From contig NZ_QFXK01000031.1 in assembly GCF_003261635.1 (NCBI RefSeq), positions 124,001-188,000 of the forward strand: a stretch of 64,000 bases of DNA. Direction: 5' to 3'. The notes beneath the pieces are model-generated. The model had not been told where the DNA came from. It was given only the letters and a program-made list of their open reading frames with translations, and did not search any database. This stretch comes from Kribbella monticola. GTDB taxonomy: Bacteria; Actinomycetota; Actinomycetes; Propionibacteriales; Kribbellaceae. Below are positions 1 to 64,000 of this stretch, in pieces; the stretch's first letter is position 1; every line of letters starts with the position of its first letter. A program made the position numbers and the translations under genes.

Positions 1-308
1 CTCAGCAGCGACCGCTTCGGGTCGAGCGTCTCGTCGCCCTGCCAGGACGGGTCCGAGATGACGGCGTGCACGACGACCTCGTTACCGTCCGGGTCGGTCC
101 CGGCGGCGTCGCAACCGAGGATCATCGGCAGGTTCTTCTCGGCGAGCCCGACGCCCTTCAACGACCACAGATCGTGGTGGTTCAGCGCCGACGCCTTCAC
201 GTCGACGGTCACCCACCCCTCAGGCGCGTTCGGCGCAGGCCGCTCCCCCACCTCCAGCGCGGAGACCGGGTCGTCGGCGTCGAACCTGGCGGCATAAGCA
301 GCAAGCAT
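1..308 (-). CDS. Zinc-type alcohol dehydrogenase / quinone oxidoreductase (MDR), N-terminal part
   Basis: The gene runs off the left edge; about 102 N-terminal residues are visible. It begins MLAAYAARFDADDP, continues with the strand typical of MDR N-terminal GroES-like folds (a V-x-V-x-A-S-A-L-N-H-H-D-L-W-S segment) and then MILGCDAAGT, which matches the conserved P-x-x-x-G-x-D-x-x-G turn of NAD(P)-dependent medium-chain dehydrogenases. The Rossmann half is outside the window, so substrate and zinc content cannot be judged. The ATG at 308-306 is the only good start. It lies downstream of the malic-enzyme terminator on the same strand and probably has its own promoter. Confidence 0.75.
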   Translation of the reverse strand, partial: MLAAYAARFDADDPVSALEVGERPAPNAPEGWVTVDVKASALNHHDLWSLKGVGLAEKNLPMILGCDAAGTDPDGNEVVVHAVISDPSWQGDETLDPKRSLL

Positions 309-354
309 GAACTCACCCTAGATGCCCACCCCGAACCAGTCAGTAACAAACATC

Positions 355-381
355 ACCGCCCCGCGCGGCGCGCGGGGCGGT
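355..381 (-). terminator. Hairpin terminator downstream of malic enzyme
   Basis: A perfect 12-bp inverted repeat (ACCGCCCCGCGC, loop GGC, reverse arm to 381). Read on the minus strand it is followed by a short T-rich stretch. It lies between the malic-enzyme stop and the next minus-strand gene, so it fits a factor-independent terminator. Confidence 0.6.
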
Positions 382-497
382 GGAAGGAAGGCGTTGTGCG
401 CTGGACGCGCTGCTGTGGGGATGGGGAAGCCGCGCGGAGGAAGGCGGTGGTGCCGCCCGCCTTCCTCCCGCCCGGAGGTGCGGGGCGGGGGAAGGCG

Positions 498-611
498 GCG
501 GGAGACGCCGTCGGTGTGGGCGGCGGCCGCGACGGCAGGCGCGACTCAGGGGCGGGAGACGCCGTCGGTGTGGGCCGCTGCGGCTACTGCTTTGGCTACG
601 GCAGGGGCGAC
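498..611 (-). repeat. Tandem duplication of the malic-enzyme C-terminal codons
   Basis: Two direct copies of the region encoding the last residues of malic enzyme. Copy 552-611 is inside the gene and encodes VAPAVAKAVAAAAHTDGVSR. Copy 498-545 lies just beyond the stop, in the same frame, and would encode VAPAVAAAAHTDGVSR, lacking four codons. A single TGA (548-546) separates them. Confidence 0.85.
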
Positions 612-1736
612 TCGGGGGTCGAAGGGGGACGGGATGATGTAGTCCGCAGTGAGGTCCTCGGGGGAGATCAGGTTGGCGAGGGCTTCGGCGGCGGCCAACT
701 TCATGCCTTCGGTGATGCGGGAGGCGTTGACGTCGAAGGCGCCGCGGAAGATGCCGGGGAACGCGAGCACGTTGTTGATCTGGTTCGGGAAGTCGGAGCG
801 GCCGGTCGCGACCACCGCGGCGTACCGGTGGGCGATGCCCGGGTGCACCTCCGGGTTCGGGTTCGCGAGGGCGAAGATCATCGCGCCGGGTGCCATCCGG
901 GCGATCGCTTCCTCGGGGACGGTGCCACCGGAGACGCCGAGGAACACGTCCGCGCCGTCCAGTGCGTCCACCAGGCGGCCCGACGGTACGCCGGTGTCCT
1001 TGGCGAGCGAAAGCTTGACCGGGTTAAGGTCCGCGCGATCCTGCGAGAGCACGCCCTTGCTGTCGACCACGGCGAGGTCGCTGACGCCGGCCTGCAACAG
1101 GATCCGGGCACACGCGACACCGGCGGCACCCGCACCCGAGATCACCACGCGGATGTCGGAGATCGACTTGCCGGTCAACCGCAGCGCATTGCGAAGAGCG
1201 GCCAGTACGACAACCGCCGTACCGTGCTGGTCGTCGTGGAAGACGGGGATGTCCAGCCGTTCCTTCAGCCGGCGCTCGATCTCGAAGCAGCGCGGCGCCG
1301 AGATGTCTTCCAGATTGATGCCACCGAACGACGGCGCCATCCGTACGACGGTCTCGACGAACTCGTCCACATCGGTGCAGTCCAGCGCGATCGGTACCGA
1401 GTCGACGCCACCGAACTCCTTGAAAAGCAGGGCTTTGCCCTCCATCACCGGCAGCGACGCGTCGGGCCCGATGTCACCGAGGCCCAGTACTGCGGTGCCG
1501 TCGGTCACCACCGCGACCACGTTCGACTTCCACGTGTAGCGGCGGACCAGCGTCGGGTCCTCGGCGATCGCGGTACAGACCCGGGCGACGCCGGGCGTGT
1601 AGGCCTTGGAGAGATCGTCCGCGTCGGCGACCTTGACCGAGGACGTCACCTCGATCTTGCCGCCGCGGTGCAGTTCGAAGACCGGGTCCCCGGCGTAGGC
1701 ATCGGCGGAATCGGACGGAAATGGTTCGGCAACCAT
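546..1736 (-). CDS. NAD(P)-dependent malic enzyme (oxaloacetate-decarboxylating)
   Basis: 396 residues, the length of the short bacterial malic enzymes. It converts L-malate to pyruvate and CO2, linking the TCA cycle to pyruvate. Visible landmarks are the YTPGVARVC motif with the general-acid tyrosine near residue 46, the catalytic lysine region EGKALLFKEF (about 99-108), the metal-binding segment IPVFHDDQHGT (163-173), and the nucleotide-binding GAGAAG (201-206). The ATG at 1736 has AAGGG about 7 nt upstream. The gene is monocistronic, with a strong hairpin downstream. Its 3' end has been tandemly duplicated past the stop. NAD versus NADP preference cannot be told from the sequence. Confidence 0.95.
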   Translation of the reverse strand: MVAEPFPSDSADAYAGDPVFELHRGGKIEVTSSVKVADADDLSKAYTPGVARVCTAIAEDPTLVRRYTWKSNVVAVVTDGTAVLGLGDIGPDASLPVMEGKALLFKEFGGVDSVPIALDCTDVDEFVETVVRMAPSFGGINLEDISAPRCFEIERRLKERLDIPVFHDDQHGTAVVVLAALRNALRLTGKSISDIRVVISGAGAAGVACARILLQAGVSDLAVVDSKGVLSQDRADLNPVKLSLAKDTGVPSGRLVDALDGADVFLGVSGGTVPEEAIARMAPGAMIFALANPNPEVHPGIAHRYAAVVATGRSDFPNQINNVLAFPGIFRGAFDVNASRITEGMKLAAAEALANLISPEDLTADYIIPSPFDPRVAPAVAKAVAAAAHTDGVSRP

Positions 1737-2037
1737 GGTGACCCTTCGGAACAGATTGTCTACAGAAAGCGAAACCGGCCTGGGCGGTGCGACTCGGGTG
1801 CGTCGAGCACCGCCATTGCCACTCGGGGGTCACCCGTTGCCTCAAATTGAACCACATGGCTCACTGGTCTGGTCTGTGAGGCCCCCCACAGCCACCGTGC
1901 CAGCGCCCCGACGGTGACGATCGAGTCTCTTCGGGCATCAGTCGCCGCCAGTGTGCTGCCTGCTGTGTCAGGATGCGGGCAACCGGCCCGGCACCGATCG
2001 GGACGTCGTTCCGGAACGAGAAGTCGAGGAGCCCTGC
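1737..2037. other. Divergent intergenic region, malic enzyme / amino-acid ABC operon
   Basis: 301 bp with no supported gene. It must hold the two divergent promoters. At 1962-1980 it carries GCTGTGT-N4-ATGCGGGC, which is repeated in front of the second binding-protein gene (4471-4489). A GAGGAG ribosome-binding site sits at 2026-2031. Nothing else stands out. Confidence 0.6.
1962..1980 (+). promoter_or_regulatory. Shared upstream motif, copy 1
   Basis: GCTGTGT-N4-ATGCGGGC, 58 bp before the first binding-protein ATG. The same motif occurs before the second binding protein. It may be a common promoter or regulator site; which one is not known. Confidence 0.4.
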
Positions 2038-2877
2038 ATGATCACCCATACAACTGCCCGCCCGAGCCGAGCCAAGCTCGCCGCCGTCGCGGTCGCCGTC
2101 CTGGCGCTCACCGTGTCGGCCTGCGGGAAGGACAACGGCTCCGGCGGGGACGCGGCCAAGCTCGACGGAATCACGCTGGTCCACCCGGGCAAGCTGACCA
2201 CCTGCACGCACCTGTCGTACAAGCCGTTCGAGTACAAGGAAGGCGCGAAGGTCGTCGGTTTCGACGTGGATCTGCTCGACCTGCTCGCCAAGGACCTCGG
2301 CGTGGAGCAGGAAGTGATCAGCATCGAGTGGGCGCAGGTCACCTCCGGCGCGGCGTACCAGGCGAAGAAGTGCGACATGGGTATGGGCGCGATGACGATC
2401 ACCCCGACCCGGCAGGCCGCCATCGCGATCAGCGAGCCGTACATGGACGCCTCGCAGGTGCTGCTGGTGAAGAAGGGTGCGCCGTACAAGTCGCTGGCGG
2501 ACCTGAAGGGCAAGAAGATCGGCGTCCAGGCCGACACCACCGGTAAGGACTACGCGACCGCGGCGGCCAAGAAGGACGGCTTCGAGGTCGTCGTATTCAA
2601 CGACCTCGCGCTGCAGACCAACAGCGTGAAGTCCGGCCGGGTCGATGCCGCGATCAACGACAACGGCGCGCTCTACAACTTCGTCACCGCCAACCCCGAC
2701 ACCGAGGTGGCGACCGAGTTCGACACCGGTGAGAAGTACGGCTTCGCGGCGAAGAAGGGCGACCCGAGCGGCGAGAAGCTGATCAGCAAGTTCAACGAGC
2801 TGCTGACCAAGGCCAAGTCGGACGGGACCTACAACACGATCTACAAGAAGTGGTTCGGGATTGAGCCGAAGAAGTGA
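2038..2877 (+). CDS. Amino-acid ABC transporter substrate-binding lipoprotein 1
   Basis: 279 residues. The N-terminus has basic residues, a hydrophobic stretch and the lipobox LTVSAC with the lipidated Cys at residue 29, so it is an extracytoplasmic lipoprotein. The body is a family-3 solute-binding fold (YKPFEYKEGAKVVGFDVDLLDLLAKDLG, MTITPTRQAAIAISEPYM). Such proteins bind polar or charged amino acids; the actual ligand is not determinable here. The ATG at 2038 is preferred over an upstream in-frame start because GAGGAG lies 6 nt before it and the signal peptide starts there. The stop overlaps the permease GTG (GTGA), so the three genes are translationally coupled. Confidence 0.92.
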   Translation: MITHTTARPSRAKLAAVAVAVLALTVSACGKDNGSGGDAAKLDGITLVHPGKLTTCTHLSYKPFEYKEGAKVVGFDVDLLDLLAKDLGVEQEVISIEWAQVTSGAAYQAKKCDMGMGAMTITPTRQAAIAISEPYMDASQVLLVKKGAPYKSLADLKGKKIGVQADTTGKDYATAAAKKDGFEVVVFNDLALQTNSVKSGRVDAAINDNGALYNFVTANPDTEVATEFDTGEKYGFAAKKGDPSGEKLISKFNELLTKAKSDGTYNTIYKKWFGIEPKK

Positions 2878-3707
2878 GTAGCGCGAACGTCGAACCGCGC
2901 GACGCGGAACCCCGCACAGGGCTGAGCCCGCGGCAGCGCTCTCAGCGGTCGCGGGCGATCCAGTACGCGATCCTCGTCGTGATCGTGCTGGTCGCCGCGT
3001 TCACCGCGAACTGGGGCCAGATCGCGACGGTCTTCTTCAAGCCGTCACTGATCAAGTCGGCCTTCGAGAGCGGGCTGCCGACCGCCTTCCTGAAGACGAT
3101 CGAGTACACGATCGGTGCCTTCGTGATCGGGTTGCTCGGCGGCACCCTGCTCGCCCTGATGCGGCTCAGCTCGGTCGGCCCGTACCGGTGGCTGGCCACG
3201 ATCTACATCGAGTTCTTCCGCGGGCTGCCCGCGATCGTGGTGTTCGTCGCGTTCAGCCTGCTGCCGTTGGCGTTCGCCAACCTGGTGATCCCGTTCGATC
3301 CGTACGGCACGGTCTGGTCGGCGCTCGGGATCGTGTCGGCGGCGTACATGGCCGAGGTGATCCGGGCCGGCATCCAGGCCGTCCCCAAGGGCCAGCTCGA
3401 GGCGGCCCGGTCGCTCGGGATGCCGCTCGGCCTCGCGACCCGCAAGATCGTGCTGCCACAGGCGTTCCGGATCGTGCTGCCACCGCTGGCCAACGACCTG
3501 ATCCTGCTGGTCAAGGACTCGTCGCTGGTGTTCATCATCGGTACGTCGGCAGGCGATTTCGAGCTCACCGGGTTCGGCCGGGACCTGGCCAACACCGAGT
3601 CGAACCTGACCCCGCTGGTGACCGCGGGCTTCTGCTATCTGATCATCACGCTGCCGCTGGGCCTGCTGGTCCGCCGGCTGGAGGCCAAGGCTGCGAGGGC
3701 ACGCTGA
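2874..3707 (+). CDS. Amino-acid ABC transporter permease 1
   Basis: 277 residues with a charged N-terminal tail and about five membrane segments. The cytoplasmic EAA loop is clear ([27 protein letters not shown]), followed by [15 protein letters not shown], as in the His/Glu/Gln/Arg permease family. It forms the membrane channel with the neighbouring ATPase, receiving substrate from the upstream lipoprotein. The start is GTG at 2874 overlapping the previous TGA; the stop overlaps the next ATG (TGATG). A single permease gene suggests a homodimeric channel. Confidence 0.93.
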
Positions 3708-4462
3708 TGACCGAGCTCATCGAGATCAAGAACCTGCACAAGTCGTTCGGTGCCAACCACGTGCTGCGCGGGATCGACTTCACCGTCAGCCAGGGCGAGG
3801 TCGTCTGCGTGATCGGGCCGTCGGGTTCGGGCAAGTCCACACTGCTGCGCTGCGTGAACCTGCTGGAGCAGCCCGAAGAAGGCCAGGTGTTCGTCCGTGG
3901 TGAGGACATCACCGACCGCGACTGTCACCTGGACGACGCCCGCAAGCACATCGGGATGGTCTTTCAGCAGTTCAACCTGTTCCCGCACCTGAACGTGCTG
4001 GCCAACTGCACGATCGCCCAGACGACCGTGCTCAAGCGCAGTGCGGCCGAGGCCGAGCAGGTCGCCCGCGCGAACCTGGACCGGGTCGGGCTGAACGACA
4101 AGGTGACCGCCTACCCGGCCCAGTTGTCGGGCGGCCAGCAACAGCGGGTCGCGATCGCCCGCGCGCTGTCGATGGACCCGGCCGTGATGCTGTTCGACGA
4201 ACCGACCTCGGCGCTGGACCCCGAACTGGTCGGCGACGTCCTGACCGTGATGCGCAAGCTCGCCCTGGACGGGATGACGATGCTCGTGGTCACCCATGAG
4301 ATGGCCTTCGCCCGTGAGGTGGCCGACCGGGTCGTGTTCATGGACGAGGGCGTGATCGTCGAGCAGGGCCCACCGGCCGAGGTGATCGGCAACCCGTCCC
4401 ACGAGCGCACCCGCGTCTTCTTGAAGCGTGTGCTCGATCCCACCCATGTCGAGCCGAGCTGA
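3707..4462 (+). CDS. Amino-acid ABC transporter ATPase 1
   Basis: 251 residues. It carries the full set of ABC motifs: Walker [11 protein letters not shown]-loop FQQFNLFPH, signature LSGGQQQR, Walker [15 protein letters not shown] and the H-loop VVTHEM. This matches the GlnQ/HisP-type ATPases that drive polar amino-acid import. The ATG at 3707 overlaps the permease stop. It is the last gene of the first cassette; a 56-bp gap carrying a promoter-like motif precedes the second cassette. Confidence 0.95.
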
Positions 4463-4470
4463 GCAGTTCG

Positions 4471-4489
4471 GCTGTGTTTAGATGCGGGC
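4471..4489 (+). promoter_or_regulatory. Shared upstream motif, copy 2
   Basis: GCTGTGT-N4-ATGCGGGC, 29 bp before the second binding-protein ATG and matching 1962-1980. It implies that the second cassette has its own promoter or operator rather than relying on read-through. Confidence 0.4.
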
Positions 4490-4518
4490 CAACAAACCCC
4501 TGAGTTGGAGGACCAGAG

Positions 4519-5427
4519 ATGTTTCCCCTACGTACGACGCTGGCGATCTGCGGCGTCTTGGTTCTCTCGGCCGCAGGCTGCGGTTCGGACACCCTGTCCG
4601 GCGGTAGCTCGCCGTCGAACTCGGCTCCGGCCAGTACTCCGACCGCCTCGGCCTCGGTGGACCCGGCGCTGGCCGCCGCTCTGCCGGCCAAGATCAAGGC
4701 GGCCGGGAAGATCGTGGTCGGCGTCGACGCGACGTACCCGCCGAACGAGTTCCTCCAGGGCGGCAAGACCGTCGCCGGGATGGATGTGGACGTGTTCGAC
4801 GCCGTGGCGGCCAAGTTCGGCGTGACGGTCGACTGGCAGCCGTCCGCGTTCGACTCGATCATCACCGGCGTCCAGGGTGGCAAGTACGACATGGGTATCT
4901 CGTCGTTCACCATCAACGCCAAGCGCAAGCAGCAGGTCAACATGGTCAGCTACTTCAACGCCGGGACGCAGTGGGCCACCGCCGCCGGTAACCCGAAGGG
5001 CGTCGACCCGAACAACGCCTGCGGCAAGAACATCGCCGTCCAGAAGGGCACCACGCAGCTCGAGGACGACATCCCGGTCAAGCAGCAGAAGTGCACCGCG
5101 GCCGGCAAGCCGAAGATCAACCTGCTGGTCCGGGAGAAGCAGGACCAGGCGACCGCCGACGTCGCGACCGGCAAGGCCGACGCGATGCTGGCCGACTCCC
5201 CCGTCGTTCTGTACGCCGCCAAGCAGTCGCAGGGCAAGGTCGTCGCACTCGGTGACATCTACGACGCGGCGCCGTACGGGTACGTCGTACCCAAGGCGGA
5301 GACCGAGTTCGCGCAGGCGATCGCCAAGGCGCTGACCGCGATCGCGGCGGACGGCAGCTACAAGGCCGCGCTGGCCAAGTGGGGCAACGAGTCCGGCGCG
5401 ATCAGCACCTTCGCGGTCAACCCCTGA
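4519..5427 (+). CDS. Amino-acid ABC transporter substrate-binding lipoprotein 2
   Basis: 302 residues. A signal peptide ends in the lipobox LSAAGC (Cys21), followed by a Ser/Pro/Thr-rich linker of about 25 residues and then a family-3 solute-binding domain (VVGVDATYPPNEFLQ, GMDVDVFDAVAAKFG, MGISSFTINAKRKQQVNMVSYF). Two cysteines (NACGKN and QQKC) could form a disulfide. It is clearly different from the first binding protein, so the two cassettes probably take different ligands. The start ATG has TTGGAGG about 8 nt upstream. The next gene begins one base after its stop. Confidence 0.92.
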   Translation: MFPLRTTLAICGVLVLSAAGCGSDTLSGGSSPSNSAPASTPTASASVDPALAAALPAKIKAAGKIVVGVDATYPPNEFLQGGKTVAGMDVDVFDAVAAKFGVTVDWQPSAFDSIITGVQGGKYDMGISSFTINAKRKQQVNMVSYFNAGTQWATAAGNPKGVDPNNACGKNIAVQKGTTQLEDDIPVKQQKCTAAGKPKINLLVREKQDQATADVATGKADAMLADSPVVLYAAKQSQGKVVALGDIYDAAPYGYVVPKAETEFAQAIAKALTAIAADGSYKAALAKWGNESGAISTFAVNP

Positions 5428-5428
5428 C

Positions 5429-6397
5429 ATGGCCGGCAGCACTGAGCCGACCCCGGCCCAGGCGCCGGTGACCACGGACCGGCCCGGCCTGATCAAGGCC
5501 GTGCCGGTCCGGCACCCGGGTCGCTGGGTGGGGATCGCCGTGGTCGTGGTCCTGGCCGCGATGTTCATCCACCTGCTGGTGACGAACAAGGCGTTCGAGT
5601 GGCACTTCGTCTTCGAGGCGATGAACCAGAAGCCGGTCATCAACGGCTTCCTGAAGGGCACCCTGCTGGTGACCGCGCTGGCGATGATCGTCGGCGTCAG
5701 CGGCGGCGTGCTGTTCGCGGTGATGCGGCTGTCGCCGAACCCGGTGCTGTCCGGGGTGGCCTGGCTGTTCACCTGGTTCTTCCGCAGCGTGCCGCGGCTC
5801 GTGCTGCTGACCACGATGGGCGCGCTCGGAATCCTGTTCCAGAAGGGCCTGTCGTTCGGCGTACCGTTCGACTGGAAGATCATGGACTGGCTCGGGCTGT
5901 CCGGTGACCTGCGGTTCGCCACGGTCAACGCGAACACGGTGTTCTCCGGCCTGGTCGGCGGCGTGATCGGTCTGGGGTTGTCCGAGGCGGCCTACATGGC
6001 CGAGATCGCCCGGGCCGGCATCCTCAGCGTCGACCCCGGCCAGACCGAGGCCGCGCAGGCGCTCGGGATGAGCCGCGGCAAGGTGATGCGGCGAGTGGTC
6101 CTGCCGCAGGCGATGCGGGTGATCGTGCCGCCGACCGGTAACGAGACCATCGCGATGCTGAAGGACACCTCGCTGCTGATCGGCCTGCCGGTGATCACCG
6201 AGCTCTTCTACCAGCTGCAGTCGATCGGCAGCCAGTACTACAAGACCTTCCCGATCATGGTGGCCGCGACCTTGTACTACCTGGCCGCGACGAGTGTGCT
6301 GATGGTGGGCCAGTACTTCCTGGAGCGGCGGTTCGGCCGCGGCTTCGGCGGCGGCCCGCGGCGTGCGCCGAAACCGGCCGGGGTGGAGACGATCTGA
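5429..6397 (+). CDS. Amino-acid ABC transporter permease 2
   Basis: 322 residues, longer than permease 1 because of an N-terminal extension with an extra first membrane segment near residues 30-50. The EAA loop is [20 protein letters not shown], followed by [15 protein letters not shown]. It is the channel subunit of the second polar amino-acid importer. It starts one base after the binding-protein stop and its TGA overlaps the ATPase ATG, so the cassette is tightly coupled. Confidence 0.92.
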
Positions 6398-7179
6398 TGA
6401 GCGATCCGTTGGTACGAGCAGTCAACGTCACCAAGTCCTTTCATCACCAGGAGGTGCTGAAAGGCATCGACCTGGAGGTGGACACCGGCCAGGTGGTCTG
6501 CCTGCTCGGTCCGTCCGGGTCCGGCAAGACCACCTTCCTGCGCTGTGTGAACCAGCTCGAGGGCATCGACGGCGGCCGGATCTGGGTCGACGGCGACCTG
6601 ATCGGGTACGCCGAGCGGAACGGGAAGCTGTACCGGCTGAAGGACAAGGAGATCGCGGCCCAGCGGCGCGAGATCGGGATGGTCTTCCAGCGGTTCAACC
6701 TGTTCCCGCACATGACCGCGCTGGACAACATCGCCGAGGCGCCGGTGCAGGTCAAGGGCGAGTCGCGGGCGGCGGCCCGGCAGCGTGCCCACGAGTTGCT
6801 CGACCGGGTCGGCCTCGGCGACCGCGGCGCGGCGTACCCGGCGCAGTTGTCCGGCGGTCAGCAGCAGCGGGTGGCGATCGCCCGGGCGCTGGCGATGCAG
6901 CCGAAGCTGATGCTGTTCGACGAGCCGACGTCCGCGCTGGACCCCGAACTGGTCGGCGAGGTGCTGGCCGTGATCAAGGAACTCGCCGGCGAGGGGATGA
7001 CGATGATCGTGGTCACCCACGAGATGGCGTTCGCCCGGGAGGTCGCCGACACGGTCGTCTTCATGGACGGCGGCGTGGTCGTCGAGGCCGGTCCACCGAG
7101 CCAGGTGATCGGCGACCCGCAGCACCAGCGCACGAAGACGTTCCTCACCAGGCTACGGTCGGAACAGCACAACACGTGA
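6397..7179 (+). CDS. Amino-acid ABC transporter ATPase 2
   Basis: 260 residues with Walker [10 protein letters not shown], a Q-loop in the form FQRFNLFPH, signature LSGGQQQR, Walker [15 protein letters not shown] and H-loop VVTHEM. It has a short insert after Walker A ([22 protein letters not shown]) that ATPase 1 lacks, as in GltL/AatP-like proteins. It powers import with the preceding permease. The ATG overlaps the permease stop. Confidence 0.94.
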
Positions 7180-7219
7180 GCGGTGGACGATCGTCGTCCG
7201 CCAGGGGAGGCACAGCACT

Positions 7220-7612
7220 GTGAGCAGCACCGGACGACCCGCCGAGGTCCGCCTCAGCATTCCCGCCGACGGCGCCTACATCGCCGTACCGCGGTCCGTG
7301 GTCGGCAACCTGGCGGCCCGGAACAACTTCACCGTGGACGAGATCGACGATCTGCGGATCGCCGTCGACGAGGCCTGCGCCCTGCTGCTCCCGCAGGCCA
7401 CCGACGGTGTACTGGACTGCGTGTTCGAGATCGACCCGCCGCTGATGCGGGTCAGCACGTCCGCCCTGGTGCCGAGCGACTGGAAGCCGGACACCGGGTC
7501 CTTCGGCTGGACCGTGCTGACCGCACTGGTGGAGTCCGTCGCGGCCGAGACGGTCGACGGTCGGCTGACGATCACCGTGACCTCCTCGGCGACGGCGGCG
7601 GAGAAGGCGTGA
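7220..7612 (+). CDS. rsbW: Anti-sigma factor kinase, RsbW/UsfX type
   Basis: 130 residues with a GHKL/HATPase fold. The N-box region reads EIDDLRIAVDEACALLL and a later GSFGWTVLTALVES segment matches the M. tuberculosis UsfX pattern (DLRLAVDEVC, GSFSWHVLTAL). The family holds a SigF/SigB-type sigma factor inactive and switches partner through an anti-anti-sigma factor; no such gene is in this window. The start is GTG at 7220, with GGGGAGG 9 nt upstream. The last codons overlap the sigma-factor GTG (GTGA), the usual translational coupling of the pair. Confidence 0.85.
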   Translation: MSSTGRPAEVRLSIPADGAYIAVPRSVVGNLAARNNFTVDEIDDLRIAVDEACALLLPQATDGVLDCVFEIDPPLMRVSTSALVPSDWKPDTGSFGWTVLTALVESVAAETVDGRLTITVTSSATAAEKA

Positions 7613-8403
7613 CCGAGGAACGCACTCCCGGCGTCGCCCGGGAGCCAACCGAGCTACGTACCCGGACCGCCGAACTGTTCGCCGCGATGGGATCCACCAA
7701 ACCCGGCGATCCGGCGCACATCCTGGCCCGCGACGGCTTGGTCGCGCTGCACATGCCGCTGGTCGAGCACCTGGCCCGCCGGTTCCGCAACCGCGGCGAG
7801 CCGTACGACGACCTCGTCCAGGTGGCCACGATCGGCCTGATCAAGGCGGTGGACCGGTTCGACTCCGAGCGTGGCGTCGAGTTCTCGACGTACGCGACGC
7901 CGACCATCCTCGGCGAGATCAAGCGGTACTTCCGGGACAAGGGCTGGGCGATCCGGGTCCCGCGCCGGCTCCAGGAGCTGCGGTTGTCGCTGACCGCGGC
8001 GACGGCCGAGCTGACCCAGGAGCTGGGCCGGGCCCCGACCGTCGCGGAGTTGTCCGACCGGCTCGGGCTCGCCGCGGACCTGGTGATCGAGGGGCTGGAG
8101 TCGGCGAACGCCTACAACACGCTCTCGCTGGACGCACCGGACCAGAACGAGGCCGACGCCACCACGGTCCTGGACGGCCTCGGCGGCGAGGACGAGGCGC
8201 TGGAGAGCGTCGAGTACCGCGAGTCGCTGAAACCGCTGCTGGCCCAGCTGGAGACCCGGGAGAAGCGGATCCTGACCCTGCGGTTCTTCCGCGGGATGAC
8301 CCAGTCCCAGATCGCCGAGGAGATCGGCATCTCCCAGATGCACGTCTCGCGGCTGCTGGCCCGCACCCTCACCGAGCTCAGAGCAGGTCTGCTGAAGGAA
8401 TGA
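7609..8403 (+). CDS. sigF: RNA polymerase sigma factor, SigF/SigB/SigG family
   Basis: 264 residues. Region 2 is clear (RDGLVALHMPLVEHLARRF, DDLVQVATIGLIKAVDRFD, FSTYATPTILGEIKRYFRDKGW), then region 3 (RRLQELRLSLTAATAELTQELGRAPT), then region 4 with KRILTLRFFRGMTQSQIAEEIGISQMHVSRLL. This is the general-stress sigma class paired with RsbW. The start chosen is GTG at 7609, overlapping the rsbW stop. Possible targets within the window are the two GTGGGTAC sites near 18.53 and 40.61 kb. Confidence 0.93.
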   Translation: MTEERTPGVAREPTELRTRTAELFAAMGSTKPGDPAHILARDGLVALHMPLVEHLARRFRNRGEPYDDLVQVATIGLIKAVDRFDSERGVEFSTYATPTILGEIKRYFRDKGWAIRVPRRLQELRLSLTAATAELTQELGRAPTVAELSDRLGLAADLVIEGLESANAYNTLSLDAPDQNEADATTVLDGLGGEDEALESVEYRESLKPLLAQLETREKRILTLRFFRGMTQSQIAEEIGISQMHVSRLLARTLTELRAGLLKE

Positions 8404-8445
8404 ACGGCTGAAGGGAAGGAGGAAAGCGGGGCGGGGCGGAACAGC

Positions 8446-8856
8446 TCAGAGGACGGGGTGGTCCTTGGTCGGGTCGTCGGTCAGGGCCTCCATGGAGACC
8501 TTCTGGAACACACACGCCAGTACGCCGGCGGCCGCGACGGCGAGCACCACGGAGACGGCCTTGGTGCCGCCGCCCCAGAAGCTGTAGGCCATGAACAGCT
8601 GGATCAGCTGCGCGAAGACGGCCGGACCCCTGCTCCACGCGGAGGTCCGGTAGAGACCGCGTGCCACCAGCAGCAGGCCACCGCCGTACAGGATCAGGAA
8701 CGCGGCCGTGGTCACACCCAGTACGAGCCGGTCACTGTCGATCTTCAAGACTTCGACAATTCCGAGAACGGCGACCACAAGGCCTTCCGCTGCGACCACG
8801 GCCGCGGCTAGCTTGAGCGGACGTGGGGCGGATGGTGACGTTGCATCTGTCGGCAC
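8446..8856 (-). CDS. Small four-helix integral membrane protein of unknown function
   Basis: 136 residues starting from GTG. Four hydrophobic segments are evident: about residues 14-35, 45-68, 79-97 and 101-118, with a basic loop (ARGLYRTSAWSRGP) between the second and third. No catalytic motif is seen. It converges on sigF and is transcribed away from whiB. A conserved actinobacterial hypothetical of this layout exists, but no function can be assigned. Confidence 0.75.
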   Translation of the reverse strand: MPTDATSPSAPRPLKLAAAVVAAEGLVVAVLGIVEVLKIDSDRLVLGVTTAAFLILYGGGLLLVARGLYRTSAWSRGPAVFAQLIQLFMAYSFWGGGTKAVSVVLAVAAAGVLACVFQKVSMEALTDDPTKDHPVL

Positions 8857-9215
8857 GTTCCGAGCCTACCGATCCGGGCCGGAGAACTTCGGCCCTACCG
8901 GGATCAGAGGTTCTGCGTAACCCCAGGGCTTCTGGATCGGTTACTTGCAGTGAACGGGTGATCGCAACAAGACTTCCTCGTCCGTTATCCGGACGCGGTA
9001 AACCGCTGTGCACCGGTTCGGAGTGTTAAGGAAGTGTTGTGATCGGATCGACAAGTCCATAACCCTTGTTTCGTCCACGCGGGATTGGGAACATGGAGTC
9101 GTTCGTGAAAACGTTCACAACGCTCGCACCAACCCCCGTGCGATTACAGGCACGCTGATCGGGCACAGACCAGGCCATCAGCGTAGACAAACTACTGAGA
9201 GAGATGGGATCCGCC
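8857..9215. other. Long divergent intergenic region upstream of whiB
   Basis: 359 bp without a supported ORF. It must contain the start signals of the membrane protein (minus) and of the WhiB gene (plus). The clearest element is a CRP-like palindrome at 9104-9119. The remainder is less GC-rich than the coding flanks and probably forms a long regulated leader or promoter for whiB. Confidence 0.6.
9104..9119 (+). promoter_or_regulatory. CRP/GlxR-type operator upstream of whiB
   Basis: CGTGA-N6-TCACA, one mismatch from the TGTGA-N6-TCACA consensus, 97 bp before the WhiB start. In M. tuberculosis whiB1 is a known target of the cAMP receptor protein Rv3676. The site here is seen; its use is inferred. 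Confidence 0.55.
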
Positions 9216-9467
9216 ATGGATTGGCGCCACCGGGCCGTTTGCCTCGATGAGGACCCGGAACTGTTCTTCCCCATCGGCAACACCGGGCCCGCGATCATGC
9301 AGATCGAGGAGGCCAAGCAGGTGTGCCGTCGCTGCGACGTACGAGAGCAGTGCCTTGCCTGGGCACTGGAGGCCGGCCAGGACCACGGTGTCTGGGGTGG
9401 CCTGAGTGAGGACGAGCGACGCGCTCTGAAGCGCCGCAACGCCCGCGCTCGCATCCGCACCGCCTGA
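9216..9467 (+). CDS. whiB1: WhiB-family iron-sulfur regulator (WhiB1/WblE type)
   Basis: 83 residues from the ATG at 9216 (MDWRHRAVCLDEDPELFFP). The four [4Fe-4S] cysteine ligands are present: Cys9, then C-x2-C in VCRRCDVREQC with the last Cys six residues on, followed by the WhiB turn GVWGGLSEDERRALKRR and a basic tail. WhiB1 binds the principal sigma factor and senses nitric oxide through its cluster. An ATG 12 nt upstream is in frame, but the family starts at MDWR and GAGATGGGA gives it a ribosome site. It is followed by a strong terminator and then pdtaS on the other strand, as in M. tuberculosis. Confidence 0.95.
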   Translation: MDWRHRAVCLDEDPELFFPIGNTGPAIMQIEEAKQVCRRCDVREQCLAWALEAGQDHGVWGGLSEDERRALKRRNARARIRTA

Positions 9468-9483
9468 CGCGACCAACGAAGAC

Positions 9484-9510
9484 GGCCCCGCGGGATCCGC
9501 GGGGCCTTTC
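9484..9510 (+). terminator. Terminator of whiB
   Basis: A perfect 10-bp stem (GGCCCCGCGG, loop GAT, reverse arm to 9506) followed by TTT. It sits 17 bp after the whiB stop and can also serve the convergent pdtaS. Confidence 0.8.
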
Positions 9511-9577
9511 GATTTCCCGGCCGCGTTGCGTCCGAAGAAGTGAGGGTCCCGCCCCTCGCCTGTTCGGACGTAACGGA

Positions 9578-11053
9578 CTAGTCCTTCACCGGGATGTCGA
9601 GGACGATCGTGGTTCCGGGGCCGCCGTCGTGGCGGGGGCCGAAGTCGAGGACGCCGTCGAGTTCGCCGATTACCAGGGTGCGCACGATCGACAGGCCCAG
9701 GTTTCCCGACGTCTCGGAATCGAAGCCGGCCGGTAGCCCCTGCCCGTCGTCGGTGACCACGACCCGTAGCCGTCCGACCGATCGCTGTGCTTCCAGCACG
9801 ATCTCGCCGGCCGCGTCGCCTTCGCGGCCACCGAACGCGTGCTCGACCGAGTTCTGCATCAGCTCGGTCAGTACCATCGCCAGCGGCGTGGCCACCTCGG
9901 AGTCCAGCACGCCGAAACTGCCGGTACGCCGGGTCGCCACCTGTGTCGCCACGGTCGACACGTCGGCGACCATCGCGGCCACCCGGTCGGCCACGTCGTC
10001 GAAGTCCACGTGCTCGTCGAAGGATTCGGACAGTGTCTCGTGCACGATCGCGATCGATCCCACCCTGCGGACCGCTTCGGACAAGGCCGCTTGCGCCTCT
10101 GGCACAGTGATGCGCCTCGCCTGCATCCGCAGTAACGCGGCGACCGTCTGCAAGTTGTTCTTGACGCGATGATGAATCTCCCGGATGGTCGCCTCCTTGG
10201 TGACCAGCTCCCGCTCCCGGCTGCGCAGCTCCGTCACGTCCCGGAGCAGGATCAGCGCGCCCACGTGCTCGCCCTCGGCGCGCAGCGGGATCGCGCGCAG
10301 GAACAGCGTCGCCTCCGGGTTCTCGATCTCGATCTCCTGGGCGGCCCGGCCGGTGACCACCGAGGCCAGCACGTCGTCCACCTTGTGGCCGCTGTTGATC
10401 AGTTCGGCGGTGATGTCCTTGAGCCGGCTGCCGACCAGGTCGGTGACGAGACCCATCCGGCGGTAGGCGGACAACGCATTCGGGCTGGCGAACGTCACCA
10501 TGCCGTGCCGGTCCACCCGAATACACCCGTCCCCGACCCGTGGGGTGGTCGAGAGCAGCCGCTCCCCGCCGTACGGGAAGATGCCGTCGGTGATCATCCG
10601 GGCCAGGTCGGTGGCGCTCTGCAGGTAGGCGATCTCCAGTCGCGACGGGGTCCGGACGCCGAGCAGGTTGGTGTTGCGCGCGATCACGGCGATCACCCGG
10701 TCGCCGCGGCGGACCGGGATGGTCTCCACCCGGACCGGGACGTCGTCGCGCCACTCGGGGTCGCCCTCGCGGCAGATCCGGCCGCCGTCGTAGGCCTGGT
10801 CCAGCAGCGGCCGGCGGTCGCGCGGGATGAAGCTGCCGACGATGTCGTCCAGGTACGCCGTCGGGCCGGTGGTCGGCCGCATCTGCGCACCGGCCCAGAA
10901 CCCGAGTCCCTCGGTGTCCGGCAGCCAGAGCACGAGATCGGCGAAGGACAGGTCGGCGAGCATCTGCCAGTCGGAGACCAGCAGTTGCAGCCGGTCCAGG
11001 TCGGCGGAGTCCAGCGTGGTGTGGTTCCGCGCCACATCGGTCAAAGACGGCAC
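9578..11053 (-). CDS. pdtaS: Sensor histidine kinase PdtaS
   Basis: 491 residues from GTG at 11053. An N-terminal GAF-like domain (WQMLADLSFADLVLW..., about 20-140) and a PAS domain (RVDRHGMVTFASPNALSAYRRMG) are followed by the HisKA_2 motif IREIHHRVKNNLQTVAALLRMQARR and a HATPase domain (LTELMQNSVEHAF, DDGQGLPAG, LGLSIVRTL). This layout matches M. tuberculosis PdtaS (Rv3220c), a soluble kinase whose partner PdtaR is an RNA-binding antiterminator; pdtaR is not in the window. The reading frame is open upstream to 11152, but the mycobacterial protein starts near this point. The gene is next to whiB1, as in mycobacteria. Confidence 0.92.
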   Translation of the reverse strand: MPSLTDVARNHTTLDSADLDRLQLLVSDWQMLADLSFADLVLWLPDTEGLGFWAGAQMRPTTGPTAYLDDIVGSFIPRDRRPLLDQAYDGGRICREGDPEWRDDVPVRVETIPVRRGDRVIAVIARNTNLLGVRTPSRLEIAYLQSATDLARMITDGIFPYGGERLLSTTPRVGDGCIRVDRHGMVTFASPNALSAYRRMGLVTDLVGSRLKDITAELINSGHKVDDVLASVVTGRAAQEIEIENPEATLFLRAIPLRAEGEHVGALILLRDVTELRSRERELVTKEATIREIHHRVKNNLQTVAALLRMQARRITVPEAQAALSEAVRRVGSIAIVHETLSESFDEHVDFDDVADRVAAMVADVSTVATQVATRRTGSFGVLDSEVATPLAMVLTELMQNSVEHAFGGREGDAAGEIVLEAQRSVGRLRVVVTDDGQGLPAGFDSETSGNLGLSIVRTLVIGELDGVLDFGPRHDGGPGTTIVLDIPVKD

Positions 11054-11168
11054 GGTCCCGAGCCTAGTGCGTCCGGCACGGCGTGCTCGGCGTGGCGTGG
11101 CCGCCGCTGACTCGACAGATTGCGCGGATGGGTGTTGATTGTTCGGATCCAAGTGAAAGGATGCTTCG

Positions 11169-12074
11169 GTGGAGTCGACGTACTGGCAGGACGTGATGGC
11201 CGCGGACTACGCGGTACCGCGCGACCGGGCGCTGACCGACCTCACCGAGGAGCTGGTCCGGGGACTGGCCAGCACCAACCCGCAGATCCGGGACGCGCTG
11301 GCCTACCCGACGCTGGCCACCTGGCTCGAGCGCGGCATCTACGACGACCTGCTGCCCGGTTTCGGTGACGGTCTCTGCGCCGGTCTGTCCTATGGTCTCG
11401 GCGAGGACGGCACCGACACGGTGTTCCGGCGCTCGTTCACCGCGCTGACGCTGGCGGAGGTGATCCATCGCGACAACGCCGAGTTCCTCGTGCACGACGA
11501 GGTGGTGATGCGCTGGGGCGACCGGCTGGCGACCTGGCTGCTGCGCGAGCGCGACCTGCGCGGGTACGTCGCCGACTGTGGCTGGGCGCATGCCGTGGCA
11601 CACGGTGCCGACGCGATCGGGGCGCTGGCCAGATCCCGGCACTGCGACGCCGGCGTACTGCGTGCGCTCCTCGACGTGCTGGCCGACCGGATCGTGAAGG
11701 ACACCCCGTATCGCTGGGTGCACGAGGAGCACGACCGGGTCGCCCATGCGGTGATGACGATCCTGCACCGGAACATGCTGACCACCGACGAGCTGGAGCG
11801 CTGGCTCAAGCCGATCGCGGCGACCGCGGCCCAGCAGCCGCTGATGCACGAGACGCTGCCGGAGTGGCCGACGCCGAACGTGTTCAACGCCCGCGGTGTC
11901 CTGCACGTGCTGCTCAGTCAGCTGGCGATCGGGGTGAAGGGCTTCCCGATCCCGGGTGACGACGAGCTGTTCGGCCGGCCGATCGAGGCCCGGGCCGACA
12001 TGCTGCTGATGCTCACCGAGGCGGTCCGCTCGTCCCAGCCCTACATCTACCGGCCGGCCGCGAACCAGTCGTAG
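11169..12074 (+). CDS. DUF2785 family protein
   Basis: 301 residues starting at GTG 11169, with AAAGGA upstream. It is rich in alpha-helix and contains the conserved stretch YVADCGWAHAVAHGADAIGALARS together with HRDNAEFLVHDEVVMRWGDRLATWLLRERDLRGY, typical of DUF2785. No signal peptide or membrane segment is present, so it is cytosolic. The function of the family is unknown. It is divergent from pdtaS across about 115 bp and converges on the EEP-domain gene with only 9 bp between them. Confidence 0.8.
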   Translation: MESTYWQDVMAADYAVPRDRALTDLTEELVRGLASTNPQIRDALAYPTLATWLERGIYDDLLPGFGDGLCAGLSYGLGEDGTDTVFRRSFTALTLAEVIHRDNAEFLVHDEVVMRWGDRLATWLLRERDLRGYVADCGWAHAVAHGADAIGALARSRHCDAGVLRALLDVLADRIVKDTPYRWVHEEHDRVAHAVMTILHRNMLTTDELERWLKPIAATAAQQPLMHETLPEWPTPNVFNARGVLHVLLSQLAIGVKGFPIPGDDELFGRPIEARADMLLMLTEAVRSSQPYIYRPAANQS

Positions 12075-12083
12075 TACCAGCGG

Positions 12084-13142
12084 TCAGCTCTTCGGTACGG
12101 CGACGTGCGCGATCACTGCGCGATGATCGGTGCCGGCGATCTTGTACGTGGTGAACTTGCCCGGCTTGATCCCGGTGGTGATCACCACGTGGTCGATCTG
12201 GGTCTGTGCCAAGGTGATCCGGTTCGACGGCCAGGTGCCGGAAAGGCCCGCACCGACCGAGGGCGCCACGCTCCGGCAGTGATCGCCGAGCGCCTGCCGG
12301 AAGTCGTAGTGGTCGCTGGTCGCGTTGAAGTCGCCGGCCAGGATCGTCGGCCGGTCCTGGCGGCACCAGCCCTTCACCACCTCGAGGTCCCGCTTCCAGG
12401 TGGTCACTTCGGACGGCAGCGGCGGATAGCCGTGGTACACGATCAACCGGAGGTTCCCCAGCGTTCCGCCGGTCACGATGATGTGGCCGAACTGGGTGCT
12501 GGTCTGCTGCACCGGCCCGATCGTCTCCGCACCCGGCTCGCCCGCGCCCGGCTTCAGCTGGGTCGAGTTCACCTTGCCGGTGTCGAGCTTCTCGGAGTCG
12601 AACTGGACCTCACCGAGCGATGACGACACCAGCACACTGGTCGCACTCTCGACCGCGGCGTTCGCCTGCTGGGTGAAGCCGTGGTAGGTCAGTCCTTCCA
12701 GGTGGTCCTGGATCTCCTGGCGTACGTCGACCTGTGCCTCCGGCAACGAGACGAGGTCCGGCCGCTGCTCCTTGATCAGCCGGGCCACCTCCTTCGCGTC
12801 CGCGCCGCCACCGAGGACGTTCGCCACCATGATCGTGAGCGCCCGGGACCCGGGCGGAGGCGGCGTCGGCTCGGAGAACACCCGCGGCGCGACCAGCCCC
12901 ATCCCGGCCAGCGACAGCAGGCAAACCAGTACTGCGGCCAGCCGCCAGCCGCGCCGGAGCAGCATCACCAGACCCACCAGCAGCACCAGAACCAGCGCCT
13001 GCGGCCGGAACGCGACCAGCTGCGCGAACGGGCTGACCGCCTCCAATCCGTACAGCTCGGGATAGAGCGGCAGGGCAACGACCAGGAGGAAAAGCACCGA
13101 CAGCACGACCCGCCGCAACTTCCATGCCGCATCTGAGTCCAT
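12084..13142 (-). CDS. Membrane-anchored endonuclease/exonuclease/phosphatase (EEP) family protein
   Basis: 352 residues. Three hydrophobic segments lie in the first 90 residues, and an extracytoplasmic EEP domain follows. The domain shows the family landmarks: TIMVANVLGG near residue 106, EQRPDLVSLPEAQ with the metal-binding Glu, ILAGDFNATSDH with the Asp-Asn pair, and a C-terminal IDHVVIT...GTDHRAVIA with the catalytic His. Relatives cleave phosphodiesters of nucleic acids or lipids; the substrate is unknown. The outer-face location argues for a surface nuclease or phospholipase-like role. The ATG is at 13142. Confidence 0.85.
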   Translation of the reverse strand: MDSDAAWKLRRVVLSVLFLLVVALPLYPELYGLEAVSPFAQLVAFRPQALVLVLLVGLVMLLRRGWRLAAVLVCLLSLAGMGLVAPRVFSEPTPPPPGSRALTIMVANVLGGGADAKEVARLIKEQRPDLVSLPEAQVDVRQEIQDHLEGLTYHGFTQQANAAVESATSVLVSSSLGEVQFDSEKLDTGKVNSTQLKPGAGEPGAETIGPVQQTSTQFGHIIVTGGTLGNLRLIVYHGYPPLPSEVTTWKRDLEVVKGWCRQDRPTILAGDFNATSDHYDFRQALGDHCRSVAPSVGAGLSGTWPSNRITLAQTQIDHVVITTGIKPGKFTTYKIAGTDHRAVIAHVAVPKS

Positions 13143-13222
13143 GGCCCACCCTGAAGGTCTAGTGTCCTGTGTCGGCGAACGGTAGCGTCCAGCGTTGCGC
13201 CTTTTGTCCCGAGGAGGTAGCT

Positions 13223-13528
13223 GTGTCCAAAGTGGCCGCGGTCAGACCCGCTTACTGGATCGCCGGCATCCTGCTGGCCCTGTCGGTCGTCGTACCGCTT
13301 CTAGTCTCCACCTATGCCAAGGACGAACCCAGGCTGTGGGGATTCCCCTTCTTCTACTGGTACCAGCTGTTGTGGGTGTTCGTCTCGGCGATCACCGTCA
13401 GCATTTCCTATCGCCTGGTGCTCGGCGAGGAACGCAAGCGACGTGCCGCCCAGGGGCTGGACACCGGCCCTGAAGGCGATCGTGATGCCGGCCGTGACGC
13501 CGCTGCTGCCAAGGAGGCCGAGAAGTGA
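13223..13528 (+). CDS. DUF3311 small membrane protein, symporter partner
   Basis: 101 residues with two membrane segments (about residues 8-28 and 42-64) and a hydrophilic, Ala/Asp/Arg-rich C-terminal tail. The FPFFYWYQLLWVFVSAITVSISYRLV segment is the DUF3311 signature. These proteins are almost always encoded directly before an MctP-like sodium:solute symporter. The GTG start at 13223 is fixed by a perfect GAGGAGG 5 nt upstream; the longer open frame lacks such a site. Its TGA overlaps the GTG of the symporter. Confidence 0.85.
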   Translation: MSKVAAVRPAYWIAGILLALSVVVPLLVSTYAKDEPRLWGFPFFYWYQLLWVFVSAITVSISYRLVLGEERKRRAAQGLDTGPEGDRDAGRDAAAAKEAEK

Positions 13529-15180
13529 ACACGCAGGTCGACTGGGTCCAGCTGACCATCGTCATCATCATCTTCGCCGCGGTGACGGTGATGGGCTTCA
13601 TGGCCGCGCGCTGGCGGCGTACAGGCGCACTGGAAAGCCTTGACGAGTGGGGATTGGGTGGTCGTGGCTTCGGCACGTTCATCACCTGGTTCCTGCTCGG
13701 CGGCGACCTCTACACGGCGTACACGTTCGTCGCTGTGCCGGCCGCGATGTACGCGACCGGGGCGGTCAGCGGCTTCTTCGCCGTGCCCTACACCATCGTG
13801 GTCTACCCCATCATCTTCGTCTTCATGTCCCGGTTGTGGTCGGTCGCGCACCGCAACGGTTACGTGACCCCGGCGGACTTCGTCGGCGGCCGGTACGGCA
13901 GCCGCGGGCTGTCGCTCGCGGTGGCGGTCACCGGCATCCTGGCGACGATGCCGTACATCGCGCTGCAGCTCGTCGGTATGCAGGCGGTCTTCGAGACGAT
14001 GGGCCTCGGCGGCAGCAACACGCTGGCCAAGGACCTGCCGCTGCTGATCGCGTTCGCTGTACTGGCGGCGTACACCTACTCCTCCGGTCTGCGCGCCCCG
14101 GCGATGATCGCGTTCGTCAAGGACGGCCTGATCTACCTGGTGATCGGGGTCGCCATCATCTACCTGCCGCACGTGCTCGGCGGCTGGGACACGATCTTCG
14201 ACGCCGCGAAGACCAAGATGACCACGCCGAACCCGACCACGCACAAGCCGACCGGCGCCTTCATCCCCGGTGAGACCGGCTACTCGGCGTACTGGACGCT
14301 CGCTCTCGGTTCGGCGATGGCGTTGTTCATGTACCCGCACTCGGTCACCGCGGTGCTCTCCACGAAGAACCGCAACGTCGTACGGCGTAATGCCGCGATC
14401 CTGCCTGCCTACTCGCTCCTGCTCGGTCTGCTCGCATTGCTCGGGTTCATGGCGATCACCGCGAAGGTGAACGTGAAGGGCCTGGACGGGCTGGCCAACC
14501 CGCAGCTGGCGATCCCGCGGCTGTTCGACCAGGAGTTCCCGTCGTGGTTCGCCGGTATCGCCTTCGCGGCGATCGCGGTGGGTGCGCTGGTGCCGGCGGC
14601 GATCATGTCGATCGCGGCGGCGAACCTGTTCACCCGCAACATCTACCGCGACTTCATCAAGCGGGACGCCACCCCGGCCCACGAAGCCAAGGTGTCCAAG
14701 CTCGCTTCGCTGGTGGTGAAGTTCGGCGCGCTGATCTTCGTGCTCGCGATGGACAAGACGATCGCGCTGAACCTGCAACTGCTGGGCGGGATCTGGATCC
14801 TGCAGACGTTCCCGGCGATCGTCGGCGGCCTGTTCACCCGCTGGTTCCACCGCTGGGCGCTGCTGGCCGGCTGGGCAGTCGCGATGGTGTACGGCACGAT
14901 CACGGCGTACCGGGTGGTCAACCCGGCCACCAAGAAGCACTTTGGTGGCTCGCTGTCGAACTTCCCGTTCACCGACAAGCAGGTGTACATCGCGCTGACC
15001 GCGTTCGTCATCAACCTGTTGGTGGTGATCGTGCTGACGCTGGTCCTGCGGGCTCTGAAGGTTGCCGAGGGCGTCGATGCGACCCACCCGACGGACTACG
15101 TGGCCGACGCCGGCGACCCGGGGGTCAAGGATCTGCCCGACCTGCTGGACGGCGAAGGAACGACGCCCGCCAGGGCGTAG
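13525..15180 (+). CDS. Sodium:solute symporter family protein, MctP-like monocarboxylate permease
   Basis: 551 residues with about 13 membrane segments. It has the SSS-family N-terminal pattern DEWGLGGRGFGTFITWFLLGGDLYTAYTFVAVPAAMYA, and the long helix FAAIAVGALVPAAIMSIAAANLFTRNIYRDF characteristic of the family. With its DUF3311 partner it resembles rhizobial MctP, which imports lactate, pyruvate and other monocarboxylates; here the substrate is inference. GTG start overlapping the previous stop. The C-terminal tail is acidic. Confidence 0.88.
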   Translation: MNTQVDWVQLTIVIIIFAAVTVMGFMAARWRRTGALESLDEWGLGGRGFGTFITWFLLGGDLYTAYTFVAVPAAMYATGAVSGFFAVPYTIVVYPIIFVFMSRLWSVAHRNGYVTPADFVGGRYGSRGLSLAVAVTGILATMPYIALQLVGMQAVFETMGLGGSNTLAKDLPLLIAFAVLAAYTYSSGLRAPAMIAFVKDGLIYLVIGVAIIYLPHVLGGWDTIFDAAKTKMTTPNPTTHKPTGAFIPGETGYSAYWTLALGSAMALFMYPHSVTAVLSTKNRNVVRRNAAILPAYSLLLGLLALLGFMAITAKVNVKGLDGLANPQLAIPRLFDQEFPSWFAGIAFAAIAVGALVPAAIMSIAAANLFTRNIYRDFIKRDATPAHEAKVSKLASLVVKFGALIFVLAMDKTIALNLQLLGGIWILQTFPAIVGGLFTRWFHRWALLAGWAVAMVYGTITAYRVVNPATKKHFGGSLSNFPFTDKQVYIALTAFVINLLVVIVLTLVLRALKVAEGVDATHPTDYVADAGDPGVKDLPDLLDGEGTTPARA

Positions 15181-15242
15181 TACAGAACTGAGAGTGGTCG
15201 ACACGACACGCACAGGAGTGCGCTAAACCGGATCAGCGGCCC

Positions 15243-15845
15243 ATGGCGGGCAGAATCGCGAGAGTGTTACTGGTTCTGCTCGTCATGGTGCTCGCCGCGG
15301 GGGCGGCTCGGCTGACGGGCGGTCGCTTCAGTCACCTGGCGGACAACACCCTGACCGGGCTGCACTGGCTGGCGGCCGCCTGTATCGGTCAGATCCTCGG
15401 CGCGCTGGCCGGTGGCATCGCCTACCCGGCCGGGCTGATCGGCTCGGCCGTGTGCATCGCGGTGTTCCTGCGACTCAACCTGCGCCGCCCTGGAGTCGCC
15501 CTGCTGGCACTGGGCTTCTCCGCCAACGCACTGGTGGTCGCTTTGAATGGGGCCATGCCGGTGTCCACCGGAGCCCTTCTGCGAGCCGGACTCGACCGGT
15601 TCGTTGCCGATCCCCGCCACGAGCTTGCTGACGCCTCTACGGCGCTCCCCTGGCTCGGGGACGTAGTACCAGTCGCTCTGCCGGGCTTGGGCCAGGCAGT
15701 GAGCCCCGGCGACGTCCTGATCGCCGCAGGCGCCGGCCTACTCCTGTACGCCGGCATGGGTGGCACCGGGCGGGTACCTGTTGCACCAGCACCCTCGTGG
15801 CAGGAACTAGAAGCGAAAGCCTCGCCCGACCACCCGGCGCAGTGA
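15243..15845 (+). CDS. DUF5317 family membrane protein
   Basis: 200 residues. Hydrophobic segments near residues 5-22, 36-58, 60-77 and 80-98 are followed by the conserved FSANALVVALNGAMPVSTGALLRAG motif and a last membrane segment near 158-176 (SPGDVLIAAGAGLLLYAGM). These are features of the DUF5317 family of unknown function. Its last 39 bp overlap, tail to tail, the end of the degenerate HD-GYP gene on the other strand. There is no obvious ribosome site before the ATG at 15243. Confidence 0.8.
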   Translation: MAGRIARVLLVLLVMVLAAGAARLTGGRFSHLADNTLTGLHWLAAACIGQILGALAGGIAYPAGLIGSAVCIAVFLRLNLRRPGVALLALGFSANALVVALNGAMPVSTGALLRAGLDRFVADPRHELADASTALPWLGDVVPVALPGLGQAVSPGDVLIAAGAGLLLYAGMGGTGRVPVAPAPSWQELEAKASPDHPAQ

Positions 15846-17090
15846 CTCCACCACGACCGGGTCGTACTCGGCGCCGATCCCCAGGCCGATGCTCTCCAAC
15901 GCCTTGTCGGGACTCTGCCCGGTCCCTTCGCCGACCAGCTGCTCGTAGGCCAGCGCCACGTTGACGATCCCGCTCTCCAACGGGATGGCCGAGTTGCTGG
16001 CCCTCCCCTGCCGGTACGGATCGTTGCTGTGCCGGACGATCTCCGCCACCCGATCCAGTACGCCGGACCGCTCGATCACCGAGGCCCCGATCTCAGCCGC
16101 CCGCTGCCGCTCCTCCCGGGTCCGCAACAGCGAAGCCCCACCAGGACTCGGATCCGCCAACGCCAGTTGGCCCACCCCCGACAACAACGCCGCGTACTCC
16201 AGCGCCTCCATCCGGGCCGGCGTCAACCCCAGATCATTCCCGATAGCCACCGCCAAACTAGCCGTCCGCGCATTCTGCCCGGGACTACTGAATCCCGCGA
16301 TCTCCGTACTGCGAGCCATCGACCGCACGGTGGTCCGATACGTACGCTGCGCCGACGCAAACCGCCGAAACGCAAACTGCGTCAACAACAACGGCACAAT
16401 CACCAACGGCGGCGCCCACAACCCCAGCAGCGAAGTGCCTGCCGCCAGCAGAACCCCACTGAGGCCCATCGCCATACCGATCCGGCCCATCACCAGTAGT
16501 TCGTCGCGCAGAGACGCAGGAAACGGCTTGTTGAACAACTCGGTCGCCTGTCCCGCCCCCACCAGCGCATCGACCAGACCGGCGGTCAGTACGCCGAGCA
16601 GCATCGCGCCGACCAGAGGAATCGCGTGCCGCCATGATCCGTTCCAGCCGAGGTCGCGAGGCACCACAGCAGAGAAGACGACCGCGGCGCAGGCAACAGA
16701 AAGAACTCGGCGGTTCGAGACCACGATGTCCCAGCGAAGGCCGGCGATCGCCCGGGGACACATGCCGATCATCGTCGCGACAGACGTCACCGCAATCACC
16801 TGGGCGATGTCAGGGGCGACCTCCAGCGAAGGTCCGCGAAGCATCGCATACCCGAGGGCAGCGCTGGTGGCGATCGGAGCCCGGTTGCGGCTTCGATCGA
16901 CCTTGAACTGGACCATTTCACCGATGGCGATGAGCAACCCGAACGCGGCAACGAACGGCCATTCCGTCACGCCGTGCCGGGCCGTGATCAGCAGAGCAGC
17001 CAAGCCCAGCCCGAGACCGGCTATCACGATCACGATGCCGCTGCCGAGGCGGTTCGACACTTCTGGGCCCTCCGGGCTCTCCCAGGCCAT
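15807..17090 (-). CDS. Membrane protein with degenerate HD-GYP domain
   Basis: 427 residues. The N-terminal half has about eight hydrophobic segments, and the C-terminal half aligns by eye with an HD-GYP domain but without its active site. Where the neighbour has LLHDVGKVG this protein has LLSGVGQLA, and where the neighbour has HHHEKYDGSGYP it has VRHSNDPYRQGRAS. It therefore should not hydrolyse cyclic-di-GMP, and may act as a partner or sensor. Its ATG at 17090 overlaps the stop of the canonical HD-GYP gene (TGATG), so the two are translated together. The function is inference. Confidence 0.78.
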   Translation of the reverse strand: MAWESPEGPEVSNRLGSGIVIVIAGLGLGLAALLITARHGVTEWPFVAAFGLLIAIGEMVQFKVDRSRNRAPIATSAALGYAMLRGPSLEVAPDIAQVIAVTSVATMIGMCPRAIAGLRWDIVVSNRRVLSVACAAVVFSAVVPRDLGWNGSWRHAIPLVGAMLLGVLTAGLVDALVGAGQATELFNKPFPASLRDELLVMGRIGMAMGLSGVLLAAGTSLLGLWAPPLVIVPLLLTQFAFRRFASAQRTYRTTVRSMARSTEIAGFSSPGQNARTASLAVAIGNDLGLTPARMEALEYAALLSGVGQLALADPSPGGASLLRTREERQRAAEIGASVIERSGVLDRVAEIVRHSNDPYRQGRASNSAIPLESGIVNVALAYEQLVGEGTGQSPDKALESIGLGIGAEYDPVVVESLRRVVGRGFRF

Positions 17091-18442
17091 CACACGGGCC
17101 CTGCGGCGGAGCCTGAGGCGCCACCGCTGCTGCCGAGGCTGAGATCGTCATGATCGATCGTGGCCTCGACGGTGGCATCGGGCTCGGGCAGCTCGGCGAC
17201 AGAGGACTTCCAGCCGTTCCGTTCGATGACGTCGACGAATGCATCCACCAGCAACGGGTCGAAATGGGTGTACTTGTCCTGCTTCAGGATCGCCAACGTC
17301 TCTTCGACGCTGCGGGCCGGCCGGTACGAGCGGGTCGAGGTGAGACAGTCGAAGGCGTCGACGATACCGATGATCCTGGCGAAGTACGGGATGCTCTCAC
17401 CACTGAGACCGGCCGGGTACCCGCTGCCGTCGTACTTCTCGTGGTGATGCAGCACTGCCGACTTCACCTCTTCGAGGAACGGGATATTGCCGATCAACTC
17501 GACCCCACGTGCCGGGTGCAGCCGGATCGCGTCCATCTCGGTGTCGTCGAGCCGTCCGGGCTTGCGGATGATGCTGGTCGGTACGCCGACCTTGCCGACA
17601 TCGTGCAGCAGCCCCGCGTGCTCGAGAGCGCTCTGCCGGTCATCGCTCAGCCGCAGCTGTCGCCCGAGCATGCCGACTCCCTCGCTGACGCGCTCGGAGT
17701 GACCACGGGTATAGAGGTCCTTGGTCTCGATCACCTGGATGAAGGCGCGCATGGTCGCTGCCTGGGCAGTCCTCTCGACCTCGTACTGCGAGAGGGCCCA
17801 CCTTGCGAACAGGAGTGGGACAAGGACCAGCAGTCCGGCCAGCGCGCCCAGACCGCCGAGCCAGACAACCGCCAGCAGGAGGCCGAGGAAGCTGTAGCCG
17901 GCCATCGGGAAGAACGTCGGCAGGACGACCTGCCGGAGAAACTCGACCGGGCTCGACTTGCCGTCGATCCAGATCACCAGGCTCACCAGCGCAGCGTTGG
18001 TCACGTGCTGTGCCAGTGTCGCCGCCATGGCACCGAAAACCGCACGCGCCTCGTGGCTCAGCGCACCGTCCCCGACCGGTCCGCCGGCCAGTGCGTAGGC
18101 GACGCCGCCGGCCGCGGTGGCGAGGATCCGCTGGGCGCCGTTGAAGACCCGTCTGATCAGCGGAAGACGTCGGCGCACCTGGGGCAGGTAGGCGACTGCG
18201 GTGGCTATCACCGCCGCCCACGGGCCGGCGATCACATACACCGCCATCAGGGCGACCGAGTCCAGCGAAGCCAGGTAGTTGGAGGCGACGGAGAAACGCA
18301 GCAGCCCGCCGATGAGCATGAGCAGGCACAACGCGAGAAGAGTCGGAAGATCCGTGATCTTCCCGAACGCAAGGCCGAGAATCACGAGGGCCAGAAGAGT
18401 CGCCGAGGAGACAAATACGCGCAGCGCATGGTGTCTCACCAC
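17090..18442 (-). CDS. Membrane HD-GYP domain phosphodiesterase
   Basis: 450 residues from GTG 18442. An N-terminal membrane region of roughly seven segments (about 10-215) leads into an HD-GYP domain with all key residues: KDLYTRGHSERV (about 241-252), LLHDVGKVGVP (HD at 280-281) and HHHEKYDGSGYPAGLSGESIP (GYP at 341-343). The family hydrolyses cyclic-di-GMP. A C-terminal Asp/Ser/Gly tail of about 40 residues follows. The start is uncertain: the frame is open to 18541, but no good ribosome site exists there. An 8-codon ORF with a perfect GGAGG site lies just upstream, in another frame. Confidence 0.85.
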   Translation of the reverse strand: MVRHHALRVFVSSATLLALVILGLAFGKITDLPTLLALCLLMLIGGLLRFSVASNYLASLDSVALMAVYVIAGPWAAVIATAVAYLPQVRRRLPLIRRVFNGAQRILATAAGGVAYALAGGPVGDGALSHEARAVFGAMAATLAQHVTNAALVSLVIWIDGKSSPVEFLRQVVLPTFFPMAGYSFLGLLLAVVWLGGLGALAGLLVLVPLLFARWALSQYEVERTAQAATMRAFIQVIETKDLYTRGHSERVSEGVGMLGRQLRLSDDRQSALEHAGLLHDVGKVGVPTSIIRKPGRLDDTEMDAIRLHPARGVELIGNIPFLEEVKSAVLHHHEKYDGSGYPAGLSGESIPYFARIIGIVDAFDCLTSTRSYRPARSVEETLAILKQDKYTHFDPLLVDAFVDVIERNGWKSSVAELPEPDATVEATIDHDDLSLGSSGGASGSAAGPV

Positions 18443-18473
18443 TCGACCACCTGCTTCAGCCCGGAGCGTCGGC

Positions 18474-18497
18474 TCACCAGTCCCAGTAGTCGGCCAT
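18474..18497 (-). CDS. Possible leader peptide MADYWDW upstream of the HD-GYP gene
   Basis: ATG at 18497 with GGAGG 9 nt upstream (18511-18507) opens an 8-codon reading frame encoding MADYWDW and a TGA at 18476-18474. This is the best ribosome site in the region, yet it is out of frame with the HD-GYP gene. The ribosome would stop about 31 nt before the first in-frame GTG, so it could couple or attenuate translation. It may be chance. Confidence 0.3.
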   Translation of the reverse strand: MADYWDW

Positions 18498-18525
18498 GAT
18501 AGGTCACCTCCGATCAGCGGTCGCG

Positions 18526-18538
18526 GTCTTGTACCCAC
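18526..18538 (-). promoter_or_regulatory. SigF/SigB-like -10 element for the HD-GYP gene
   Basis: GTGGGTACAAGAC on the minus strand, with GTTC-N13 in front of GGGTAC. It resembles GTTT-N14-16-GGGTAC promoters of the SigB/SigF class. The same 13-mer occurs at 40611-40623. Confidence 0.35.
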
Positions 18539-18711
18539 CAATCAGGGGGGAACAGGGGGCAGACAGCACATCGCTGACTAGACTTAATTTTGCTCATCAG
18601 GACTGCGCCGAAACACTGTAAGCCAGACCGTGACCCGCCGCACGATGCTGAGCGCACCGTCGTGGTATGAGAGACTGTGACTCTTTGCAGTTGTTACAAG
18701 GAGGCTTTCTT

Positions 18712-18786
18712 ATGGGCAAGACCGGCCGCAAGCGCCGTGCACGCAAGAAGAAGGGCGCTAACCACGGTAAGCGCCCGAACGCCTGA
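18712..18786 (+). CDS. 50S ribosomal protein bL37
   Basis: A 24-residue, extremely basic protein beginning MGKTGRKRRARKKKG and ending ANHGKRPNA. The ANHGKRPN ending and the size match bL37, the mini-protein seen in mycobacterial large ribosomal subunits near the peptidyl-transferase region. The ATG at 18712 has AAGGAGG 7 nt upstream, one of the best ribosome sites in the window, as expected for a ribosomal protein. It is monocistronic and ends in a perfect GAAA-loop terminator. It is easily missed because of its length. Confidence 0.85.
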   Translation: MGKTGRKRRARKKKGANHGKRPNA

Positions 18787-18806
18787 CCCAGGCGGCTACG
18801 CACAGC

Positions 18807-18840
18807 AAGGACCCCGGTGAAAACCGGGGTCCTTTGCAAT
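18807..18840 (+). terminator. Terminator of the bL37 gene
   Basis: A perfect 12-bp stem (AAGGACCCCGGT) closed by a GAAA tetraloop, reverse arm to 18834, then a T-containing tail. It is a textbook intrinsic terminator 20 bp after the stop. Confidence 0.9.
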
Positions 18841-19128
18841 TTGGTCACATGTCACGACGAGACCACTAACCCGACAGGTTTGTATCCGGAGCGTTCAGCA
18901 CCGGATACTCAGCGCTATTTTCAAACAGTAGTTCACCAATTGTCCGTAGTAGCGGACAAAGTCACCGAAGTGCCGCCGTCACAATGGTGCCCCCATCGGC
19001 GACGGCGGCATTCACCGCACCGACCGCCGGCTGAGCCTGTGGACAACCGCAGCGGGGCCTGCCCTCGAGCTTCTAGAGTTGGGGCCACGGCGTCGTTGCG
19101 CCCATTGCGATTCCACGAGGGGCAGGAG
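18841..19128 (+). other. Leader region of the XRE/NB-ARC regulator
   Basis: 288 bp between the bL37 terminator and the regulator start. The first half is AT-richer (around 18850-18960) and is the likely promoter zone. The frame upstream of 19129 is open but shows no protein-like sequence. A GAGGGG ribosome site lies at about 19117-19122. Confidence 0.5.
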
Positions 19129-21555
19129 GTGAGTCGGCTGACCGAGGATGATCTGGGGACACTCCTCCGCAAGTACCGGACCGGCGCAGGCCTGACCCAG
19201 GCTGCGTTGGCCGAGAAGGCCGGTCTCAGTGAGCAGGCGGTCAGCCTGCTGGAGCGTGGCTCGCGCCGACGGCCAAGGATCGAGACGATCCGTGCGCTGG
19301 GTGCGGCGCTCGGCCTGGACGCCGCCGCGGTGGAGACTCTCGCCCTCGCGGCGCGGGGCACCCGACGTGCACAGCCGGTCCCGAAGGAGCCCCCTGTCGA
19401 GCCCGCCGCCTCGGTGCCCAGGCAACTACCGCCGACCCTGCCGGACTTCACCGGCCGGGCCGCCGAGCTGGAGATCCTCCTGCAGGCCCTGACCCGGGCC
19501 GACGGTCCTCCCGGGACTGTGCGAATGGTCGCGGTCACCGGTATGGGCGGCGTCGGGAAGACGGCGTTGGCGGTCCACGCGGCTCACCTTGCCGCCGACA
19601 ACTTTCCCGACGGCCAGTTCTACCTCGACCTGCGCGGCTACGGTCCAGGCGACGCCATCGGACCACTGGATGCCCTCGGCCAGCTCCTTCGGTCGCTCGG
19701 CGTCGACGACCGGACCATCCCCGACGGCGTGAACGAAGCCGCCTCGCTGTACCGGTCGCGACTGGCCGAGCGGCGGATGCTGATCATGCTCGACAACGCC
19801 AACGGCGCGGGGCAGGTCACCTCTTTGCTGCCCGGTGCCCCCGGCTCGGCTGTCATCGTTACCAGCCGGCGAGCACTCACCACTCTGCCGGGCTTCCGGC
19901 AGCTCAATCTCGCGCCGTTGGACGAGGCCGATTCGGTCCAGCTGTTGTCGCGGATCGCCGCCGGTTCGCAGGTCTCACCTCAGAGCCCGGCCGCCAGGTC
20001 GATCGCCCACCTCACCGGCCACCTGCCACTGGCCGTGCGGCTGATCGGTGCCCGGCTGGCCGCCCGGCCGTCCTGGCCGGTCGAGTACATCGTGGAGCAA
20101 CTCGAGGACGAGCACCGCCGGCTCGACGAACTCGGCACCGGCGAATCCGGCGTACGGGCCAGCATCGCCGGCTCGGTGGAGTTCCTTGCCAACAGCAATG
20201 ACAAGCTCGACCAGCAGGCTGCCGAAGCCCTCGACCTGCTGGGTCTGCCGAACACCTCGGACCTGATCACCGTCACGGCGGCCCACCTGCTCGGCGAGCC
20301 GGTCGAGCACACCGAGCAGATGCTCGAACGCCTGGTCGATCTGAACCTGCTCGAATCGATCGGCCCGGGCCGCTACCGCTTCCACGACCTGATCCTGGCC
20401 TTCGCTCGCGAACGCGCCCACCAGGTCCTTTCCGAAGGCACCCGCACCGACGCGCTCACCCGCCTGCTCCAGCTCTATACCGGCGTGGCCTGGAACTGCC
20501 AGCGGCTGACACACACCCAGAGCGCGCGTCTTCCGCTGGCGAGTCCGGCGCCGGACCTCCTGCCCGATCTTCCGGACACCCAGGCGGCCCTGAACTGGAT
20601 CGACAAGGAGCACACCAATCTCGCCGAGCTCATCCGGCAGGCCAACCGCTCCCCCGCCCTGCGCAGCCTCATTCCCGAACTGGCCCTCTCCCTGTTCGGG
20701 TACTACGAATCTCGCAACCGCTGGCCAGAGATGTATGTCATCGACGGCGTCGGCCGCGAAGTCGCCGGCACATTGGGCTTCCAGCGGATTGCCGCCTGGC
20801 TCGAGCACGATCTCGGCATCCCGGACGTCGAACGCGGCAACTACGACGTCGCCGTGAACCACATGCTGCAGAGCTTGGCGATGTTCCGCGCCATATCCGA
20901 CCTGCCCGGTCAGGCCCGCTGCTGTTCATCGCTCAGTTACGTGCATTCCAAGCTCGGCAACCTCGACGAGTCGCTCAGCTGGGCCCAGCAGGCACTCGCC
21001 CTCAGCCTGCGAATCGGCGACCAGAGTATCGAGGGAATCAGCCATCTGGCCCTCGGTCGCCTCCACACCCTCCGCGGCGACTACGACCTCGGCAGACAGT
21101 CTTTCGATGTGTCCATCGACCTGGCCAAGGACTCCGGCAATCTGCGGTCACTCGCCAAGAGGTACCAGATCGCCGGTCAGTCCTACCTGACAGCCGGACA
21201 GCATCGGCTCGCAGCCGAGGCTCTGATGGCCGGCCTCGAGGTCTTTCATCAGATCGGCGACGGTAACGCGCTCGCCGAATGCCACCAGAACCTGGCCACC
21301 TTCCATCGTGAAACCGGCGACTGTGCAAGCGCGATCCGCAGCGCCGAAGAGGGCCTGCGCTTCGCCCGTAGCTACGCCAACAAGCAACGCGAGGGACAAA
21401 TTCTCACCGAACTCGGCCAAATCCATGCTGCTCAGGGCCACCTCGCCGCAGCACACTCCGTTTGGCAGCAGGCCGCTGATCTGTTGCGCCCCATTTCACG
21501 CCACGACGAAGCTGCCGTGCGGGCGCTGTTGACCGAAAACCCACTTCCGGACTGA
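19129..21555 (+). CDS. XRE-HTH / NB-ARC ATPase / TPR regulator
   Basis: 808 residues from GTG 19129. Domains in order: an XRE-type helix-turn-helix (about 8-65, LLRKYRTGAGLTQAALAEKAGLSEQAVSLLERG), a linker, an NB-ARC STAND ATPase with P-loop GMGGVGKT (138-145), Walker B MLIMLDNAN and a GLPL-like HLPLAVRLIG, then TPR repeats over about the last 280 residues. It resembles AfsR-like actinobacterial regulators, but with an XRE head in place of the SARP domain. Such proteins act as ATP-driven switches controlling development or specialised metabolism; its target is unknown. It stands alone, converging on rsrA. Confidence 0.88.
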   Translation: MSRLTEDDLGTLLRKYRTGAGLTQAALAEKAGLSEQAVSLLERGSRRRPRIETIRALGAALGLDAAAVETLALAARGTRRAQPVPKEPPVEPAASVPRQLPPTLPDFTGRAAELEILLQALTRADGPPGTVRMVAVTGMGGVGKTALAVHAAHLAADNFPDGQFYLDLRGYGPGDAIGPLDALGQLLRSLGVDDRTIPDGVNEAASLYRSRLAERRMLIMLDNANGAGQVTSLLPGAPGSAVIVTSRRALTTLPGFRQLNLAPLDEADSVQLLSRIAAGSQVSPQSPAARSIAHLTGHLPLAVRLIGARLAARPSWPVEYIVEQLEDEHRRLDELGTGESGVRASIAGSVEFLANSNDKLDQQAAEALDLLGLPNTSDLITVTAAHLLGEPVEHTEQMLERLVDLNLLESIGPGRYRFHDLILAFARERAHQVLSEGTRTDALTRLLQLYTGVAWNCQRLTHTQSARLPLASPAPDLLPDLPDTQAALNWIDKEHTNLAELIRQANRSPALRSLIPELALSLFGYYESRNRWPEMYVIDGVGREVAGTLGFQRIAAWLEHDLGIPDVERGNYDVAVNHMLQSLAMFRAISDLPGQARCCSSLSYVHSKLGNLDESLSWAQQALALSLRIGDQSIEGISHLALGRLHTLRGDYDLGRQSFDVSIDLAKDSGNLRSLAKRYQIAGQSYLTAGQHRLAAEALMAGLEVFHQIGDGNALAECHQNLATFHRETGDCASAIRSAEEGLRFARSYANKQREGQILTELGQIHAAQGHLAAAHSVWQQAADLLRPISRHDEAAVRALLTENPLPD

Positions 21556-21585
21556 GCAGATCGGCAGGTATTGAATGCACCAAAA

Positions 21586-21617
21586 ACCGGTCATGAACTG
21601 GTTTGTCCATGACCGGT
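21586..21617. terminator. Bidirectional terminator between the NB-ARC gene and rsrA
   Basis: A perfect 10-bp stem ACCGGTCATG / CATGACCGGT with a 12-nt loop, between convergent genes. On the minus strand it is followed by TTTTT, so it best fits the sigR-rsrA transcript. Confidence 0.75.
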
Positions 21618-21621
21618 CCGG

Positions 21622-21894
21622 TCAGTCTGTGGTGGTGATTTCTACGCGGATCTCGGTGAGGCGGGCGAGGATTTTCGTGCGGAGCGAGTCGGGGGCGTGT
21701 TCGTCGCCGCAGGAACGGTGGACGAGCTTCTTCACGCAGCGTTCCAGGTCGTACTGGTCGAGGCAGGGGGCGCACTCTTCCAGGTGCTGGCGGATCTCGT
21801 CGTTGCTGGCGTCTTCCAGCTCGTTGTCGATGAAGACGTACACACGCTGCAGGATCTCGCTGCAGTCCACGTCGTGGTGCTCGCCGCAGCTCAC
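21622..21894 (-). CDS. rsrA: Zinc-binding anti-sigma factor RsrA (mycothiol system)
   Basis: 90 residues. The ZAS motif H37-x3-C41-x2-C44 (HLEECAPC) is present together with Cys3, Cys11 and Cys62, positions that match those of Streptomyces RsrA, where Cys11, His37, Cys41 and Cys44 act in zinc binding and the disulfide switch. Under thiol oxidation it releases SigR. The GTG start at 21894 overlaps the sigR stop (GTGA), giving coupled, near-stoichiometric production. It is the second gene of the sigR-rsrA operon and is followed by a terminator. Confidence 0.93.
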
Positions 21895-22574
21895 GACTCC
21901 TCCTCCGAAGCACTCGTTCGGGTCTCGCCGGGGATCAGTCCCCGCTCCCGGGCGTAGTCGGCCAGCAAGTCGCGCAGCTGGCGGCGACCGCGGTGCAGCC
22001 GTGACATCACGGTGCCGACCGGGGTACCCATGATGTCGGCGATCTCCTTGTAGGCAAAGCCCTCGACATCGGCCAGGTAGACCGCCAGCCGGAAGTCCTC
22101 CGGGATCGACTGCAGCGCCGACTTCACGTCGGAATCCGGCAGGTGCTCCAGGGCGACGGCCTCGGCGGACTTCAGGCCACCGGGAGTGTGCGACTCGGCG
22201 GCGGTGAGCTGCCAGTCCTCGATCTCCTCGGTCGGCGACTGCGTCGGTTGACGCTGCCGCTTGCGGTAGCCGTTGATGAACGTGTTGGTCAGGATCCGGT
22301 ACAGCCACGCCTTCAGGTTGGTCCCGGGCGTGAACTGGTGGAACGAGCTGTACGCCTTCGCGAAGGTGTCCTGGACCAGGTCCTCGGCGTCGGACGGGTT
22401 ACGCGTCATCCGCATCGCCGCGGCGTACATCTGGTCGAGGAAGGGCAGGGCCTCGCGCTCGAAGCGCTCGGTCCGCTGCTCGGGTGTCTCGGTGGTCGTG
22501 GGAGTCGGCATCGTGATCGAGAATACCGGTGTCTTCCCAGTCTTCTGCGCGGGAGCCAGGCTCGTTGCCATCAT
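21891..22574 (-). CDS. sigR: ECF sigma factor SigR (SigH of mycobacteria), thiol-oxidative stress
   Basis: 227 residues from the ATG at 22574. Region 2 has [34 protein letters not shown], then the signature [22 protein letters not shown], and region 4 has [42 protein letters not shown]. It drives genes for mycothiol and thioredoxin under disulfide stress and is held by RsrA. A consensus SigR promoter lies only 10 bp before this ATG, so the stress transcript would be nearly leaderless. A second ATG at 22511 would give a 206-residue form, as with the two SigR isoforms of Streptomyces. The open frame to 22655 overlaps the neighbour and is not favoured. Confidence 0.93.
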
Positions 22575-22583
22575 GTTCGTCAC

Positions 22584-22609
22584 AACGCCGCCGCCCGGCA
22601 CCTCATTCC
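22584..22609 (-). promoter_or_regulatory. Consensus SigR-dependent promoter of sigR-rsrA
   Basis: GGAAT (22609-22605), exactly 18 bp, then GTT (22586-22584), the GGAAT-N18-GTT consensus of SigR promoters. It lies between the end of the hydrolase gene and sigR. Its start point should fall within a few bases of the ATG at 22574, giving positive autoregulation. Confidence 0.8.
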
Positions 22610-22627
22610 CCGCCCCTGGCAGGACTT

Positions 22628-23260
22628 TCAGCCCGAGACTTCCCGGGTCACCCATTCGAACACGGCTTCGACCAGCAGCTCGTAACTCTCGGCCTGGGTG
22701 AGCTCGGCCCGCTTCGGCACCTTGAACGAATGGTCCCCGTCCGGCACGACCGCCATCTCGGTCATCGGCGGGAACTCCTGCGGCGTACCGAACGGGTCCT
22801 TCTCGCCCTGGACCACCAGTGTGGGCAGCCGCGAACCCTGCAATTCGTCCACCCGCGACTTGTCCGGCTTGCCCGGCGGATGCAGCGGGAAGGACAACGC
22901 CAGTACGCCGGAAGCTCCCAGGCCGGCCGCTGTCCTGCAGGCCACCCGGGCGCCGGCGCTTCGTCCGCCGAGCACCAGCGGGGTCCTGATCCGGAGCTGG
23001 CCGATCGTCGCGACCCAGGCCTCGTCGAGCACCTTCGGGGCCGGCGCGAGCTTCTTCCCGGCGCGCCGCCAGGGCTGCTCGATCAGGAACACGTTCATGT
23101 CCAGCTTCGGCAGCCGGGCGGCCAATGCGGCGAGGTCACCGGCCTCGATGCCACCCCCGGCGCCATGACCAAGTGCGAGGGTCGCCACCGGTCGCCGGGC
23201 CCGGTGCGCCACGATCCGGGCCTCACCGTGCGGCGTCGCCACAATCCGTTCGTCGGTCAC
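22628..23260 (-). CDS. Small alpha/beta hydrolase (KANL3/Tex30-like)
   Basis: 210 residues. The fold markers are [20 protein letters not shown] after strand 3, the nucleophile elbow [10 protein letters not shown], the acid region [12 protein letters not shown] and the histidine DGDHSF. This is the small cytosolic alpha/beta hydrolase group annotated as Tex30/KANL3-like; the substrate is unknown. GTG start at 23260. It ends 18 bp before the sigR promoter and is on the same strand, so read-through into sigR could supply basal sigR expression. Confidence 0.8.
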
Positions 23261-23314
23261 GGCCCCATCCTGTCATTCCCGGCCCGTACTACGACCCGCC
23301 GCGCGCCCGAACAC

Positions 23315-23404
23315 GCGAGCCGTCCCACCGCTCGCCTCGTCCGGCGGCGGCATGAACTCGCGAGCCGTCCCGGGGCTCGCCTCATCCGGCGTCAGCCGCG
23401 TGGT
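23315..23404. repeat. Two direct copies of a 45-bp unit
   Basis: Copies begin at 23315 and 23360 with GCGAGCCGTCCC; the first 32 bp match with about four differences. They lie in the 188-bp spacer between the SRAP gene and the hydrolase start. No function is evident. Confidence 0.6.
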
Positions 23405-23448
23405 CCGGCGACTCTCCTGCTGGGCTCAGAAGCGACTCCCTCCCGCGC

Positions 23449-24249
23449 TCAGAACAGGGTGGTTTCCTCGGGCTCCTCCGGCTTGTCGACCGGGTCGATG
23501 CCGTCGGGAGGGAGCGGCTCCACCAGCTGGGGTCCGTTGTTCTTGACCGAGCTGACCGCGCGCGACACGGCGTACGCCTCCAGCCGGCCGGGAGCGGCCG
23601 GGACTAGTAAGTCGCGAAGCTCGTCCGGATCGGAACTGCGCGGATCGAGCCAGGCGTTGTAGCGCTCGGGCTCCACCAGCAACGGCATCCGGTCGTGGAT
23701 CCGGCCGAGGTCGTCGGTCGCCGTCGTGGTGAGCACCGTGCAGGTCCAGAGCCAGGCCTCGTCCTTGTCGGGGTCGGCGACCGACTTGTCCCGCCAGATC
23801 TCGTACAGCCCGGCCATCGCGAGCACGCTGCCGTCGGCGGGGCGGATGAAGTACGGCTGTTTGACCGGCTTGCCGTTGTGCTTCTGCTCGGTCTCGTACC
23901 ACTCGTAGTACCCGTCCGCGGGCAGGATGCAGCGCCGGGACGCGAAGGCCTTCTTGAACGCGGGCTTCTCGGCGACCGTCTCCATCCGGGCGTTGATGAG
24001 CCGGCTGCCGATCGAGGTGTCCTTCGCCCAGGAAGGCACGAGCCCCCACTTCACCGTGGTGAGTTTGCGGACGACCTCGTCGGGCTGCTCGCGGTTCTTC
24101 CGCTCGACCACGGCGATCACCGGGTCGGTCGGCGCCACGTTGTAGTTCTCCGGAAGCTCCTGCACGGACTCCCGGACGTTGCCCGCGTCGATCTCGAACT
24201 CGACCACCAGGTCGGCCGGGTCCCGGCTGGACGCGTATCTGCCACACAT
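23449..24249 (-). CDS. SRAP (HMCES/YedK) DNA-protein crosslink protein
   Basis: 266 residues. The start is set by MCGRYAS: after Met removal Cys2 is the nucleophile that joins covalently to abasic sites in single-stranded DNA. Other family residues are seen: Asn in ENYNVAPT, Arg in LINARMET, Glu in GYYEWY and His in IHDRMP. It shields abasic sites from strand breakage. An in-frame start 30 nt upstream would bury the catalytic Cys and is rejected. The C-terminal tail (KPEEPEETTLF) is acidic. It corresponds in position and strand to M. tuberculosis Rv3226c. Confidence 0.93.
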   Translation of the reverse strand: MCGRYASSRDPADLVVEFEIDAGNVRESVQELPENYNVAPTDPVIAVVERKNREQPDEVVRKLTTVKWGLVPSWAKDTSIGSRLINARMETVAEKPAFKKAFASRRCILPADGYYEWYETEQKHNGKPVKQPYFIRPADGSVLAMAGLYEIWRDKSVADPDKDEAWLWTCTVLTTTATDDLGRIHDRMPLLVEPERYNAWLDPRSSDPDELRDLLVPAAPGRLEAYAVSRAVSSVKNNGPQLVEPLPPDGIDPVDKPEEPEETTLF

Positions 24250-24309
24250 GAAAAGCAGCCTAGCCAGCCCGACCGACAAAATCCGGTACTGCGTGGCGTG
24301 GGCGGAGGC

Positions 24310-24370
24310 GGCGTACGCAGTACCGGTAAGTGCGTGCGCAGAACAGGTAACCGGCGTACGCAGTACCGGT
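24310..24370. repeat. Two 18-bp direct repeats upstream of the SRAP gene
   Basis: GGCGTACGCAGTACCGGT at 24310-24327 and again at 24353-24370, 43 bp apart, in the 220-bp spacer upstream of the SRAP start. The repeats may be regulatory or simply GTAC-rich spacer DNA. Confidence 0.6.
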
Positions 24371-24388
24371 GGACAAGGACGGCGACGA

Positions 24389-24418
24389 CGGATCGCCTAC
24401 CCCGTGATAGGCGATCCG
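24389..24418 (-). terminator. Hairpin after the degenerate GGDEF gene
   Basis: 11-bp perfect stem CGGATCGCCTA / TAGGCGATCCG with an 8-nt loop, about 50 bp beyond the stop of the minus-strand gene. It has no T-run, so it is a weaker terminator candidate. Confidence 0.5.
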
Positions 24419-24470
24419 CCGTCGGTTCGATGCGTCCGGGCACCCCCCTGTTGGCGTCCGGACGCAGGTC

Positions 24471-25286
24471 CTAGGTCGGTCTTGCCAGGTCGTCCAGCAG
24501 CCGGCCGCCCCACTGGGCGGAGGCGGGCAGGCCTTCGATCCAGAGCCGGGCCAGCTGCGGTTCGTCCGTGTCCATCCGCCACTGGGTGATCAGCGCTCGA
24601 GCCGTCTCGACCTGGTCCGGCAGGTTCGGCTCGCGGCCGACGAGCGCCGCCGCGCGACGTGCGCCGAGGCGGCCCAGTACGTCACCGCCCGCGAACACGA
24701 TCCGCAGACACTCCGCGACGTCGATGAGCCGGAGTTCGCGGTCGAGCGTCGTGATGCCCGGCGGGTTGAGCGGCTCGACCACGACCAGTGCGTGGGTCGC
24801 CGGTACGGATGTGCCACGGAGATCGGCCTCCCGATAGATCTCGCCGAGGCGGGACCGCAGGTGCGCCAGGCTGGACAGCCCGGTCAGCGGGTCCTCGCAG
24901 GACAGCGAGTGCAGATAGACGAGTGAAGCCTCGGCCCAGCTGGAACTGAGTGCGCGTACCGCCTCGAACGCGGGCTCGCCCCCGCTGATCGCGCGGTACA
25001 GCGCACCCAGCCCATCAAGTGCCTCGAGCAACGAGACCCCGTCCTCCGCCAGTTGGCGGCCGACCTCGTCGCTCGCAGGCACGACGTCGGCACCGTCCCG
25101 CAGCGCTTCGGCGATCGCGAGATAAGCGCTGCGGTCGATGCCAGCTGTGCCGTGCGGCTCCCTCCTTCCGCACGGTTGATCAGGTGACGACGTCTCCGGC
25201 CGGACCCGGGCGGGCGACCCCGCCAGGTTCAGGGGCCGCGGTGGGCGCAACTCGAACCGCCTGCGGAAATCCGCGAACAGCGACAT
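24471..25286 (-). CDS. Degenerate GGDEF-like protein
   Basis: 271 residues. The middle carries the typical GGDEF opening EDPLTGLSSLAHLRSRLGEIYRE (about residues 125-150), but where the GG(D/E)EF site should be the sequence reads GDVLGRLGARRAAALVGRE. It should therefore not make cyclic-di-GMP; it may be a structural or nucleotide-sensing relative. There are no membrane segments, and the first 50 residues are Pro/Arg-rich and probably disordered. The ATG at 25286 has GAGGAGG 3 nt upstream. It is divergent from the sigma-factor fusion gene, suggesting a shared control region. Confidence 0.75.
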   Translation of the reverse strand: MSLFADFRRRFELRPPRPLNLAGSPARVRPETSSPDQPCGRREPHGTAGIDRSAYLAIAEALRDGADVVPASDEVGRQLAEDGVSLLEALDGLGALYRAISGGEPAFEAVRALSSSWAEASLVYLHSLSCEDPLTGLSSLAHLRSRLGEIYREADLRGTSVPATHALVVVEPLNPPGITTLDRELRLIDVAECLRIVFAGGDVLGRLGARRAAALVGREPNLPDQVETARALITQWRMDTDEPQLARLWIEGLPASAQWGGRLLDDLARPT

Positions 25287-25396
25287 GGCCCTCCTCGAGT
25301 CCCTTCGTCTCCCGGCCGGTCGGCCGGAGGCGTCGTTCTGGGAGTGAGACAGCACTGGGAGGAGTTCATGACGCGGATTCGCAAAAGTTTTTTCGC

Positions 25397-25422
25397 GTAA
25401 CCTCGCGATGACCGCCGTCGTC
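25397..25422 (+). promoter_or_regulatory. Possible ECF-type promoter of the sigma fusion gene
   Basis: GTAAC, 17 bp, CGTC: similar to the AAC ... CGTC pattern of ECF sigma promoters. It is about 100 bp before the start at 25521 and may show autoregulation. Only one such match was noticed, so confidence is low. Confidence 0.3.
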
Positions 25423-25520
25423 ATGAAGGGTGCACGGATCCGTCCTCTCGTGGGAGCCTTGTGTCCGGCAACTAAATGACAGACAGTGACGGTGTCGTGA
25501 CGAACCCAGGGGGAACCGAG

Positions 25521-27755
25521 ATGGAAGCGCCGGATGCACCGAGCGATGCGGAGCTGATCTCCCGCGTCCGGGCCGGCGATCTCGAGGCGTACGGCGAGCT
25601 CTTCGGCCGGCATCACCATGCCGCCGTGCGGATGGCCCGCCAGCTGGTCCCCGCGGGAGACGCAGACGATCTGGCCAGTGACGCGTTCGCCAAGGTGCTC
25701 GACGCGCTGCGCGGTGGCGGTGGGCCCGACCTGTCGTTCCGGGCGTATCTGCTCACCACGGTCCGCCGCGTGCACGTGGACCGGATCCGGGCCGGCCGGA
25801 AGGTCCAGAGCACCGACGACATCGCGTCGTACGAGCGTGATCCGGAAGGTTTCGAGGATCCGACGGTCACCGGGTTCGAGAGCGGCGCGGCCGCGAAGGC
25901 GTTCGCGAGCCTGCCCGAGCGGTGGCAGGCCGTGCTCTGGCACACCGAGGTGGAGGGCGAGAAGCCTGCCGCCATCGCTCCCCTGCTCGGCCTGACCGCC
26001 AACGGCGTGTCCGCGCTCGCCTACCGGGCCCGCGAGGGCCTGCGCCAGGCGTACCTGCAGCAGCACCTCGCCGACGTCGCCGGAGATCGCTGCCGCTGGA
26101 CCACGGAACGTCTCGGCGCCTATGTGCGCGGCGGCCTGACCAAGCGCGAGAACCACAACGTCCGCGAGCACCTGGACGACTGCGCCAAGTGCACCGCCGT
26201 CTACCTCGAGCTCGTCGAGGTCAACAGCGCACTGCCTGCACTGCTCGCCCCGGCCCTGCTGGGCACGGCCGGCATCGGCTACCTCGCCGCTGTCGGTACG
26301 GGCGCCAAGGTCGGCCTCGTCGGCTTCGTCGTCACCGGCTGGCGCAAGGTCACCGAGAACAGCACCCGTACGGCGGTCGCCGGCGGCGCGGTCGTGGTGG
26401 TGGCGGTGGTCGCTGTGCTCGCGGCTTTGGCGCTCACCGGCAAGGAGACTCCCCCAGCCGCCATCAGCAAGCCGCCCGCGTCTCAGGCGACCCAGCAACC
26501 ACCGGTCAACCCGCCGACCGTGAAGCCGCCGACGGTGAAGCCACCCACGGTCAAGCCGCCGTCGGTCCAGCCGACCCAGCCCGAGCCGACCCAGTCCAGT
26601 ACGACGCCGCCACCGCCGGTCACGCCCAAGCCGACGCCGCCGGAGCCTACGACGCCGATCTTCGACGAGGGGCTGCTGACGATCAGCGCACCGAAGTCCG
26701 GCGGTGGCGTCCCCAGCATCTACGGTCCCGCTGCGCGCGCCGAGGCGACGGCGGCTTCCGGCAGCGCGTGGCTGATCACCATCAAGGTGCCGGCGAAGAA
26801 CGCCAAGCCGGTGACCATCAAGGTCAAGTACGGCACCGCCCTGCACTGGCCGATCACCGGTACGCCGGCCGGCTGGACCTGTACGAAGGCCGCCGACGGC
26901 AAGAGCGGAGCCTGCACGGCGACGAACCCGGCCTCGCCGGAGATCCTGCCGATCACCTTCGCGGACCCGACCGGCGGATCGGCCGTCGACCGCACCTTCA
27001 CCATCTCGGCCAAGGCCGGCCGGCTCTACGACGACGACTCCGAGACCCTCGTCGCGCCGCCGCGCACGGACGAGAACCTGCTGAAGCTCGGCCCCGGCAA
27101 GGCCGACCCCGATGTCGACTACCGCGTGCTGACCGTTGCCCCCGGCACCGATCGGTCCCAGGTGACGCTGAAGATCACGTACGGCGCGTCGCTGTCCTGG
27201 CCGATCGCGGCGAACCCGGCCGGCTGGAAATGCAACCAGACCGCCAAAATCTGTATTGCGCTCACTCCGACCAGCCCCGCTCCCCTCACCGCCGCCTTCC
27301 CCGTGCCCCCGGACAGCCCGGCCGCAGCCCGGACGTACAGCGTGAGCGCGACGGCAGGTCTGGTCTCGGACACCGATTCGGAAACGCTGGCACCGATCCA
27401 GCTGGACGAGTCGCTGCTCCGGATCGTCACGCCGGATCCGCGGCAGGACCCGAATCCCTTTGTCTACAATCGTTTCCTGGTGATCCAGGGCGCGACCGGC
27501 CGGGTCACGCTGGAGATCGCCTGGGGCCGCAACCTCAGCTTCCTGTCCAACGTGGATCCCGGCTGGACCTGCTCACGCTCGACCGACATCCGCCGCGCGA
27601 CCTGCTGGACCGACCACTACACCAGAGCCTTCAACAGCGAATGGGCAGCCTGGCCCGGCCACGGCACCGCCAATCAGGTGACGGTCAAGGCGTCCACCGG
27701 AGGCCGCTACGACACCGACCAGGCCTCCATCCCACCTGCGGCCACCCGCCGCTGA
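25521..27755 (+). CDS. ECF sigma factor fused to zinc anti-sigma domain, membrane anchor and extracellular repeats
   Basis: 744 residues from ATG 25521, which has AGGGGG 7-8 nt upstream; an ATG at 25476 lacks a site. Domains: sigma region 2 (about 20-90), region 4 (125-180, ERWQAVLWHTEVEGEKPAAIAPLLGLTANGVSALAYRAREGL), a zinc finger H217-x3-C221-x2-C224 like anti-sigma ZAS motifs, a hydrophobic stretch (237-271), a strong membrane helix (287-306), a Pro/Thr-rich spacer with PPTVK repeats (about 310-400), and three extracellular repeats of about 110 residues, each with a W-x-C pair. Sigma factor, inhibitor and sensor are thus in one chain. Release probably needs proteolysis or a conformational signal; this is inference. 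Confidence 0.88.
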   Translation: MEAPDAPSDAELISRVRAGDLEAYGELFGRHHHAAVRMARQLVPAGDADDLASDAFAKVLDALRGGGGPDLSFRAYLLTTVRRVHVDRIRAGRKVQSTDDIASYERDPEGFEDPTVTGFESGAAAKAFASLPERWQAVLWHTEVEGEKPAAIAPLLGLTANGVSALAYRAREGLRQAYLQQHLADVAGDRCRWTTERLGAYVRGGLTKRENHNVREHLDDCAKCTAVYLELVEVNSALPALLAPALLGTAGIGYLAAVGTGAKVGLVGFVVTGWRKVTENSTRTAVAGGAVVVVAVVAVLAALALTGKETPPAAISKPPASQATQQPPVNPPTVKPPTVKPPTVKPPSVQPTQPEPTQSSTTPPPPVTPKPTPPEPTTPIFDEGLLTISAPKSGGGVPSIYGPAARAEATAASGSAWLITIKVPAKNAKPVTIKVKYGTALHWPITGTPAGWTCTKAADGKSGACTATNPASPEILPITFADPTGGSAVDRTFTISAKAGRLYDDDSETLVAPPRTDENLLKLGPGKADPDVDYRVLTVAPGTDRSQVTLKITYGASLSWPIAANPAGWKCNQTAKICIALTPTSPAPLTAAFPVPPDSPAAARTYSVSATAGLVSDTDSETLAPIQLDESLLRIVTPDPRQDPNPFVYNRFLVIQGATGRVTLEIAWGRNLSFLSNVDPGWTCSRSTDIRRATCWTDHYTRAFNSEWAAWPGHGTANQVTVKASTGGRYDTDQASIPPAATRR

Positions 27756-27849
27756 ACCCACTCCTCCGTCGGGAGCGCCGTGGTCGCGCGCGTTCCCCAG
27801 CAGCCAATCCTTTTGCTCTTGGTGCCCGGGGCGTCCTACTCTTGGGGTG

Positions 27850-28063
27850 TTCGTGGTGACGGAACCGAGTAGCGCCGTTCACCCGTGCAAGAGAGAGTCG
27901 CCGGTAGCTGGGAAGGCGACGCACGGGCCGGTCGTGAAGACACTCCTGAGCGAATGAAGTGCAAGAGGCCGTCCGGCATCCACGCGCGGCGGTGAAGGTG
28001 TGGTGGCACCGCGAGATTCCCCTTCGCCCACACCTCCGGGGTTCGAGTTGACCAACGGAGGTG
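27850..28063 (+). ncRNA. T-box riboswitch, translational type, Asp (GAC) specifier
   Basis: Seen in order: the AGTA of the internal loop E (27868-27871); distal Stem I arms CCCGTGC (27882-27888) and GCACGGG (27921-27927); AGAGAG; the apical hairpin GTCGCC / GGCGAC with a GGTAGCTGGGAA loop; the specifier loop GAA-GAC-A with GAC at 27939-27941; and the T-box TGGCACCGCG (28004-28013). The antisequestrator is AGGTGTGG (27996-28003) with CCACACCT (28028-28035), the 7-nt bulge TGGCACC and an inner GCGA/TCGC helix. The alternative fold pairs CACCTCCG (28031-28038) with CGGAGGTG (28056-28063), which contains the ribosome site. TGGC fits the G73 discriminator of tRNA-Asp. The outer 5' limit is approximate. 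Confidence 0.92.
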
Positions 28064-28071
28064 AAACAGCG

Positions 28072-29361
28072 ATGCGCATTCTCAACCACGAGATCCCCTC
28101 AGCAGTAGGCCAGACCGTCACGGTGGCCGGCTGGGTGCACCGAAGACGACGGCTGGCGACAGTCGGGTTCCTGATCCTGCGCGACCGGTCCGGCCTGAGC
28201 CAGATCGTCGTCAAAGCGCCGGAAACCCAGGCCCAGCTGGACGAATTGGGCGAGGAGACCGTCGTACAGGTGACCGGAACGGTGGCCGCCAACCCACAAG
28301 CCCCTGGCGGGGCGGAGATCGTCGACCCCACCATCACGCCGCTGAGCGAACCGGCGTACACCCCACCGATCGAGCTCTGGCGACCGACAGTTGGCGCGGG
28401 GCTTCCCGTCGTACTGGACAACGCGCCCGTTGCTCTGCGGCACCCGGCGATCCGGGCCGGGTGGGAGATCGCGGCGGCCGCGTTGCACGGCTTCCGGAGC
28501 ACGCTGGACGGTCTGGAGTTCACCGAGATCCAGACGCCGAAGATCGTCGGTACGGCGACCGAGTCCGGCGCGAACGTCTTCGCGCTCGACTACTTCGGCG
28601 GTCCGGCGTACCTGGCCCAGTCGCCGCAGTTCTACAAACAAACGATGGTCGGGGTGTTCGAGCGCGTCTACGAGGTCGGCCCGGTCTTCCGCGCCGAGCC
28701 GCACGACACCGTGCGGCACCTGGCGGAGTACGTCTCGCTCGATGCCGAGTTCGGCTTCATCTCCGACCACCGAGAGGTCCTGGCCGTACTGCGGAACGTC
28801 ATCGCCGGGATGCTCGCGTCGGTGGGGACCCGCGCGGCGGCGGCGCTCGAACGGCTCGAGGTCGAGCTGCCCGAGATCCCGGCCGAAGTACCGGTGCTGC
28901 ACTTCAGCGAGGCACTCAAGCTGGCTGGTGCGGACCCGGACGAGCCGGACCTGTCCCCGGCCGACGAGCGAGCGATCGGCGAGTGGGCGTTGCAGGAACA
29001 CGGCAGCGCCTTCGTCGCGGTCGAGGGCTATCCGATGGTGAAGCGGCCGTTCTACACCCACCCACAGCCGTCGGACCCGCGCTGGTCCAACTCGTTCGAC
29101 CTGCTGTTCCGCGGCGTCGAACTGGTCACCGGCGGCCAACGCCTGCACCGCTACACCGACTACGCGACGGCTCTGCACGCCCGCGGCGAGTCCCCCGACG
29201 CACCGGCGTACGAGTCCTACCTCCAGTCCTTCAAACACGGCATGCCCCCACACGGCGGCTTCGCCATCGGCCTAGAACGCTTCGTAGCCCGCCTAACAGG
29301 CACCGAAAACATCCGCGAGGTAACCCTCTTCCCCCGAGACCTCCACCGCCTGACCCCGTAG
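28072..29361 (+). CDS. aspS: Aspartyl-tRNA synthetase, archaeal type
   Basis: 429 residues, short like archaeal/eukaryal AspRS and lacking the GAD insertion of the roughly 590-residue bacterial enzyme. An N-terminal OB-fold anticodon domain (VAGWVHRRRRLATVGFLILRD) precedes the class II core, with motif 2 (VGPVFRAEPHDTVRHLAEY) and motif 3 (GGFAIGLERFVARL). It charges tRNA-Asp, and possibly tRNA-Asn if non-discriminating; the sequence alone does not decide. The ATG at 28072 follows GGAGGT, which is the site sequestered by the T-box leader. It is presumably a second AspRS beside a housekeeping one elsewhere; that needs the rest of the genome. Confidence 0.93.
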   Translation: MRILNHEIPSAVGQTVTVAGWVHRRRRLATVGFLILRDRSGLSQIVVKAPETQAQLDELGEETVVQVTGTVAANPQAPGGAEIVDPTITPLSEPAYTPPIELWRPTVGAGLPVVLDNAPVALRHPAIRAGWEIAAAALHGFRSTLDGLEFTEIQTPKIVGTATESGANVFALDYFGGPAYLAQSPQFYKQTMVGVFERVYEVGPVFRAEPHDTVRHLAEYVSLDAEFGFISDHREVLAVLRNVIAGMLASVGTRAAAALERLEVELPEIPAEVPVLHFSEALKLAGADPDEPDLSPADERAIGEWALQEHGSAFVAVEGYPMVKRPFYTHPQPSDPRWSNSFDLLFRGVELVTGGQRLHRYTDYATALHARGESPDAPAYESYLQSFKHGMPPHGGFAIGLERFVARLTGTENIREVTLFPRDLHRLTP

Positions 29362-29369
29362 ACACTGAT

Positions 29370-29405
29370 CTCCTCCTCGGCAGCCTTTTCGCTGCCGAGG
29401 AGGAG
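29370..29405. terminator. Bidirectional terminator between aspS and the secreted-protein operon
   Basis: A perfect 15-bp stem (CTCCTCCTCGGCAGC with its reverse complement to 29405) around CTTTTC, between convergent genes. Confidence 0.85.
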
Positions 29406-29425
29406 TCAACCACTTGTCAGTGGTT

Positions 29426-31252
29426 CTAGTTCGTCACAGTCACCGGGATCGAGGCGCTCGCCTGACTCACGTTGGTCACGTTGTCTGTCCCGACCACGAC
29501 CAACCGGTATGCCCCGTTGGTGGGCTGACCATTCCACGTCACCGGGTAATTCCCCGCCGCGGAAGTCGAAGCCCCGATCAGCACCCCGTTGCCACTCGTG
29601 CAGGTGCCGGTGTAGCCCGTGCAGTAGTAATAAGAAACCGACTTCACCCCAGACCCACTGTCATTCGCCACATCCGTCAGCGCAGCACCGTTGCTAACAG
29701 CAACAGTCACGTCAAACGCCCCCGATGCCGGCGCGGCCGTCATCCCACTCGCCGACGCCGTCATGGTGAGCCCAATAGCCGCCGTATTGATAACGACTCC
29801 GCTGAACGTCGCCCGCCCAGAGGCATCCGTAGCCGCCGTCGCCCCGGAGTCGATCACTCCAGCAGACAACGCCAGCGTCACGCTCACCCCCGACGTACTA
29901 ACCGCATTCCCACTCGAATCCTGCAACTGCACGGTCACCGCAGGTGTCATAACTCCGCCGGCAAACACAGACGACGGCCCTTGTATGAAGACCAACTTGC
30001 TCGCGGCTCCCGCACTGATCTGGATCGACCCACTGGTGACCGTGGTGAGCCCCGTACGACCGGCCGTCGTGTCCGAAGCCTTCAGTGTGTAGGTTCCGGG
30101 GGTATTGAAGACGATCCCGCTGAAGGTCGCGACACCACCGATTGCAGCAACGTTGGTGTAGGTCGAAGGCAGCGAGTTGATGGCACCACCGACCGGTCCA
30201 CTGGCGATTGACAAGGTGATCGTGTCGACCGAGCCATTGCCTGTGGTGACGGTGTTACCGGCGGCGTCCTGCACGGACACCCGGAAGTCGGACAGTGCAG
30301 ACCCGGCTGCACCGCTTGGCGGAGGCGATGTGGTGTAAGCAAGCTTACTAGCGGTCCCAGCAGTGATATTGAATGCAGCGCTGTCTACTGCGGTCATGGA
30401 GCCATCGACCGCATGGAGCTTGTAGGCCGTGCCTGAGGCGGAGATCTTGCAGCCTGCGAAGGTGATCACACCGTTGGTCTCGGTCTGCGTACAGCCAGAC
30501 AGCGTTCCCGGGCCGCCGTTGGTCGGGGTGCCGGGAGTGATGGAAAGGGTCACCGCAGAGTTGTCGTTCGTAACGGTGTTGCCGAAGGCATCTACGACAG
30601 TCAACTTCGGCTGAGTCGCAAACGCCACGCCGACAGCAGAAGTGCTCGGCGAAGCGGTGAATACCAACGCCGCTGCAGCAGCAGGGTTTACAGATACCTG
30701 CGGCTGGACCGCCAGGTTAACTGCGCTCCCGGTCGCACCGGCCCGAGACGCCGCAGCAAAGGACGCCGTTTGAGCGAGGGTCGGGGCAGTGACCTGAGGA
30801 GCGTTCGTGCCAGCTCCGTAGTTGATCGAGAACGTTTCCCCTGCCTTGCAGGATTGGGGAACGGTGATCGTCCACGGCCCTACTCCACCCGTGATCGATG
30901 GTGTGCCCAATGCACAAGTGCTGCCCGCTCCCGCCACGACCGTCGTGTAACCGGCGTCGCTAGAACTGGTCGTGGGTTGCGTCCACATCGCGGGGACGAC
31001 GACTGTCACGAACGACCCTGCAGCGAAGTCCTTGCCGTTGGGAGTGGTGAAGGTGAAGGTCAAACGATTTCCGGTCGATCCCGCAATCACCGATGTCGGA
31101 GTAACCACGAGTGCGCCGTCACCGCTGCTGGCGTTACTGGCTGCGGAGGCGGAGGTGCTGCCGACGACGCCGATGATTACGCCGATCAGGGTGGTGACCA
31201 GGCCGGCGATCAGCCAGGTCAGACGGTGCCGCGGAGTGCTGAAGGCGGTCAT
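29426..31252 (-). CDS. Large secreted Ig-like repeat protein (operon gene 4)
   Basis: 608 residues with an N-terminal signal sequence (WLIAGLVTTLIGVIIGVVGSTSASAASN). The mature part is almost pure Thr/Ser/Ala/Val/Gly beta-rich repeats: several Ig-like units of about 100 residues, each opening like ASKLVFIQGPSS or AALVFTASPSTSA and containing V-x-V-x-D-A-x-G-N-x-V, the bacterial Ig/invasin-like pattern. The last 70 residues (VSYYYCTGYTGTCTSGNGVLIGAS) match the end of the preceding operon gene. There is no sortase motif or C-terminal anchor. It is probably an extracellular matrix or surface structural protein. Its ATG overlaps the previous stop (TGATG). Confidence 0.82.
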   Translation of the reverse strand: MTAFSTPRHRLTWLIAGLVTTLIGVIIGVVGSTSASAASNASSGDGALVVTPTSVIAGSTGNRLTFTFTTPNGKDFAAGSFVTVVVPAMWTQPTTSSSDAGYTTVVAGAGSTCALGTPSITGGVGPWTITVPQSCKAGETFSINYGAGTNAPQVTAPTLAQTASFAAASRAGATGSAVNLAVQPQVSVNPAAAAALVFTASPSTSAVGVAFATQPKLTVVDAFGNTVTNDNSAVTLSITPGTPTNGGPGTLSGCTQTETNGVITFAGCKISASGTAYKLHAVDGSMTAVDSAAFNITAGTASKLAYTTSPPPSGAAGSALSDFRVSVQDAAGNTVTTGNGSVDTITLSIASGPVGGAINSLPSTYTNVAAIGGVATFSGIVFNTPGTYTLKASDTTAGRTGLTTVTSGSIQISAGAASKLVFIQGPSSVFAGGVMTPAVTVQLQDSSGNAVSTSGVSVTLALSAGVIDSGATAATDASGRATFSGVVINTAAIGLTMTASASGMTAAPASGAFDVTVAVSNGAALTDVANDSGSGVKSVSYYYCTGYTGTCTSGNGVLIGASTSAAGNYPVTWNGQPTNGAYRLVVVGTDNVTNVSQASASIPVTVTN

Positions 31253-32343
31253 CAGGAGTGTCCGTTCACAGTCGGCCGGGTGACGGTGGGTGGGGTGGTG
31301 TCTACGGTGATGAGGGTTGCGGCGCTGGCGGTGCTGTTGCCGGCTGCGTCGGTGGCGACTGCGACCACTCGGTAGGGGCCGTCTGCTGCGAGCGGCGCGT
31401 TCGTGTTGACCGGGAAGCTGCTCGCCGAGGCTGAGGAGGCTCCGATCAAGGTTCCGTTCACGCTGGTGCAGGTACCTGTGGAGCCGGCGCAGTAGTAGTA
31501 GCTGACGGATGCGATGGCCGAGCCGATATCAGTTGCGGCATCAGTGAGATTTACTACCTCGCTGTTGACGAAGAGCAGGCTGGTACCGAAGGTGACGGCG
31601 GCAGTGGCTCCCGGTGCGGGTGCTGTGGGGGCGGTTACGTCGTACGTGACTGTGTTGTCTGTGCTCGTGGAGGCGGTGTTGCCTGCGCCGGCTGCGTCGT
31701 GGGCGGTGTTTGCTGCGATTGACGCGGTTACGGTCACGGTGCTGGTCAGCCCGCTCACTGCGATGTTGTACGTCGTCCCGCTTCCGGTGACGGTCGCAGT
31801 GCCAGCAGTCAGCGTGACATCGGAGCTAGTGAAGTCAGTGACGGTGGAGCTGAAGACGGCGGTGAAGTTGATGGGTGCGGTCTTGGTCGGGTCGAATTGT
31901 CCTGCTGACTGGTTGACCGTGACTGTTGGTCGGGTGTTGTTGACCGTCACGTTGTTGCTCGAGGCGCTTGTGGCGGTCCAGCTGCCTCGGGTAGCGATGA
32001 CTGTGTAGTGGTAGGTGTCGTCTGCTACAGCGAGATCGCTACAAGACAGAGCTGTCGTTGCTTGCGCAGGAGAAGTGCCGCAGGCTGCGGTGGACGAGCT
32101 GTCGCTGTTGCGGACGCGGAGGACGTAGTACCCGGTCGCTTGGCTGGAGGCGGTCCAGCTGATGGCAACCGTTCCACTGCCTGGTGTTGCGACGGCGGTG
32201 ACGTTTGTTGGTGGTGCCAGGGTGCCGGTCAGTGCGCTGCCTGCGCCGGTGCCGGACGTGGTCCAGAAGGCCAGGGCGACTCCAGCTGCCGTCAGCAGGG
32301 CGACGGTTGTGGCGAGTAGGAGGAGCAAGCGTCTGCGGATCAT
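31252..32343 (-). CDS. Secreted protein with fibronectin-III-like and C-terminal YYYC module (operon gene 3)
   Basis: 363 residues. The N-terminus MIRRRLLLLLATTVALLTAAG is a signal sequence, followed directly by LAFWTTSGTGAGSALTG, a pattern like the SipW-processed TasA/camelysin class. A fibronectin-III-like unit follows (PPTNVTAVATPGSGTVAISW), then a Ca-binding-type Ig unit and the module SVSYYYCAGSTGTCTS shared with gene 4. ATG 32343 has GGGGAG upstream and lies 3 bp after the previous stop. It is extracellular; the role is unknown, but its position and modules tie it to the same structure as its neighbours. Confidence 0.8.
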   Translation of the reverse strand: MIRRRLLLLLATTVALLTAAGVALAFWTTSGTGAGSALTGTLAPPTNVTAVATPGSGTVAISWTASSQATGYYVLRVRNSDSSSTAACGTSPAQATTALSCSDLAVADDTYHYTVIATRGSWTATSASSNNVTVNNTRPTVTVNQSAGQFDPTKTAPINFTAVFSSTVTDFTSSDVTLTAGTATVTGSGTTYNIAVSGLTSTVTVTASIAANTAHDAAGAGNTASTSTDNTVTYDVTAPTAPAPGATAAVTFGTSLLFVNSEVVNLTDAATDIGSAIASVSYYYCAGSTGTCTSVNGTLIGASSASASSFPVNTNAPLAADGPYRVVAVATDAAGNSTASAATLITVDTTPPTVTRPTVNGHS

Positions 32344-32346
32344 GGT

Positions 32347-33486
32347 TCAGCTCCCCTGTCCTGAGCCGGAGTAGGCGAGCGTCAGAGTCGCGCCCTTGCA
32401 GCCGTCCTGGTTCACAGCGGTGTTGAGCATGGACACCTTTGGTCGGGCAGAGGTGCTGACACCTAGGCTGGACAGTGATGCACTGCCGTTGCCTGGGACA
32501 GTGAGCGGATAAGAGCCGCTGTACTGCGTGACCGCGTAGTCCGCCGTCGTACAAGGCTGGTTGTGAGAGACCGCGTACGCCGTACGGGTCACCGTCTTCA
32601 CCGTCACGGTCAGGTTGGTGACGGACAGCGGCTTCTTGTTCGGATTCGCCAGCGTGAGATCCAGCGTGCTGGACAAGCCGGGTGCCAATACGCCCGGCAG
32701 GTTTCCCGAGATGGTGAACGGACTGCCCGACTTCGCAATGACCAAACCGACGCTCGCATAGGCGTACCGCGTGGTGCCGCCCGGGTCCTTGCCGGAACTC
32801 ACCAGGTACAAGGTGAAGCTGCCGTCGGACGCCGTGGCGGGTGTGGTGATCTGCAGTGATGAAGAGTTCCCGGTCGTCGGGTTCGGAGTGAAGGTGGCCT
32901 TCGCCCCAGAGGGCAGACCGCCTAGTACTGCGAAGTTGACCGAGCCGGGGAGGTTCGTACGAGTCAGCTGGACTGTGAACACAGCTGTGGAGCCTGGCGC
33001 CATCGTGACCGAAGCTGGCGTCGCGCTCATCGACAAGGCGCTCGACAAGGGCGCGTTGACCGTCAGGCCGGCCGAGACTGCGCCGGTAACACTGCCACTC
33101 ACGCCCTTGATTGTGATCGTGCTCGACGCGATCGGCGTACTCGACGTCGTGCTGATGGTCAGGGTCGATGTCCCGCTACTACCTGAGGTCAGCGTGACGG
33201 AGGACGGGCTGAAGGCCGCTGTCGTTCCGCTGGGCACACCGGTCGCGGTCAGGTTCACCTTGCCGGTGAAACCTCCGGTCGAGGTGATCGCCACGGTGTA
33301 GGTGGCGGCCGTGCCTCGGGTGATGGACTGGCTGGCGGGTGAGATCCCGAGCGTGATGCCTGGCTTGGCCGGCTGCGCGCCGTACGCGACACCGGCCGCG
33401 GTCAGCAGCAACAGCACCCCGGCCAGGAAAAGTTTCGTGGCGGCATTGGCAGACCGAAAGGCGGGTAACACGCGCCTGGGCGACAT
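32347..33486 (-). CDS. Secreted Ig-like protein with C-terminal NQDGCKGAT module (operon gene 2)
   Basis: 379 residues from ATG 33486 (a GTG 6 nt upstream is also possible). The signal sequence TKLFLAGVLLLLTAAGVAYGA is followed by two Ig-like units rich in Thr/Ser (GITLGISPASQSITRG, SMSATPASVTMAPGS). The final 100 residues contain C-T-T-A-D-Y and end near NQDGCKGATLTLAYSGSG. These same landmarks make up operon gene 1, so gene 2 is Ig repeats plus a copy of the gene 1 fold. The paired cysteines suggest a disulfide. It is secreted; no enzyme motif is present. Confidence 0.82.
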   Translation of the reverse strand: MSPRRVLPAFRSANAATKLFLAGVLLLLTAAGVAYGAQPAKPGITLGISPASQSITRGTAATYTVAITSTGGFTGKVNLTATGVPSGTTAAFSPSSVTLTSGSSGTSTLTISTTSSTPIASSTITIKGVSGSVTGAVSAGLTVNAPLSSALSMSATPASVTMAPGSTAVFTVQLTRTNLPGSVNFAVLGGLPSGAKATFTPNPTTGNSSSLQITTPATASDGSFTLYLVSSGKDPGGTTRYAYASVGLVIAKSGSPFTISGNLPGVLAPGLSSTLDLTLANPNKKPLSVTNLTVTVKTVTRTAYAVSHNQPCTTADYAVTQYSGSYPLTVPGNGSASLSSLGVSTSARPKVSMLNTAVNQDGCKGATLTLAYSGSGQGS

Positions 33487-33586
33487 CTGCACCTCACTCC
33501 TTTCGGCTGGTTGGACGTGGAAACACAGCGGCGTTCACGGGCCGGGCGAGCTCCCCCCACCCGGCCCCCGAGAACATCCGAGTCGA

Positions 33587-34054
33587 TCAGCTGGCGGCGT
33601 AGGACAGGTTGACCGTCGCGCCCTTGCAGCCGTCCTGGTTGGCGTCGAGCTTGTTGTTGAACTTCAACGTCGCGCCGGTGAAGCCATGCGATCCACCCGC
33701 CGCGATGTCGCTTGCGACCGGCATGACCGGTGTGGCGAGCGTGTAGTCGCTGGAGTCGCACGTTCCAACGGCGCCCGCGGCCTGGGTCACGCTCGCGATG
33801 CTCACCGTGACGCTGGTGACGTACGCGCTGTTCGTGGCGTTGTTCTTGACGGTGCCGCTGATCGTCTGGGCCGAGTCGCCCGGGTAGAAGTCGTTGAACA
33901 CGGTGGACTGCGTGATGGCGAGGTTGCTTGCGCCCGCCGACGTGGCGCCCGAGCCGGTACCGGAGCCGCTGGTGCTCCAGTAGGCGAAGGCTGAGCCGGC
34001 GCCGATGACGGCTACGGCGACGCCCGCCAGGATGATCTTCTTCTTGTTCCGCAT
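33587..34054 (-). CDS. Small secreted SipW/TasA-like protein (operon gene 1)
   Basis: 155 residues. It begins MRNKKKIILAGVAVAVIGAG then SAFAYWSTSGSGTGSGATSAG; the K-rich start, short hydrophobic stretch and YWSTSG directly after the cleavage region resemble SipW-type signal peptides of TasA/camelysin proteins. The mature domain is beta-rich with two Cys (GTCDSSDY and NQDGCKGAT) that may pair. ATG 34054 has GGAGAGGAG upstream, the strongest ribosome site in the operon, so this is likely the most abundant product and a candidate fibre or matrix subunit. No SipW peptidase gene is in the window. Confidence 0.8.
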   Translation of the reverse strand: MRNKKKIILAGVAVAVIGAGSAFAYWSTSGSGTGSGATSAGASNLAITQSTVFNDFYPGDSAQTISGTVKNNATNSAYVTSVTVSIASVTQAAGAVGTCDSSDYTLATPVMPVASDIAAGGSHGFTGATLKFNNKLDANQDGCKGATVNLSYAAS

Positions 34055-34286
34055 GATGGTTCTCCTCTCCCCGAAAGGGGATCCGAAGTTTGCGTTCGCT
34101 CCGGTCCAGGACGGACCGTCATCACGAAGAGTGACAGCGATCACGTAGCGGTGTTGTCGGCTGATCGGGTGGATTTCGTCCCCCGATCGGGCAGGCCGGT
34201 TGACGGCCGTTCGGTGGGTGCCGCAGACCGGTGGGACGCGTGTAGGGTGCAGCCGACCGTCGGCCGATGGAGCGGGAGACCGAGAG

Positions 34287-35546
34287 ATGACCTCCGAGAT
34301 CGAACAGGCCGTGCTGGCCGCCGTCGACGACGAGCGGATCGTCGAGGACCTGCGGACGTTGATCCGCATTCCCAGCGTCGACGGCACCGCGGCCGAGGTC
34401 GACGTCCAGGCCTGGTGTGCGGACCGGCTGCATGACCTGGGGCTGACGGTCGACCACTGGGAGATCGACCTGCCAGAGATCACCGCCGACGCAGACTTCC
34501 CTGGTATGGAGGTCGAGCGCACCGAGGCGTGGGGCTGCGTGGGCACCCTCGGCGACACAACAACGCCCGGCCTGATCCTGAACGGTCACACGGACGTCGT
34601 GCCGACAGGCGATCCGAGTCTGTGGCCGGACGGCGATCCGTTCTCGGCGCGCATCGCCGACGGCATCATGTGGGGCCGCGGCACCTGTGACATGAAGGCA
34701 GGCGTCGCCGCCATCTTCGGAGCCGTCGCCGCGATCGCTGCCACCGGCGTCACCTTGAAGAAGCCGCTGGCTGTGCACACCGTGGTGGGTGAGGAGGACG
34801 GCGGCGTCGGCGCGTTCGCGACGCTGAAGCGCGGTCACACCGGTGAGGCCTGCCTGATCGCGGAGCCGACCGCCGGCGGCGTGATCCCGGCGAACGCAGG
34901 CTCGCTCACCTTCCGCCTGGAGCTCACCGGTCTGGCCACGCACGGCTCGACCAGGACCCGAGGCGTCAGCGCGATCGAGAAGTTCGAGCCGATCCACCAC
35001 GCACTGCAGGCACTGGAGGCCGAGCGCAACCGCGATCCGCATCCACTGCTGAAGCACCTCGACCTGGCGAACCCGTTGTCGGTCGGCACTGTCCACGCCG
35101 GCGACTGGGCCAGCACCGTGCCCGACCTGCTCGTGGCGGAGGGCCGGTACGGCGTACGGCTGGGTGAGCCGGTCGCCGAGGCGCGGCTGGCGTTCGAGCA
35201 GGCCATTGCCGAGGCCTGCGCCAAAGACCCGTGGTTGCGCGATCACCCGGTCCAGGTCAGCTGGCCAGGTGGCGTCTTCGCGTCCGGCCTGCTGCCGGAG
35301 GGCGACCCGCTGCTCGACGACATCTTGCGGGCGGCAGGTGATGCCGGCGCCGACGAGACGCCCGACGTGATGGGCGGTCCGTACGGGTCGGACCTCCGCC
35401 AGTACACGAGCGCAGGCATCCCCACATTGCAGTACGGCCCAGGCGACGTCCGCTACGCCCACGCGGTCGATGAGCACGTCGCACTAGCCGACATGCTCCA
35501 CTGCGCGCGTGCCTACGCACTTCTCGCCCTCCGACGCTGTACCTGA
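34287..35546 (+). CDS. M20 family metallopeptidase (ArgE/DapE/ACY1-like)
   Basis: 419 residues from ATG 34287. The di-zinc site is complete: NGHTDVVP (His ligand), GRGTCDMKAG (bridging Asp), VGEEDGG (catalytic Glu and ligand), IAEPT and the C-terminal YAHAVDEHV (His). The central LTGLATHGS lid domain is present. Members remove acyl groups from amino acids or cleave small peptides (acetylornithine or succinyl-diaminopimelate deacylases); the substrate is not clear here. It has no signal peptide. It is divergent from the secreted-protein operon and 17 bp ahead of the LuxR regulator. Confidence 0.88.
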   Translation: MTSEIEQAVLAAVDDERIVEDLRTLIRIPSVDGTAAEVDVQAWCADRLHDLGLTVDHWEIDLPEITADADFPGMEVERTEAWGCVGTLGDTTTPGLILNGHTDVVPTGDPSLWPDGDPFSARIADGIMWGRGTCDMKAGVAAIFGAVAAIAATGVTLKKPLAVHTVVGEEDGGVGAFATLKRGHTGEACLIAEPTAGGVIPANAGSLTFRLELTGLATHGSTRTRGVSAIEKFEPIHHALQALEAERNRDPHPLLKHLDLANPLSVGTVHAGDWASTVPDLLVAEGRYGVRLGEPVAEARLAFEQAIAEACAKDPWLRDHPVQVSWPGGVFASGLLPEGDPLLDDILRAAGDAGADETPDVMGGPYGSDLRQYTSAGIPTLQYGPGDVRYAHAVDEHVALADMLHCARAYALLALRRCT

Positions 35547-35563
35547 CCTGGTAGAAAGTGCTC

Positions 35564-38182
35564 ATGGACCCGCTGCGTGGGCGCTCGGCCGAGCTCGGCC
35601 GTCTGCTGGACGCGTTGCGGACGGCCACGGACGGCAAGGCGTCGCTGGCAGTGGTCACCGGCGAGCCGGGTATCGGTAAGTCGGCCCTACTGCGAGCCGC
35701 GGTCGAGCAAGCCGAGCGACAGGGCGTACTGGTCGCCACTGCGGCCGCTCACCAGACAGACGACATCAGCCCGCTCGCGTCTCTTGCACCGGCCCTCCGC
35801 GTCGGCCCTGAGCCGCTGGTCAGCACGGAGCACTTCCTGGAGCTCGCTGCGCTCAACGGCCAGCCACTGTGGCTCGCAGAGCGGCTGGCCGACCTCATCA
35901 ACCGCCGTCTGGAGGGCGTGGTCGCACTAGTCGTCCTGGACGACGCCCAGTGGTCCGACCCGCTGACAAGCTTCGTACTGCGTGTCGTCATCGCCCGCTT
36001 GTCCGAGTGCAAGGTGATGTGGCTGCTGGCAACCAGACCCGCTCCAGGTGGCATGACCGACCAACTGATCGAGGCCGTCCGTGATCAGGTCCCGGTGCAC
36101 GCGATCCAGCTCGCCCCACTCAGCACCGACGCTGTCCTGGAGCTGGCTGCCGACCGGCTGAATGCCCCGGTGGACCCGAGTCTGTCCGTGCGACTCGGCG
36201 GCGTACAGGGCGTTCCCTTCTTGGCGGAGCAGCTCATCGCCGGGCTCTACCTGACCGACGAGGGTCTCCCCGATGGCCTGGTGGAAGGCGTCCGGCGCAG
36301 GACGGCCAGCACTTCGGAGCTGTGCCGCGACCTGCTGCGTACGGCGGCGGTCTTCGGCAGCGAGTTCCGGCTGGAGGACGTGGCCGACCTGATGAGGGAG
36401 TCGATCGCCAAGCTGGCGGGCGCTCTGGACGAGGCGATCCGCGCCGGACTCCTGGCCGACGGCGGCGCCACAGTGTCCTTCCGACACGAGTTGCTGCGTT
36501 CCGCAGTACTGGCTGAGGTGCCGCCTTCTGCTCAGCGGGCCTTGCACAGGGCGATCGCGAACCAGCTACTGGCGACCGGGCGTGGTCCAGCCGCTGCAGC
36601 ACCCCATCTGCTGGCTACTGCTGCACCGGGTGACGTACAGGCGATCGGCACGCTACGGAAGGCCGCGCAGGAGCTACTGGCCACTATGTCGATCACAGCC
36701 ATCAAGGTGATCCAGCAGACGTTCGAGCTCACTCCGGCGGACCACCCGCTGCGCAGTGAGGTCGGCGAGGATGTCGTCGAGATCCTGCTGCGCGGCGGCC
36801 GGTACGACGATGCCAAGGCCTTCGCCGATGACCTACTGAGCGGATCCGTGCTGCTCCAAGGCCCTGTCTCATCAGACCTCAAAGCATCGGTCCGGCTCAG
36901 GCTGGCTCCCCAGCAATGGGCCACCGGCCAGCTGGACCCGGCTGCCCTCGCTATCGAGGGCGCTGCCCCGCATCTAGCCGATCGCCTCGCGGCGTACCGC
37001 GTCCTGGCCGGCGTGGAGCACCCCTTCCAGACGGACGACCCAGTAGCTCGCGCAGTACAGCTCCTCGCCGCAGGAGCGGCAGCCCAGGCAGACGGCCGGT
37101 ACGGCGTTGCACGGGACCACTACGCTCAGGCCCGGACGACCGCGACGGCGGAGGTGGGCAGCCCACCTGTACTCCGGATCGAGCTGGCCGAGTTGTTCTG
37201 CCGAGCCCAGGTCGACGATCTCGACGGCGCGCTCAAGCGACTGGGCGAGCTGCTGACCGCAGGCGACTCCTGGCTGGCCCCGCACCTGTCGGTACTCCGT
37301 GCGCGACTCGAACTTGCCGCAGGCAACCTTCTCGACGCGGCCGACGCGGCGACGACAGCGCTGCGCTGGATGGCGGAGCTGCACGATCATTCGGTCGAGC
37401 CGATCGCCCGGCAGGTCCTTGCCCTGGTGGCGCTTTTCAGGGGTCACCTGTCCGAGGCCCGGGAGCAGGCAGGCGCCGACGACGGCATCCGGGCTCTGCT
37501 GGCAATCGCGGACGGCGACACGAGCGCAGCGGCGCGCCTGCTCGTAGTACCGCTGGACTTTCCGGAGCGTGCAGAGGTCTTGGTGCAGGCTGCCGTCACC
37601 GACCCGGGCAGCGCGAAGGCAGCGGCAGACCTGCTTGCCGAGCAAGCCGACGCGACTCCCGCGCCGGGCTTCCGTGGCGCTGCGCAACTGGTTGCCGCAT
37701 ACAACGAGGGCGACCGAAGGAACCTGGCGGAGGCGGTAGAGCTCCTGCGAGAGACCACCAGGCCGTTGCTGTTGGCAAGGGCCGAGGAACTGTACGGGCG
37801 GGCCGAGCTGCAGCACGGCGACCGTGTAACCGGTGTAGCGACGCTGGAGCGAGCGCTGGAGTCCTACACCGCACACGGGGCGACCAGTGCGGCCGGTCGC
37901 GTCCAGGCCGTGCTGCAGGCAGCAGGAGTACGCCGACGCCGGTGGGCCGCAGTACAGCATCGTCCTGACACCGGGTGGGAGGCGCTCACACCGATGGAGC
38001 GCCGGGTGGCGCTGCTGGTGGCGGAGGGGCATACGAACCGGTCGGCGGCGGAGGAACTGGTGCTTTCGGCGAGTACGGTCGGCACCCATCTGCGCGCCGC
38101 GTTCGGCAAGCTCGGGGTCAATTCGCGGGTCCAGCTCACCCGGCTGGTGCTGGAACGGTTCGGGTCTCCCCCAAACGCATGA
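35564..38182 (+). CDS. Large ATP-binding LuxR-type regulator (LAL family)
   Basis: 872 residues. An N-terminal AAA ATPase has the P-loop GEPGIGKSAL (33-42) and a Walker B-like LVVLDDAQWSDP. A long helical TPR-like middle follows, then a C-terminal LuxR helix-turn-helix (PMERRVALLVAEGHTNRSAAEELVLSASTVGTHLRAAFGKLGV). This is the MalT/LAL arrangement, in which ATP and an inducer drive multimerisation and DNA binding. ATG 35564 is used; a GTG 6 nt upstream is possible. The next genes downstream on the same strand are two hydrolases, its likely targets by position. Confidence 0.9.
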   Translation: MDPLRGRSAELGRLLDALRTATDGKASLAVVTGEPGIGKSALLRAAVEQAERQGVLVATAAAHQTDDISPLASLAPALRVGPEPLVSTEHFLELAALNGQPLWLAERLADLINRRLEGVVALVVLDDAQWSDPLTSFVLRVVIARLSECKVMWLLATRPAPGGMTDQLIEAVRDQVPVHAIQLAPLSTDAVLELAADRLNAPVDPSLSVRLGGVQGVPFLAEQLIAGLYLTDEGLPDGLVEGVRRRTASTSELCRDLLRTAAVFGSEFRLEDVADLMRESIAKLAGALDEAIRAGLLADGGATVSFRHELLRSAVLAEVPPSAQRALHRAIANQLLATGRGPAAAAPHLLATAAPGDVQAIGTLRKAAQELLATMSITAIKVIQQTFELTPADHPLRSEVGEDVVEILLRGGRYDDAKAFADDLLSGSVLLQGPVSSDLKASVRLRLAPQQWATGQLDPAALAIEGAAPHLADRLAAYRVLAGVEHPFQTDDPVARAVQLLAAGAAAQADGRYGVARDHYAQARTTATAEVGSPPVLRIELAELFCRAQVDDLDGALKRLGELLTAGDSWLAPHLSVLRARLELAAGNLLDAADAATTALRWMAELHDHSVEPIARQVLALVALFRGHLSEAREQAGADDGIRALLAIADGDTSAAARLLVVPLDFPERAEVLVQAAVTDPGSAKAAADLLAEQADATPAPGFRGAAQLVAAYNEGDRRNLAEAVELLRETTRPLLLARAEELYGRAELQHGDRVTGVATLERALESYTAHGATSAAGRVQAVLQAAGVRRRRWAAVQHRPDTGWEALTPMERRVALLVAEGHTNRSAAEELVLSASTVGTHLRAAFGKLGVNSRVQLTRLVLERFGSPPNA

Positions 38183-38329
38183 GATTCGGGTGCGGCAGGC
38201 GGTCCGCCGGCCGCCGCGCGGTCTGACGAGTTCCGCTGTTCGGTCGATCCGCCGACGCGTGTTTCCGCGGTTTCCTTGCGGTGCCGGAAAACCGACAGAA
38301 ACCCGCAGACGAGATCGAGGAAACAGACC

Positions 38330-39052
38330 ATGAGTGAGACCACCCCCACCGTCGTCCTGGTGCACGGCGCGTTCGCCGACGCGTCGGCCTGGAACGGCGT
38401 GATCAGCGAACTGAAGAGCCGCGGCATCCCGGCCCTCGCCCTGGCCAACGAGCTGCGTGGCCCCGGCCTCGACGGCAGCCGGATCGCTGCCCAGGTCCGC
38501 GAGATCGACGGCCCGGTCGTCCTGGTCGGCCACTCCTACGGCGGCGCCGTGATCACCACCGCCGCGAACCAGGCGGACAACGTCACCGGGCTGGTCTTCG
38601 TCGCGGCCTTCTCGCCCGACGAAGGCGAGAGCCTGCAGGACCTGCTCGGCTCGTTCCCGGCCAACGATTTCGCCTCCGGCCTGGTACCGCACCTGCTGCC
38701 GACCGGCGACGGCGGCGAGGAGCCGTGGCTCAGCATCGCCGTCGACGCCTACCCGAAGCTGTTCGCGGCCGACGTCGCCGACAACGAGATCGGCGCTCGC
38801 ACCCAGCGCCCCATCGCGGCCGCCGCGTTCGAGGAGAAGGCCGGCCCGGCCAGCTGGAAGCGGCTGCCGTCCTTCACCCTGGTCGCCACCGGTGACCAGG
38901 CCATCCACCCCGACGGCCAGCGCAAGATGGCCGCTCGCAGCAACTCGACCACGATCGAGCTCGACGGCTCGCACGCCGTGGCCGTCTCCCAGCCCGCGGC
39001 CGTCGCCGCCTTCATCGCCACCGCAGTTGAGAAGACCGGAGCCAACTCATGA
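38330..39052 (+). CDS. Alpha/beta hydrolase, cytosolic member of a pair
   Basis: 240 residues. The fold begins VVLVHGAFADASAWNGVI, with nucleophile elbow VGHSYGGAV and a C-terminal histidine in GSHAVAVSQP. It has no signal sequence. This is the group often annotated as esterase, haloperoxidase-like or pyrethroid hydrolase-like; the substrate is unknown. ATG 38330 has GAGG about 8 nt upstream. Its stop overlaps the start of a clearly related gene that adds a signal peptide, so the two come from a local duplication. Confidence 0.87.
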   Translation: MSETTPTVVLVHGAFADASAWNGVISELKSRGIPALALANELRGPGLDGSRIAAQVREIDGPVVLVGHSYGGAVITTAANQADNVTGLVFVAAFSPDEGESLQDLLGSFPANDFASGLVPHLLPTGDGGEEPWLSIAVDAYPKLFAADVADNEIGARTQRPIAAAAFEEKAGPASWKRLPSFTLVATGDQAIHPDGQRKMAARSNSTTIELDGSHAVAVSQPAAVAAFIATAVEKTGANS

Positions 39053-39822
39053 TCCGCCGCATCCTGGCCGTTGCCGCCAGCGCCGCCCTGCTCGTCACCG
39101 GCGCCACCACCGCAGTCGCCCACCCGAAGGACCCGAAGCCGACCATCGTCCTGGTGCACGGAGCGTTCGCCGACGGCGGCAGCTGGGCAGGCGTCACCAA
39201 GCGCCTGCAGCGTGACGGCTACAAGGTCGTCGTACCGGCGGTCCCCCTGCGCAGTATCGCCACCGACACCACCTACCTGACGGGAGTCCTCGCAAGCATC
39301 CCCGGCCCCAAGGTGCTCGTCGGCCACTCGTACGGCGGTGCGCTGATCACCGAACTCGCCGGGACGCCCGGCGTGAAGTCGCTCGTGTACGTCGCGGCCT
39401 TCATCCCGCAGGCCGGCGAGACGATCGGGGCCCTCAACGCGCAGTTCCCGGGCAGCGAGATCGGTCCCGACACGACCAACACCATCACGTACGCCGGTGG
39501 GGCCGACCTCGTGATGAAGCCGGAGTCGTTCCGCGCCGTGTTCGCCGCGGATCTCCCGGCCCGTGAGGCCGCCGTACTGGGTGCCTCGCAGCGACCCGTC
39601 GCCGCCGCGGTCTTCGGTGAGACGGTCGCCAAGTCCGCGCCGGGCAGCCTGCCGAAGTACGCGCTGGTCCCGTCCGGTGACAAGGCGATCGCGCCGGCCG
39701 GTGAGCAGTTCATGGCCGAGCGGGCCGGCGCCCACATCGTCAAGGTGTCCGGCGCCTCGCACCTGGTGATGATCTCCGAGCCCGGCACCGTCACCAAGCT
39801 GATCGAGAAGGCAGCGCACTGA
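39049..39822 (+). CDS. Alpha/beta hydrolase, secreted member of a pair
   Basis: 257 residues. The signal peptide MIRRILAVAASAALLVTGATTAVA is followed by the same fold as the upstream gene (IVLVHGAFADGGSWAGV, VGHSYGGAL, GASHLVMISEP), with catalytic Ser and His conserved. The ATG overlaps the previous TGA (ATGA), so both are made together, one inside and one exported. This implies a substrate met on both sides of the membrane or a detoxification role; that is inference. A strong terminator follows. Confidence 0.88.
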   Translation: MIRRILAVAASAALLVTGATTAVAHPKDPKPTIVLVHGAFADGGSWAGVTKRLQRDGYKVVVPAVPLRSIATDTTYLTGVLASIPGPKVLVGHSYGGALITELAGTPGVKSLVYVAAFIPQAGETIGALNAQFPGSEIGPDTTNTITYAGGADLVMKPESFRAVFAADLPAREAAVLGASQRPVAAAVFGETVAKSAPGSLPKYALVPSGDKAIAPAGEQFMAERAGAHIVKVSGASHLVMISEPGTVTKLIEKAAH

Positions 39823-39835
39823 GCTAGCACCGGCC

Positions 39836-39868
39836 GGCCGCCCCGGGGAATACCTCCCCGGGGCGGCC
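39836..39868 (+). terminator. Terminator of the hydrolase pair
   Basis: A perfect 14-bp stem (GGCCGCCCCGGGGA and its complement) with a 5-nt loop, 14 bp after the stop. It ends just before the DsbA-like gene. Confidence 0.85.
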
Positions 39869-39882
39869 AGTTGGCATTCAAC

Positions 39883-40608
39883 ATGCGTATTGATGTCTGG
39901 TCCGATGTGGTGTGCCCGTGGTGTTACATCGGCAAGCGGCGGCTCGAGGAAGCCCTGGCCAAGTCCGGCGAGCAGGCCGAGGTCGTCTGGCACAGCTTCC
40001 AGCTGGATCCGTCGGCGACGAACGACGACGAGCGGGACCTGGCGACCAGGCTGGGCGAGAAGTTCGGTGGCGGCCGGGAGTTCGGGCTGCAGGCGAACGA
40101 GCGAGTGACCGGGATCGCGGCAGAGGTCGGGCTGGAGTTCCACCTCGACGTGGCGAAGGCGGCCAACACCGTCGACGCGCACCGCGTTCTGCACCTGGCC
40201 CGCGAACTGGCCGAGGCCGGCGAGGCCCCGGCCGACACGCAGGGCCGGCTGAAGGAGCGGTTCCTGCGGGGCTACTTCACCGAGGGGCTGCCGATGGGTG
40301 ACCACGCGACCCTGACCCGCCTTGCCGTGGAGGTCGGCCTACCCGAAGTACAGGTGGCGGAGGTGCTCGCCGGTTCGGAGTACGCGGACGATGTCGCGGC
40401 CGATCAGGCGCAGGCCCTCGCGTACGGCGCGAACGGGGTGCCGTTCTTCGTGATCGACCAGAAGTACGGCGTGAGCGGCGCTCAGCCGGTCGAGGTGTTC
40501 GCCGAGGCGCTCCGCCGCGCCGCCGCCGATCGGCAGCCGGTGACTCTGATCACTACTCCCGGCGGCTCGGATGCCGACGCCTGTGGACCGGACGGCTGCC
40601 CGATTTAA
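39883..40608 (+). CDS. DsbA-family oxidoreductase, FrnE-like
   Basis: 241 residues. The thioredoxin-fold active site CPWC follows MRIDVWSDVVCPWCYIGKRRLEEAL, and the C-terminal GVPFFVIDQKYGVSGAQPVEVF carries the cis-Pro loop. The last residues DACGPDGCPI add a second Cys pair. This is the cytosolic FrnE / polyketide-isomerase-like group; in Deinococcus FrnE acts in oxidative-stress tolerance. The start ATG lacks a clear ribosome site and sits close to the preceding terminator. It may be monocistronic. Confidence 0.88.
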   Translation: MRIDVWSDVVCPWCYIGKRRLEEALAKSGEQAEVVWHSFQLDPSATNDDERDLATRLGEKFGGGREFGLQANERVTGIAAEVGLEFHLDVAKAANTVDAHRVLHLARELAEAGEAPADTQGRLKERFLRGYFTEGLPMGDHATLTRLAVEVGLPEVQVAEVLAGSEYADDVAADQAQALAYGANGVPFFVIDQKYGVSGAQPVEVFAEALRRAAADRQPVTLITTPGGSDADACGPDGCPI

Positions 40609-40610
40609 CA

Positions 40611-40623
40611 GTGGGTACAAGAC
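40611..40623 (+). promoter_or_regulatory. Possible SigF-type -10 element before doxX
   Basis: GTGGGTACAAGAC, identical to the element upstream of the HD-GYP gene (18538-18526 on the minus strand). It lies 56 bp before the DoxX start. The matching -35 (GTTT) is poor, so the assignment is tentative. Confidence 0.3.
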
Positions 40624-40678
40624 ACACCGGTACCCCCTGATGTGCCGTTCAGGTTGTCGGACGAGGTAAGAAGGAGCC

Positions 40679-41269
40679 ATGACTGTCGTGCGTGCGCTGG
40701 CCAGGCCGTTGTTGTCGACCATCTTCATCGTGCAGGGCGCGAAGGCAGCCCGCTCTCCGGAGCCCCTCGTGGCGAAGGCGCAGCCGGTGACGGACCGCAT
40801 GGTGCCGATGATCAAGAAGGTGGCGCCCGCCCAGGTCGGCGACCGGCTGCCCGACAGTACGGCGAACCTCGTGCGGCTGAACGGTGCTGCCCAGGTGCTC
40901 GGCGGCCTCGCACTCGCCAGCGGCAAGGGCCGACGCTTCGGCGCGACGCTGCTCGCCGCCTCGCTGGTGCCCACCACGCTGGCCGGCCACAGCTTCTGGC
41001 AGGAGACCGACAAGGCGGCGCGGGCCACCCAGAAGATCCAGTTCATGAAGAACCTGGGCCTGATGGGGGGCCTGCTGCTGGCCGCGGTGGACACCGAGGG
41101 CAAGCCCGGTGTGGCCTGGCGGGCCAGCCACGGCACGAAGGCGGTCAAGCGGGAGACGAAGCGGGCCGGGAAGCTCGCCAAGCGCGAGACCAAGCAGTTC
41201 GCGCGCACCGCCCGCCGCGAGGCCAAGCTCGCTGCCCACGCCGCCAAGGCGGAACTCCCCTTCACCTGA
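40679..41269 (+). CDS. DoxX family membrane protein
   Basis: 196 residues. The DoxX core has about four hydrophobic segments (RALARPLLSTIFIVQGAKA, VRLNGAAQVLGGLALASG, FGATLLAASLVPTTLAGHSFW, FMKNLGLMGGLLLAAVDT). The last 55 residues form a strongly basic tail with repeated KRETKRAGKLAKRETKQFAR, probably cytosolic and able to bind nucleic acid or lipid head-groups. In mycobacteria DoxX works with superoxide dismutase and SseA in oxidative-stress defence; no such partner is adjacent here. ATG 40679 with AAGGAG upstream. Confidence 0.85.
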   Translation: MTVVRALARPLLSTIFIVQGAKAARSPEPLVAKAQPVTDRMVPMIKKVAPAQVGDRLPDSTANLVRLNGAAQVLGGLALASGKGRRFGATLLAASLVPTTLAGHSFWQETDKAARATQKIQFMKNLGLMGGLLLAAVDTEGKPGVAWRASHGTKAVKRETKRAGKLAKRETKQFARTARREAKLAAHAAKAELPFT

Positions 41270-41359
41270 CACCTCGCCCGGCTGCGCTGCGGCCAAGGGC
41301 GGAAGTGCCAGCGGGCTCCCGATAGGCTCGGGGTGGTAGCACCGAGCTGAAGGAGTGAG

Positions 41360-42631
41360 ATGGGGATCACCGAGGGCTGGCCGGCGCCGCGCCCCGAGGG
41401 AGCGGTCACCGGGCGGGTCACCGTGCCCGGTTCCAAGTCGATCAGCAATCGGGCCTTGATCCTCGCCGCGATCGCCGACGGCCCGTCGACGCTGTCCGGC
41501 CTGCTCGCCGCTCGCGACACCTCGCTGATGCGCTCCGCGCTGATCTCCCTCGGCGTCGGTATCAGCGAGCGCGACGGGCTGGTCACGGTGACGCCTGGCT
41601 CACTCAAGGGTCCGGCGTCCGTCGACTGCGGTCTGGCCGGCACGGTGATGCGATTCGTGCCACCTGTGGCCGCGCTGGCCGACGGAGTCGTCGCCTTCGA
41701 CGGCGACCCGTATGCCCGCGAGCGCCCGATGGACGTCATCCTCGGCGCACTGCGCACCCTCGGCGTACAGATCGACGATGCCGGTACGGGCCGGATGCCG
41801 TACTCCGTGAACGGGTCCGGCTCGGTTCGCGGCGGCAAGGTGACCCTCGACGCATCCGGGTCGAGCCAGTTCGTCTCCGCTCTGCTGCTCGCCGGAGCCC
41901 GGTACGACCAGGGCGTGGACCTGCGGCACGACGGCAAACCGGTGCCGTCCCAGCCACATCTCGACATGTCCGTGGCGATGCTGCGCGAGCGCGGCGTCCA
42001 CGTCGACGACAGCGAGCCGAACCGCTGGGTCGTTGCCCCCGGCCCCATTCGCGCCCTCGACACCGCGATCGAGCCGGACCTGTCCAACGCGGCGCCCTTC
42101 CTGGCCGCGGCTGTGGTCACGGGCGGGTCCGTGACCGTGACCGGCTGGCCGACCGAGACCACCCAGCCCGGTGGACAGCTTCCCGAGATCTTCACCCGCT
42201 TCGGCGCCGACGTGTCGCTTTCGCAGGACGGCCTCACCGTGCGCGGGACCGGCCGGGTCCAGGGCGTCGACCTCGACCTGAGCGAGGTGGGCGAGCTCTC
42301 GCCGGTGCTCGCGGCCGTCGCGGTGCTCGCCGACGGACCGTCGTACCTGCGCGGCATCGCCCATCTGCGCAACCACGAGACGGATCGGCTGGCGGCGCTG
42401 GAGACCGAGTTCAACGCGCTCGGCGGCGACGTCAACCAGACCGCCGACGGCCTGGAGATCCGGCCGAAACCCTTGCACGGTGGGCTTTTCGGCACCTATC
42501 ACGATCATCGGATGGCACACGCGGCCGCCGTGGTCGGGCTGGTGGTGGACGGACTCGCGATCGAGAACATCGGTACCACCGCGAAGACGATGCCGGAGTT
42601 CCCGGATCTCTGGTCGGCGCTGGTGAGCTGA
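41360..42631 (+). CDS. aroA: 3-phosphoshikimate 1-carboxyvinyltransferase (EPSP synthase)
   Basis: 423 residues, a normal length. It transfers enolpyruvyl from PEP to shikimate-3-phosphate, the sixth step of the shikimate pathway. Conserved segments are [18 protein letters not shown] (about 21-38), [45 protein letters not shown], and [16 protein letters not shown] near the end, then [14 protein letters not shown]. The ATG at 41360 has AAGGAG upstream. Its TGA overlaps the rsgA ATG, an arrangement shared with M. tuberculosis Rv3227-Rv3228. Confidence 0.96.
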
Positions 42632-43629
42632 TGTCGCGGTACGACGAGGAAGCCAAATACGACCGGCCCAAGCGCCGGACCAGGCCGCGGACGAAGGACC
42701 GTCCGGCGTACGACGATGCCGTCACCGGCTTCGTGATCACCCGCGACCGCGGCCGGTACACCTGCTGGGTCGGCGAAGGCGACCGGGTGGTGACGGCGAT
42801 GAAGGCCCGCCAGCTCGGCCGCAAGGGCGTCATAGTCGGCGACCTGGTCAAACTCGACGGCGACTCCAGCGGCGACGAGGGCACGCTGGCCCGGATCGTC
42901 GAGGTGCTCCCCCGCAAGACGCTGCTGCGGCGCAGCGCGGACGACGACGACCCGATCGAGCGGCCGCTGGTGGCGAACGCGGATCAACTCGTCATCGTCG
43001 TCTCGGTGGCCAATCCCGAGCCCAGGACCAGACTGATCGACCGCTTCCTGGTCGCCGCGTACGACGCCGGTATGCGACCGCTGCTCTGCCTGACGAAGAC
43101 GGATCTCGCGGACCCCGACCATCTGCTGTCGATCTACCGGCCGCTCGGCGTCGAGTCCGTCGCCACCCAGCGCGACGGGGATCTGAGCGACCTCCGCGAG
43201 CAGCTGCTGGATCGCACCAGTGTGCTGGTCGGGCACTCGGGCGTCGGCAAGTCGACGCTGGTGAACGCGCTCGTGCCGGGGACCAATCGGGCGATCGGTG
43301 TGGTCAACGACAACACCGGTCGCGGTCGGCATACGTCGGTCAGCGCGCTGCTGCTCCGGCTGCCCGAAGGCGGCTGGATCGTGGACACACCTGGGATCCG
43401 GTCGTTCGGGTTGGCCCATGTGCAGCCCGACCAGCTGATCAACGCGTTCGGTGACCTCGCGGACGAGGCGCGGGACTGCCCGCGCGGCTGTACGCATTCG
43501 GAGACCGAGCCGAACTGTGCGCTGGACGAGGCCGTCGCCGAGGGCCGGGTCGACGCCGAGCGGGTCGCGTCCTTCCGCCGGCTGCTGGCCAGCCGCGAAG
43601 GCCGCGACGTCGAGACACCTTCGCCGTAG
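42631..43629 (+). CDS. rsgA: Ribosome small-subunit-dependent GTPase A
   Basis: 332 residues with the circularly permuted GTPase order. An N-terminal OB-like region (about 30-100) is followed by G4 LTKTD, then G1 GHSGVGKST, G2 TGRGRHTS and G3 DTPG. The C-terminal zinc region has CPRGCTHSETEPNC. It acts late in 30S subunit maturation. It is coupled to aroA by TGATG. The stop codon lies inside the first unit of a 14-bp tandem repeat that fills the whole gap to the next, convergent gene. Confidence 0.95.
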   Translation: MSRYDEEAKYDRPKRRTRPRTKDRPAYDDAVTGFVITRDRGRYTCWVGEGDRVVTAMKARQLGRKGVIVGDLVKLDGDSSGDEGTLARIVEVLPRKTLLRRSADDDDPIERPLVANADQLVIVVSVANPEPRTRLIDRFLVAAYDAGMRPLLCLTKTDLADPDHLLSIYRPLGVESVATQRDGDLSDLREQLLDRTSVLVGHSGVGKSTLVNALVPGTNRAIGVVNDNTGRGRHTSVSALLLRLPEGGWIVDTPGIRSFGLAHVQPDQLINAFGDLADEARDCPRGCTHSETEPNCALDEAVAEGRVDAERVASFRRLLASREGRDVETPSP

Positions 43630-43709
43630 TACGGGCGTCGCAGTACGGGTGCCGTAGTACGGGCGTCGCAGTACGGGCATCGCAGTACGGGCGTCGTAGT
43701 ACGGGCGTC
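43626..43709. repeat. Six tandem copies of a 14-bp GTAC-containing unit
   Basis: Units G(T/C)AGTACGGGCGTC start at 43626, 43640, 43654, 43668, 43682 and 43696. The array contains the rsgA stop codon at one end and touches the DUF2231 stop codon at the other, so it exactly fills the convergent intergenic gap. Confidence 0.9.
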
Positions 43710-44203
43710 TACTTCGCCGGGAGCTGGCCGTTCCAGACCGCCTTCGCGCCGGCATCGCCGGTACGGATGGTCTGGTAGATGACCACGATGCCGATCACCA
43801 CGACGACCGCACTCACCAGCAGTTCGAGCGGCCGGCTCTTGGTCTCCTTGCTGCCTTTGCCGCTCGCGAGCGCGGACGGACCGGACAGCACCAGGAACGC
43901 CGCCACAGCCACGACGGCGAAGACGATGCAGAAGAGGAACAGCAGGTTGCCTCGGTCACGGTGCACCTTCACCAGCTGATTCAGCTGCGGGACCGCCGCG
44001 ACGAAGGCCTCACCGCTCTTCTTGGCGACGAACGCACACACGAGCGAGCCGAGCCCGAGCAGCAGCGCCGGCCAGCGCAACAGCCAGCGCCACTTCGGCA
44101 CGAGCGCGAACGCGATCGCGGTGAGCGCGCCGACCGGCAGCACGAGCACGGTCAGATGGATCACCAGGACGTGGAGCGGAAGGTCCCCGAAGCGCTCGAA
44201 CAT
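43709..44203 (-). CDS. DUF2231 membrane protein
   Basis: 164 residues with four membrane segments: about 9-31 (PLHVLVIHLTVLVLPVGALTAIA), 39-60, 86-107 and 133-153. It begins MFERFGDLPLHVLVIHLTV, with the conserved His of this family near the start of the first helix. Family members are small membrane proteins of unknown role, some with metal or heme associations. It converges on rsgA and is divergent from hisN. Confidence 0.85.
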   Translation of the reverse strand: MFERFGDLPLHVLVIHLTVLVLPVGALTAIAFALVPKWRWLLRWPALLLGLGSLVCAFVAKKSGEAFVAAVPQLNQLVKVHRDRGNLLFLFCIVFAVVAVAAFLVLSGPSALASGKGSKETKSRPLELLVSAVVVVIGIVVIYQTIRTGDAGAKAVWNGQLPAK

Positions 44204-44343
44204 GTCGACTCCTGCAGTTTGGTTGGTCCCGACACTAACTGCACGTTCAACTACCCCGGATGGTTCAATCGCCGCCGTAACCTTGCCGCAATGTTGCCGG
44301 ACAGGACGACCGCTCGCTCCGCGGTCAGGCTAGCCTTCCGTCC

Positions 44344-45129
44344 ATGCCCTCGCACACCGACGATCTGCGGCTCGCCCACATTCTTGCCGACGACGCCGAC
44401 TCCACCACGATGGACCGCTACAAGGCGCTCGACCTGCACGTCGCCACCAAGCCCGACCTCACCCCGGTCAGCGAGTCCGACCGCAAGGTCGAGGACGTGA
44501 TGCGCAAGACGCTGGCCCGGGCCAGGCCGCGGGACGCCTTCGTCGGCGAGGAAGAGGGCACCACCGGCTGGGGCGTCCGCCGCTGGGTGGTCGACCCGAT
44601 CGACGGTACGAAGAACTACATCCGCGGCGTACCGGTCTGGGCCACGCTGATCAGCCTGATGATCGAGGACCAGGTCGTCGTCGGCGTTGTCTCGGCCCCG
44701 GCTCTCGGCAAACGCTGGTGGGCCTCGTACGGCGACGGCGCGTGGACCGGCCGCGCTCTGATGTCCGCCCAGCCGTGCCGCGTCAGCGACGTCTCATCTC
44801 TCGAGGACGCGTCGCTGTCCTACTCGTCACTCAAGGGCTGGGACAAACTCGGCAAGAAGGACGAATTCGCCGGCCTGATGGACTCGTGCTGGAGGACCCG
44901 CGCGTACGGCGACTTCTGGTCGTACATGCTGGTCGCCGAAGGCGCCGTGGACATCGCGGCCGAGCCGGAACTCAACCTCTACGACATGGCCGCCCTGGCC
45001 ATCATCGTCGACGAAGCAGGCGGCCGCTTCACCTCCCTCGACGGCACCCCCGGCCCCAACGGCCCCAACGCCGTAGCCACCAACGGCCGCCTCCACGACG
45101 AAGTACTCGCCCAGCTCGGCACGAAGTAA
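44344..45129 (+). CDS. hisN: Histidinol-phosphatase, inositol-monophosphatase type
   Basis: 261 residues. The IMPase-fold metal sites are clear: GEEEGT (about 66-71), WVVDPIDGTKNYIRG (78-92) and, near the end, ELNLYDMAALAIIVDEAGG with the third metal Asp. The lengths and the D-P-I-D-G-T-K-N motif match actinobacterial HisN, which removes phosphate from L-histidinol phosphate in histidine synthesis. A broader inositol-phosphatase role cannot be excluded. ATG 44344 lacks a clear ribosome site and may be translated from a short leader. Confidence 0.88.
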   Translation: MPSHTDDLRLAHILADDADSTTMDRYKALDLHVATKPDLTPVSESDRKVEDVMRKTLARARPRDAFVGEEEGTTGWGVRRWVVDPIDGTKNYIRGVPVWATLISLMIEDQVVVGVVSAPALGKRWWASYGDGAWTGRALMSAQPCRVSDVSSLEDASLSYSSLKGWDKLGKKDEFAGLMDSCWRTRAYGDFWSYMLVAEGAVDIAAEPELNLYDMAALAIIVDEAGGRFTSLDGTPGPNGPNAVATNGRLHDEVLAQLGTK

Positions 45130-45144
45130 TTCCCCACGCACCTC

Positions 45145-45513
45145 CTACGTCGGCTCCCAGGTGGACAGGCAGAAGGGGTGGCCGGCCGGGTCGGCGTACA
45201 CGAAGCAGTGGTCGGAGTTCGGCTGGAAGTCGAGCCGGGTGGCGCCGGCGGCGACGGCACGGGCTCCGGTTGCCTCGAGGTCGTCGACGTAGAAGTCGAG
45301 GTGCATCTGCATGGGTACGTCGGCACCGGGCCACACCGGTGGGCAGAAATCGTCGACCTGCTGGAAGGCGATGCAGCCGTTCGGTCCGGAGACGGTCGCC
45401 CAGTGCGCGCTTCCCAACGCGTCGCCGCCGGTGAGTTCGGCGTAGAAGAGCGCGAGGGCGAGCGCGTCGGGCGCGTTCACCGTGGTCCCGCTGAGTCTGA
45501 TGTCGTCGGACAT
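45145..45513 (-). CDS. VOC family protein (operon gene 3)
   Basis: 122 residues, one glyoxalase/bleomycin-resistance-type betaalphabetabetabeta unit pair (LALALFYAELTGGDALG, MQMHLDFYVDDLEATGARAVAAGATRL, YADPAGHPFCLSTWEP). The metal ligands are only partly conserved (H in MHLDFYV; no clear terminal Glu), so it may bind ligand without catalysis. Its ATG overlaps the stop of the SRPBCC gene (TGATG), in an ArsR-led operon. Confidence 0.87.
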   Translation of the reverse strand: MSDDIRLSGTTVNAPDALALALFYAELTGGDALGSAHWATVSGPNGCIAFQQVDDFCPPVWPGADVPMQMHLDFYVDDLEATGARAVAAGATRLDFQPNSDHCFVYADPAGHPFCLSTWEPT

Positions 45514-46037
45514 CACTCGATCTCCATCGCTTCGTAGGCAGGGGACAACTCGTCCCAGCGCCGCCGCCACGCCGGTGCCGGAGCCTGCTCCGACCAGCGC
45601 TCGGGGTGGGCCCCGGCGTCGTCTGTCAGCGACCGCCCCAGATCCTCCAGATGCGCCTGCCATCCGGCCCCGTGCAGGTACAGCTTGCCCACCGGCAGTC
45701 CACGCTCCTCGACCACCAGCCTGGTTTTCGAGCCCTCCTCGGTCAGCCATGCCTCCATCTGAGACTCGTCGTCCGTGCCCGGCTGCATGGTGAGGAGCAG
45801 ATGACGCGGTGCGTCGCACACCTCGACCCGCCCCGGACCGGTCCAGGTGCTGGTGAAGACGGCATGGATCGTGCCGCCCACCCGCAGGTCGCCGGAGACT
45901 TCAGCGATCCAGCCCGCGAGCCGCTCCGGTGTCGTACACGCTTCCCACAGGTCGTCGATGTCCGTGTCGTAGATGTCCTCGACGCGCACCGCGCCGCGGG
46001 TCTCGTCGAGCGCCCGCATCGTCCCGATGATGTTCAC
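45513..46037 (-). CDS. SRPBCC (AHSA1-like) protein (operon gene 2)
   Basis: 174 residues from GTG 46037. It has the START/Bet v 1-like pattern: EDIYDTDIDDLWEACTTPERLAGWIAEVSGDLRVGGTIHAVFTSTWTGPGRVEVCDAPRHLLLTM, a strand-rich cavity fold that binds hydrophobic ligands. The C-terminal part ends in WRRRWDELSPAYEAMEIE. The GTG overlaps the ArsR stop (GTGA) and fixes the start; the frame further upstream lies inside arsR. ArsR-SRPBCC pairs are common actinobacterial two-gene units. Confidence 0.88.
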   Translation of the reverse strand: MNIIGTMRALDETRGAVRVEDIYDTDIDDLWEACTTPERLAGWIAEVSGDLRVGGTIHAVFTSTWTGPGRVEVCDAPRHLLLTMQPGTDDESQMEAWLTEEGSKTRLVVEERGLPVGKLYLHGAGWQAHLEDLGRSLTDDAGAHPERWSEQAPAPAWRRRWDELSPAYEAMEIE

Positions 46038-46351
46038 TTTCGCGCCTTCTTCCCTCGAGCGATCTCTGTATGAAGGGCGTCGAGCCGGCTCTGCCAGAGC
46101 ACGCGATACCCCGCGAGCCACTCGTCCACCTCGATGAGCGCCTCCGGACGGAGGCTGTAGATCCGGCGCTGCGCCTCCCGGCGTACGTCGATCAGCCCGG
46201 CCTCCCGCAGCACCCGCAGATGCCGGGAGACACCCGGACGGGCGATCGGAAGCGCCTCGGCCAACTCCCCCGCGCTCGCCGGATGATCGCGCAGGATCTC
46301 CAGAACCGTCCGCCGACTCTCGTCCGCCAACGCGTGCAGCACCACGTCCAT
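46034..46351 (-). CDS. ArsR-family transcriptional repressor (operon gene 1)
   Basis: 105 residues with a winged helix (LHALADESRRTVLEILRDHPASAGELAEALPIARPGVSRHLRVLREAGLIDVRREAQRRIYSL). No Cys pair for metal sensing is present, so it probably responds to a small organic signal or to redox state. It leads an operon with SRPBCC and VOC genes. A 36-bp two-level palindrome overlaps its promoter, and the -10 element ends 6 bp before the ATG, so the mRNA should be leaderless and self-repressed. Confidence 0.9.
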   Translation of the reverse strand: MDVVLHALADESRRTVLEILRDHPASAGELAEALPIARPGVSRHLRVLREAGLIDVRREAQRRIYSLRPEALIEVDEWLAGYRVLWQSRLDALHTEIARGKKARK

Positions 46352-46357
46352 ATCGCT

Positions 46358-46394
46358 AATGTAACCGCCTGGGTACGTACCCGCAAGGTTACAT
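46358..46394 (-). promoter_or_regulatory. Operator-promoter of the ArsR operon
   Basis: Outer arms ATGTAACC (46359-46366) and GGTTACAT (46387-46394) flank a perfect 12-bp palindrome GGGTACGTACCC (46371-46382). On the minus strand TTGCGG (46386-46381), 17 bp, TACATT (46363-46358) forms a promoter embedded in it. The ATG follows 6 bp after the -10. Confidence 0.75.
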
Positions 46395-46468
46395 ACGAGG
46401 CACCGATGTACCCCGTCGAGGCTCGTGATGACCAGCTGGTCGCCTCTCTGATTGGCCGCTAGAAGCGC

Positions 46469-47686
46469 CTAACTCGCCTCAGACTGGCGTTGCAGGCGCC
46501 AGACCGACGGGACTGCGAGTGTCAGGAAGACCAGGATTATGTGGATGGCTGCGCCGTACAGCTCGACCGCCTTGACGCTCACCAGCGCCGCCACGTAGCC
46601 CACGGCGAGTTGGCCGGCGGGGATCGCGACGAAGGAGCCGAGCATGTCGTACGACGAGACGCGGGACAGCTTGTCGATCGGGACGTGTTGACCCAGCGCG
46701 GTCTCCCAGCCGATGCCGAACATCTCGAAGCCGATGCCGACCACGAACGCCATCGCGGCGACCGCGATCGTGTTCGGGGCGAGGGCGAGGCAGACGAAGA
46801 TCGGCGCGGTCAGCAGTACGCCGAACATGCCGATCCGCAAGGGATACCGCGGTTTCAGCCGGATCATCACGATGCCGCCGGCAATCAATCCGGCGCCGAA
46901 ACACGCGCTGACGACGCCCCAGCCCGTGCGACCGAAGGTGTTGTTGGCGATCACCGGGCCGAGGGTGGAGTAGCAGGCGCTGAAGATCATGTTGAGCAGG
47001 CCGAACGACAGCACGATCACCCAGACCCACTGCCGGGAGACGAACTCGGTCCAGCCGACCCGCAGGTCCTCGATCATCGAGGACCGCACCCGCTCGATGT
47101 GCGGCAGCGTCAGCCGGGAGATGAGCAGCGCTGCCAAGACGAACGAGACCGCGTCCACCGCGAGCCCGAACCCAGGCCCGACGAACCCGACGATCACCCC
47201 GGCGACCGCGCCACCGCCGATCACCGCGACCGATCGGGCGAAGCCGGAGATGGCGTTTGCCTGCGGCAACTCGTCCCGATCGACGATCGAGGGCAGGATG
47301 CCGGTCATCGCCGGCATCACGAATGCCGAGGCGATCCCGTTCACCGCCTCGATCACCGCGAGCTGCCAGATCTGGGCGTGCCCGGACAGCACCAGGCCCG
47401 CCGCGAGCGCCTGCGTCAATCCGCTGACCGTGTTGGCGACGACGAGCACCAGGTGCCGCGGCAGCCGGTCCGCGATGACGCCGCCGACGAGCAGGAGCAC
47501 CACGTTCGGGATGCTGCGGGCGGCCAGTACTCCGCCGACCGCGCTGGCCTTGTCGGACACGTCGAGCACCGCGAAGACCAAGGCGATCGGCGCGATCGAG
47601 TTGCCGATCAGCGAGACGAACCTGGCCGAGACGAAGATCCGTACGTCGCGATGACGCAGTACGGCGAGGTCCGCGCGCCAGCTCAC
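46469..47686 (-). CDS. MFS transporter, EntS-like exporter group
   Basis: 405 residues with 12 predicted membrane segments. Segment pairs and the loop GGVIADRLPRHLVL (between helices 2 and 3, the MFS motif A position) place it in the major facilitator superfamily; the overall layout resembles EntS-type exporters. It likely exports a small molecule or drug; the substrate is not known. GTG start at 47686. The sequence around this start has been triplicated upstream as 23-bp tandem units. Confidence 0.88.
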   Translation of the reverse strand: MSWRADLAVLRHRDVRIFVSARFVSLIGNSIAPIALVFAVLDVSDKASAVGGVLAARSIPNVVLLLVGGVIADRLPRHLVLVVANTVSGLTQALAAGLVLSGHAQIWQLAVIEAVNGIASAFVMPAMTGILPSIVDRDELPQANAISGFARSVAVIGGGAVAGVIVGFVGPGFGLAVDAVSFVLAALLISRLTLPHIERVRSSMIEDLRVGWTEFVSRQWVWVIVLSFGLLNMIFSACYSTLGPVIANNTFGRTGWGVVSACFGAGLIAGGIVMIRLKPRYPLRIGMFGVLLTAPIFVCLALAPNTIAVAAMAFVVGIGFEMFGIGWETALGQHVPIDKLSRVSSYDMLGSFVAIPAGQLAVGYVAALVSVKAVELYGAAIHIILVFLTLAVPSVWRLQRQSEAS

Positions 47687-47745
47687 CTGGTCACCACGTG
47701 CCAGCTCACCCCGTCACCGTGCGCCCGCTCACTCGGTCACCGGGC
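47677..47745. repeat. Three tandem 23-bp units covering the MFS start
   Basis: Units at 47677-47699, 47700-47722 and 47723-47745 share G-C-C-(A/C)-GCTCAC-N3-GTCACC. The first unit contains the GTG start codon (GTGAGC on the minus strand), so the start-codon segment is repeated twice upstream, out of frame. Confidence 0.75.
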
Positions 47746-47873
47746 GTGACTGAGTGCGGCCACGGCTCCGGCGGGCGGGACAAGCGGCGGTCACGATCCG
47801 CATTCTGCCAGACCTGCCGTTCGCGGCCCGGATTCGCTACCTTTGGGTATTGGTTCGATCATCAGGAGGCTCC

Positions 47874-48299
47874 GTGAAGATCAACGACGTATTGCGCGGT
47901 AAGGGCAACCAGGTCGTCACCATCTCCCCAGAAGCCACGGTTACCGAACTACTCGCGCTGCTGGCCGAGCACAACGTGGGTGCCCTCGTCGTCAGCCCGG
48001 ACGGATCGTCCGTGGCGGGCATCGTTTCCGAGCGCGACGTCGTGCGGCTGCTGAACCGTACGCCGGACGCGGGCGACGTCCGGGTGAGCGCGATCATGAC
48101 GCCGGAGGTGCACACCTGTACGCCGGACGACCTGGTCGACAACCTGATGCGGCTGATGACCGATCGACGGATCCGGCACGTCCCGGTCGTCGTGGACGGC
48201 GCCCTGGCAGGCATCGTCAGCATCGGCGACGTGGTGAAGACCCGGATCGGCGAGCTGGAGTTCGAGCGCGAGCAACTCTCCAACTACATCTCGGGCTAG
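47874..48299 (+). CDS. CBS-domain pair protein
   Basis: 141 residues from GTG 47874, with AGGAGG 4 nt upstream. Two CBS domains fill the protein: VVTISPEATVTELLALLAEHNVGALVVS...GIVSERDVVRLL and IMTPEVHTCTPDDLVDNLMRLMTDRRIRHVPVV...GIVSIGDVVKTRI. A single CBS pair usually binds an adenosine nucleotide; stand-alone versions such as the mycobacterial hypoxic response protein lack a known output. A short C-terminal helix (EFEREQLSNYISG) follows. It is monocistronic, ending in a strong terminator. Confidence 0.92.
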   Translation: MKINDVLRGKGNQVVTISPEATVTELLALLAEHNVGALVVSPDGSSVAGIVSERDVVRLLNRTPDAGDVRVSAIMTPEVHTCTPDDLVDNLMRLMTDRRIRHVPVVVDGALAGIVSIGDVVKTRIGELEFEREQLSNYISG

Positions 48300-48310
48300 A
48301 CAGCGCAAGC

Positions 48311-48345
48311 CGCAAGGCCCGGCGAACCAGTCACCGGGCCTTGCG
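48311..48345 (+). terminator. Terminator of the CBS gene
   Basis: A perfect 12-bp stem CGCAAGGCCCGG / CCGGGCCTTGCG with an 11-nt loop, 11 bp after the CBS stop and just before the convergent subtilase gene. Confidence 0.8.
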
Positions 48346-48361
48346 TACGTAGTACCGGCTG

Positions 48362-50068
48362 TCAGTACCGCGTGACCGCGGCCCAGGCGTCGACGATGCC
48401 GTTGCCGTAGAAGCCGTTGAAGGTCCGGTCGCCCTCACAGAGCGCGTCGAACTCGGTGGACCTTCCTTCGTTCACATAGCTGACCAGCGGCGGCACCGGG
48501 CAGGCGCGGTGCTGCGCAGAGCCGAGCAGGATCTGCTGCACCCGGTCCGGCGACAGTCCGAACGAGCCGTGCGGCCCCTTCTTCCCGTACTCGCTGACGA
48601 TCAGCGCAGCAACACCTGTCGCATGCGGTGACGCCATCGACGTCCCCTGCAGCCAGTTGTAGTAGCCACAACCGGTGTAGTCGGTCACCCCGGCAGGACA
48701 CTGCTTCTGTACGCCACCCGCGACGCCGGCCGGTGTGATCTCGCCTGCCGCGTCGACGAGCCCCTGCACCTGCAGTGCGTTCACCGGGTAGGTGGACAGG
48801 ATCAGGTTCTCGTTGGTGCGGAACTGCGGCGTACCGAAGTAGTCACGGAAGAAGCCGCCCGGTGCGGACACGTCGGTCTGCTCGAGCCCGTAGTTGGAGT
48901 AGTCGGCCTTCTTGCCGGACGGGCCGAGCGCGGAGACACCGATGACGTGCGGCCCCTCGACCGGGAGATCGAGGCAGGTCGAGTTGTCGATCGTCCGCGG
49001 GTACGCCGTACCGGCCGGGAAGTCGGGACTGCTGATGTCGGGCCGCGGCTTGCCGAGGTCCTCGTGGTTGTTGCCGAGGGCAGCGACCAGCGTGACGCCC
49101 TTGTCGTGCGCGTAGTCCAGTGCGCGCCGCATCGTGGCGATCGTGGTGCGCTGCTCGATCTGCGCTTCCGGACTGTCCGCCGGGTTGTTCTGGCAGTTGT
49201 ACAGCCACGGGTCGACGTAGAAGGACATGTTCACCACGTCCAGCCCGACGTCACCCGCATAGGTGAGCGCATCGGTCACCGGCCCGAGGAACACGAAGCC
49301 GCTGTCCTGGCCACCGCGGATCTCCACCAGCGTCACACCGGGAGCGACACCGGACACACCGAGCCCGTTCGCCGCGGCGCCGATCGTGCCGGCGACGTGC
49401 GTACCGTGCCCACTGTCGTCCCAGCCGACCGGGTCGACGCAGCCGCGGAACTCACACGGGCCGTCGATCTCGGGCAGGTCCGGGGCGAAGTTGCGGGACA
49501 GGTTCCAGTCGAAGTTCGGCGCGATGTCCGGGTTGCGCGCGTCGATACCGGAGTCCAGTACGCCGACCTTGACCGCCTTCTTGCCCGGCTGCACCGTGCG
49601 GGCCAGATCTGAGCGCACCATCCGCAACCCCCAGAGCTGGGCGTCCAGCGGATCCATGCCTCTGGCAACAGATTTGGCCGTGACCTTCGCACCCGCGGCG
49701 GCCGCGCCGAGGTGCTCCTGCTCGATCACGGTCGGCTTGCTCTGCGGCAGCTTCCCGATCACCTGGCTGCGAGCTGCGCCCTCGATCACCGCGGACGCCG
49801 CGACGCGGGTGCTGAACCCGGTGTCGGCAGCCCGCACCGTCATCGTGCCAAGGTTGCGATTCTCCTTCGTCACCTGCCCGCCGGCCGCCTGCACCGCCGC
49901 CAATGCCTGCGCATGGTCCGCGCCTGCCTTGACCAGCACCAAGTACTCCGTGTTTCCCCCGGCCACGGTTGTCACCCCTGCCCCGGCGTTCACCGGAACG
50001 GCCAGGGCGGTGACGACCAGCGCCACCGCACCTGATGCCGCATACAACGATCTACGGATGTCTCTCAC
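48362..50068 (-). CDS. Secreted S8 subtilisin-like serine peptidase
   Basis: 568 residues from GTG 50068, with GGAGGGG upstream. A signal peptide (about 1-30) and an inhibitor-I9-like propeptide (about 40-105) precede the catalytic domain. The triad is Asp172 (VGVLDSGID), His221 (DSGHGTHVAGT) and Ser477 (QGTSMASPHATG). Four or more cysteines in the catalytic domain (CEFRGC, NCQNN, STCLD, QKQCPAGVTDYTGC) suggest disulfides, fitting an exported enzyme. It probably degrades extracellular protein. The start chosen excludes a long upstream frame with no protein-like features. Confidence 0.93.
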   Translation of the reverse strand: MRDIRRSLYAASGAVALVVTALAVPVNAGAGVTTVAGGNTEYLVLVKAGADHAQALAAVQAAGGQVTKENRNLGTMTVRAADTGFSTRVAASAVIEGAARSQVIGKLPQSKPTVIEQEHLGAAAAGAKVTAKSVARGMDPLDAQLWGLRMVRSDLARTVQPGKKAVKVGVLDSGIDARNPDIAPNFDWNLSRNFAPDLPEIDGPCEFRGCVDPVGWDDSGHGTHVAGTIGAAANGLGVSGVAPGVTLVEIRGGQDSGFVFLGPVTDALTYAGDVGLDVVNMSFYVDPWLYNCQNNPADSPEAQIEQRTTIATMRRALDYAHDKGVTLVAALGNNHEDLGKPRPDISSPDFPAGTAYPRTIDNSTCLDLPVEGPHVIGVSALGPSGKKADYSNYGLEQTDVSAPGGFFRDYFGTPQFRTNENLILSTYPVNALQVQGLVDAAGEITPAGVAGGVQKQCPAGVTDYTGCGYYNWLQGTSMASPHATGVAALIVSEYGKKGPHGSFGLSPDRVQQILLGSAQHRACPVPPLVSYVNEGRSTEFDALCEGDRTFNGFYGNGIVDAWAAVTRY

Positions 50069-50261
50069 GAGCGGATCCCCTCCCTGAAGTGAGCTTGACG
50101 CGGCACACGTTAGGTCAGCCTCAGCACGGCCACCAGACTCCAGCAGGCCGCCGACGTTGTCAGAATTCTCGATCAAACACTTGACTCGTCTGGTGCTCCG
50201 GACGCCGAAATCTGGTCCAGATCTGTCGCGCTCGGGTGCGATGGGCGTACGGTCGGTGATC

Positions 50262-51689
50262 ATGAGCGATCTGGCCGCGCGGGGACAGACGGTCGTGCTG
50301 GTCCGGAAGGTGGATCCCGCGACGGTCACCCTCGGGGTGGGAGTTGCCGGAGCGATCGCCACGGCGATCGTGGTGGTGGGACCGGAGCGCATCCTCGGAT
50401 ACCAGAGCGCGGCGTGGCACCTGGTGCTGGAGACGGTCGACGCCTGTGTCGCTCTTCTGCTCGCCTACCTCGTCTACGGACGGTTCCTGCGGGCCAACCG
50501 ATGGCAGGACTTGTTGCTGCTGCAGGGGCTCGCACTACTAGGCGCCGCGAATGTGCTACTGCTTCTGTCCTTGGTGCAGGACGACAGATCCGGCGTACTG
50601 GATCTCTGGTTGCCGCCCTCGATGCGTGTACTCGGGACTGCGCTGATCACTGCGGCGGCCCTGCTGCCGCACCGCGTGGCCAGTTGGCCCGGTTGGCGAC
50701 GATGGGCCCTCGCGCCGGTTGCCGTGGCGGTGACGGTCTTGACCGTCGGTGTCCTGTCGCAGCAGCAGCACCTGCCCAGAAGGGGTGACCTCGGGGTGCC
50801 CGGTGAAGGAATGGCTGCGTCAAGCAGCAGACATCCGGCGCTCCTCGTTGCCCAACTACTGACGCTGGTCTGCTTCGCTGTGGCGGCGGCAGCGTTCGCA
50901 GTACAGGCACGCGGGAGGAACGACGTACTGCTGCGGTGGCTCGGGCCTGCTTGTGTCCTTGGTGCGCTCGCCCGGCTGAACTACCTGCTCTTTCCCTCGA
51001 ATCAGCCCGACTGGTTGTACAGCGGTGACGTACTACGGACCGGTTGCTATCTCCTGCTGCTGATCGCCGCAGGCCGCGAGATCAGCAAGTACTGGACGTC
51101 CAGAGCACAGACTGCGGTCGCGGCGGACCGTCGCCGGCTTGCGCGCGAACTGCACGACGGAGTGCTGCAGGAGCTGGCCTACATCCGGTCGGAGGTCGCA
51201 GCGTTCGAGACGGTCGACGAGTCACGGGTGAACCGGATCCGGGCAGCCAGCGAGCGCGCGGTGGACGAGGCGAGGGAGTTGGTCGAGACGCTCAGCCGCA
51301 CCGGCGACGAAGCGCTCAGCGCCGTACTGCGCCGCGCTGTCGCGCAGATCGCCGAGCGGCACGACGTCGTACTGGAGCTGGAACTCGACGACTCGATCTC
51401 CGTCGACCCGTCGCAGAGTCATGCCCTGGTGCGGATCGCTCGGGAGGCCACGCTGAACGGTGTACGACACGGGCGTGCCGAGAAGGTCACCGTGCGACTC
51501 GGCCGGAGCAAGACCGGTTGTTTCCTGGTGGTGTCGGACGACGGTGCCGGCTTCGACACGGAGGTACGGACGCCGCGGCGCGGTGAGTTCGGCCTCGTCA
51601 GCATGCGGGAACGCGCCGAGGCTCTGCCGGGAACCTTCGACCTGCATTCCGAGCCGGGACACGGAACCACGGTGACAGTCACATGGTGA
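50262..51689 (+). CDS. Sensor histidine kinase, NarL-type (HisKA_3)
   Basis: 475 residues from ATG 50262 (upstream in-frame starts at 50157 and 50241 are possible). The N-terminal half has about eight membrane segments, a sensor without a large outer domain. The kinase core has RRRLARELHDGVLQELAYIRSEV with the phospho-His near 298, a dimerisation helix, and a HATPase domain (DDGAGFDTE, GLVSMRERAEALPGTF). The signal is unknown. Its stop overlaps the response-regulator ATG by 7 bp, making a clear two-gene system. Confidence 0.9.
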   Translation: MSDLAARGQTVVLVRKVDPATVTLGVGVAGAIATAIVVVGPERILGYQSAAWHLVLETVDACVALLLAYLVYGRFLRANRWQDLLLLQGLALLGAANVLLLLSLVQDDRSGVLDLWLPPSMRVLGTALITAAALLPHRVASWPGWRRWALAPVAVAVTVLTVGVLSQQQHLPRRGDLGVPGEGMAASSSRHPALLVAQLLTLVCFAVAAAAFAVQARGRNDVLLRWLGPACVLGALARLNYLLFPSNQPDWLYSGDVLRTGCYLLLLIAAGREISKYWTSRAQTAVAADRRRLARELHDGVLQELAYIRSEVAAFETVDESRVNRIRAASERAVDEARELVETLSRTGDEALSAVLRRAVAQIAERHDVVLELELDDSISVDPSQSHALVRIAREATLNGVRHGRAEKVTVRLGRSKTGCFLVVSDDGAGFDTEVRTPRRGEFGLVSMRERAEALPGTFDLHSEPGHGTTVTVTW

Positions 51690-52336
51690 CCAGCGAGCCG
51701 GTCCGCGTCGTGATGGCGGACGACCATCCGCAGCTGCGGGCCCGGATCCGGGAAGCGCTGGAGGCGGGCGGTTTCGAAGTGTGCGCCGAGGCCGCCACTG
51801 CTCCGGCCGCGGTCAGGCTGGCGCAGGAGCACCTGCCCGACGTCGTGCTGCTCGACATTCATATGCCGGGTAACGGGATCCGTGCCGCTGGAGAGATCAG
51901 CAGACTGCTCCCGGACGTGGCGATCGTGATGCTGACCGTGTCCCGCGAGGACGCCGACCTGTTCGACTCGCTCCGGGCCGGCGCGGCCGGCTACCTGCTC
52001 AAGGACACCGATCCCGCGCGGCTTCCGGCGGCACTGCGCGGCGTACTGTCCGGGGAGGCCGCCATCCCGCGGACGCTGGTTGCCCGCATCCTCGACGAGT
52101 TCCGCTCCCCCGGCCGGCCGCGACTCGGGCACAAGCCGAAGGTCGCGGCCCGTTTGACCTCCCGCGAATGGGAGGTGATGGAACTGCTCGGCGACGGTCT
52201 GACCACCGACGAGGTGTCGAAGCGGCTGTTCCTGTCGCCGACCACGATCCGGGTCCACGTCTCGTCAGTACTGCGCAAGCTCCGGGTCAAGGATCGCCAG
52301 GCAGCAATCGATCTGCTGCGGGACGACATCAGGTGA
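51683..52336 (+). CDS. NarL/FixJ-type response regulator
   Basis: 217 residues. The receiver domain has VVMADDHPQLRARI, the phospho-acceptor Asp58 in VVLLDIHMPG, and the conserved Thr and Lys positions (MLTVS, LLKDT). The C-terminal LuxR-type helix-turn-helix is LTSREWEVMELLGDGLTTDEVSKRLFLSPTTIRVHVSSVLRKLRV. It is the partner of the overlapping kinase gene. A small secreted-peptide gene lies tail to tail 74 bp downstream, with an inverted repeat in its upstream region as a possible target. Confidence 0.93.
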   Translation: MVTSEPVRVVMADDHPQLRARIREALEAGGFEVCAEAATAPAAVRLAQEHLPDVVLLDIHMPGNGIRAAGEISRLLPDVAIVMLTVSREDADLFDSLRAGAAGYLLKDTDPARLPAALRGVLSGEAAIPRTLVARILDEFRSPGRPRLGHKPKVAARLTSREWEVMELLGDGLTTDEVSKRLFLSPTTIRVHVSSVLRKLRVKDRQAAIDLLRDDIR

Positions 52337-52410
52337 GGGCGGCCCCCCTCCCCGCCGCCCTCACCTGATGTCAGGTCACCCCCCGCAGCTACAACCGCGC
52401 TGTGACCAAC

Positions 52411-52581
52411 TCAGGGAGACGTGCTGTTCGGCGCGGCGGCATTGTTGGTGTACGTACCGACGTCGGTCGTGTGGACGTTGTTGTCCGAGTGGGCCAGGCC
52501 CGCGAGACCGAGTGCGAGCACCGAGACGACGGTCGCCCCGATCGCTGCGCGCCACGGTACGAACTGTGAAGTGAACTGCAT
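52411..52581 (-). CDS. Small secreted peptide next to the two-component system
   Basis: 56 residues, below the usual gene-calling length. ATG 52581 is preceded by GGGAGG (about 7-11 nt). The sequence has a clear signal peptide (MQFTSQFVPWRAAIGATVVS followed by VLALGLAGLAHS), then a mature tail of about 23 residues, DNNVHTTDVGTYTNNAAAPN and a short end, rich in Asn, Thr and Ala. No cysteine or known peptide motif is present. It could be a secreted signal or wall peptide; function unknown. It converges on the response-regulator gene. Confidence 0.65.
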   Translation of the reverse strand: MQFTSQFVPWRAAIGATVVSVLALGLAGLAHSDNNVHTTDVGTYTNNAAAPNSTSP

Positions 52582-52681
52582 GTCCTTGCCTCCCGTTCCG
52601 CGGTGCGCACCCCTCCGCGAGCACCACTGCCGGTAACGCTAGGTAACAATGGGCCCTCGCGGCTAGGGACCAAAGACCTCT

Positions 52682-52729
52682 TGAGCGTTCAAATACCTAA
52701 ACGCTCAGGCCGGGGCGACCGAACGCTCA
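52682..52729. promoter_or_regulatory. AACGCTCA repeats upstream of the small peptide and the M16 gene
   Basis: TGAGCGTT (52682-52689) and AACGCTCA (52700-52707) form an inverted repeat around an AT-rich centre; a third AACGCTCA lies at 52722-52729. They are in the divergent spacer between the small-peptide gene and the first M16 peptidase and may be a regulator site. Confidence 0.45.
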
Positions 52730-52782
52730 GCCCGCGGCGAACGCGGATGGGGTGGCTGCGGCGCAGCACGTAGGGTGGCGGC

Positions 52783-54066
52783 ATGCCGCTGAACTATCCC
52801 CTTGCCGAGCAGACGTTGGACAACGGTCTGCGTGTGGTCGTCAGCTCGGACAAGGCCGTGCCGATCGTCGCTGTGAACCTCTGGTACGACGTGGGATCGC
52901 GGCACGAGCCGCCCGGCCTGACCGGTTTCGCGCACCTCTTCGAGCACCTGATGTTCCAGGGCTCGCGCAACGTCGAGTCCGGTCAGCACTTCAGCCTGCT
53001 GGAGACCGCGGGCGCGAGTCTGAACGCGACGACCTTCTTCGACCGGACCAACTACTTCGAGTCCTTGCCGAGCGGCGGTCTCGACCTCGCGCTCTGGCTC
53101 GAGGCCGACCGGATGGGCTACCTGCTCGACGCGGTCACCCAGGAGAACCTGGACAACCAGCGCGACGTGGTGAAGGAGGAGAAGCGGCAGAGCTACGACA
53201 ACCGCCCGTACGGCGATTCGTACGAGCGGCTCGTCCGGCTGCTCTTTCCGGCCGACCACCCGTATGCGCACATGACGATCGGGTCGATGGCCGACCTGGA
53301 CGCGGCCGCGCTGGAGGACGTGCACGCCTTCTTCCGGAAGCACTACGGCCCCAACAACGCCGTACTGACGATCGTCGGTGACGTCTCCGAAGAGGACGCG
53401 TTCGACGCCGCCAAGCGGTACTTCGGCCACATCCCGGCGATCCCGGCGCCACCACCGGCGCCGGACGGCACGATCGGCCCGCTCACCGAAGTACTGCGCG
53501 ACGACGTGGTCGAGGACGTTCCGTCCGACCTGATCACGATGATGTTCCGGCTCCCGGTCGACGGCACGCCCGAGCTGGATGCCGCGGCGCTGGCGCTCGA
53601 CGTACTGGCCGCCGGCCAGAGCGGGCGGCTCAACCGCCGGCTCGTGCGCGACGAGCAGATCGCGCAGTCGGTGTCCGGCGGCGCGTTGCCGCTGATCGGT
53701 GGCGTCTCGTTCGGGACGCTGACCGGGATCGCGTCGGCCGACGTCGACCTGCAGAAGGTCGAGGACGCGCTGGTCGAGGAGATCGAGAAGCTCGCGGAGC
53801 ACGGCGTCACCGAGGACGAGCTCGCCACGGTGCAGGCGCAGAACGAGCGCGACTGGCTCGAGCAACTGGCGACCTGCTCCGGCCGCGCCGACGAGATCTC
53901 GCACCACGCCTTGCTGTTCGGCGACCCGAACAGAATCAACACCAGGATCGACGAGATTCGCGCCGTCACCGCCGAGCAGGTCCAGCAAGCCGCCGCGAAG
54001 TGGATCCGCGCCGGCGGCCGCGCCCAGGTGACGTACCGCCGTAGCAACGCAGGGGAGCAGGAATGA
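52783..54066 (+). CDS. M16 family zinc peptidase, catalytic partner
   Basis: 427 residues. The inverted zinc motif H51-x2-E54-H55 (HLFEHLMFQGS) and the downstream Glu in VVKEEKRQSYDNRPYG are present, so it should be active. Four homologous subdomains form the clam-shell of M16B peptidases (mitochondrial-processing-peptidase/PqqL-like). It has no signal peptide. Its last 4 bp overlap the next gene (ATGA), which encodes the non-catalytic half. The substrate is unknown. Confidence 0.93.
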   Translation: MPLNYPLAEQTLDNGLRVVVSSDKAVPIVAVNLWYDVGSRHEPPGLTGFAHLFEHLMFQGSRNVESGQHFSLLETAGASLNATTFFDRTNYFESLPSGGLDLALWLEADRMGYLLDAVTQENLDNQRDVVKEEKRQSYDNRPYGDSYERLVRLLFPADHPYAHMTIGSMADLDAAALEDVHAFFRKHYGPNNAVLTIVGDVSEEDAFDAAKRYFGHIPAIPAPPPAPDGTIGPLTEVLRDDVVEDVPSDLITMMFRLPVDGTPELDAAALALDVLAAGQSGRLNRRLVRDEQIAQSVSGGALPLIGGVSFGTLTGIASADVDLQKVEDALVEEIEKLAEHGVTEDELATVQAQNERDWLEQLATCSGRADEISHHALLFGDPNRINTRIDEIRAVTAEQVQQAAAKWIRAGGRAQVTYRRSNAGEQE

Positions 54067-55412
54067 CCAGCCAGGCCTTGACCACACCGCCCTCGGTCGC
54101 CCCGCCGCGGCCCTGGAAGTTCCCGCTGTCGACCACGACGACGACGCGGGCCGGCACGCCGGTGCACGTCTTCGACCGCCCCGGACAGTACGTCGCCACT
54201 GTGCGTGTCACGATCGCGTTGCCGCTGTTCGCGGAGCCCCGTGAGCTCGAGGGCATCGCGACGATCATGTCGCGCACGCTCGACGAAGGCACCGAGCTCA
54301 GGTCGGCCAACGAGTTCGCGGCCGCCCTCGAGCGCCACGGCGCGGCGTACGGGGTCGACGTCAGTTCCGACGCGCTGCACGTCGAGATCTCGGTGCCGAT
54401 CTCCCACCTGGCACCTGCCGTCAAGCTGCTCGCTGAAGCAGTCACCCGGCCCGCCTTCAACGCCGAGGACGTCGGTCGCCACGTGACGATCCGGCTCGGC
54501 GAGATCAACCAGGAACGCGCCAACGCCGGCTACCGCGCACGCGAAGCTTTCGCCGCGAACCTCTTCGATCCGTCCGTACGCCGTTCGCGACCGACCGCCG
54601 GTACGCCGGACACGATCCGGCCGCTCACGAACACCAAGGTGGCCGAGTTCTACCGGGCGAACGTCGGCCCGGCGCGCGCGCAGATCCTGTTCGCCGGCGA
54701 CGCGACCGGTGTGGAGGTCGCGGCGATCGTCGACGACGCTTTCGGTGACTGGACTTCTTCGGCGGGCCCCGCCTTGGAGGTGCCCGAGCCGCAGTACGTG
54801 CTGGGCGACCGCGTAGTACTGGTGAACCGGCCCGGCTCGGTGCAGAGCCAGCTGCTGATCGGCTGCCCGGGTCCGGACCGCCGCGAGGAGATCTGGGGCG
54901 CGGCCGCTGTCGCGAACCACGTGGTGGGCGGGACGATCACGTCCCGCGTCGACACGGTGCTGCGTGAGGAGAAGGGGTACACGTACGGCACCCGCAGCAG
55001 CTTCAACGCACCCCGCAAGGGCGGCACCTTCACCCTCGGCGGCGCCGTCCGCACCGAGGTGACCGGCGCCGCGATCACCGAGGCACTGCGCATTCTCCGC
55101 GAAGCCCGCGACGGCCTCACCGACCGCGAAGTCCAAGAGGCACAGGACAGCCTGATCCGCACCGCTCCCCTGCGCTACGAACAGGCCGACTCCATCGCCC
55201 AGCAGGTCGGCAGCAACATCGCCGTCGGCGTACCCCTCGACTTCGCCGACACCTACCTCGCCCAGATCGCCGCCACCACCGCCGAGATCGCCACCGACGC
55301 CTACAACCGCTACGTCGGCACCAACGGCCTCCTCGTCATCGTCGTCGGCGAAGCCAAAGACGTCCGCCCCCAACTAACCGCCCTCAACCTGGGCGCCCTC
55401 ACCGAACTCTGA
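54063..55412 (+). CDS. M16 family peptidase-like protein, non-catalytic partner
   Basis: 449 residues with the M16 fold but no HxxEH motif (the equivalent region reads GIATIMSRTLDEGTELRSANEF). It keeps the C-terminal substrate-binding features: the RPGSVQSQLLIGCPG strand and the REEKGYTYGTRSSF Arg/Tyr region. In two-subunit M16B enzymes such a partner supplies the substrate site. It overlaps the catalytic gene by ATGA, so a heterodimer is the best reading. A strong terminator follows. Confidence 0.92.
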   Translation: MTSQALTTPPSVAPPRPWKFPLSTTTTTRAGTPVHVFDRPGQYVATVRVTIALPLFAEPRELEGIATIMSRTLDEGTELRSANEFAAALERHGAAYGVDVSSDALHVEISVPISHLAPAVKLLAEAVTRPAFNAEDVGRHVTIRLGEINQERANAGYRAREAFAANLFDPSVRRSRPTAGTPDTIRPLTNTKVAEFYRANVGPARAQILFAGDATGVEVAAIVDDAFGDWTSSAGPALEVPEPQYVLGDRVVLVNRPGSVQSQLLIGCPGPDRREEIWGAAAVANHVVGGTITSRVDTVLREEKGYTYGTRSSFNAPRKGGTFTLGGAVRTEVTGAAITEALRILREARDGLTDREVQEAQDSLIRTAPLRYEQADSIAQQVGSNIAVGVPLDFADTYLAQIAATTAEIATDAYNRYVGTNGLLVIVVGEAKDVRPQLTALNLGALTEL

Positions 55413-55416
55413 GCCT

Positions 55417-55451
55417 GCTCTGCTCGGGCTCCCCACGAGCCCGAGCAGAGC
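55417..55451 (+). terminator. Terminator of the M16 pair
   Basis: A perfect 14-bp stem (GCTCTGCTCGGGCT / AGCCCGAGCAGAGC) with a 7-nt loop, 4 bp after the stop. Confidence 0.85.
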
Positions 55452-55563
55452 CGCCCGCTTCCGACCGCGAGCGCAACACCAGCAAGCATCCGCAGTTGTT
55501 GCCCTAGGCAACCTTAAGACCATCGTCTGACGCGAGCGGCGACGACCAGGTAGTGGAGGATCC

Positions 55564-56379
55564 ATGCGTTTCATCTCGGGCGGTCGCCTTCATGCCCTCT
55601 TCGAGTTCGGCGACCTGCAGGTGGTTTGCCTGCGGGACGGCTACCTCGACGTACCGCCGACGCAGCTGCTGGACGAATCCGGCAGCCCTCTCGACCCGCT
55701 CCCGGATACCGTCCCCCTTGCCGCCGGCAACTTGCGGCTGTCTGTCAACGCCTTCTACATCACCGACGGCATCCAGTCCGTGCTCGTCGACACCGGCGCA
55801 TCCAACGCCTTGGACCCCACGATGGGATCGCTCTACGACGCCCTGACCGAGGCGGGCATCGAGCGTGACGACATCATCGACGTCGCCATCACTCACCGCC
55901 ACGGCGATCACGTCCACGGGCTGATCACACCGGACGGTTCCGAGGCGTTCCCGCGACTTGAGCGGGTGTGGATCGGAGCCGGTGACACGGCGGTGTTCGC
56001 CGGCCGCTTGGAGCCGATCCGCAACCGCGTCGTACCGATCGACGCCGAGATTCCCATCACCAGCTGGCTGACAGCCGTCCCGACCGCAGGCCACACGCCC
56101 GGCCATACCGTGTACGACGTCGAGAGCAGCACCGGGCATCTTCTGGTCTGGGGCGACACGGTGCACGTCCCGTCGCTGCAGTTCGAGCAGCCGCACGTGA
56201 CGTGGGAATTCGACGGCGACCGGACTCAGGCGCGTGAAGCCCGCACCACCCTGCTGGAACAACTCGTCAAGCCGGGCTACTTCGTCGCCGGCGCCCACCT
56301 GGACTCCCCCGGTGTCGCCCGCGTGACCCGGGCCGGCGACAGCTACGCGTTGACGTACCTCGCGCCGTCGATCTCCTGA
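55564..56379 (+). CDS. MBL-fold metallo-hydrolase
   Basis: 271 residues. The metal motif H-x-H-x-D-H is seen in ITHRHGDHVHG, with further ligands in PTAGHTPGHTVY, the bridging Asp in LLVWGDTVH and a C-terminal His in VAGAHLDSPG. No signal peptide is seen. The family covers lactonases, thiol-ester and other hydrolases; the layout here (long N-terminal strand, substrate loop FYITDG) resembles quorum-quenching-lactonase-like proteins, but the substrate is not determinable. ATG 55564 has GGAGG 5 nt upstream. Confidence 0.88.
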   Translation: MRFISGGRLHALFEFGDLQVVCLRDGYLDVPPTQLLDESGSPLDPLPDTVPLAAGNLRLSVNAFYITDGIQSVLVDTGASNALDPTMGSLYDALTEAGIERDDIIDVAITHRHGDHVHGLITPDGSEAFPRLERVWIGAGDTAVFAGRLEPIRNRVVPIDAEIPITSWLTAVPTAGHTPGHTVYDVESSTGHLLVWGDTVHVPSLQFEQPHVTWEFDGDRTQAREARTTLLEQLVKPGYFVAGAHLDSPGVARVTRAGDSYALTYLAPSIS

Positions 56380-56474
56380 CGACAGCCAAGACCACCACCA
56401 GCGAAGTCGGCGTGCGCCCTCGACCTGAGATCATCATTGCCCAGGCCTCCCTTGGCCCGAGCAGAGGAGACCCG

Positions 56475-56858
56475 ATGTCGTACGAGCGCCCGCAGGACGA
56501 CCCCCGGTACTCCGGTACGCCCAACCCGGATCCTCAGCCGACTCGCTACCCGCTCCAGCCCGGCTACCCCGACCAGCAACCGGCGTACGGAGTACTGCGC
56601 GACAACTCCAATGCAACCGTCGCTCTGGTTCTCGGGCTCATCGGTCTGTGCACCTTCGTTCTGATCGCCTCACCGTTCGCGTGGTGGAAGGCGAACCAGG
56701 CGCTCCGCGAGATCGACGCCAACCCTGGCATCTACAACAATCGCGGTATGGCGGTCGGCGGTCAGATCACCGGCATCATCGGCACGATCTTCCTGGCCCT
56801 GTTCCTGATCGGCGGCGCGATTCTGGTCTTCGTCCTGCTGGCGGCCAGCACCACCTGA
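56475..56858 (+). CDS. DUF4190-domain membrane protein
   Basis: 127 residues from ATG 56475, with GAGGAG upstream. The first 45 residues are Pro/Gln/Tyr-rich and disordered (PTRYPLQPGYPDQQPAYG). The DUF4190 unit follows, with two membrane segments (about 49-68 and 98-124) around WWKANQALREIDANPGIYNNRGMAVGGQITG. Such proteins are common in actinobacteria, often near cell-envelope or secretion functions, but the role is unknown. It converges on the TipA-like gene. Confidence 0.85.
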   Translation: MSYERPQDDPRYSGTPNPDPQPTRYPLQPGYPDQQPAYGVLRDNSNATVALVLGLIGLCTFVLIASPFAWWKANQALREIDANPGIYNNRGMAVGGQITGIIGTIFLALFLIGGAILVFVLLAASTT

Positions 56859-56878
56859 GCCAGACGCTTCCTCAGACA

Positions 56879-56897
56879 GGGCGTGAACGTCACGCCC
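56879..56897. terminator. Short hairpin between convergent genes
   Basis: GGGCGTGA, loop ACG, TCACGCCC: an 8-bp perfect stem that includes the stop codon of the TipA-like gene. It is a possible weak bidirectional terminator. Confidence 0.4.
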
Positions 56898-57693
56898 AGG
56901 TGGCGGTGTCCGGGTCGATGCCGTTGGCAACGGCATTGGCGTTGATCAGATCGCGCAACCACAGGGTGAGGCCCGGTTCGAAAGCGTCGTAGTGCGCGGT
57001 GAATCCAGCGTCGGCCACGTACTTGCGACCAAGGCACACGTGCATGGAGTGCGTGCAGTCGAAGAACGCGCCGACCGAAGCTCGGTGCCGTTCGGCGAGC
57101 TCATTGCCTTCGATGCTGCCGGCAACGACTCCGGCGCGCTTCGCGGCGGCGAGGTCTTCGTCGAGAGCCGAGATGCTCGCCGCCACCTGCTTCCAGTCGT
57201 CGGCGGTCATCCCCGCCGAACGTTCGGCGTACTGCGCCCACTGATCCGTCTCGCCCCAGCGGTCGCGGGCGCCGGTGACCCAGGAGGGCTGCCAGTCGTT
57301 GCCGAAGATGGCGATTTGTTCCTCGGCGGTCAGGAGGAGACCGGCCTGCTTGGCTTCGATCAGCCGGTCGACGGCTTCAACCATCTTCTGCAGGCGGGTA
57401 ATGCGTTCGACCAGTTGGTCGCGCTGCTCGAGCAACGGTTCGGTCGCTGGGGCGTCGAGGAGGTCGGCGATACCGTCGAGAGGCAGGCCGAGTTCGCGAT
57501 AGATCAGCACTCTGTGGATGCGGGCGATGTCGCCTGCCGAGTAGAGCCGATAGCCGCCCGCGGTCCGCTCGGACGGGCTGACAAGCCCCGTCGCATCCCA
57601 GTGGTGCAACGTCCGCACAGTCACCCCGACCAGCGAAGCCACCGCCCCCACCGTCAACCCACCAGCCGGCCCCGCCTCGATCCCATCCGCCAC
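56890..57693 (-). CDS. MerR-family regulator with TipAS ligand domain
   Basis: 267 residues from GTG 57693. The MerR helix-turn-helix (LTVGAVASLVGVTVRTLHHWDATGLVSPSERTAGGYRLYSAGDIARIHRVLIYRELG, about 13-68) is followed by a coiled-coil dimer helix (EPLLEQRDQLVERITRLQKMVEAVDRLIEAKQAG) and a C-terminal TipAS domain (MHVCLGRKYVADAGFTAHYDAFEPGLTLWLRDLINANA), which binds thiopeptides such as thiostrepton in Streptomyces TipA. A cysteine is present in the ligand region (MHVC). Its upstream region is replaced by a long minisatellite; the open frame into that array is not favoured. Confidence 0.9.
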   Translation of the reverse strand: MADGIEAGPAGGLTVGAVASLVGVTVRTLHHWDATGLVSPSERTAGGYRLYSAGDIARIHRVLIYRELGLPLDGIADLLDAPATEPLLEQRDQLVERITRLQKMVEAVDRLIEAKQAGLLLTAEEQIAIFGNDWQPSWVTGARDRWGETDQWAQYAERSAGMTADDWKQVAASISALDEDLAAAKRAGVVAGSIEGNELAERHRASVGAFFDCTHSMHVCLGRKYVADAGFTAHYDAFEPGLTLWLRDLINANAVANGIDPDTATWA

Positions 57694-57720
57694 GCCACCC
57701 AGTCTGCCAGCCACCCACCC

Positions 57721-57993
57721 CGCGCCTCCCCGTACGCCGCCCCGCGCCTCCCCGTACGCCGCCCCGCCAGCCACCCCGCACGTCCCCGGCACACCCGCCA
57801 GTCCTCCCGCACGTCCCCGGCACACCCGCCAGTCCTCCCGCACGTCCCCGGCACACCCGCCAGTCCTCCCGTACGTCCCCGGCGCACCCGCCAGTCCTCC
57901 CGCACGTCCCCGGCACACCCGCCAGTCCTCCCGCACGTCCCCGGCACACCCGCCAGTCCTCCCGCACGTCCCCGGCGCACCCGCCAGGCCTCC
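57721..57993. repeat. 31-bp minisatellite, seven copies, upstream of the TipA-like gene
   Basis: Seven contiguous 31-bp units beginning CGCACGTCCCCGGCACACCC start at 57777, 57808, 57839, 57870, 57901, 57932 and 57963; they differ at only a few positions. Just before them a shorter element with CGCGCCTCCCCGTACGCCGC occurs twice (57721-57762). The array fills most of the 366-bp spacer 57694-58059. A 31-bp period cannot code for a constant peptide, so this is non-coding. Confidence 0.92.
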
Positions 57994-58059
57994 CCGCTTC
58001 GCCCACCGCCCCTCAACCCGAACGTGGTGCCCACCTTCCCGGCAGCGTGCTTGTCGGGC

Positions 58060-58566
58060 TCAGCTTCGAGGGGTCTCGATGCCGACGGCTGCGAGGTTCT
58101 TCGCCTCTGCGCTGTCGGGGTCGAGCGGTCGGGCGGCCGTCAATACGACCCGGGTGTTCTCAGGAGTGATGACCTCCAGATCCACCGTGTTCCAAGGCGT
58201 CGGCCGCGGCCCTGTCGTGCAGCCCGGGGCCAACTCCTCACAAGCCGCCGCGATCTCGTCGAGCTGGCTCAGCACGCACGCGAAACTGACGCTCGCCGCG
58301 GGTGCCACGGACACCTGCTCACCCGGCACCACCAGCACGTCCTGGAACGCCCACCGCCGAAGGTGCGTCATCCGCCCCGGAATCGTGAAGAGATCGATGA
58401 ACCCCAGCCCACGCATCCAGAAGTCCACGGAAGCCCCGAGATCCGCCGTCGGCAGCGTCACGAACATCGGCATCCCGTAGATGCCGCGATGCACCTCAGG
58501 CGCCACCGCATCGACCGCCGGCACTGGAACAGGGCTTAATTCAAAAGCAGGAAAGTGATCAGCCAT
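58060..58566 (-). CDS. VOC family (glyoxalase-like) protein
   Basis: 168 residues from ATG 58566 (a GTG at 58575 is also possible). A VOC unit is clear: MFVTLPTADLGASVDFWMRGLGFIDLFTIPGRMTHLRRWAFQDVLVVPG, then FACVLSQLDEIAAACEELAPGC and PWNTVDLEVITPENTRVVLTAAR. The metal-site His/Glu set is incomplete, so it may be a binding protein or a dioxygenase-like relative. The first 30 residues are a non-conserved extension. It lies upstream of the TipA-like gene on the same strand, separated from it by the minisatellite. Confidence 0.8.
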   Translation of the reverse strand: MADHFPAFELSPVPVPAVDAVAPEVHRGIYGMPMFVTLPTADLGASVDFWMRGLGFIDLFTIPGRMTHLRRWAFQDVLVVPGEQVSVAPAASVSFACVLSQLDEIAAACEELAPGCTTGPRPTPWNTVDLEVITPENTRVVLTAARPLDPDSAEAKNLAAVGIETPRS

Positions 58567-58622
58567 ACCCCTCACCCTGAGCCCTCACGCAACGTCAGGG
58601 TCAAATCCGCCCCACCCGCGAA

Positions 58623-58650
58623 CCGCGCCGGCTCCGAAGAACCGGCGCGG
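58623..58650 (-). terminator. Terminator of the sugar ABC operon
   Basis: 9-bp stem CCGCGCCGG / CCGGCGCGG with a 10-nt loop, about 20 bp after the stop of the last transporter gene on the minus strand. Confidence 0.6.
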
Positions 58651-58668
58651 CACACGAAGTACGCAGGA

Positions 58669-59496
58669 CTAGCCCTTGATCGCCCCGCCCAGCGCGAAAG
58701 CGCCGCCCAGTTTGCGGCTCAGCAGCAGGTAGAGCAGCAGAACCGGAGTCGTGTAGATGAGCGAGTACGCCGCGAGTTGGCCGTAGTTCGGCTCGCCGTA
58801 CTGGCCGAAGAAGGTGAAGATGCTGACCGAGGCCGGCAGGCGCTCAGGTGACAGCAGCAGCATGAACGGAACGAAGAAGTTTCCCCACATGCCGATGAAG
58901 GTGAAGATCAGCACGACCGCGATCCCCGGCCACATCAGCGGCAGGACGATCCGGCGGAGCGCCTTCATGTTGCTCGCGCCGTCAACCCACGCCGCTTCCT
59001 CCAGCGAGATCGGTACGCCGTCCATGAACGTCTTCGTCAGCCAGATCGCGAACGGCAGCGAGGAGGTCGCCATGAACATGATCGTCCCGCCGAGGGTGTC
59101 CACCAGGTTCAGCTGAACGAACAAGCCGTAAACCGGCACCATCACCGCGGTGATCGGCAACCCCGTGCAGAACAACACGGTCAGCAGGAACGGCCGGTTG
59201 AACTTGGTCTTGAACCGCGACAATGGATAAGCGGCCAGCACCGCGCACACCATCGTCAGCAACGCCGCCCCGCCGCACAGGATCAGCCCGTTCAGAACCG
59301 GCCGGTACGTCGTGGTGACGTTCAGCACCGCCTTGAAGTTCGCGAAGGTCGGGCTGGTCGGCAACTCGACCCGCAGGCCGGCCGTCCGGTTGACCGAGGC
59401 GAACAAGACCCAGAGCAACGGCAGCACGAAAAGGATGCCGAGGGCAAGCAGGATCAGGTTGGCGGTGAGCTTGCTGATCCGGTCGCGGGCGATCAT
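58669..59496 (-). CDS. Carbohydrate ABC transporter permease, MalG type
   Basis: 275 residues with six membrane segments and the EAA loop EEAAWVDGASNMKALRRIVLPLMWPG (about 185-210), as in MalG/LacG-like permeases. It is the second channel subunit of a sugar importer with the upstream permease and the lipoprotein. The ATG at 59496 overlaps the stop of the first permease (ATGA). No ATPase gene follows; in actinobacteria such transporters commonly share one ATPase (MsiK) encoded elsewhere. Confidence 0.93.
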   Translation of the reverse strand: MIARDRISKLTANLILLALGILFVLPLLWVLFASVNRTAGLRVELPTSPTFANFKAVLNVTTTYRPVLNGLILCGGAALLTMVCAVLAAYPLSRFKTKFNRPFLLTVLFCTGLPITAVMVPVYGLFVQLNLVDTLGGTIMFMATSSLPFAIWLTKTFMDGVPISLEEAAWVDGASNMKALRRIVLPLMWPGIAVVLIFTFIGMWGNFFVPFMLLLSPERLPASVSIFTFFGQYGEPNYGQLAAYSLIYTTPVLLLYLLLSRKLGGAFALGGAIKG

Positions 59497-60425
59497 GCGG
59501 CCTCCGAGTTCAGTCCACGTAGGTAGATCAGCGAGAAGATCGCGCCGATGGCCAGCATCACCAAGGCGATCGCGGTGCCGTAGCCGATCTGCGAGAAGCT
59601 GAACGCCTGCTCGTACATGTACAGGGGAAGGGTCTGGCTCTTGGTCCCGGGTCCGCCCCGGGTCATCGCGTAGATCAGGCCGAACACGCTCAGCGTCTGC
59701 AGCGTGATCAGCATCAGGTTGGTCATAATCGCGCGCGAGATCATCGGCACCGTCACGAACACCAGCCGGCGCCAGCCGCCCGCGCCGTCCATCTCGGCCG
59801 ACTCCTCGATCTCCTTCGGTACCTCGCTGAGCGCGGCCGAGTAGACCAGCATCGAGAACGCCGTACCGCGCCAGATGTTCGCGATCGACACCGCGACGAT
59901 CGGTGCCGCGTACAACCAGTCCTGGCCGGGCAGACCGACCTTGTGCAGGATCACGTTGAGTGTGCCGTCGTCGTTGAAGAACGCGCTCAGCAGGTACGCC
60001 GCGACGATCTCGGGCAGCACCCAGGCACCGATCACCGCGGTACCGACGAAGTTCCGCACGAACTTCGTCGAGCGCCGCATCAGCAGGGCGAGCCCGAGTC
60101 CGAGGGTGTTCTGGCCGATGATCGCCGAGATCAGCGTGAAGACCAGGGTGAGCCAGATCGAGTTGGTGAACGCCGAACTGCCGAAGGCCTTGCGGAAGTT
60201 GTCGAGGCCGACGAACTTCACGTTGGCCGCACCGGTGCCGGTCAGCGCCATGTTGGTGAACGCAGCGTAGACGCAGTACAGGATCGGGCCGGCCAGGAAG
60301 ACCAGCATCAACCCGATGGCCGGTGCCAACGGCATCATCTTCAGGAAGTTGGCGCCGCGCGGGCGCCCGTTCCGGTCGGCCTTACGACCGGCCGGAACGG
60401 GTACTGCGGAAGCAGATGTCGTCAC
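59493..60425 (-). CDS. Carbohydrate ABC transporter permease, MalF type
   Basis: 310 residues with six membrane segments and the loop EEIEESAEMDGAGGWRRLVFVTVPMI (about 205-230), the MalF/LacF-type EAA motif. The first 35 residues are cytosolic and basic. It lies 34 bp after the binding-protein gene and overlaps the MalG-type gene by 4 bp, the usual sugar-ABC order: binding protein, MalF, MalG. Confidence 0.93.
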   Translation of the reverse strand: MTTSASAVPVPAGRKADRNGRPRGANFLKMMPLAPAIGLMLVFLAGPILYCVYAAFTNMALTGTGAANVKFVGLDNFRKAFGSSAFTNSIWLTLVFTLISAIIGQNTLGLGLALLMRRSTKFVRNFVGTAVIGAWVLPEIVAAYLLSAFFNDDGTLNVILHKVGLPGQDWLYAAPIVAVSIANIWRGTAFSMLVYSAALSEVPKEIEESAEMDGAGGWRRLVFVTVPMISRAIMTNLMLITLQTLSVFGLIYAMTRGGPGTKSQTLPLYMYEQAFSFSQIGYGTAIALVMLAIGAIFSLIYLRGLNSEAA

Positions 60426-60459
60426 TGAGAGGTCCCTTTCGAGGGGGTAGCGGCTCTGC

Positions 60460-61854
60460 TCAGTTGCTGGAGGTCGTGGTCTTGTCCTTGCCGACGATGC
60501 CCTCGACCGCTTCGTCGTAGTTCTTGGCCGCCTTCTCCGGCGTCGACTGCCCGGTCATCACGGCTTCCATCGCGGTGATGATCTCGTTGGAGACCTTCGG
60601 GTACTCCGGCAGCGCGGGCCGGTAGACGGTGACCGAGACCAGGTCGGTGAAGAACTGGGTGCTCTTCGACGACGACTTGTACCCCGCGTCGGCCGCGACG
60701 TCCTTGCGGACCGCGATCTGCGCACCGTCGGTGGCGTACTTGGTCGCGTTCTTCTGGGTCTGCAGCGACTGGATGAACTTCCAGGCGGCATCCGGCGACT
60801 TCGACTTGGCCGGAATCGCCCAGGTCCAGCCACCGGAGAGGCTGACCTTGCCCTTCCCGCTGCCGTCCTGGGTCGGCATCGCGGTCTGGCCGAGCACGTC
60901 GGACCACTGCGGCCACGGCTTAGCGCCGGTCTTCAGCCAGTTGTTGTAGAGCCAGGAGCCGTCGAGCGCGATCGCCAGCTTGGAGTTCGGCAGCAGGTCG
61001 CTACCGACCTTGTTGCCCCAGTTCGGGTCGAGCGACTGCTTCGGCTGCGGGGCCAGGCCCTCGGTGAAGACGGTCTTGATGAAGTTCAGCGAGTCCTTGA
61101 AGCCCTGGCTGCCGACGACCCACTTCTTCTGGTCGTAGTTGTAGAGCGTGTCCTTGGTGCCGTAGAGCAGCATCTCGAAGCCCTGCATGGCCGACGCCTC
61201 ACCCATCGGCTTGCCCGAGTAGACGTTCAGCGGGATCACGCCGGGCACCTTGGACTTGATGGTGCGGGCGGTGTTCAGCACGTCGTCCCAGGTCTTCGGC
61301 TGCCAGTTCGCCGGCAGGCCGGCCTTGGCGAAGAGCTGCTTGTTGTACCAGAGCGCGCGGGTGTCCGTGCCGTCCGGTACGCCGTACACCTTGCCGTCCT
61401 GGCCCTTCGCGGCGCCCTTGGCGGTCTCCTCGAACTGGTTCCAGTCCGACCAGTTCTTGATGTAGTCGTCCAGCGGCCGCAGGTAGCCCGCGGTGATGTC
61501 GGAGTTGATCAGGAAGGTGTCCTCGTAGACGATGTCCGGCGCCGTGTTGGGCGAGCGCATCATCAGCTGGATCTTCGTGTAGTAGTCGTTCTCGCTGGCC
61601 ACGACCGGGACGATCTCGACCTTCGAGCCGGGGTTGGCCGCCTCGTACTCCGTCTTGGCGCCGGTGAGGAAGTTCTTCATCACCGTGCCCGGGCCCCACT
61701 GCTGGTAGGCGATCTTGATGTTCGCCGGACCGGAGCTCTGACCGCCCGCTTCGGGCGTCTTGGTAGTCGACCCCTGGCTGCAGGCGGAGACGCCCAGCAG
61801 GAGTGCGCCGACGGCGAGTACACCCGCCCGCTTGAAACCGTTCTTCATCACCAT
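60460..61854 (-). CDS. Extracellular sugar-binding lipoprotein of ABC transporter
   Basis: 464 residues. The signal peptide ends in the lipobox GVSAC with Cys25, followed by a Ser/Thr/Gly linker. The body is a family-1 (MalE/UgpB-like) solute-binding protein: IKIAYQQWGPGTVMKNFLTGAKTEYEAANPG, DIVYEDTFLINSDITAGYLRPLDDYI, GVPDGTDTRALWYNKQLFAKAGL. It captures a sugar or polyol outside the membrane; the ligand is unknown. ATG 61854 is used because GGTGG lies 5 nt upstream; starts at 61863 and 61848 are possible. A 12-bp palindrome further upstream suggests LacI-type control. Confidence 0.92.
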   Translation of the reverse strand: MVMKNGFKRAGVLAVGALLLGVSACSQGSTTKTPEAGGQSSGPANIKIAYQQWGPGTVMKNFLTGAKTEYEAANPGSKVEIVPVVASENDYYTKIQLMMRSPNTAPDIVYEDTFLINSDITAGYLRPLDDYIKNWSDWNQFEETAKGAAKGQDGKVYGVPDGTDTRALWYNKQLFAKAGLPANWQPKTWDDVLNTARTIKSKVPGVIPLNVYSGKPMGEASAMQGFEMLLYGTKDTLYNYDQKKWVVGSQGFKDSLNFIKTVFTEGLAPQPKQSLDPNWGNKVGSDLLPNSKLAIALDGSWLYNNWLKTGAKPWPQWSDVLGQTAMPTQDGSGKGKVSLSGGWTWAIPAKSKSPDAAWKFIQSLQTQKNATKYATDGAQIAVRKDVAADAGYKSSSKSTQFFTDLVSVTVYRPALPEYPKVSNEIITAMEAVMTGQSTPEKAAKNYDEAVEGIVGKDKTTTSSN

Positions 61855-61921
61855 CACGTCCACCTTCGGGCAATCGTTGTCATCCCGGTATCACCGCTCA
61901 AACCCGTCGGGCTTTCCCGTG

Positions 61922-61951
61922 ACCGTAGGAGGCGCGGACCAGTGAAGTCAA
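61922..61951 (-). promoter_or_regulatory. Possible promoter of the sugar ABC operon
   Basis: TTGACT (61951-61946), 18 bp, TACGGT (61927-61922) on the minus strand, about 70 bp before the binding-protein ATG. The alternative -10 TACAAA nearer the palindrome is also possible. Confidence 0.4.
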
Positions 61952-61960
61952 TGGTTTGTA

Positions 61961-61972
61961 GACAACGTTGTC
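61961..61972. promoter_or_regulatory. LacI-type operator of the sugar ABC operon
   Basis: GACAACGTTGTC, a perfect 12-bp palindrome with the central CG typical of LacI-family operators, about 107 bp before the binding-protein ATG. No LacI gene lies in the window. Confidence 0.6.
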
Positions 61973-62062
61973 CCCGCAAGAACGCGACTGCGCGGCGACC
62001 GGTTCGTAACGATCCGGTCACCGCGTTGTCAACGGCTCATGAACGGGTTCGCGACCCTACGC

Positions 62063-63178
62063 TCAGACCGTGACGACCGACGCCTCGTGCCGCCCATGTA
62101 CTGCGGGTCGGCGGCTGCGGTCGCGGGCAGCGCCCAGCGCACACAGCACCAGACCGAGCACCAACCAGCACCCGAGTACTACGAACGGCCGCGCCGAGCC
62201 GGCCCCGTCGAAGAAGCTCACCGAGCGCAACGCCGTACCGGCGGCTCCTGGCGGCAGGAACTGTCCGAGCGTGCCCCAGCCGGTCGGGAGCATCTCAGGT
62301 GCGCTAGTGAGACCGGACAACGGGTTACCGAGCAGCATCATGGTGGCTCCGCCGAGGGCCAGTCCGGCGACACCGAGCAGCCACTCGAGACCCAGCAGGG
62401 TCAGACTGATCGCTGCGATCGACAGGGCGATCACGCTTGCATTGGCGAAGTAGTTGCCTTCGAGTGAGCCGAGCCAGAACTGGAGCACCGCAGCCAGCGC
62501 CAGCGCGCCGGTGATCGCAAACGCGATGGCGGCGGGCACCCGGTTCCGCTCTTTTTTCACGAGTTGAACCAAGGCGCCGGCGCCGATGATCCCACCCAGC
62601 ACCAGCGGCAGTGCCCCCGCAGCGAGACCGGCTCCGCGCGGGTCGTCCGTGGGCAGCGGGACGATGTCGGTCACCTTCGGTGCGGCCTCGCCGTTCTTCG
62701 CGGCCAGGCCGGCCGACAGTTGGGTCAGGATCTGCGCCACTGCGGGGCTGCCTGCGGATGCCGTCAGCACCTCAGGATTCTGCGGGTCGAGAACGATCGC
62801 GCCGTACACGTCCCGATCCTCGATCGACCGGACAGCAGCGCTGCGATCGGCCACCGCCTTGATGTCGAAGCCGCCCGGACGGGCCTTCTCCAGGCCGGCA
62901 CGCACCTGGGCAACCGCGGCGTCCGGACCTGCCACGGCCAACGGAAGGTCGCGCGGCTCGGACCGCGCCGCCGGCCAGGCGAACGCAATCAGCAGCACGG
63001 TCAGCACAGCCGTGAGCAGCGTGACCACAACCACAACCGGCGGCCGCCGCCGCTCCTCCGCACCCGACTGCTCACCGAGCGACCGCTCGGCGTGGGTGGG
63101 CTCCGCGTGGGTGGAGTGCTCGGCGACGTGCCGTGGCTCGCCGGTGACGGCCTTTACGGCGGGGCGATCGGCAGACAT
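62063..63178 (-). CDS. YhgE/Pip-like (ABC-2-like) membrane protein
   Basis: 371 residues. A cytosolic His/Glu-rich start (about 1-48) leads to one membrane helix (VVVVVTLLTAVLTVLLIAFAW), an extracellular domain of about 120 residues (LPLAVAGPDAAVAQVRAGLEKA) and then five membrane segments. This layout resembles YhgE/Pip and ABC-2-type export permeases. No ATPase is near. It is divergent from a TetR regulator, and an operator copy lies in its promoter, so it is probably an efflux-like function released by the TetR ligand. Confidence 0.8.
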   Translation of the reverse strand: MSADRPAVKAVTGEPRHVAEHSTHAEPTHAERSLGEQSGAEERRRPPVVVVVTLLTAVLTVLLIAFAWPAARSEPRDLPLAVAGPDAAVAQVRAGLEKARPGGFDIKAVADRSAAVRSIEDRDVYGAIVLDPQNPEVLTASAGSPAVAQILTQLSAGLAAKNGEAAPKVTDIVPLPTDDPRGAGLAAGALPLVLGGIIGAGALVQLVKKERNRVPAAIAFAITGALALAAVLQFWLGSLEGNYFANASVIALSIAAISLTLLGLEWLLGVAGLALGGATMMLLGNPLSGLTSAPEMLPTGWGTLGQFLPPGAAGTALRSVSFFDGAGSARPFVVLGCWLVLGLVLCALGAARDRSRRPAVHGRHEASVVTV

Positions 63179-63200
63179 TTCCAGACTCCCTCTCTCAAAC

Positions 63201-63258
63201 CGAATGTTCGTTCTTTATTACAGACACGGCCTGCCGCCTTGTCAAGAACGGACATTCG
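63201..63258. promoter_or_regulatory. Paired TetR operators and overlapping divergent promoters
   Basis: CGAATGTTCGTTCT (63201-63214) and AGAACGGACATTCG (63245-63258) are inverted copies with one mismatch. Plus strand: TTGTCA (63239-63244), 17 bp, TAAGTT (63262-63267), then 6 bp to the tetR ATG, so a leaderless mRNA. Minus strand: TTGACA (63245-63240), 19 bp, TAATAA (63220-63215). The -35 elements of the two promoters overlap and each promoter carries one operator copy. Confidence 0.7.
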
Positions 63259-63273
63259 TTTTAAGTTCCGAAC

Positions 63274-63867
63274 ATGCCGAAGGTCACCGTCGAACACCGC
63301 GCCGCCCGGCACGACCAGATCGTCGCCGCGGCCCGCCGCTGCGCGATCGAGCAGGGGTTCCACAAGACGACGATGGCCGACGTCATCCGCGAGTCCGGCT
63401 TGTCGGCGGGCGCCGTCTACGGCTACTTCAAGAGCAAGGACGAGTTGGTCGCCGCCATCGCCGACCAGGCGCTCAGCACCGTCGACAAACTCTTCGAGGG
63501 CATCCTCGCGACCGACCAGCCGCTCACTCCGGTGGCCGCACTCGAAGCGACCCTCGAACACGTCGTCCAGATCGCCGAGCAACCCGGCGGCGACGTCACC
63601 AGAGTCGCCCTGCAGGCGTGGGCCGAGGCGATGCACAACGACGCGATCGCCGGCATCGCACGGGAGAAGTACACCCTGCTCCGCCGCAAGTTCGTCGCCG
63701 TCGCCGAGCGCGGCCAAGCCGACGGAACCATCGACGCCGATACCGACCCCGAATACATCGGCCAGGTGCTCTTCGCCCTGATTCCCGGCTTCCTCCTCCA
63801 ACGCCTGCTGCTCGGCGATGTCTCCCCGCGCAGTTTCAGCATCGGCCTCAGCGCCCTGCTGAAGTGA
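63274..63867 (+). CDS. TetR/AcrR-family repressor
   Basis: 197 residues. The helix-turn-helix is at the start (QIVAAARRCAIEQGFHKTTMADVIRESGLSAGAVYGYFKSKDELVAAI, about 14-62); the C-terminal helical domain binds an inducer and dimerises. No cysteine-based sensing is apparent. ATG 63274 has no ribosome site and lies 6 bp after the -10, so translation is probably from a leaderless mRNA. It most likely represses itself and the divergent membrane protein through the paired operators. Confidence 0.92.
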   Translation: MPKVTVEHRAARHDQIVAAARRCAIEQGFHKTTMADVIRESGLSAGAVYGYFKSKDELVAAIADQALSTVDKLFEGILATDQPLTPVAALEATLEHVVQIAEQPGGDVTRVALQAWAEAMHNDAIAGIAREKYTLLRRKFVAVAERGQADGTIDADTDPEYIGQVLFALIPGFLLQRLLLGDVSPRSFSIGLSALLK

Positions 63868-63987
63868 ATCCCTACCGGGCCAGGCAGAGCGGGAGCAGTC
63901 GCAGCGCGACGAAGTGCAAACCGAAGCCGGCCGCTCGCCACCCGGTCGTGTGGAGAGCGGAGACCCCCTGCGCAGCAAAGGACTCAG
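63868..63987. other. Intergenic region after tetR
   Basis: 120 bp with no supported gene and no strong hairpin. It ends in AAAGGA about 8 nt before a possible new start. Confidence 0.4.
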
Positions 63988-64000
63988 ATGAGCAACAAGC
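63988..64000 (+). CDS. Possible start of a further gene (edge)
   Basis: ATG at 63988 with AAAGGA about 7 nt upstream reads M-S-N-K before the window ends. Too short to identify. Confidence 0.35.

Follow-up and report, generated by a model that had tools for sequence, protein, structure and literature searches.

Adjacent genes for an intact and a degenerate HD-GYP protein in Kribbella that appear to be inherited together across Actinomycetes

Described relatives and the Kribbella locus

The closest described system is found in Streptomyces venezuelae, where the neighbouring genes vnz24090 and vnz24095, likely one operon, encode a 6TM-HD-GYP protein and a 6TM protein with a degenerate HD-GYP domain lacking GYP (available text of PMC6205966). 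Fractionation located Streptomyces HdgA and HdgB in the membrane, and deletion of hdgA or hdgB had no visible effect, whereas the EAL enzymes RmdA and RmdB matter (same text of PMC6205966). According to the accessible parts of PMC6205966 and PMC13232838, neither gene of this species shows a phenotype in development, and expression of both is poor. A Streptomyces two-hybrid study found that HdgB binds itself, and the available portion of it does not mention HdgA-HdgB contact. Conservation of the pair beyond Streptomyces is likewise not mentioned in the accessible part of PMC6205966. The pair is already in print for Streptomyces as HdgA/HdgB; new here are its antiquity and distribution, the stepwise decay of HdgB, the EAL result for the genus, the comparison of the membrane domains and the micro-ORF ahead of hdgA.

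Other degenerate HD-GYP proteins resemble HdgB in part. DvhD of Desulfovibrio vulgaris (9rbz, 9rc0) is also a membrane protein with a dead HD-GYP domain, in which HD is replaced by SQ; the domain needs no metal to bind c-di-GMP and transmits a signal across the membrane (excerpts of PMC13090378). Unlike HdgB, DvhD keeps GYP and binds c-di-GMP, and an adjacent active paralogue goes unmentioned in those excerpts. V-cGAP3 of Vibrio cholerae (5z7c), the best solved sequence match for both HdgA and the HdgB profile, carries two HD-GYP-like stretches, a weak and a strong one, as a dead/active tandem in one polypeptide. It differs from the pair in being a single fused chain, in having no reported match to the membrane domain, and in being named a 3'3'-cGAMP phosphodiesterase. 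Since HdgA also aligns to the dead half of V-cGAP3, the idea that HdgB matches that half specifically was abandoned. Bd1817 of Bdellovibrio (3tm8) is an inactive HD-GYP protein that shares the fold of HdgB. To our knowledge, it has no paired enzyme. Unlike HdgB, it retains its di-iron centre (available part of PMC4159591).

The window analysed here is a stretch of 64,000 nucleotides from the soil actinomycete Kribbella monticola (contig NZ_QFXK01000031.1). Its pair is like that of Streptomyces in having adjacent genes, intact then degenerate, with a common membrane plan (Table 1). In this genus, unlike in Streptomyces, HdgB is also without its first His and HD, the genomes gave no EAL match, and a W-tailed micro-ORF lies ahead of hdgA. 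The open reading frame list begins hdgB at a GTG at 17093 and extends hdgA to a TTG at 18541; the starts in Table 1 were used instead. A DUF5317 neighbour is present at 29/29 genus loci, at 6/21 loci in other classes (within flanks of 1.5 kb) and at 5/80 named loci (among the matches listed). The sigR-rsrA genes recur upstream of hdgAB across the class, with a SigR match at all 12 genus loci read at length and, among the matches listed, at 65 of the 73 named loci having hdgA. Named Streptomyces loci among the matches listed have the hdgA-hdgB order, mostly with sigR upstream.

Table 1. Coordinates of the features at the locus, given in window positions
Feature	Position	Strand	Description
DUF5317 membrane protein gene	15243..15845	plus	PF17248, E=7.7e-21; convergent with hdgB, 39-nt overlap
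hdgB	15807..17090	minus	ATG start, 427 aa; hdgA-like architecture, degenerate HD-GYP domain
TGATG stop/start overlap of hdgA/hdgB	17088..17092	minus	From the sequence
hdgA	17090..18442	minus	GTG start, 450 aa; membrane domain, signalling helix and complete HD-GYP domain
Micro-ORF MADYWDW-stop	18474..18497	minus	31 nt upstream of the hdgA GTG; conserved
Shine-Dalgarno GGAGG of micro-ORF	18507..18511	minus	Recurs ahead of the micro-ORF in the genus
sigR-rsrA, ECF sigma factor and zinc-finger anti-sigma	21622..22655	minus	TIGR02947 SigH_actino, zf-HC2

A complete and a degenerate domain of common origin

Both proteins match Pfam HD_5 above the curated cut-off (HdgA, E=4.4e-43; HdgB, E=1.3e-8). 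HdgA retains H248, H280-D281, K284, H309, H333-H334, GYP and D362 (450-aa numbering). This set of metal ligands (H, HD, H, HH, D) with the catalytic K and GYP is complete in the window and in 29/29 genus sequences, and HdgA is probably an active HD-GYP c-di-GMP phosphodiesterase. In HdgB, by alignment with HdgA, H248 is replaced by Q, H280-D281 by S-G, K284 by Q, H333-H334 by S-N and D362 by L, while H309 has no aligned residue and the GYP loop is deleted, so that 8/8 mapped metal-site positions are altered or absent in the window. The preliminary description had reported HD and HHE...GYP motifs in the upstream protein, and SG for HD with the GYP block gone in the downstream one; the mapped positions agree with it on both counts. 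The comparison with HD-GYP structures that it had proposed gives an HD-GYP fold for each AlphaFold2 model. The HdgA model (pLDDT 88.7), whose PDB relatives are 5z7c, 4mcw and 4r8z, aligns to 4r8z with Z 23.9 (2.4 A, 199 residues). The HdgB model (pLDDT 88.9) aligns to five HD-GYP entries with Z 17-19, for example 5z7c (Z 18.9, 2.2 A, 161 residues). HdgB is thus predicted to be catalytically dead and unable to bind metal, keeping the fold without the GYP recognition loop.

We consider hdgA and hdgB to be ancient full-length paralogues, as judged from sequence comparison. The proteins align at 24% over 212 aa (E=1e-11, single comparison), and their membrane domains are homologous with a profile-profile probability of 99.2%, in keeping with the identical membrane-plus-domain plan reported earlier. 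In a quick tree with a midpoint root, HdgB is one side of a single branch (SH-aLRT 99) and HdgA as a single group has a support of only 16; this tree leaves undecided whether HdgB is sister to HdgA or a branch from another HD-GYP protein. Streptomycetaceae A and B sequences, which do not include vnz24090/vnz24095, fall within the respective A and B groups. An independent origin of the second protein, raised in the preliminary description as a point against its proposal, is ruled out by the single HdgB group together with the homologous membrane domains. No natural A-B fusion genes were seen among the loci surveyed, and double-domain open reading frames flagged at two loci (L077, L037) were split matches inside one domain. 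The TGATG junction noted earlier is present: the hdgA stop TGA (17092-17090) and the hdgB start ATG (17090-17088) have one base in common, which suggests that hdgB translation is coupled to hdgA. Many of the junctions across 29 genus loci are TGATG or overlapping frames, though not all.

Co-inheritance of the two genes is ancient. HdgA adjoins HdgB in 29/29 genus loci, in 29/29 best phylum loci and, among the matches listed, in 73/80 named loci, the other seven having hdgB at a contig edge; such counts are not independent of phylogeny. Within the class, HdgB is present in 68/197 genomes and HdgA (cut-off E<=1e-45) in 66, all of them within the 68, one being doubtful (G304). The genes are adjacent in 61 of the 66 pairs and on separate contigs in the remaining five. 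HdgA alone was found in 0/197 class genomes at this cut-off, and 13 more genomes with only weaker HD-domain matches (E 1e-31 to 1e-41) were taken to have other HD-GYP proteins. Two genomes have HdgB and no qualifying HdgA; in one (G252) hdgB begins near a contig end, and in the other (G396) a divergent HdgA is adjacent. In the genus, 37/38 genomes have both genes and one (G201) has neither. The phylum tally of 138/198 counts any HD-GYP match and was not used as an HdgB count. The pair is therefore strongly conserved in phylum, class and genus, where a lack of conservation would have weakened the earlier proposal of a catalytic/pseudo-enzyme pair; common origin and the residue pattern support this proposal as well, with the activity predicted. 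Operon linkage alone could also produce co-inheritance of hdgA and hdgB.

Decay of HdgB was stepwise, with the GYP loop and several metal ligands missing at 35 class loci and the rest lost in the window's genus. At 35/35 class loci outside the genus (the best-scoring ones, not a random draw), HdgB retains the first His and HD, while Lys is changed to Gln in 35 and Asp to Asn in 32. No HdgB residues align at the GYP loop in these 35 or in 29/29 genus sequences, and the conserved R following the loop position is also missing. The last ligands, the first His and HD, are lost in 29/29 genus sequences, and SG in place of HD was seen only in this genus, compared with HD at the 35 other class loci. 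The 80 named loci come from a single search pattern demanding HD in HdgB, and are therefore uninformative on how often HD is kept. HdgB is under purifying selection (HD domain dN/dS 0.04-0.12 against ten relatives), and the dead domain shows the higher conservation, with a mean pairwise identity of 93% versus 86% for the active domain of HdgA. In Intrasporangium (L067) and in G396 the pair is kept although HdgA itself is degenerate, and catalysis is therefore not always the output.

Membrane domains and an upstream micro-ORF

HdgA and HdgB have the same kind of membrane domain, helical in both models and resembling the fold of ECF S-components (RibU 5kbw, ThiT 3rlb, NikM-type 4m5b). We take 4m5b to be NikM; its database label reads transition metal transporter. 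For HdgB the alignments are Z 14.1 to 4m5b and Z 13.7 to RibU (3.1 A, 157 residues), where Z ~13 can be chance for a helical bundle; those of HdgA, Z 13.5 to 4m5b and Z 11.7 to RibU, may be chance matches for the same reason. Foldseek matches to S-components had probabilities near 1 and non-significant E-values of 0.25-0.7. Unlike S-components, each of the two membrane domains is part of a longer chain with a signalling helix and an HD-GYP domain. No name for the sensor domain and no peptide precedent were found in the literature searched.

The preliminary description had suggested a heterodimer whose second partner senses, which is speculative: both proteins share one kind of membrane domain, and that of HdgA changes faster than that of HdgB (mean pairwise identity 50% versus 72%). 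In partial Mantel tests (n=29; L112, a near-copy of the window, was excluded), the two membrane domains co-diverge (r=0.60, p=0.0005), to a greater degree than the two domains within HdgA (r=0.33), whereas the two HD domains show no co-divergence (r=-0.12). The HD domain of HdgA also co-varies with the membrane domain of HdgB (r=0.32, p=0.0005), and the signal therefore extends beyond the pair of membrane domains.

The micro-ORF is probably a third element of the module, as a leader acting in cis or as the source of a small peptide. An open reading frame ending WxW-stop lies upstream of hdgA in 36 of the 37 hdgA-bearing genus genomes (L248 was used only for this count), and its conservation ends at its stop codon; the exact WDW pattern occurs in 20/38 genus genomes, with a single match in each. 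W-tailed micro-ORFs precede hdgA in 13/16 non-Streptomyces families sampled and in Streptomycetaceae are near background (4/33), counts that omit loci with too little upstream sequence. With a Shine-Dalgarno rule, 13/39 class loci have one. In other classes, 6/19 pass the W-tail test against 13% at random positions, and 2/19 when a Shine-Dalgarno is required, so the signal there is weak. Some matches are probably chance (e.g., L049, L061, L086). The micro-ORF is 7-9 aa long in the genus and mostly 20-45 aa in other families. Pfam searches of seven micro-peptides gave none above cut-off and one weak lipoprotein-signal match (E=0.33). An RNA attenuator in the leader was rejected, with RNAalifold finding no structure on 28 genus sequences. 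In other classes, inspection by eye showed peptides of a similar MK-R hydrophobic GGA kind that lack the terminal W.

Possible roles of the degenerate partner

We favor a reading, with a probability of about 60%, in which HdgA is the catalytic subunit and HdgB a regulatory, non-catalytic partner, both working as one unit. HdgA would act as a membrane-bound HD-GYP c-di-GMP phosphodiesterase, and HdgB would pair with it via the S-component-like membrane domain and the long signalling helix. In response to a putative membrane signal, HdgB would then tune HdgA activity up or down, probably through the membrane domain. Weighing against this reading are the lack of a developmental phenotype and the poor expression in S. 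venezuelae, the two-hybrid report of HdgB self-interaction with no HdgA-HdgB contact, the HD domains that do not co-diverge, the pairs with a degenerate HdgA and the non-significant S-component E-values. The two proteins might instead form separate homodimers without direct contact, co-inherited through the operon and a shared sensor type. HdgB self-interaction in BACTH in Streptomyces (available part of that study) and the missing co-divergence of the HD domains would fit such homodimers, which we nevertheless consider improbable given that no genome has HdgA alone at the cut-off used, that both genes are jointly absent in G201, and that the membrane domains co-diverge beyond HdgA's own two domains. 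Somewhat less probable again is a stand-alone role of HdgB as a receptor for c-di-GMP, as in DvhD, with the operon merely co-expressing receptor and hydrolase; the five highest-ranking Foldseek matches of HdgB are DvhD structures, and DvhD likewise lacks HD (SQ) and HH (excerpts of PMC13090378), but its GYP loop is present where class and genus HdgB sequences have lost both the loop and the R after it.

A different hydrolase with a reduced metal site could account for the patterned, non-random loss outside the genus, where the first His and HD are kept at every class locus, but the last ligands are gone throughout the window's genus, and alanine at H189, H221, D222 or K225 essentially abolished PmGH activity (accessible text of PMC4159591); we regard this as very unlikely. 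We give almost no credence to HdgB being a decaying relic, as might be thought from the alteration or absence of all eight mapped metal-site positions in the genus, since this is contradicted by the low dN/dS and by an identity above that of HdgA. The reading of HdgB as a regulatory partner can be extended to a three-part module, in which the W-tailed peptide is a ligand or subunit of an S-component-like HdgA-HdgB receptor gating the cell's only c-di-GMP phosphodiesterase. We offer this extension tentatively and think it doubtful. If true, a peptide would control a c-di-GMP switch found in much of the class and perhaps in the phylum, one that has been overlooked since the peptide gene is too small to be annotated.

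The window's genome has two HD_5 matches (HdgA and HdgB) and seven GGDEF matches, and the EAL domain was found in 0/38 genus genomes. With no EAL found and HdgA the sole full HD-GYP protein in the genome, HdgA is therefore the only canonical phosphodiesterase found there, and canonical breakdown of c-di-GMP in the genus seems to fall entirely to a single active/dead HD-GYP pair. The pair is a clean system for asking what a dead phosphodiesterase does, why the dead domain outconserves the live one, and whether a micro-ORF peptide feeds c-di-GMP control. Its long co-inheritance makes it well suited to testing how a dead enzyme might control a live one.

The gene pair and its protein domains

HdgA and its degenerate paralogue HdgB share a common plan of a helical membrane domain, a long signalling helix, and an HD-GYP-fold domain, and Pfam HD_5 matches both. 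In the AlphaFold2 models (pLDDT 88.7 for HdgA and 88.9 for HdgB) the membrane domains have six to seven helices; a 6TM domain is described for the Streptomyces proteins in excerpts of PMC6205966. A BLAST match between the two proteins spans the HD domains (E=1e-11) and their membrane-domain profiles also match (profile-profile probability 99.2%), which indicates that they are paralogues along their length. Catalytic positions were taken from the ligands of PmGH given in excerpts of PMC4159591, leaving PmGH E185 out of the mapping. In the alignment to PmGH, HdgA retains all seven mapped metal-site positions and the lysine, whereas HdgB has lost all eight along with the GYP loop. The sequence thus bears out the preliminary description, both in its contrast between a predicted catalytic and a degenerate domain and in the TGATG junction.

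Features of the hdgAB locus (positions in the window)
Feature	Position	Strand	Remarks
DUF3311 + MctP monocarboxylate permease	13169-15180	plus	profile matches
DUF5317 membrane protein	15243-15845	plus	beside hdgB
hdgB	15807-17090	minus	joined to hdgA by TGATG
hdgA	17090-18442	minus	upstream of hdgB
micro-ORF MADYWDW-stop	18474-18497	minus	strong Shine-Dalgarno before it; precedes hdgA
basic ORF, 24 residues, MGKTGRKRRARKKKGANHGKRPNA	18712-18786	plus	divergent from hdgA
XRE-NB-ARC-TPR regulator	18817-21555	plus	between rsrA and hdgA

The membrane domains appear to resemble ECF S-components. That of HdgB aligned with RibU (Z 13.7, 3.1 A, 157 residues) and with 4m5b (Z 14.1), and that of HdgA with 4m5b (Z 13.5) and RibU (Z 11.7), although by the aligner's own note Z up to about 13 is possible by chance in helical bundles. 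Foldseek matched the HdgA domain to ThiT with a probability of 1.00 but an E of 0.3-0.6. The same residues are matched by several S-component families, which argues for a real likeness between the modelled domains and S-components; at most, one may guess that the ligand is small.

Inheritance of the pair and stepwise decay of HdgB

HdgA adjoins HdgB in all of the best 29 phylum-sample loci (window's genome excluded) and in 73 of the 80 listed hdgB loci from named organisms; in the other seven, hdgB lies <300 bases from a contig edge. By raw counts, which ignore shared ancestry, HdgB is present in 68 of 197 genomes of the class and HdgA (E<=1e-45) in 66, every one within those 68, so that no class genome has HdgA without HdgB at this cut-off. 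The genes are adjacent in 61 of the 66 and on separate contigs in five; one HdgA, in genome G304, is doubtful, having a low score for its type. In thirteen further class genomes, weaker matches (E 1e-31 to 1e-41) were limited to the HD domain, and we take these as other HD-GYP proteins. Two genomes have HdgB without HdgA above the cut-off: in G252, hdgB is close to a contig end, and in G396 a divergent HdgA adjoins it. Within the genus, 37 of 38 genomes carry both and one (G201) carries neither. The pair, whose conservation the preliminary description had proposed checking, is therefore kept across phylum, named, class, and genus loci, by counts that at every level ignore shared ancestry.

A quick, unrooted tree built from 167 HD domains (80 from HdgB, 75 from HdgA and 12 others) places HdgB on one side of a single branch (support 99*). 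Family groups recur within both the HdgA and the HdgB subtree, which suggests a duplication older than the classes sampled. The window's HdgA falls near Actinopolymorpha in the tree of HD domains.

Loss of catalytic residues in HdgB was stepwise. In the 35 best-scoring class loci outside the genus, HdgB always keeps the first His and the HD motif, has Gln for Lys, and has no residue aligned to the third His or GYP loop; at the position of the last Asp, 32 carry Asn and three carry Ser. In the genus, the first His is Gln and the last Asp is Leu in 29/29, and HD is SG in 28 and AG in one. The HD-to-SG change noted earlier, which was seen in one genus, is thus an additional step of decay. All eight positions are retained in 158 of 168 A-type sequences (outgroup single HD-GYPs excluded, some genomes counted twice). 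The remaining ten comprise two truncated sequences, six differing at one position, and the HdgA proteins of Intrasporangium locus L067 (five positions) and G396 (two). In Intrasporangium oryzae (L067) and G396 (L188) the A-B pair is kept though HdgA has also lost catalytic residues.

Neighbouring genes and a tryptophan-rich micro-ORF

A SigR match lies alongside hdgA in 65 of 73 named loci listed. DUF5317 was found in 29/29 genus loci, 6/21 other-class loci (1.5-kb flanks), and 5/80 named loci listed, and may belong to the same system as hdgAB. A similar XRE-NB-ARC-TPR gene occurs at the corresponding place in all 12 genus loci read at length and in Sporichthyaceae L036. MctP is a recurrent neighbour in the genus. 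The 24-residue ORF presumably resembles bL37, a small ribosomal protein of actinobacteria.

An ORF ending in WxW-stop lies upstream of hdgA in 36 of 37 hdgA-bearing genus genomes, the exception being G228; that of G223 is ~340 nt from hdgA. The exact WDW pattern gave a single match in each of 20/38 genus genomes (reversed control 0), all 31-51 nt from the hdgA match when compared by eye. Among 28 genus sequences, identity is 0.91 across WxW-stop vs 0.32 over the following 12 nt, the middle residue is D, E or N, all three stop codons occur, and no RNA structure was found in the leader, which together indicate that constraint acts on the peptide.

Other families have longer ORFs with W-rich tails, such as NWKW, GWSWW, and GVSWT. 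These occur in 31/35 non-Streptomyces class loci (13 of 16 families sampled; random positions 5.6%) and 0/4 Streptomyces-type class loci. Among named loci listed, they occur in 35/38 non-Streptomycetaceae and 4/33 Streptomycetaceae (random positions 4.6%). When a Shine-Dalgarno was also required, the counts were 13/39 for the class, 30/38 and 1/33 for the same two named groups, and 2/19 for other classes (random windows and shuffles 2-6%). In four loci (L032, L036, L222, L270) two W-tailed ORFs follow one another, and in L234 (G085) the micro-ORF upstream of hdgA has two GWGWGG copies, like repeated-peptide precursors. The micro-ORF may act as a leader in cis or encode a working peptide. Leader ORFs of small size are widespread among Actinobacteria (excerpts of PMC4833913), and this speaks for the leader as much as for the peptide.

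Cyclic di-GMP turnover and a putative signalling partner

The window's genome encodes seven GGDEF and two HD_5 domains. No EAL domain matched in any of the 38 genus genomes, window's included, and the same search was positive in 6/14 control genomes. HdgA is therefore, as judged from domain content, the only canonical c-di-GMP phosphodiesterase found in the window's genome. Some other genomes of the genus have a second HD-GYP-like match. The HD_5 search covered five genus genomes besides the window's; G201, which has no pair, has neither an HD_5 nor an EAL match.

The most conserved part within the genus is the dead HD domain of HdgB (mean pairwise identity 93% among 30 sequences), followed by the HD domain of HdgA (86%) and the membrane domains of HdgB (72%) and HdgA (50%). 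The dN/dS of the HdgB HD domain is 0.04-0.12 vs ten relatives (Nei-Gojobori; dS high in most pairs). In partial Mantel tests on 29 genomes, controlling for synonymous change, the two membrane domains co-diverge (0.60, p=0.0005), above the value for the HdgA membrane and HD domains (0.33); the HdgA HD and HdgB membrane domains gave 0.32, and the two HD domains showed no co-divergence (-0.12). This pattern points to the membrane as the place of contact or of a common ligand, rather than to an interface between the catalytic domains.

HdgA and HdgB, including the missing GYP and likely operon, are already published for Streptomyces, with orthologues in 76 and 79 of 93 strains (excerpts of PMC6205966). 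In our search of open-licence papers, none dealt with the pair on this wider scale, with its second decay step, or with the micro-ORF. A receptor role is known for dead HD-GYP proteins such as DvhD (excerpts of PMC13090378), and V-cGAP3 differs in that the alignment places its weak/strong HD-GYP tandem within one chain. Against a partnership, excerpts of PMC6205966 and PMC13232838 give no developmental phenotype for either gene in S. venezuelae, and HdgA-HdgB contact is absent from the interactions reported in section 9 of the latter. Co-inheritance, selection, and co-divergence suggest HdgB as a signalling partner. HdgA, from its residues and what is known of the family, probably hydrolyses c-di-GMP, and HdgB, predicted to be unable to bind metal, would sit alongside it and relay or set the membrane signal.
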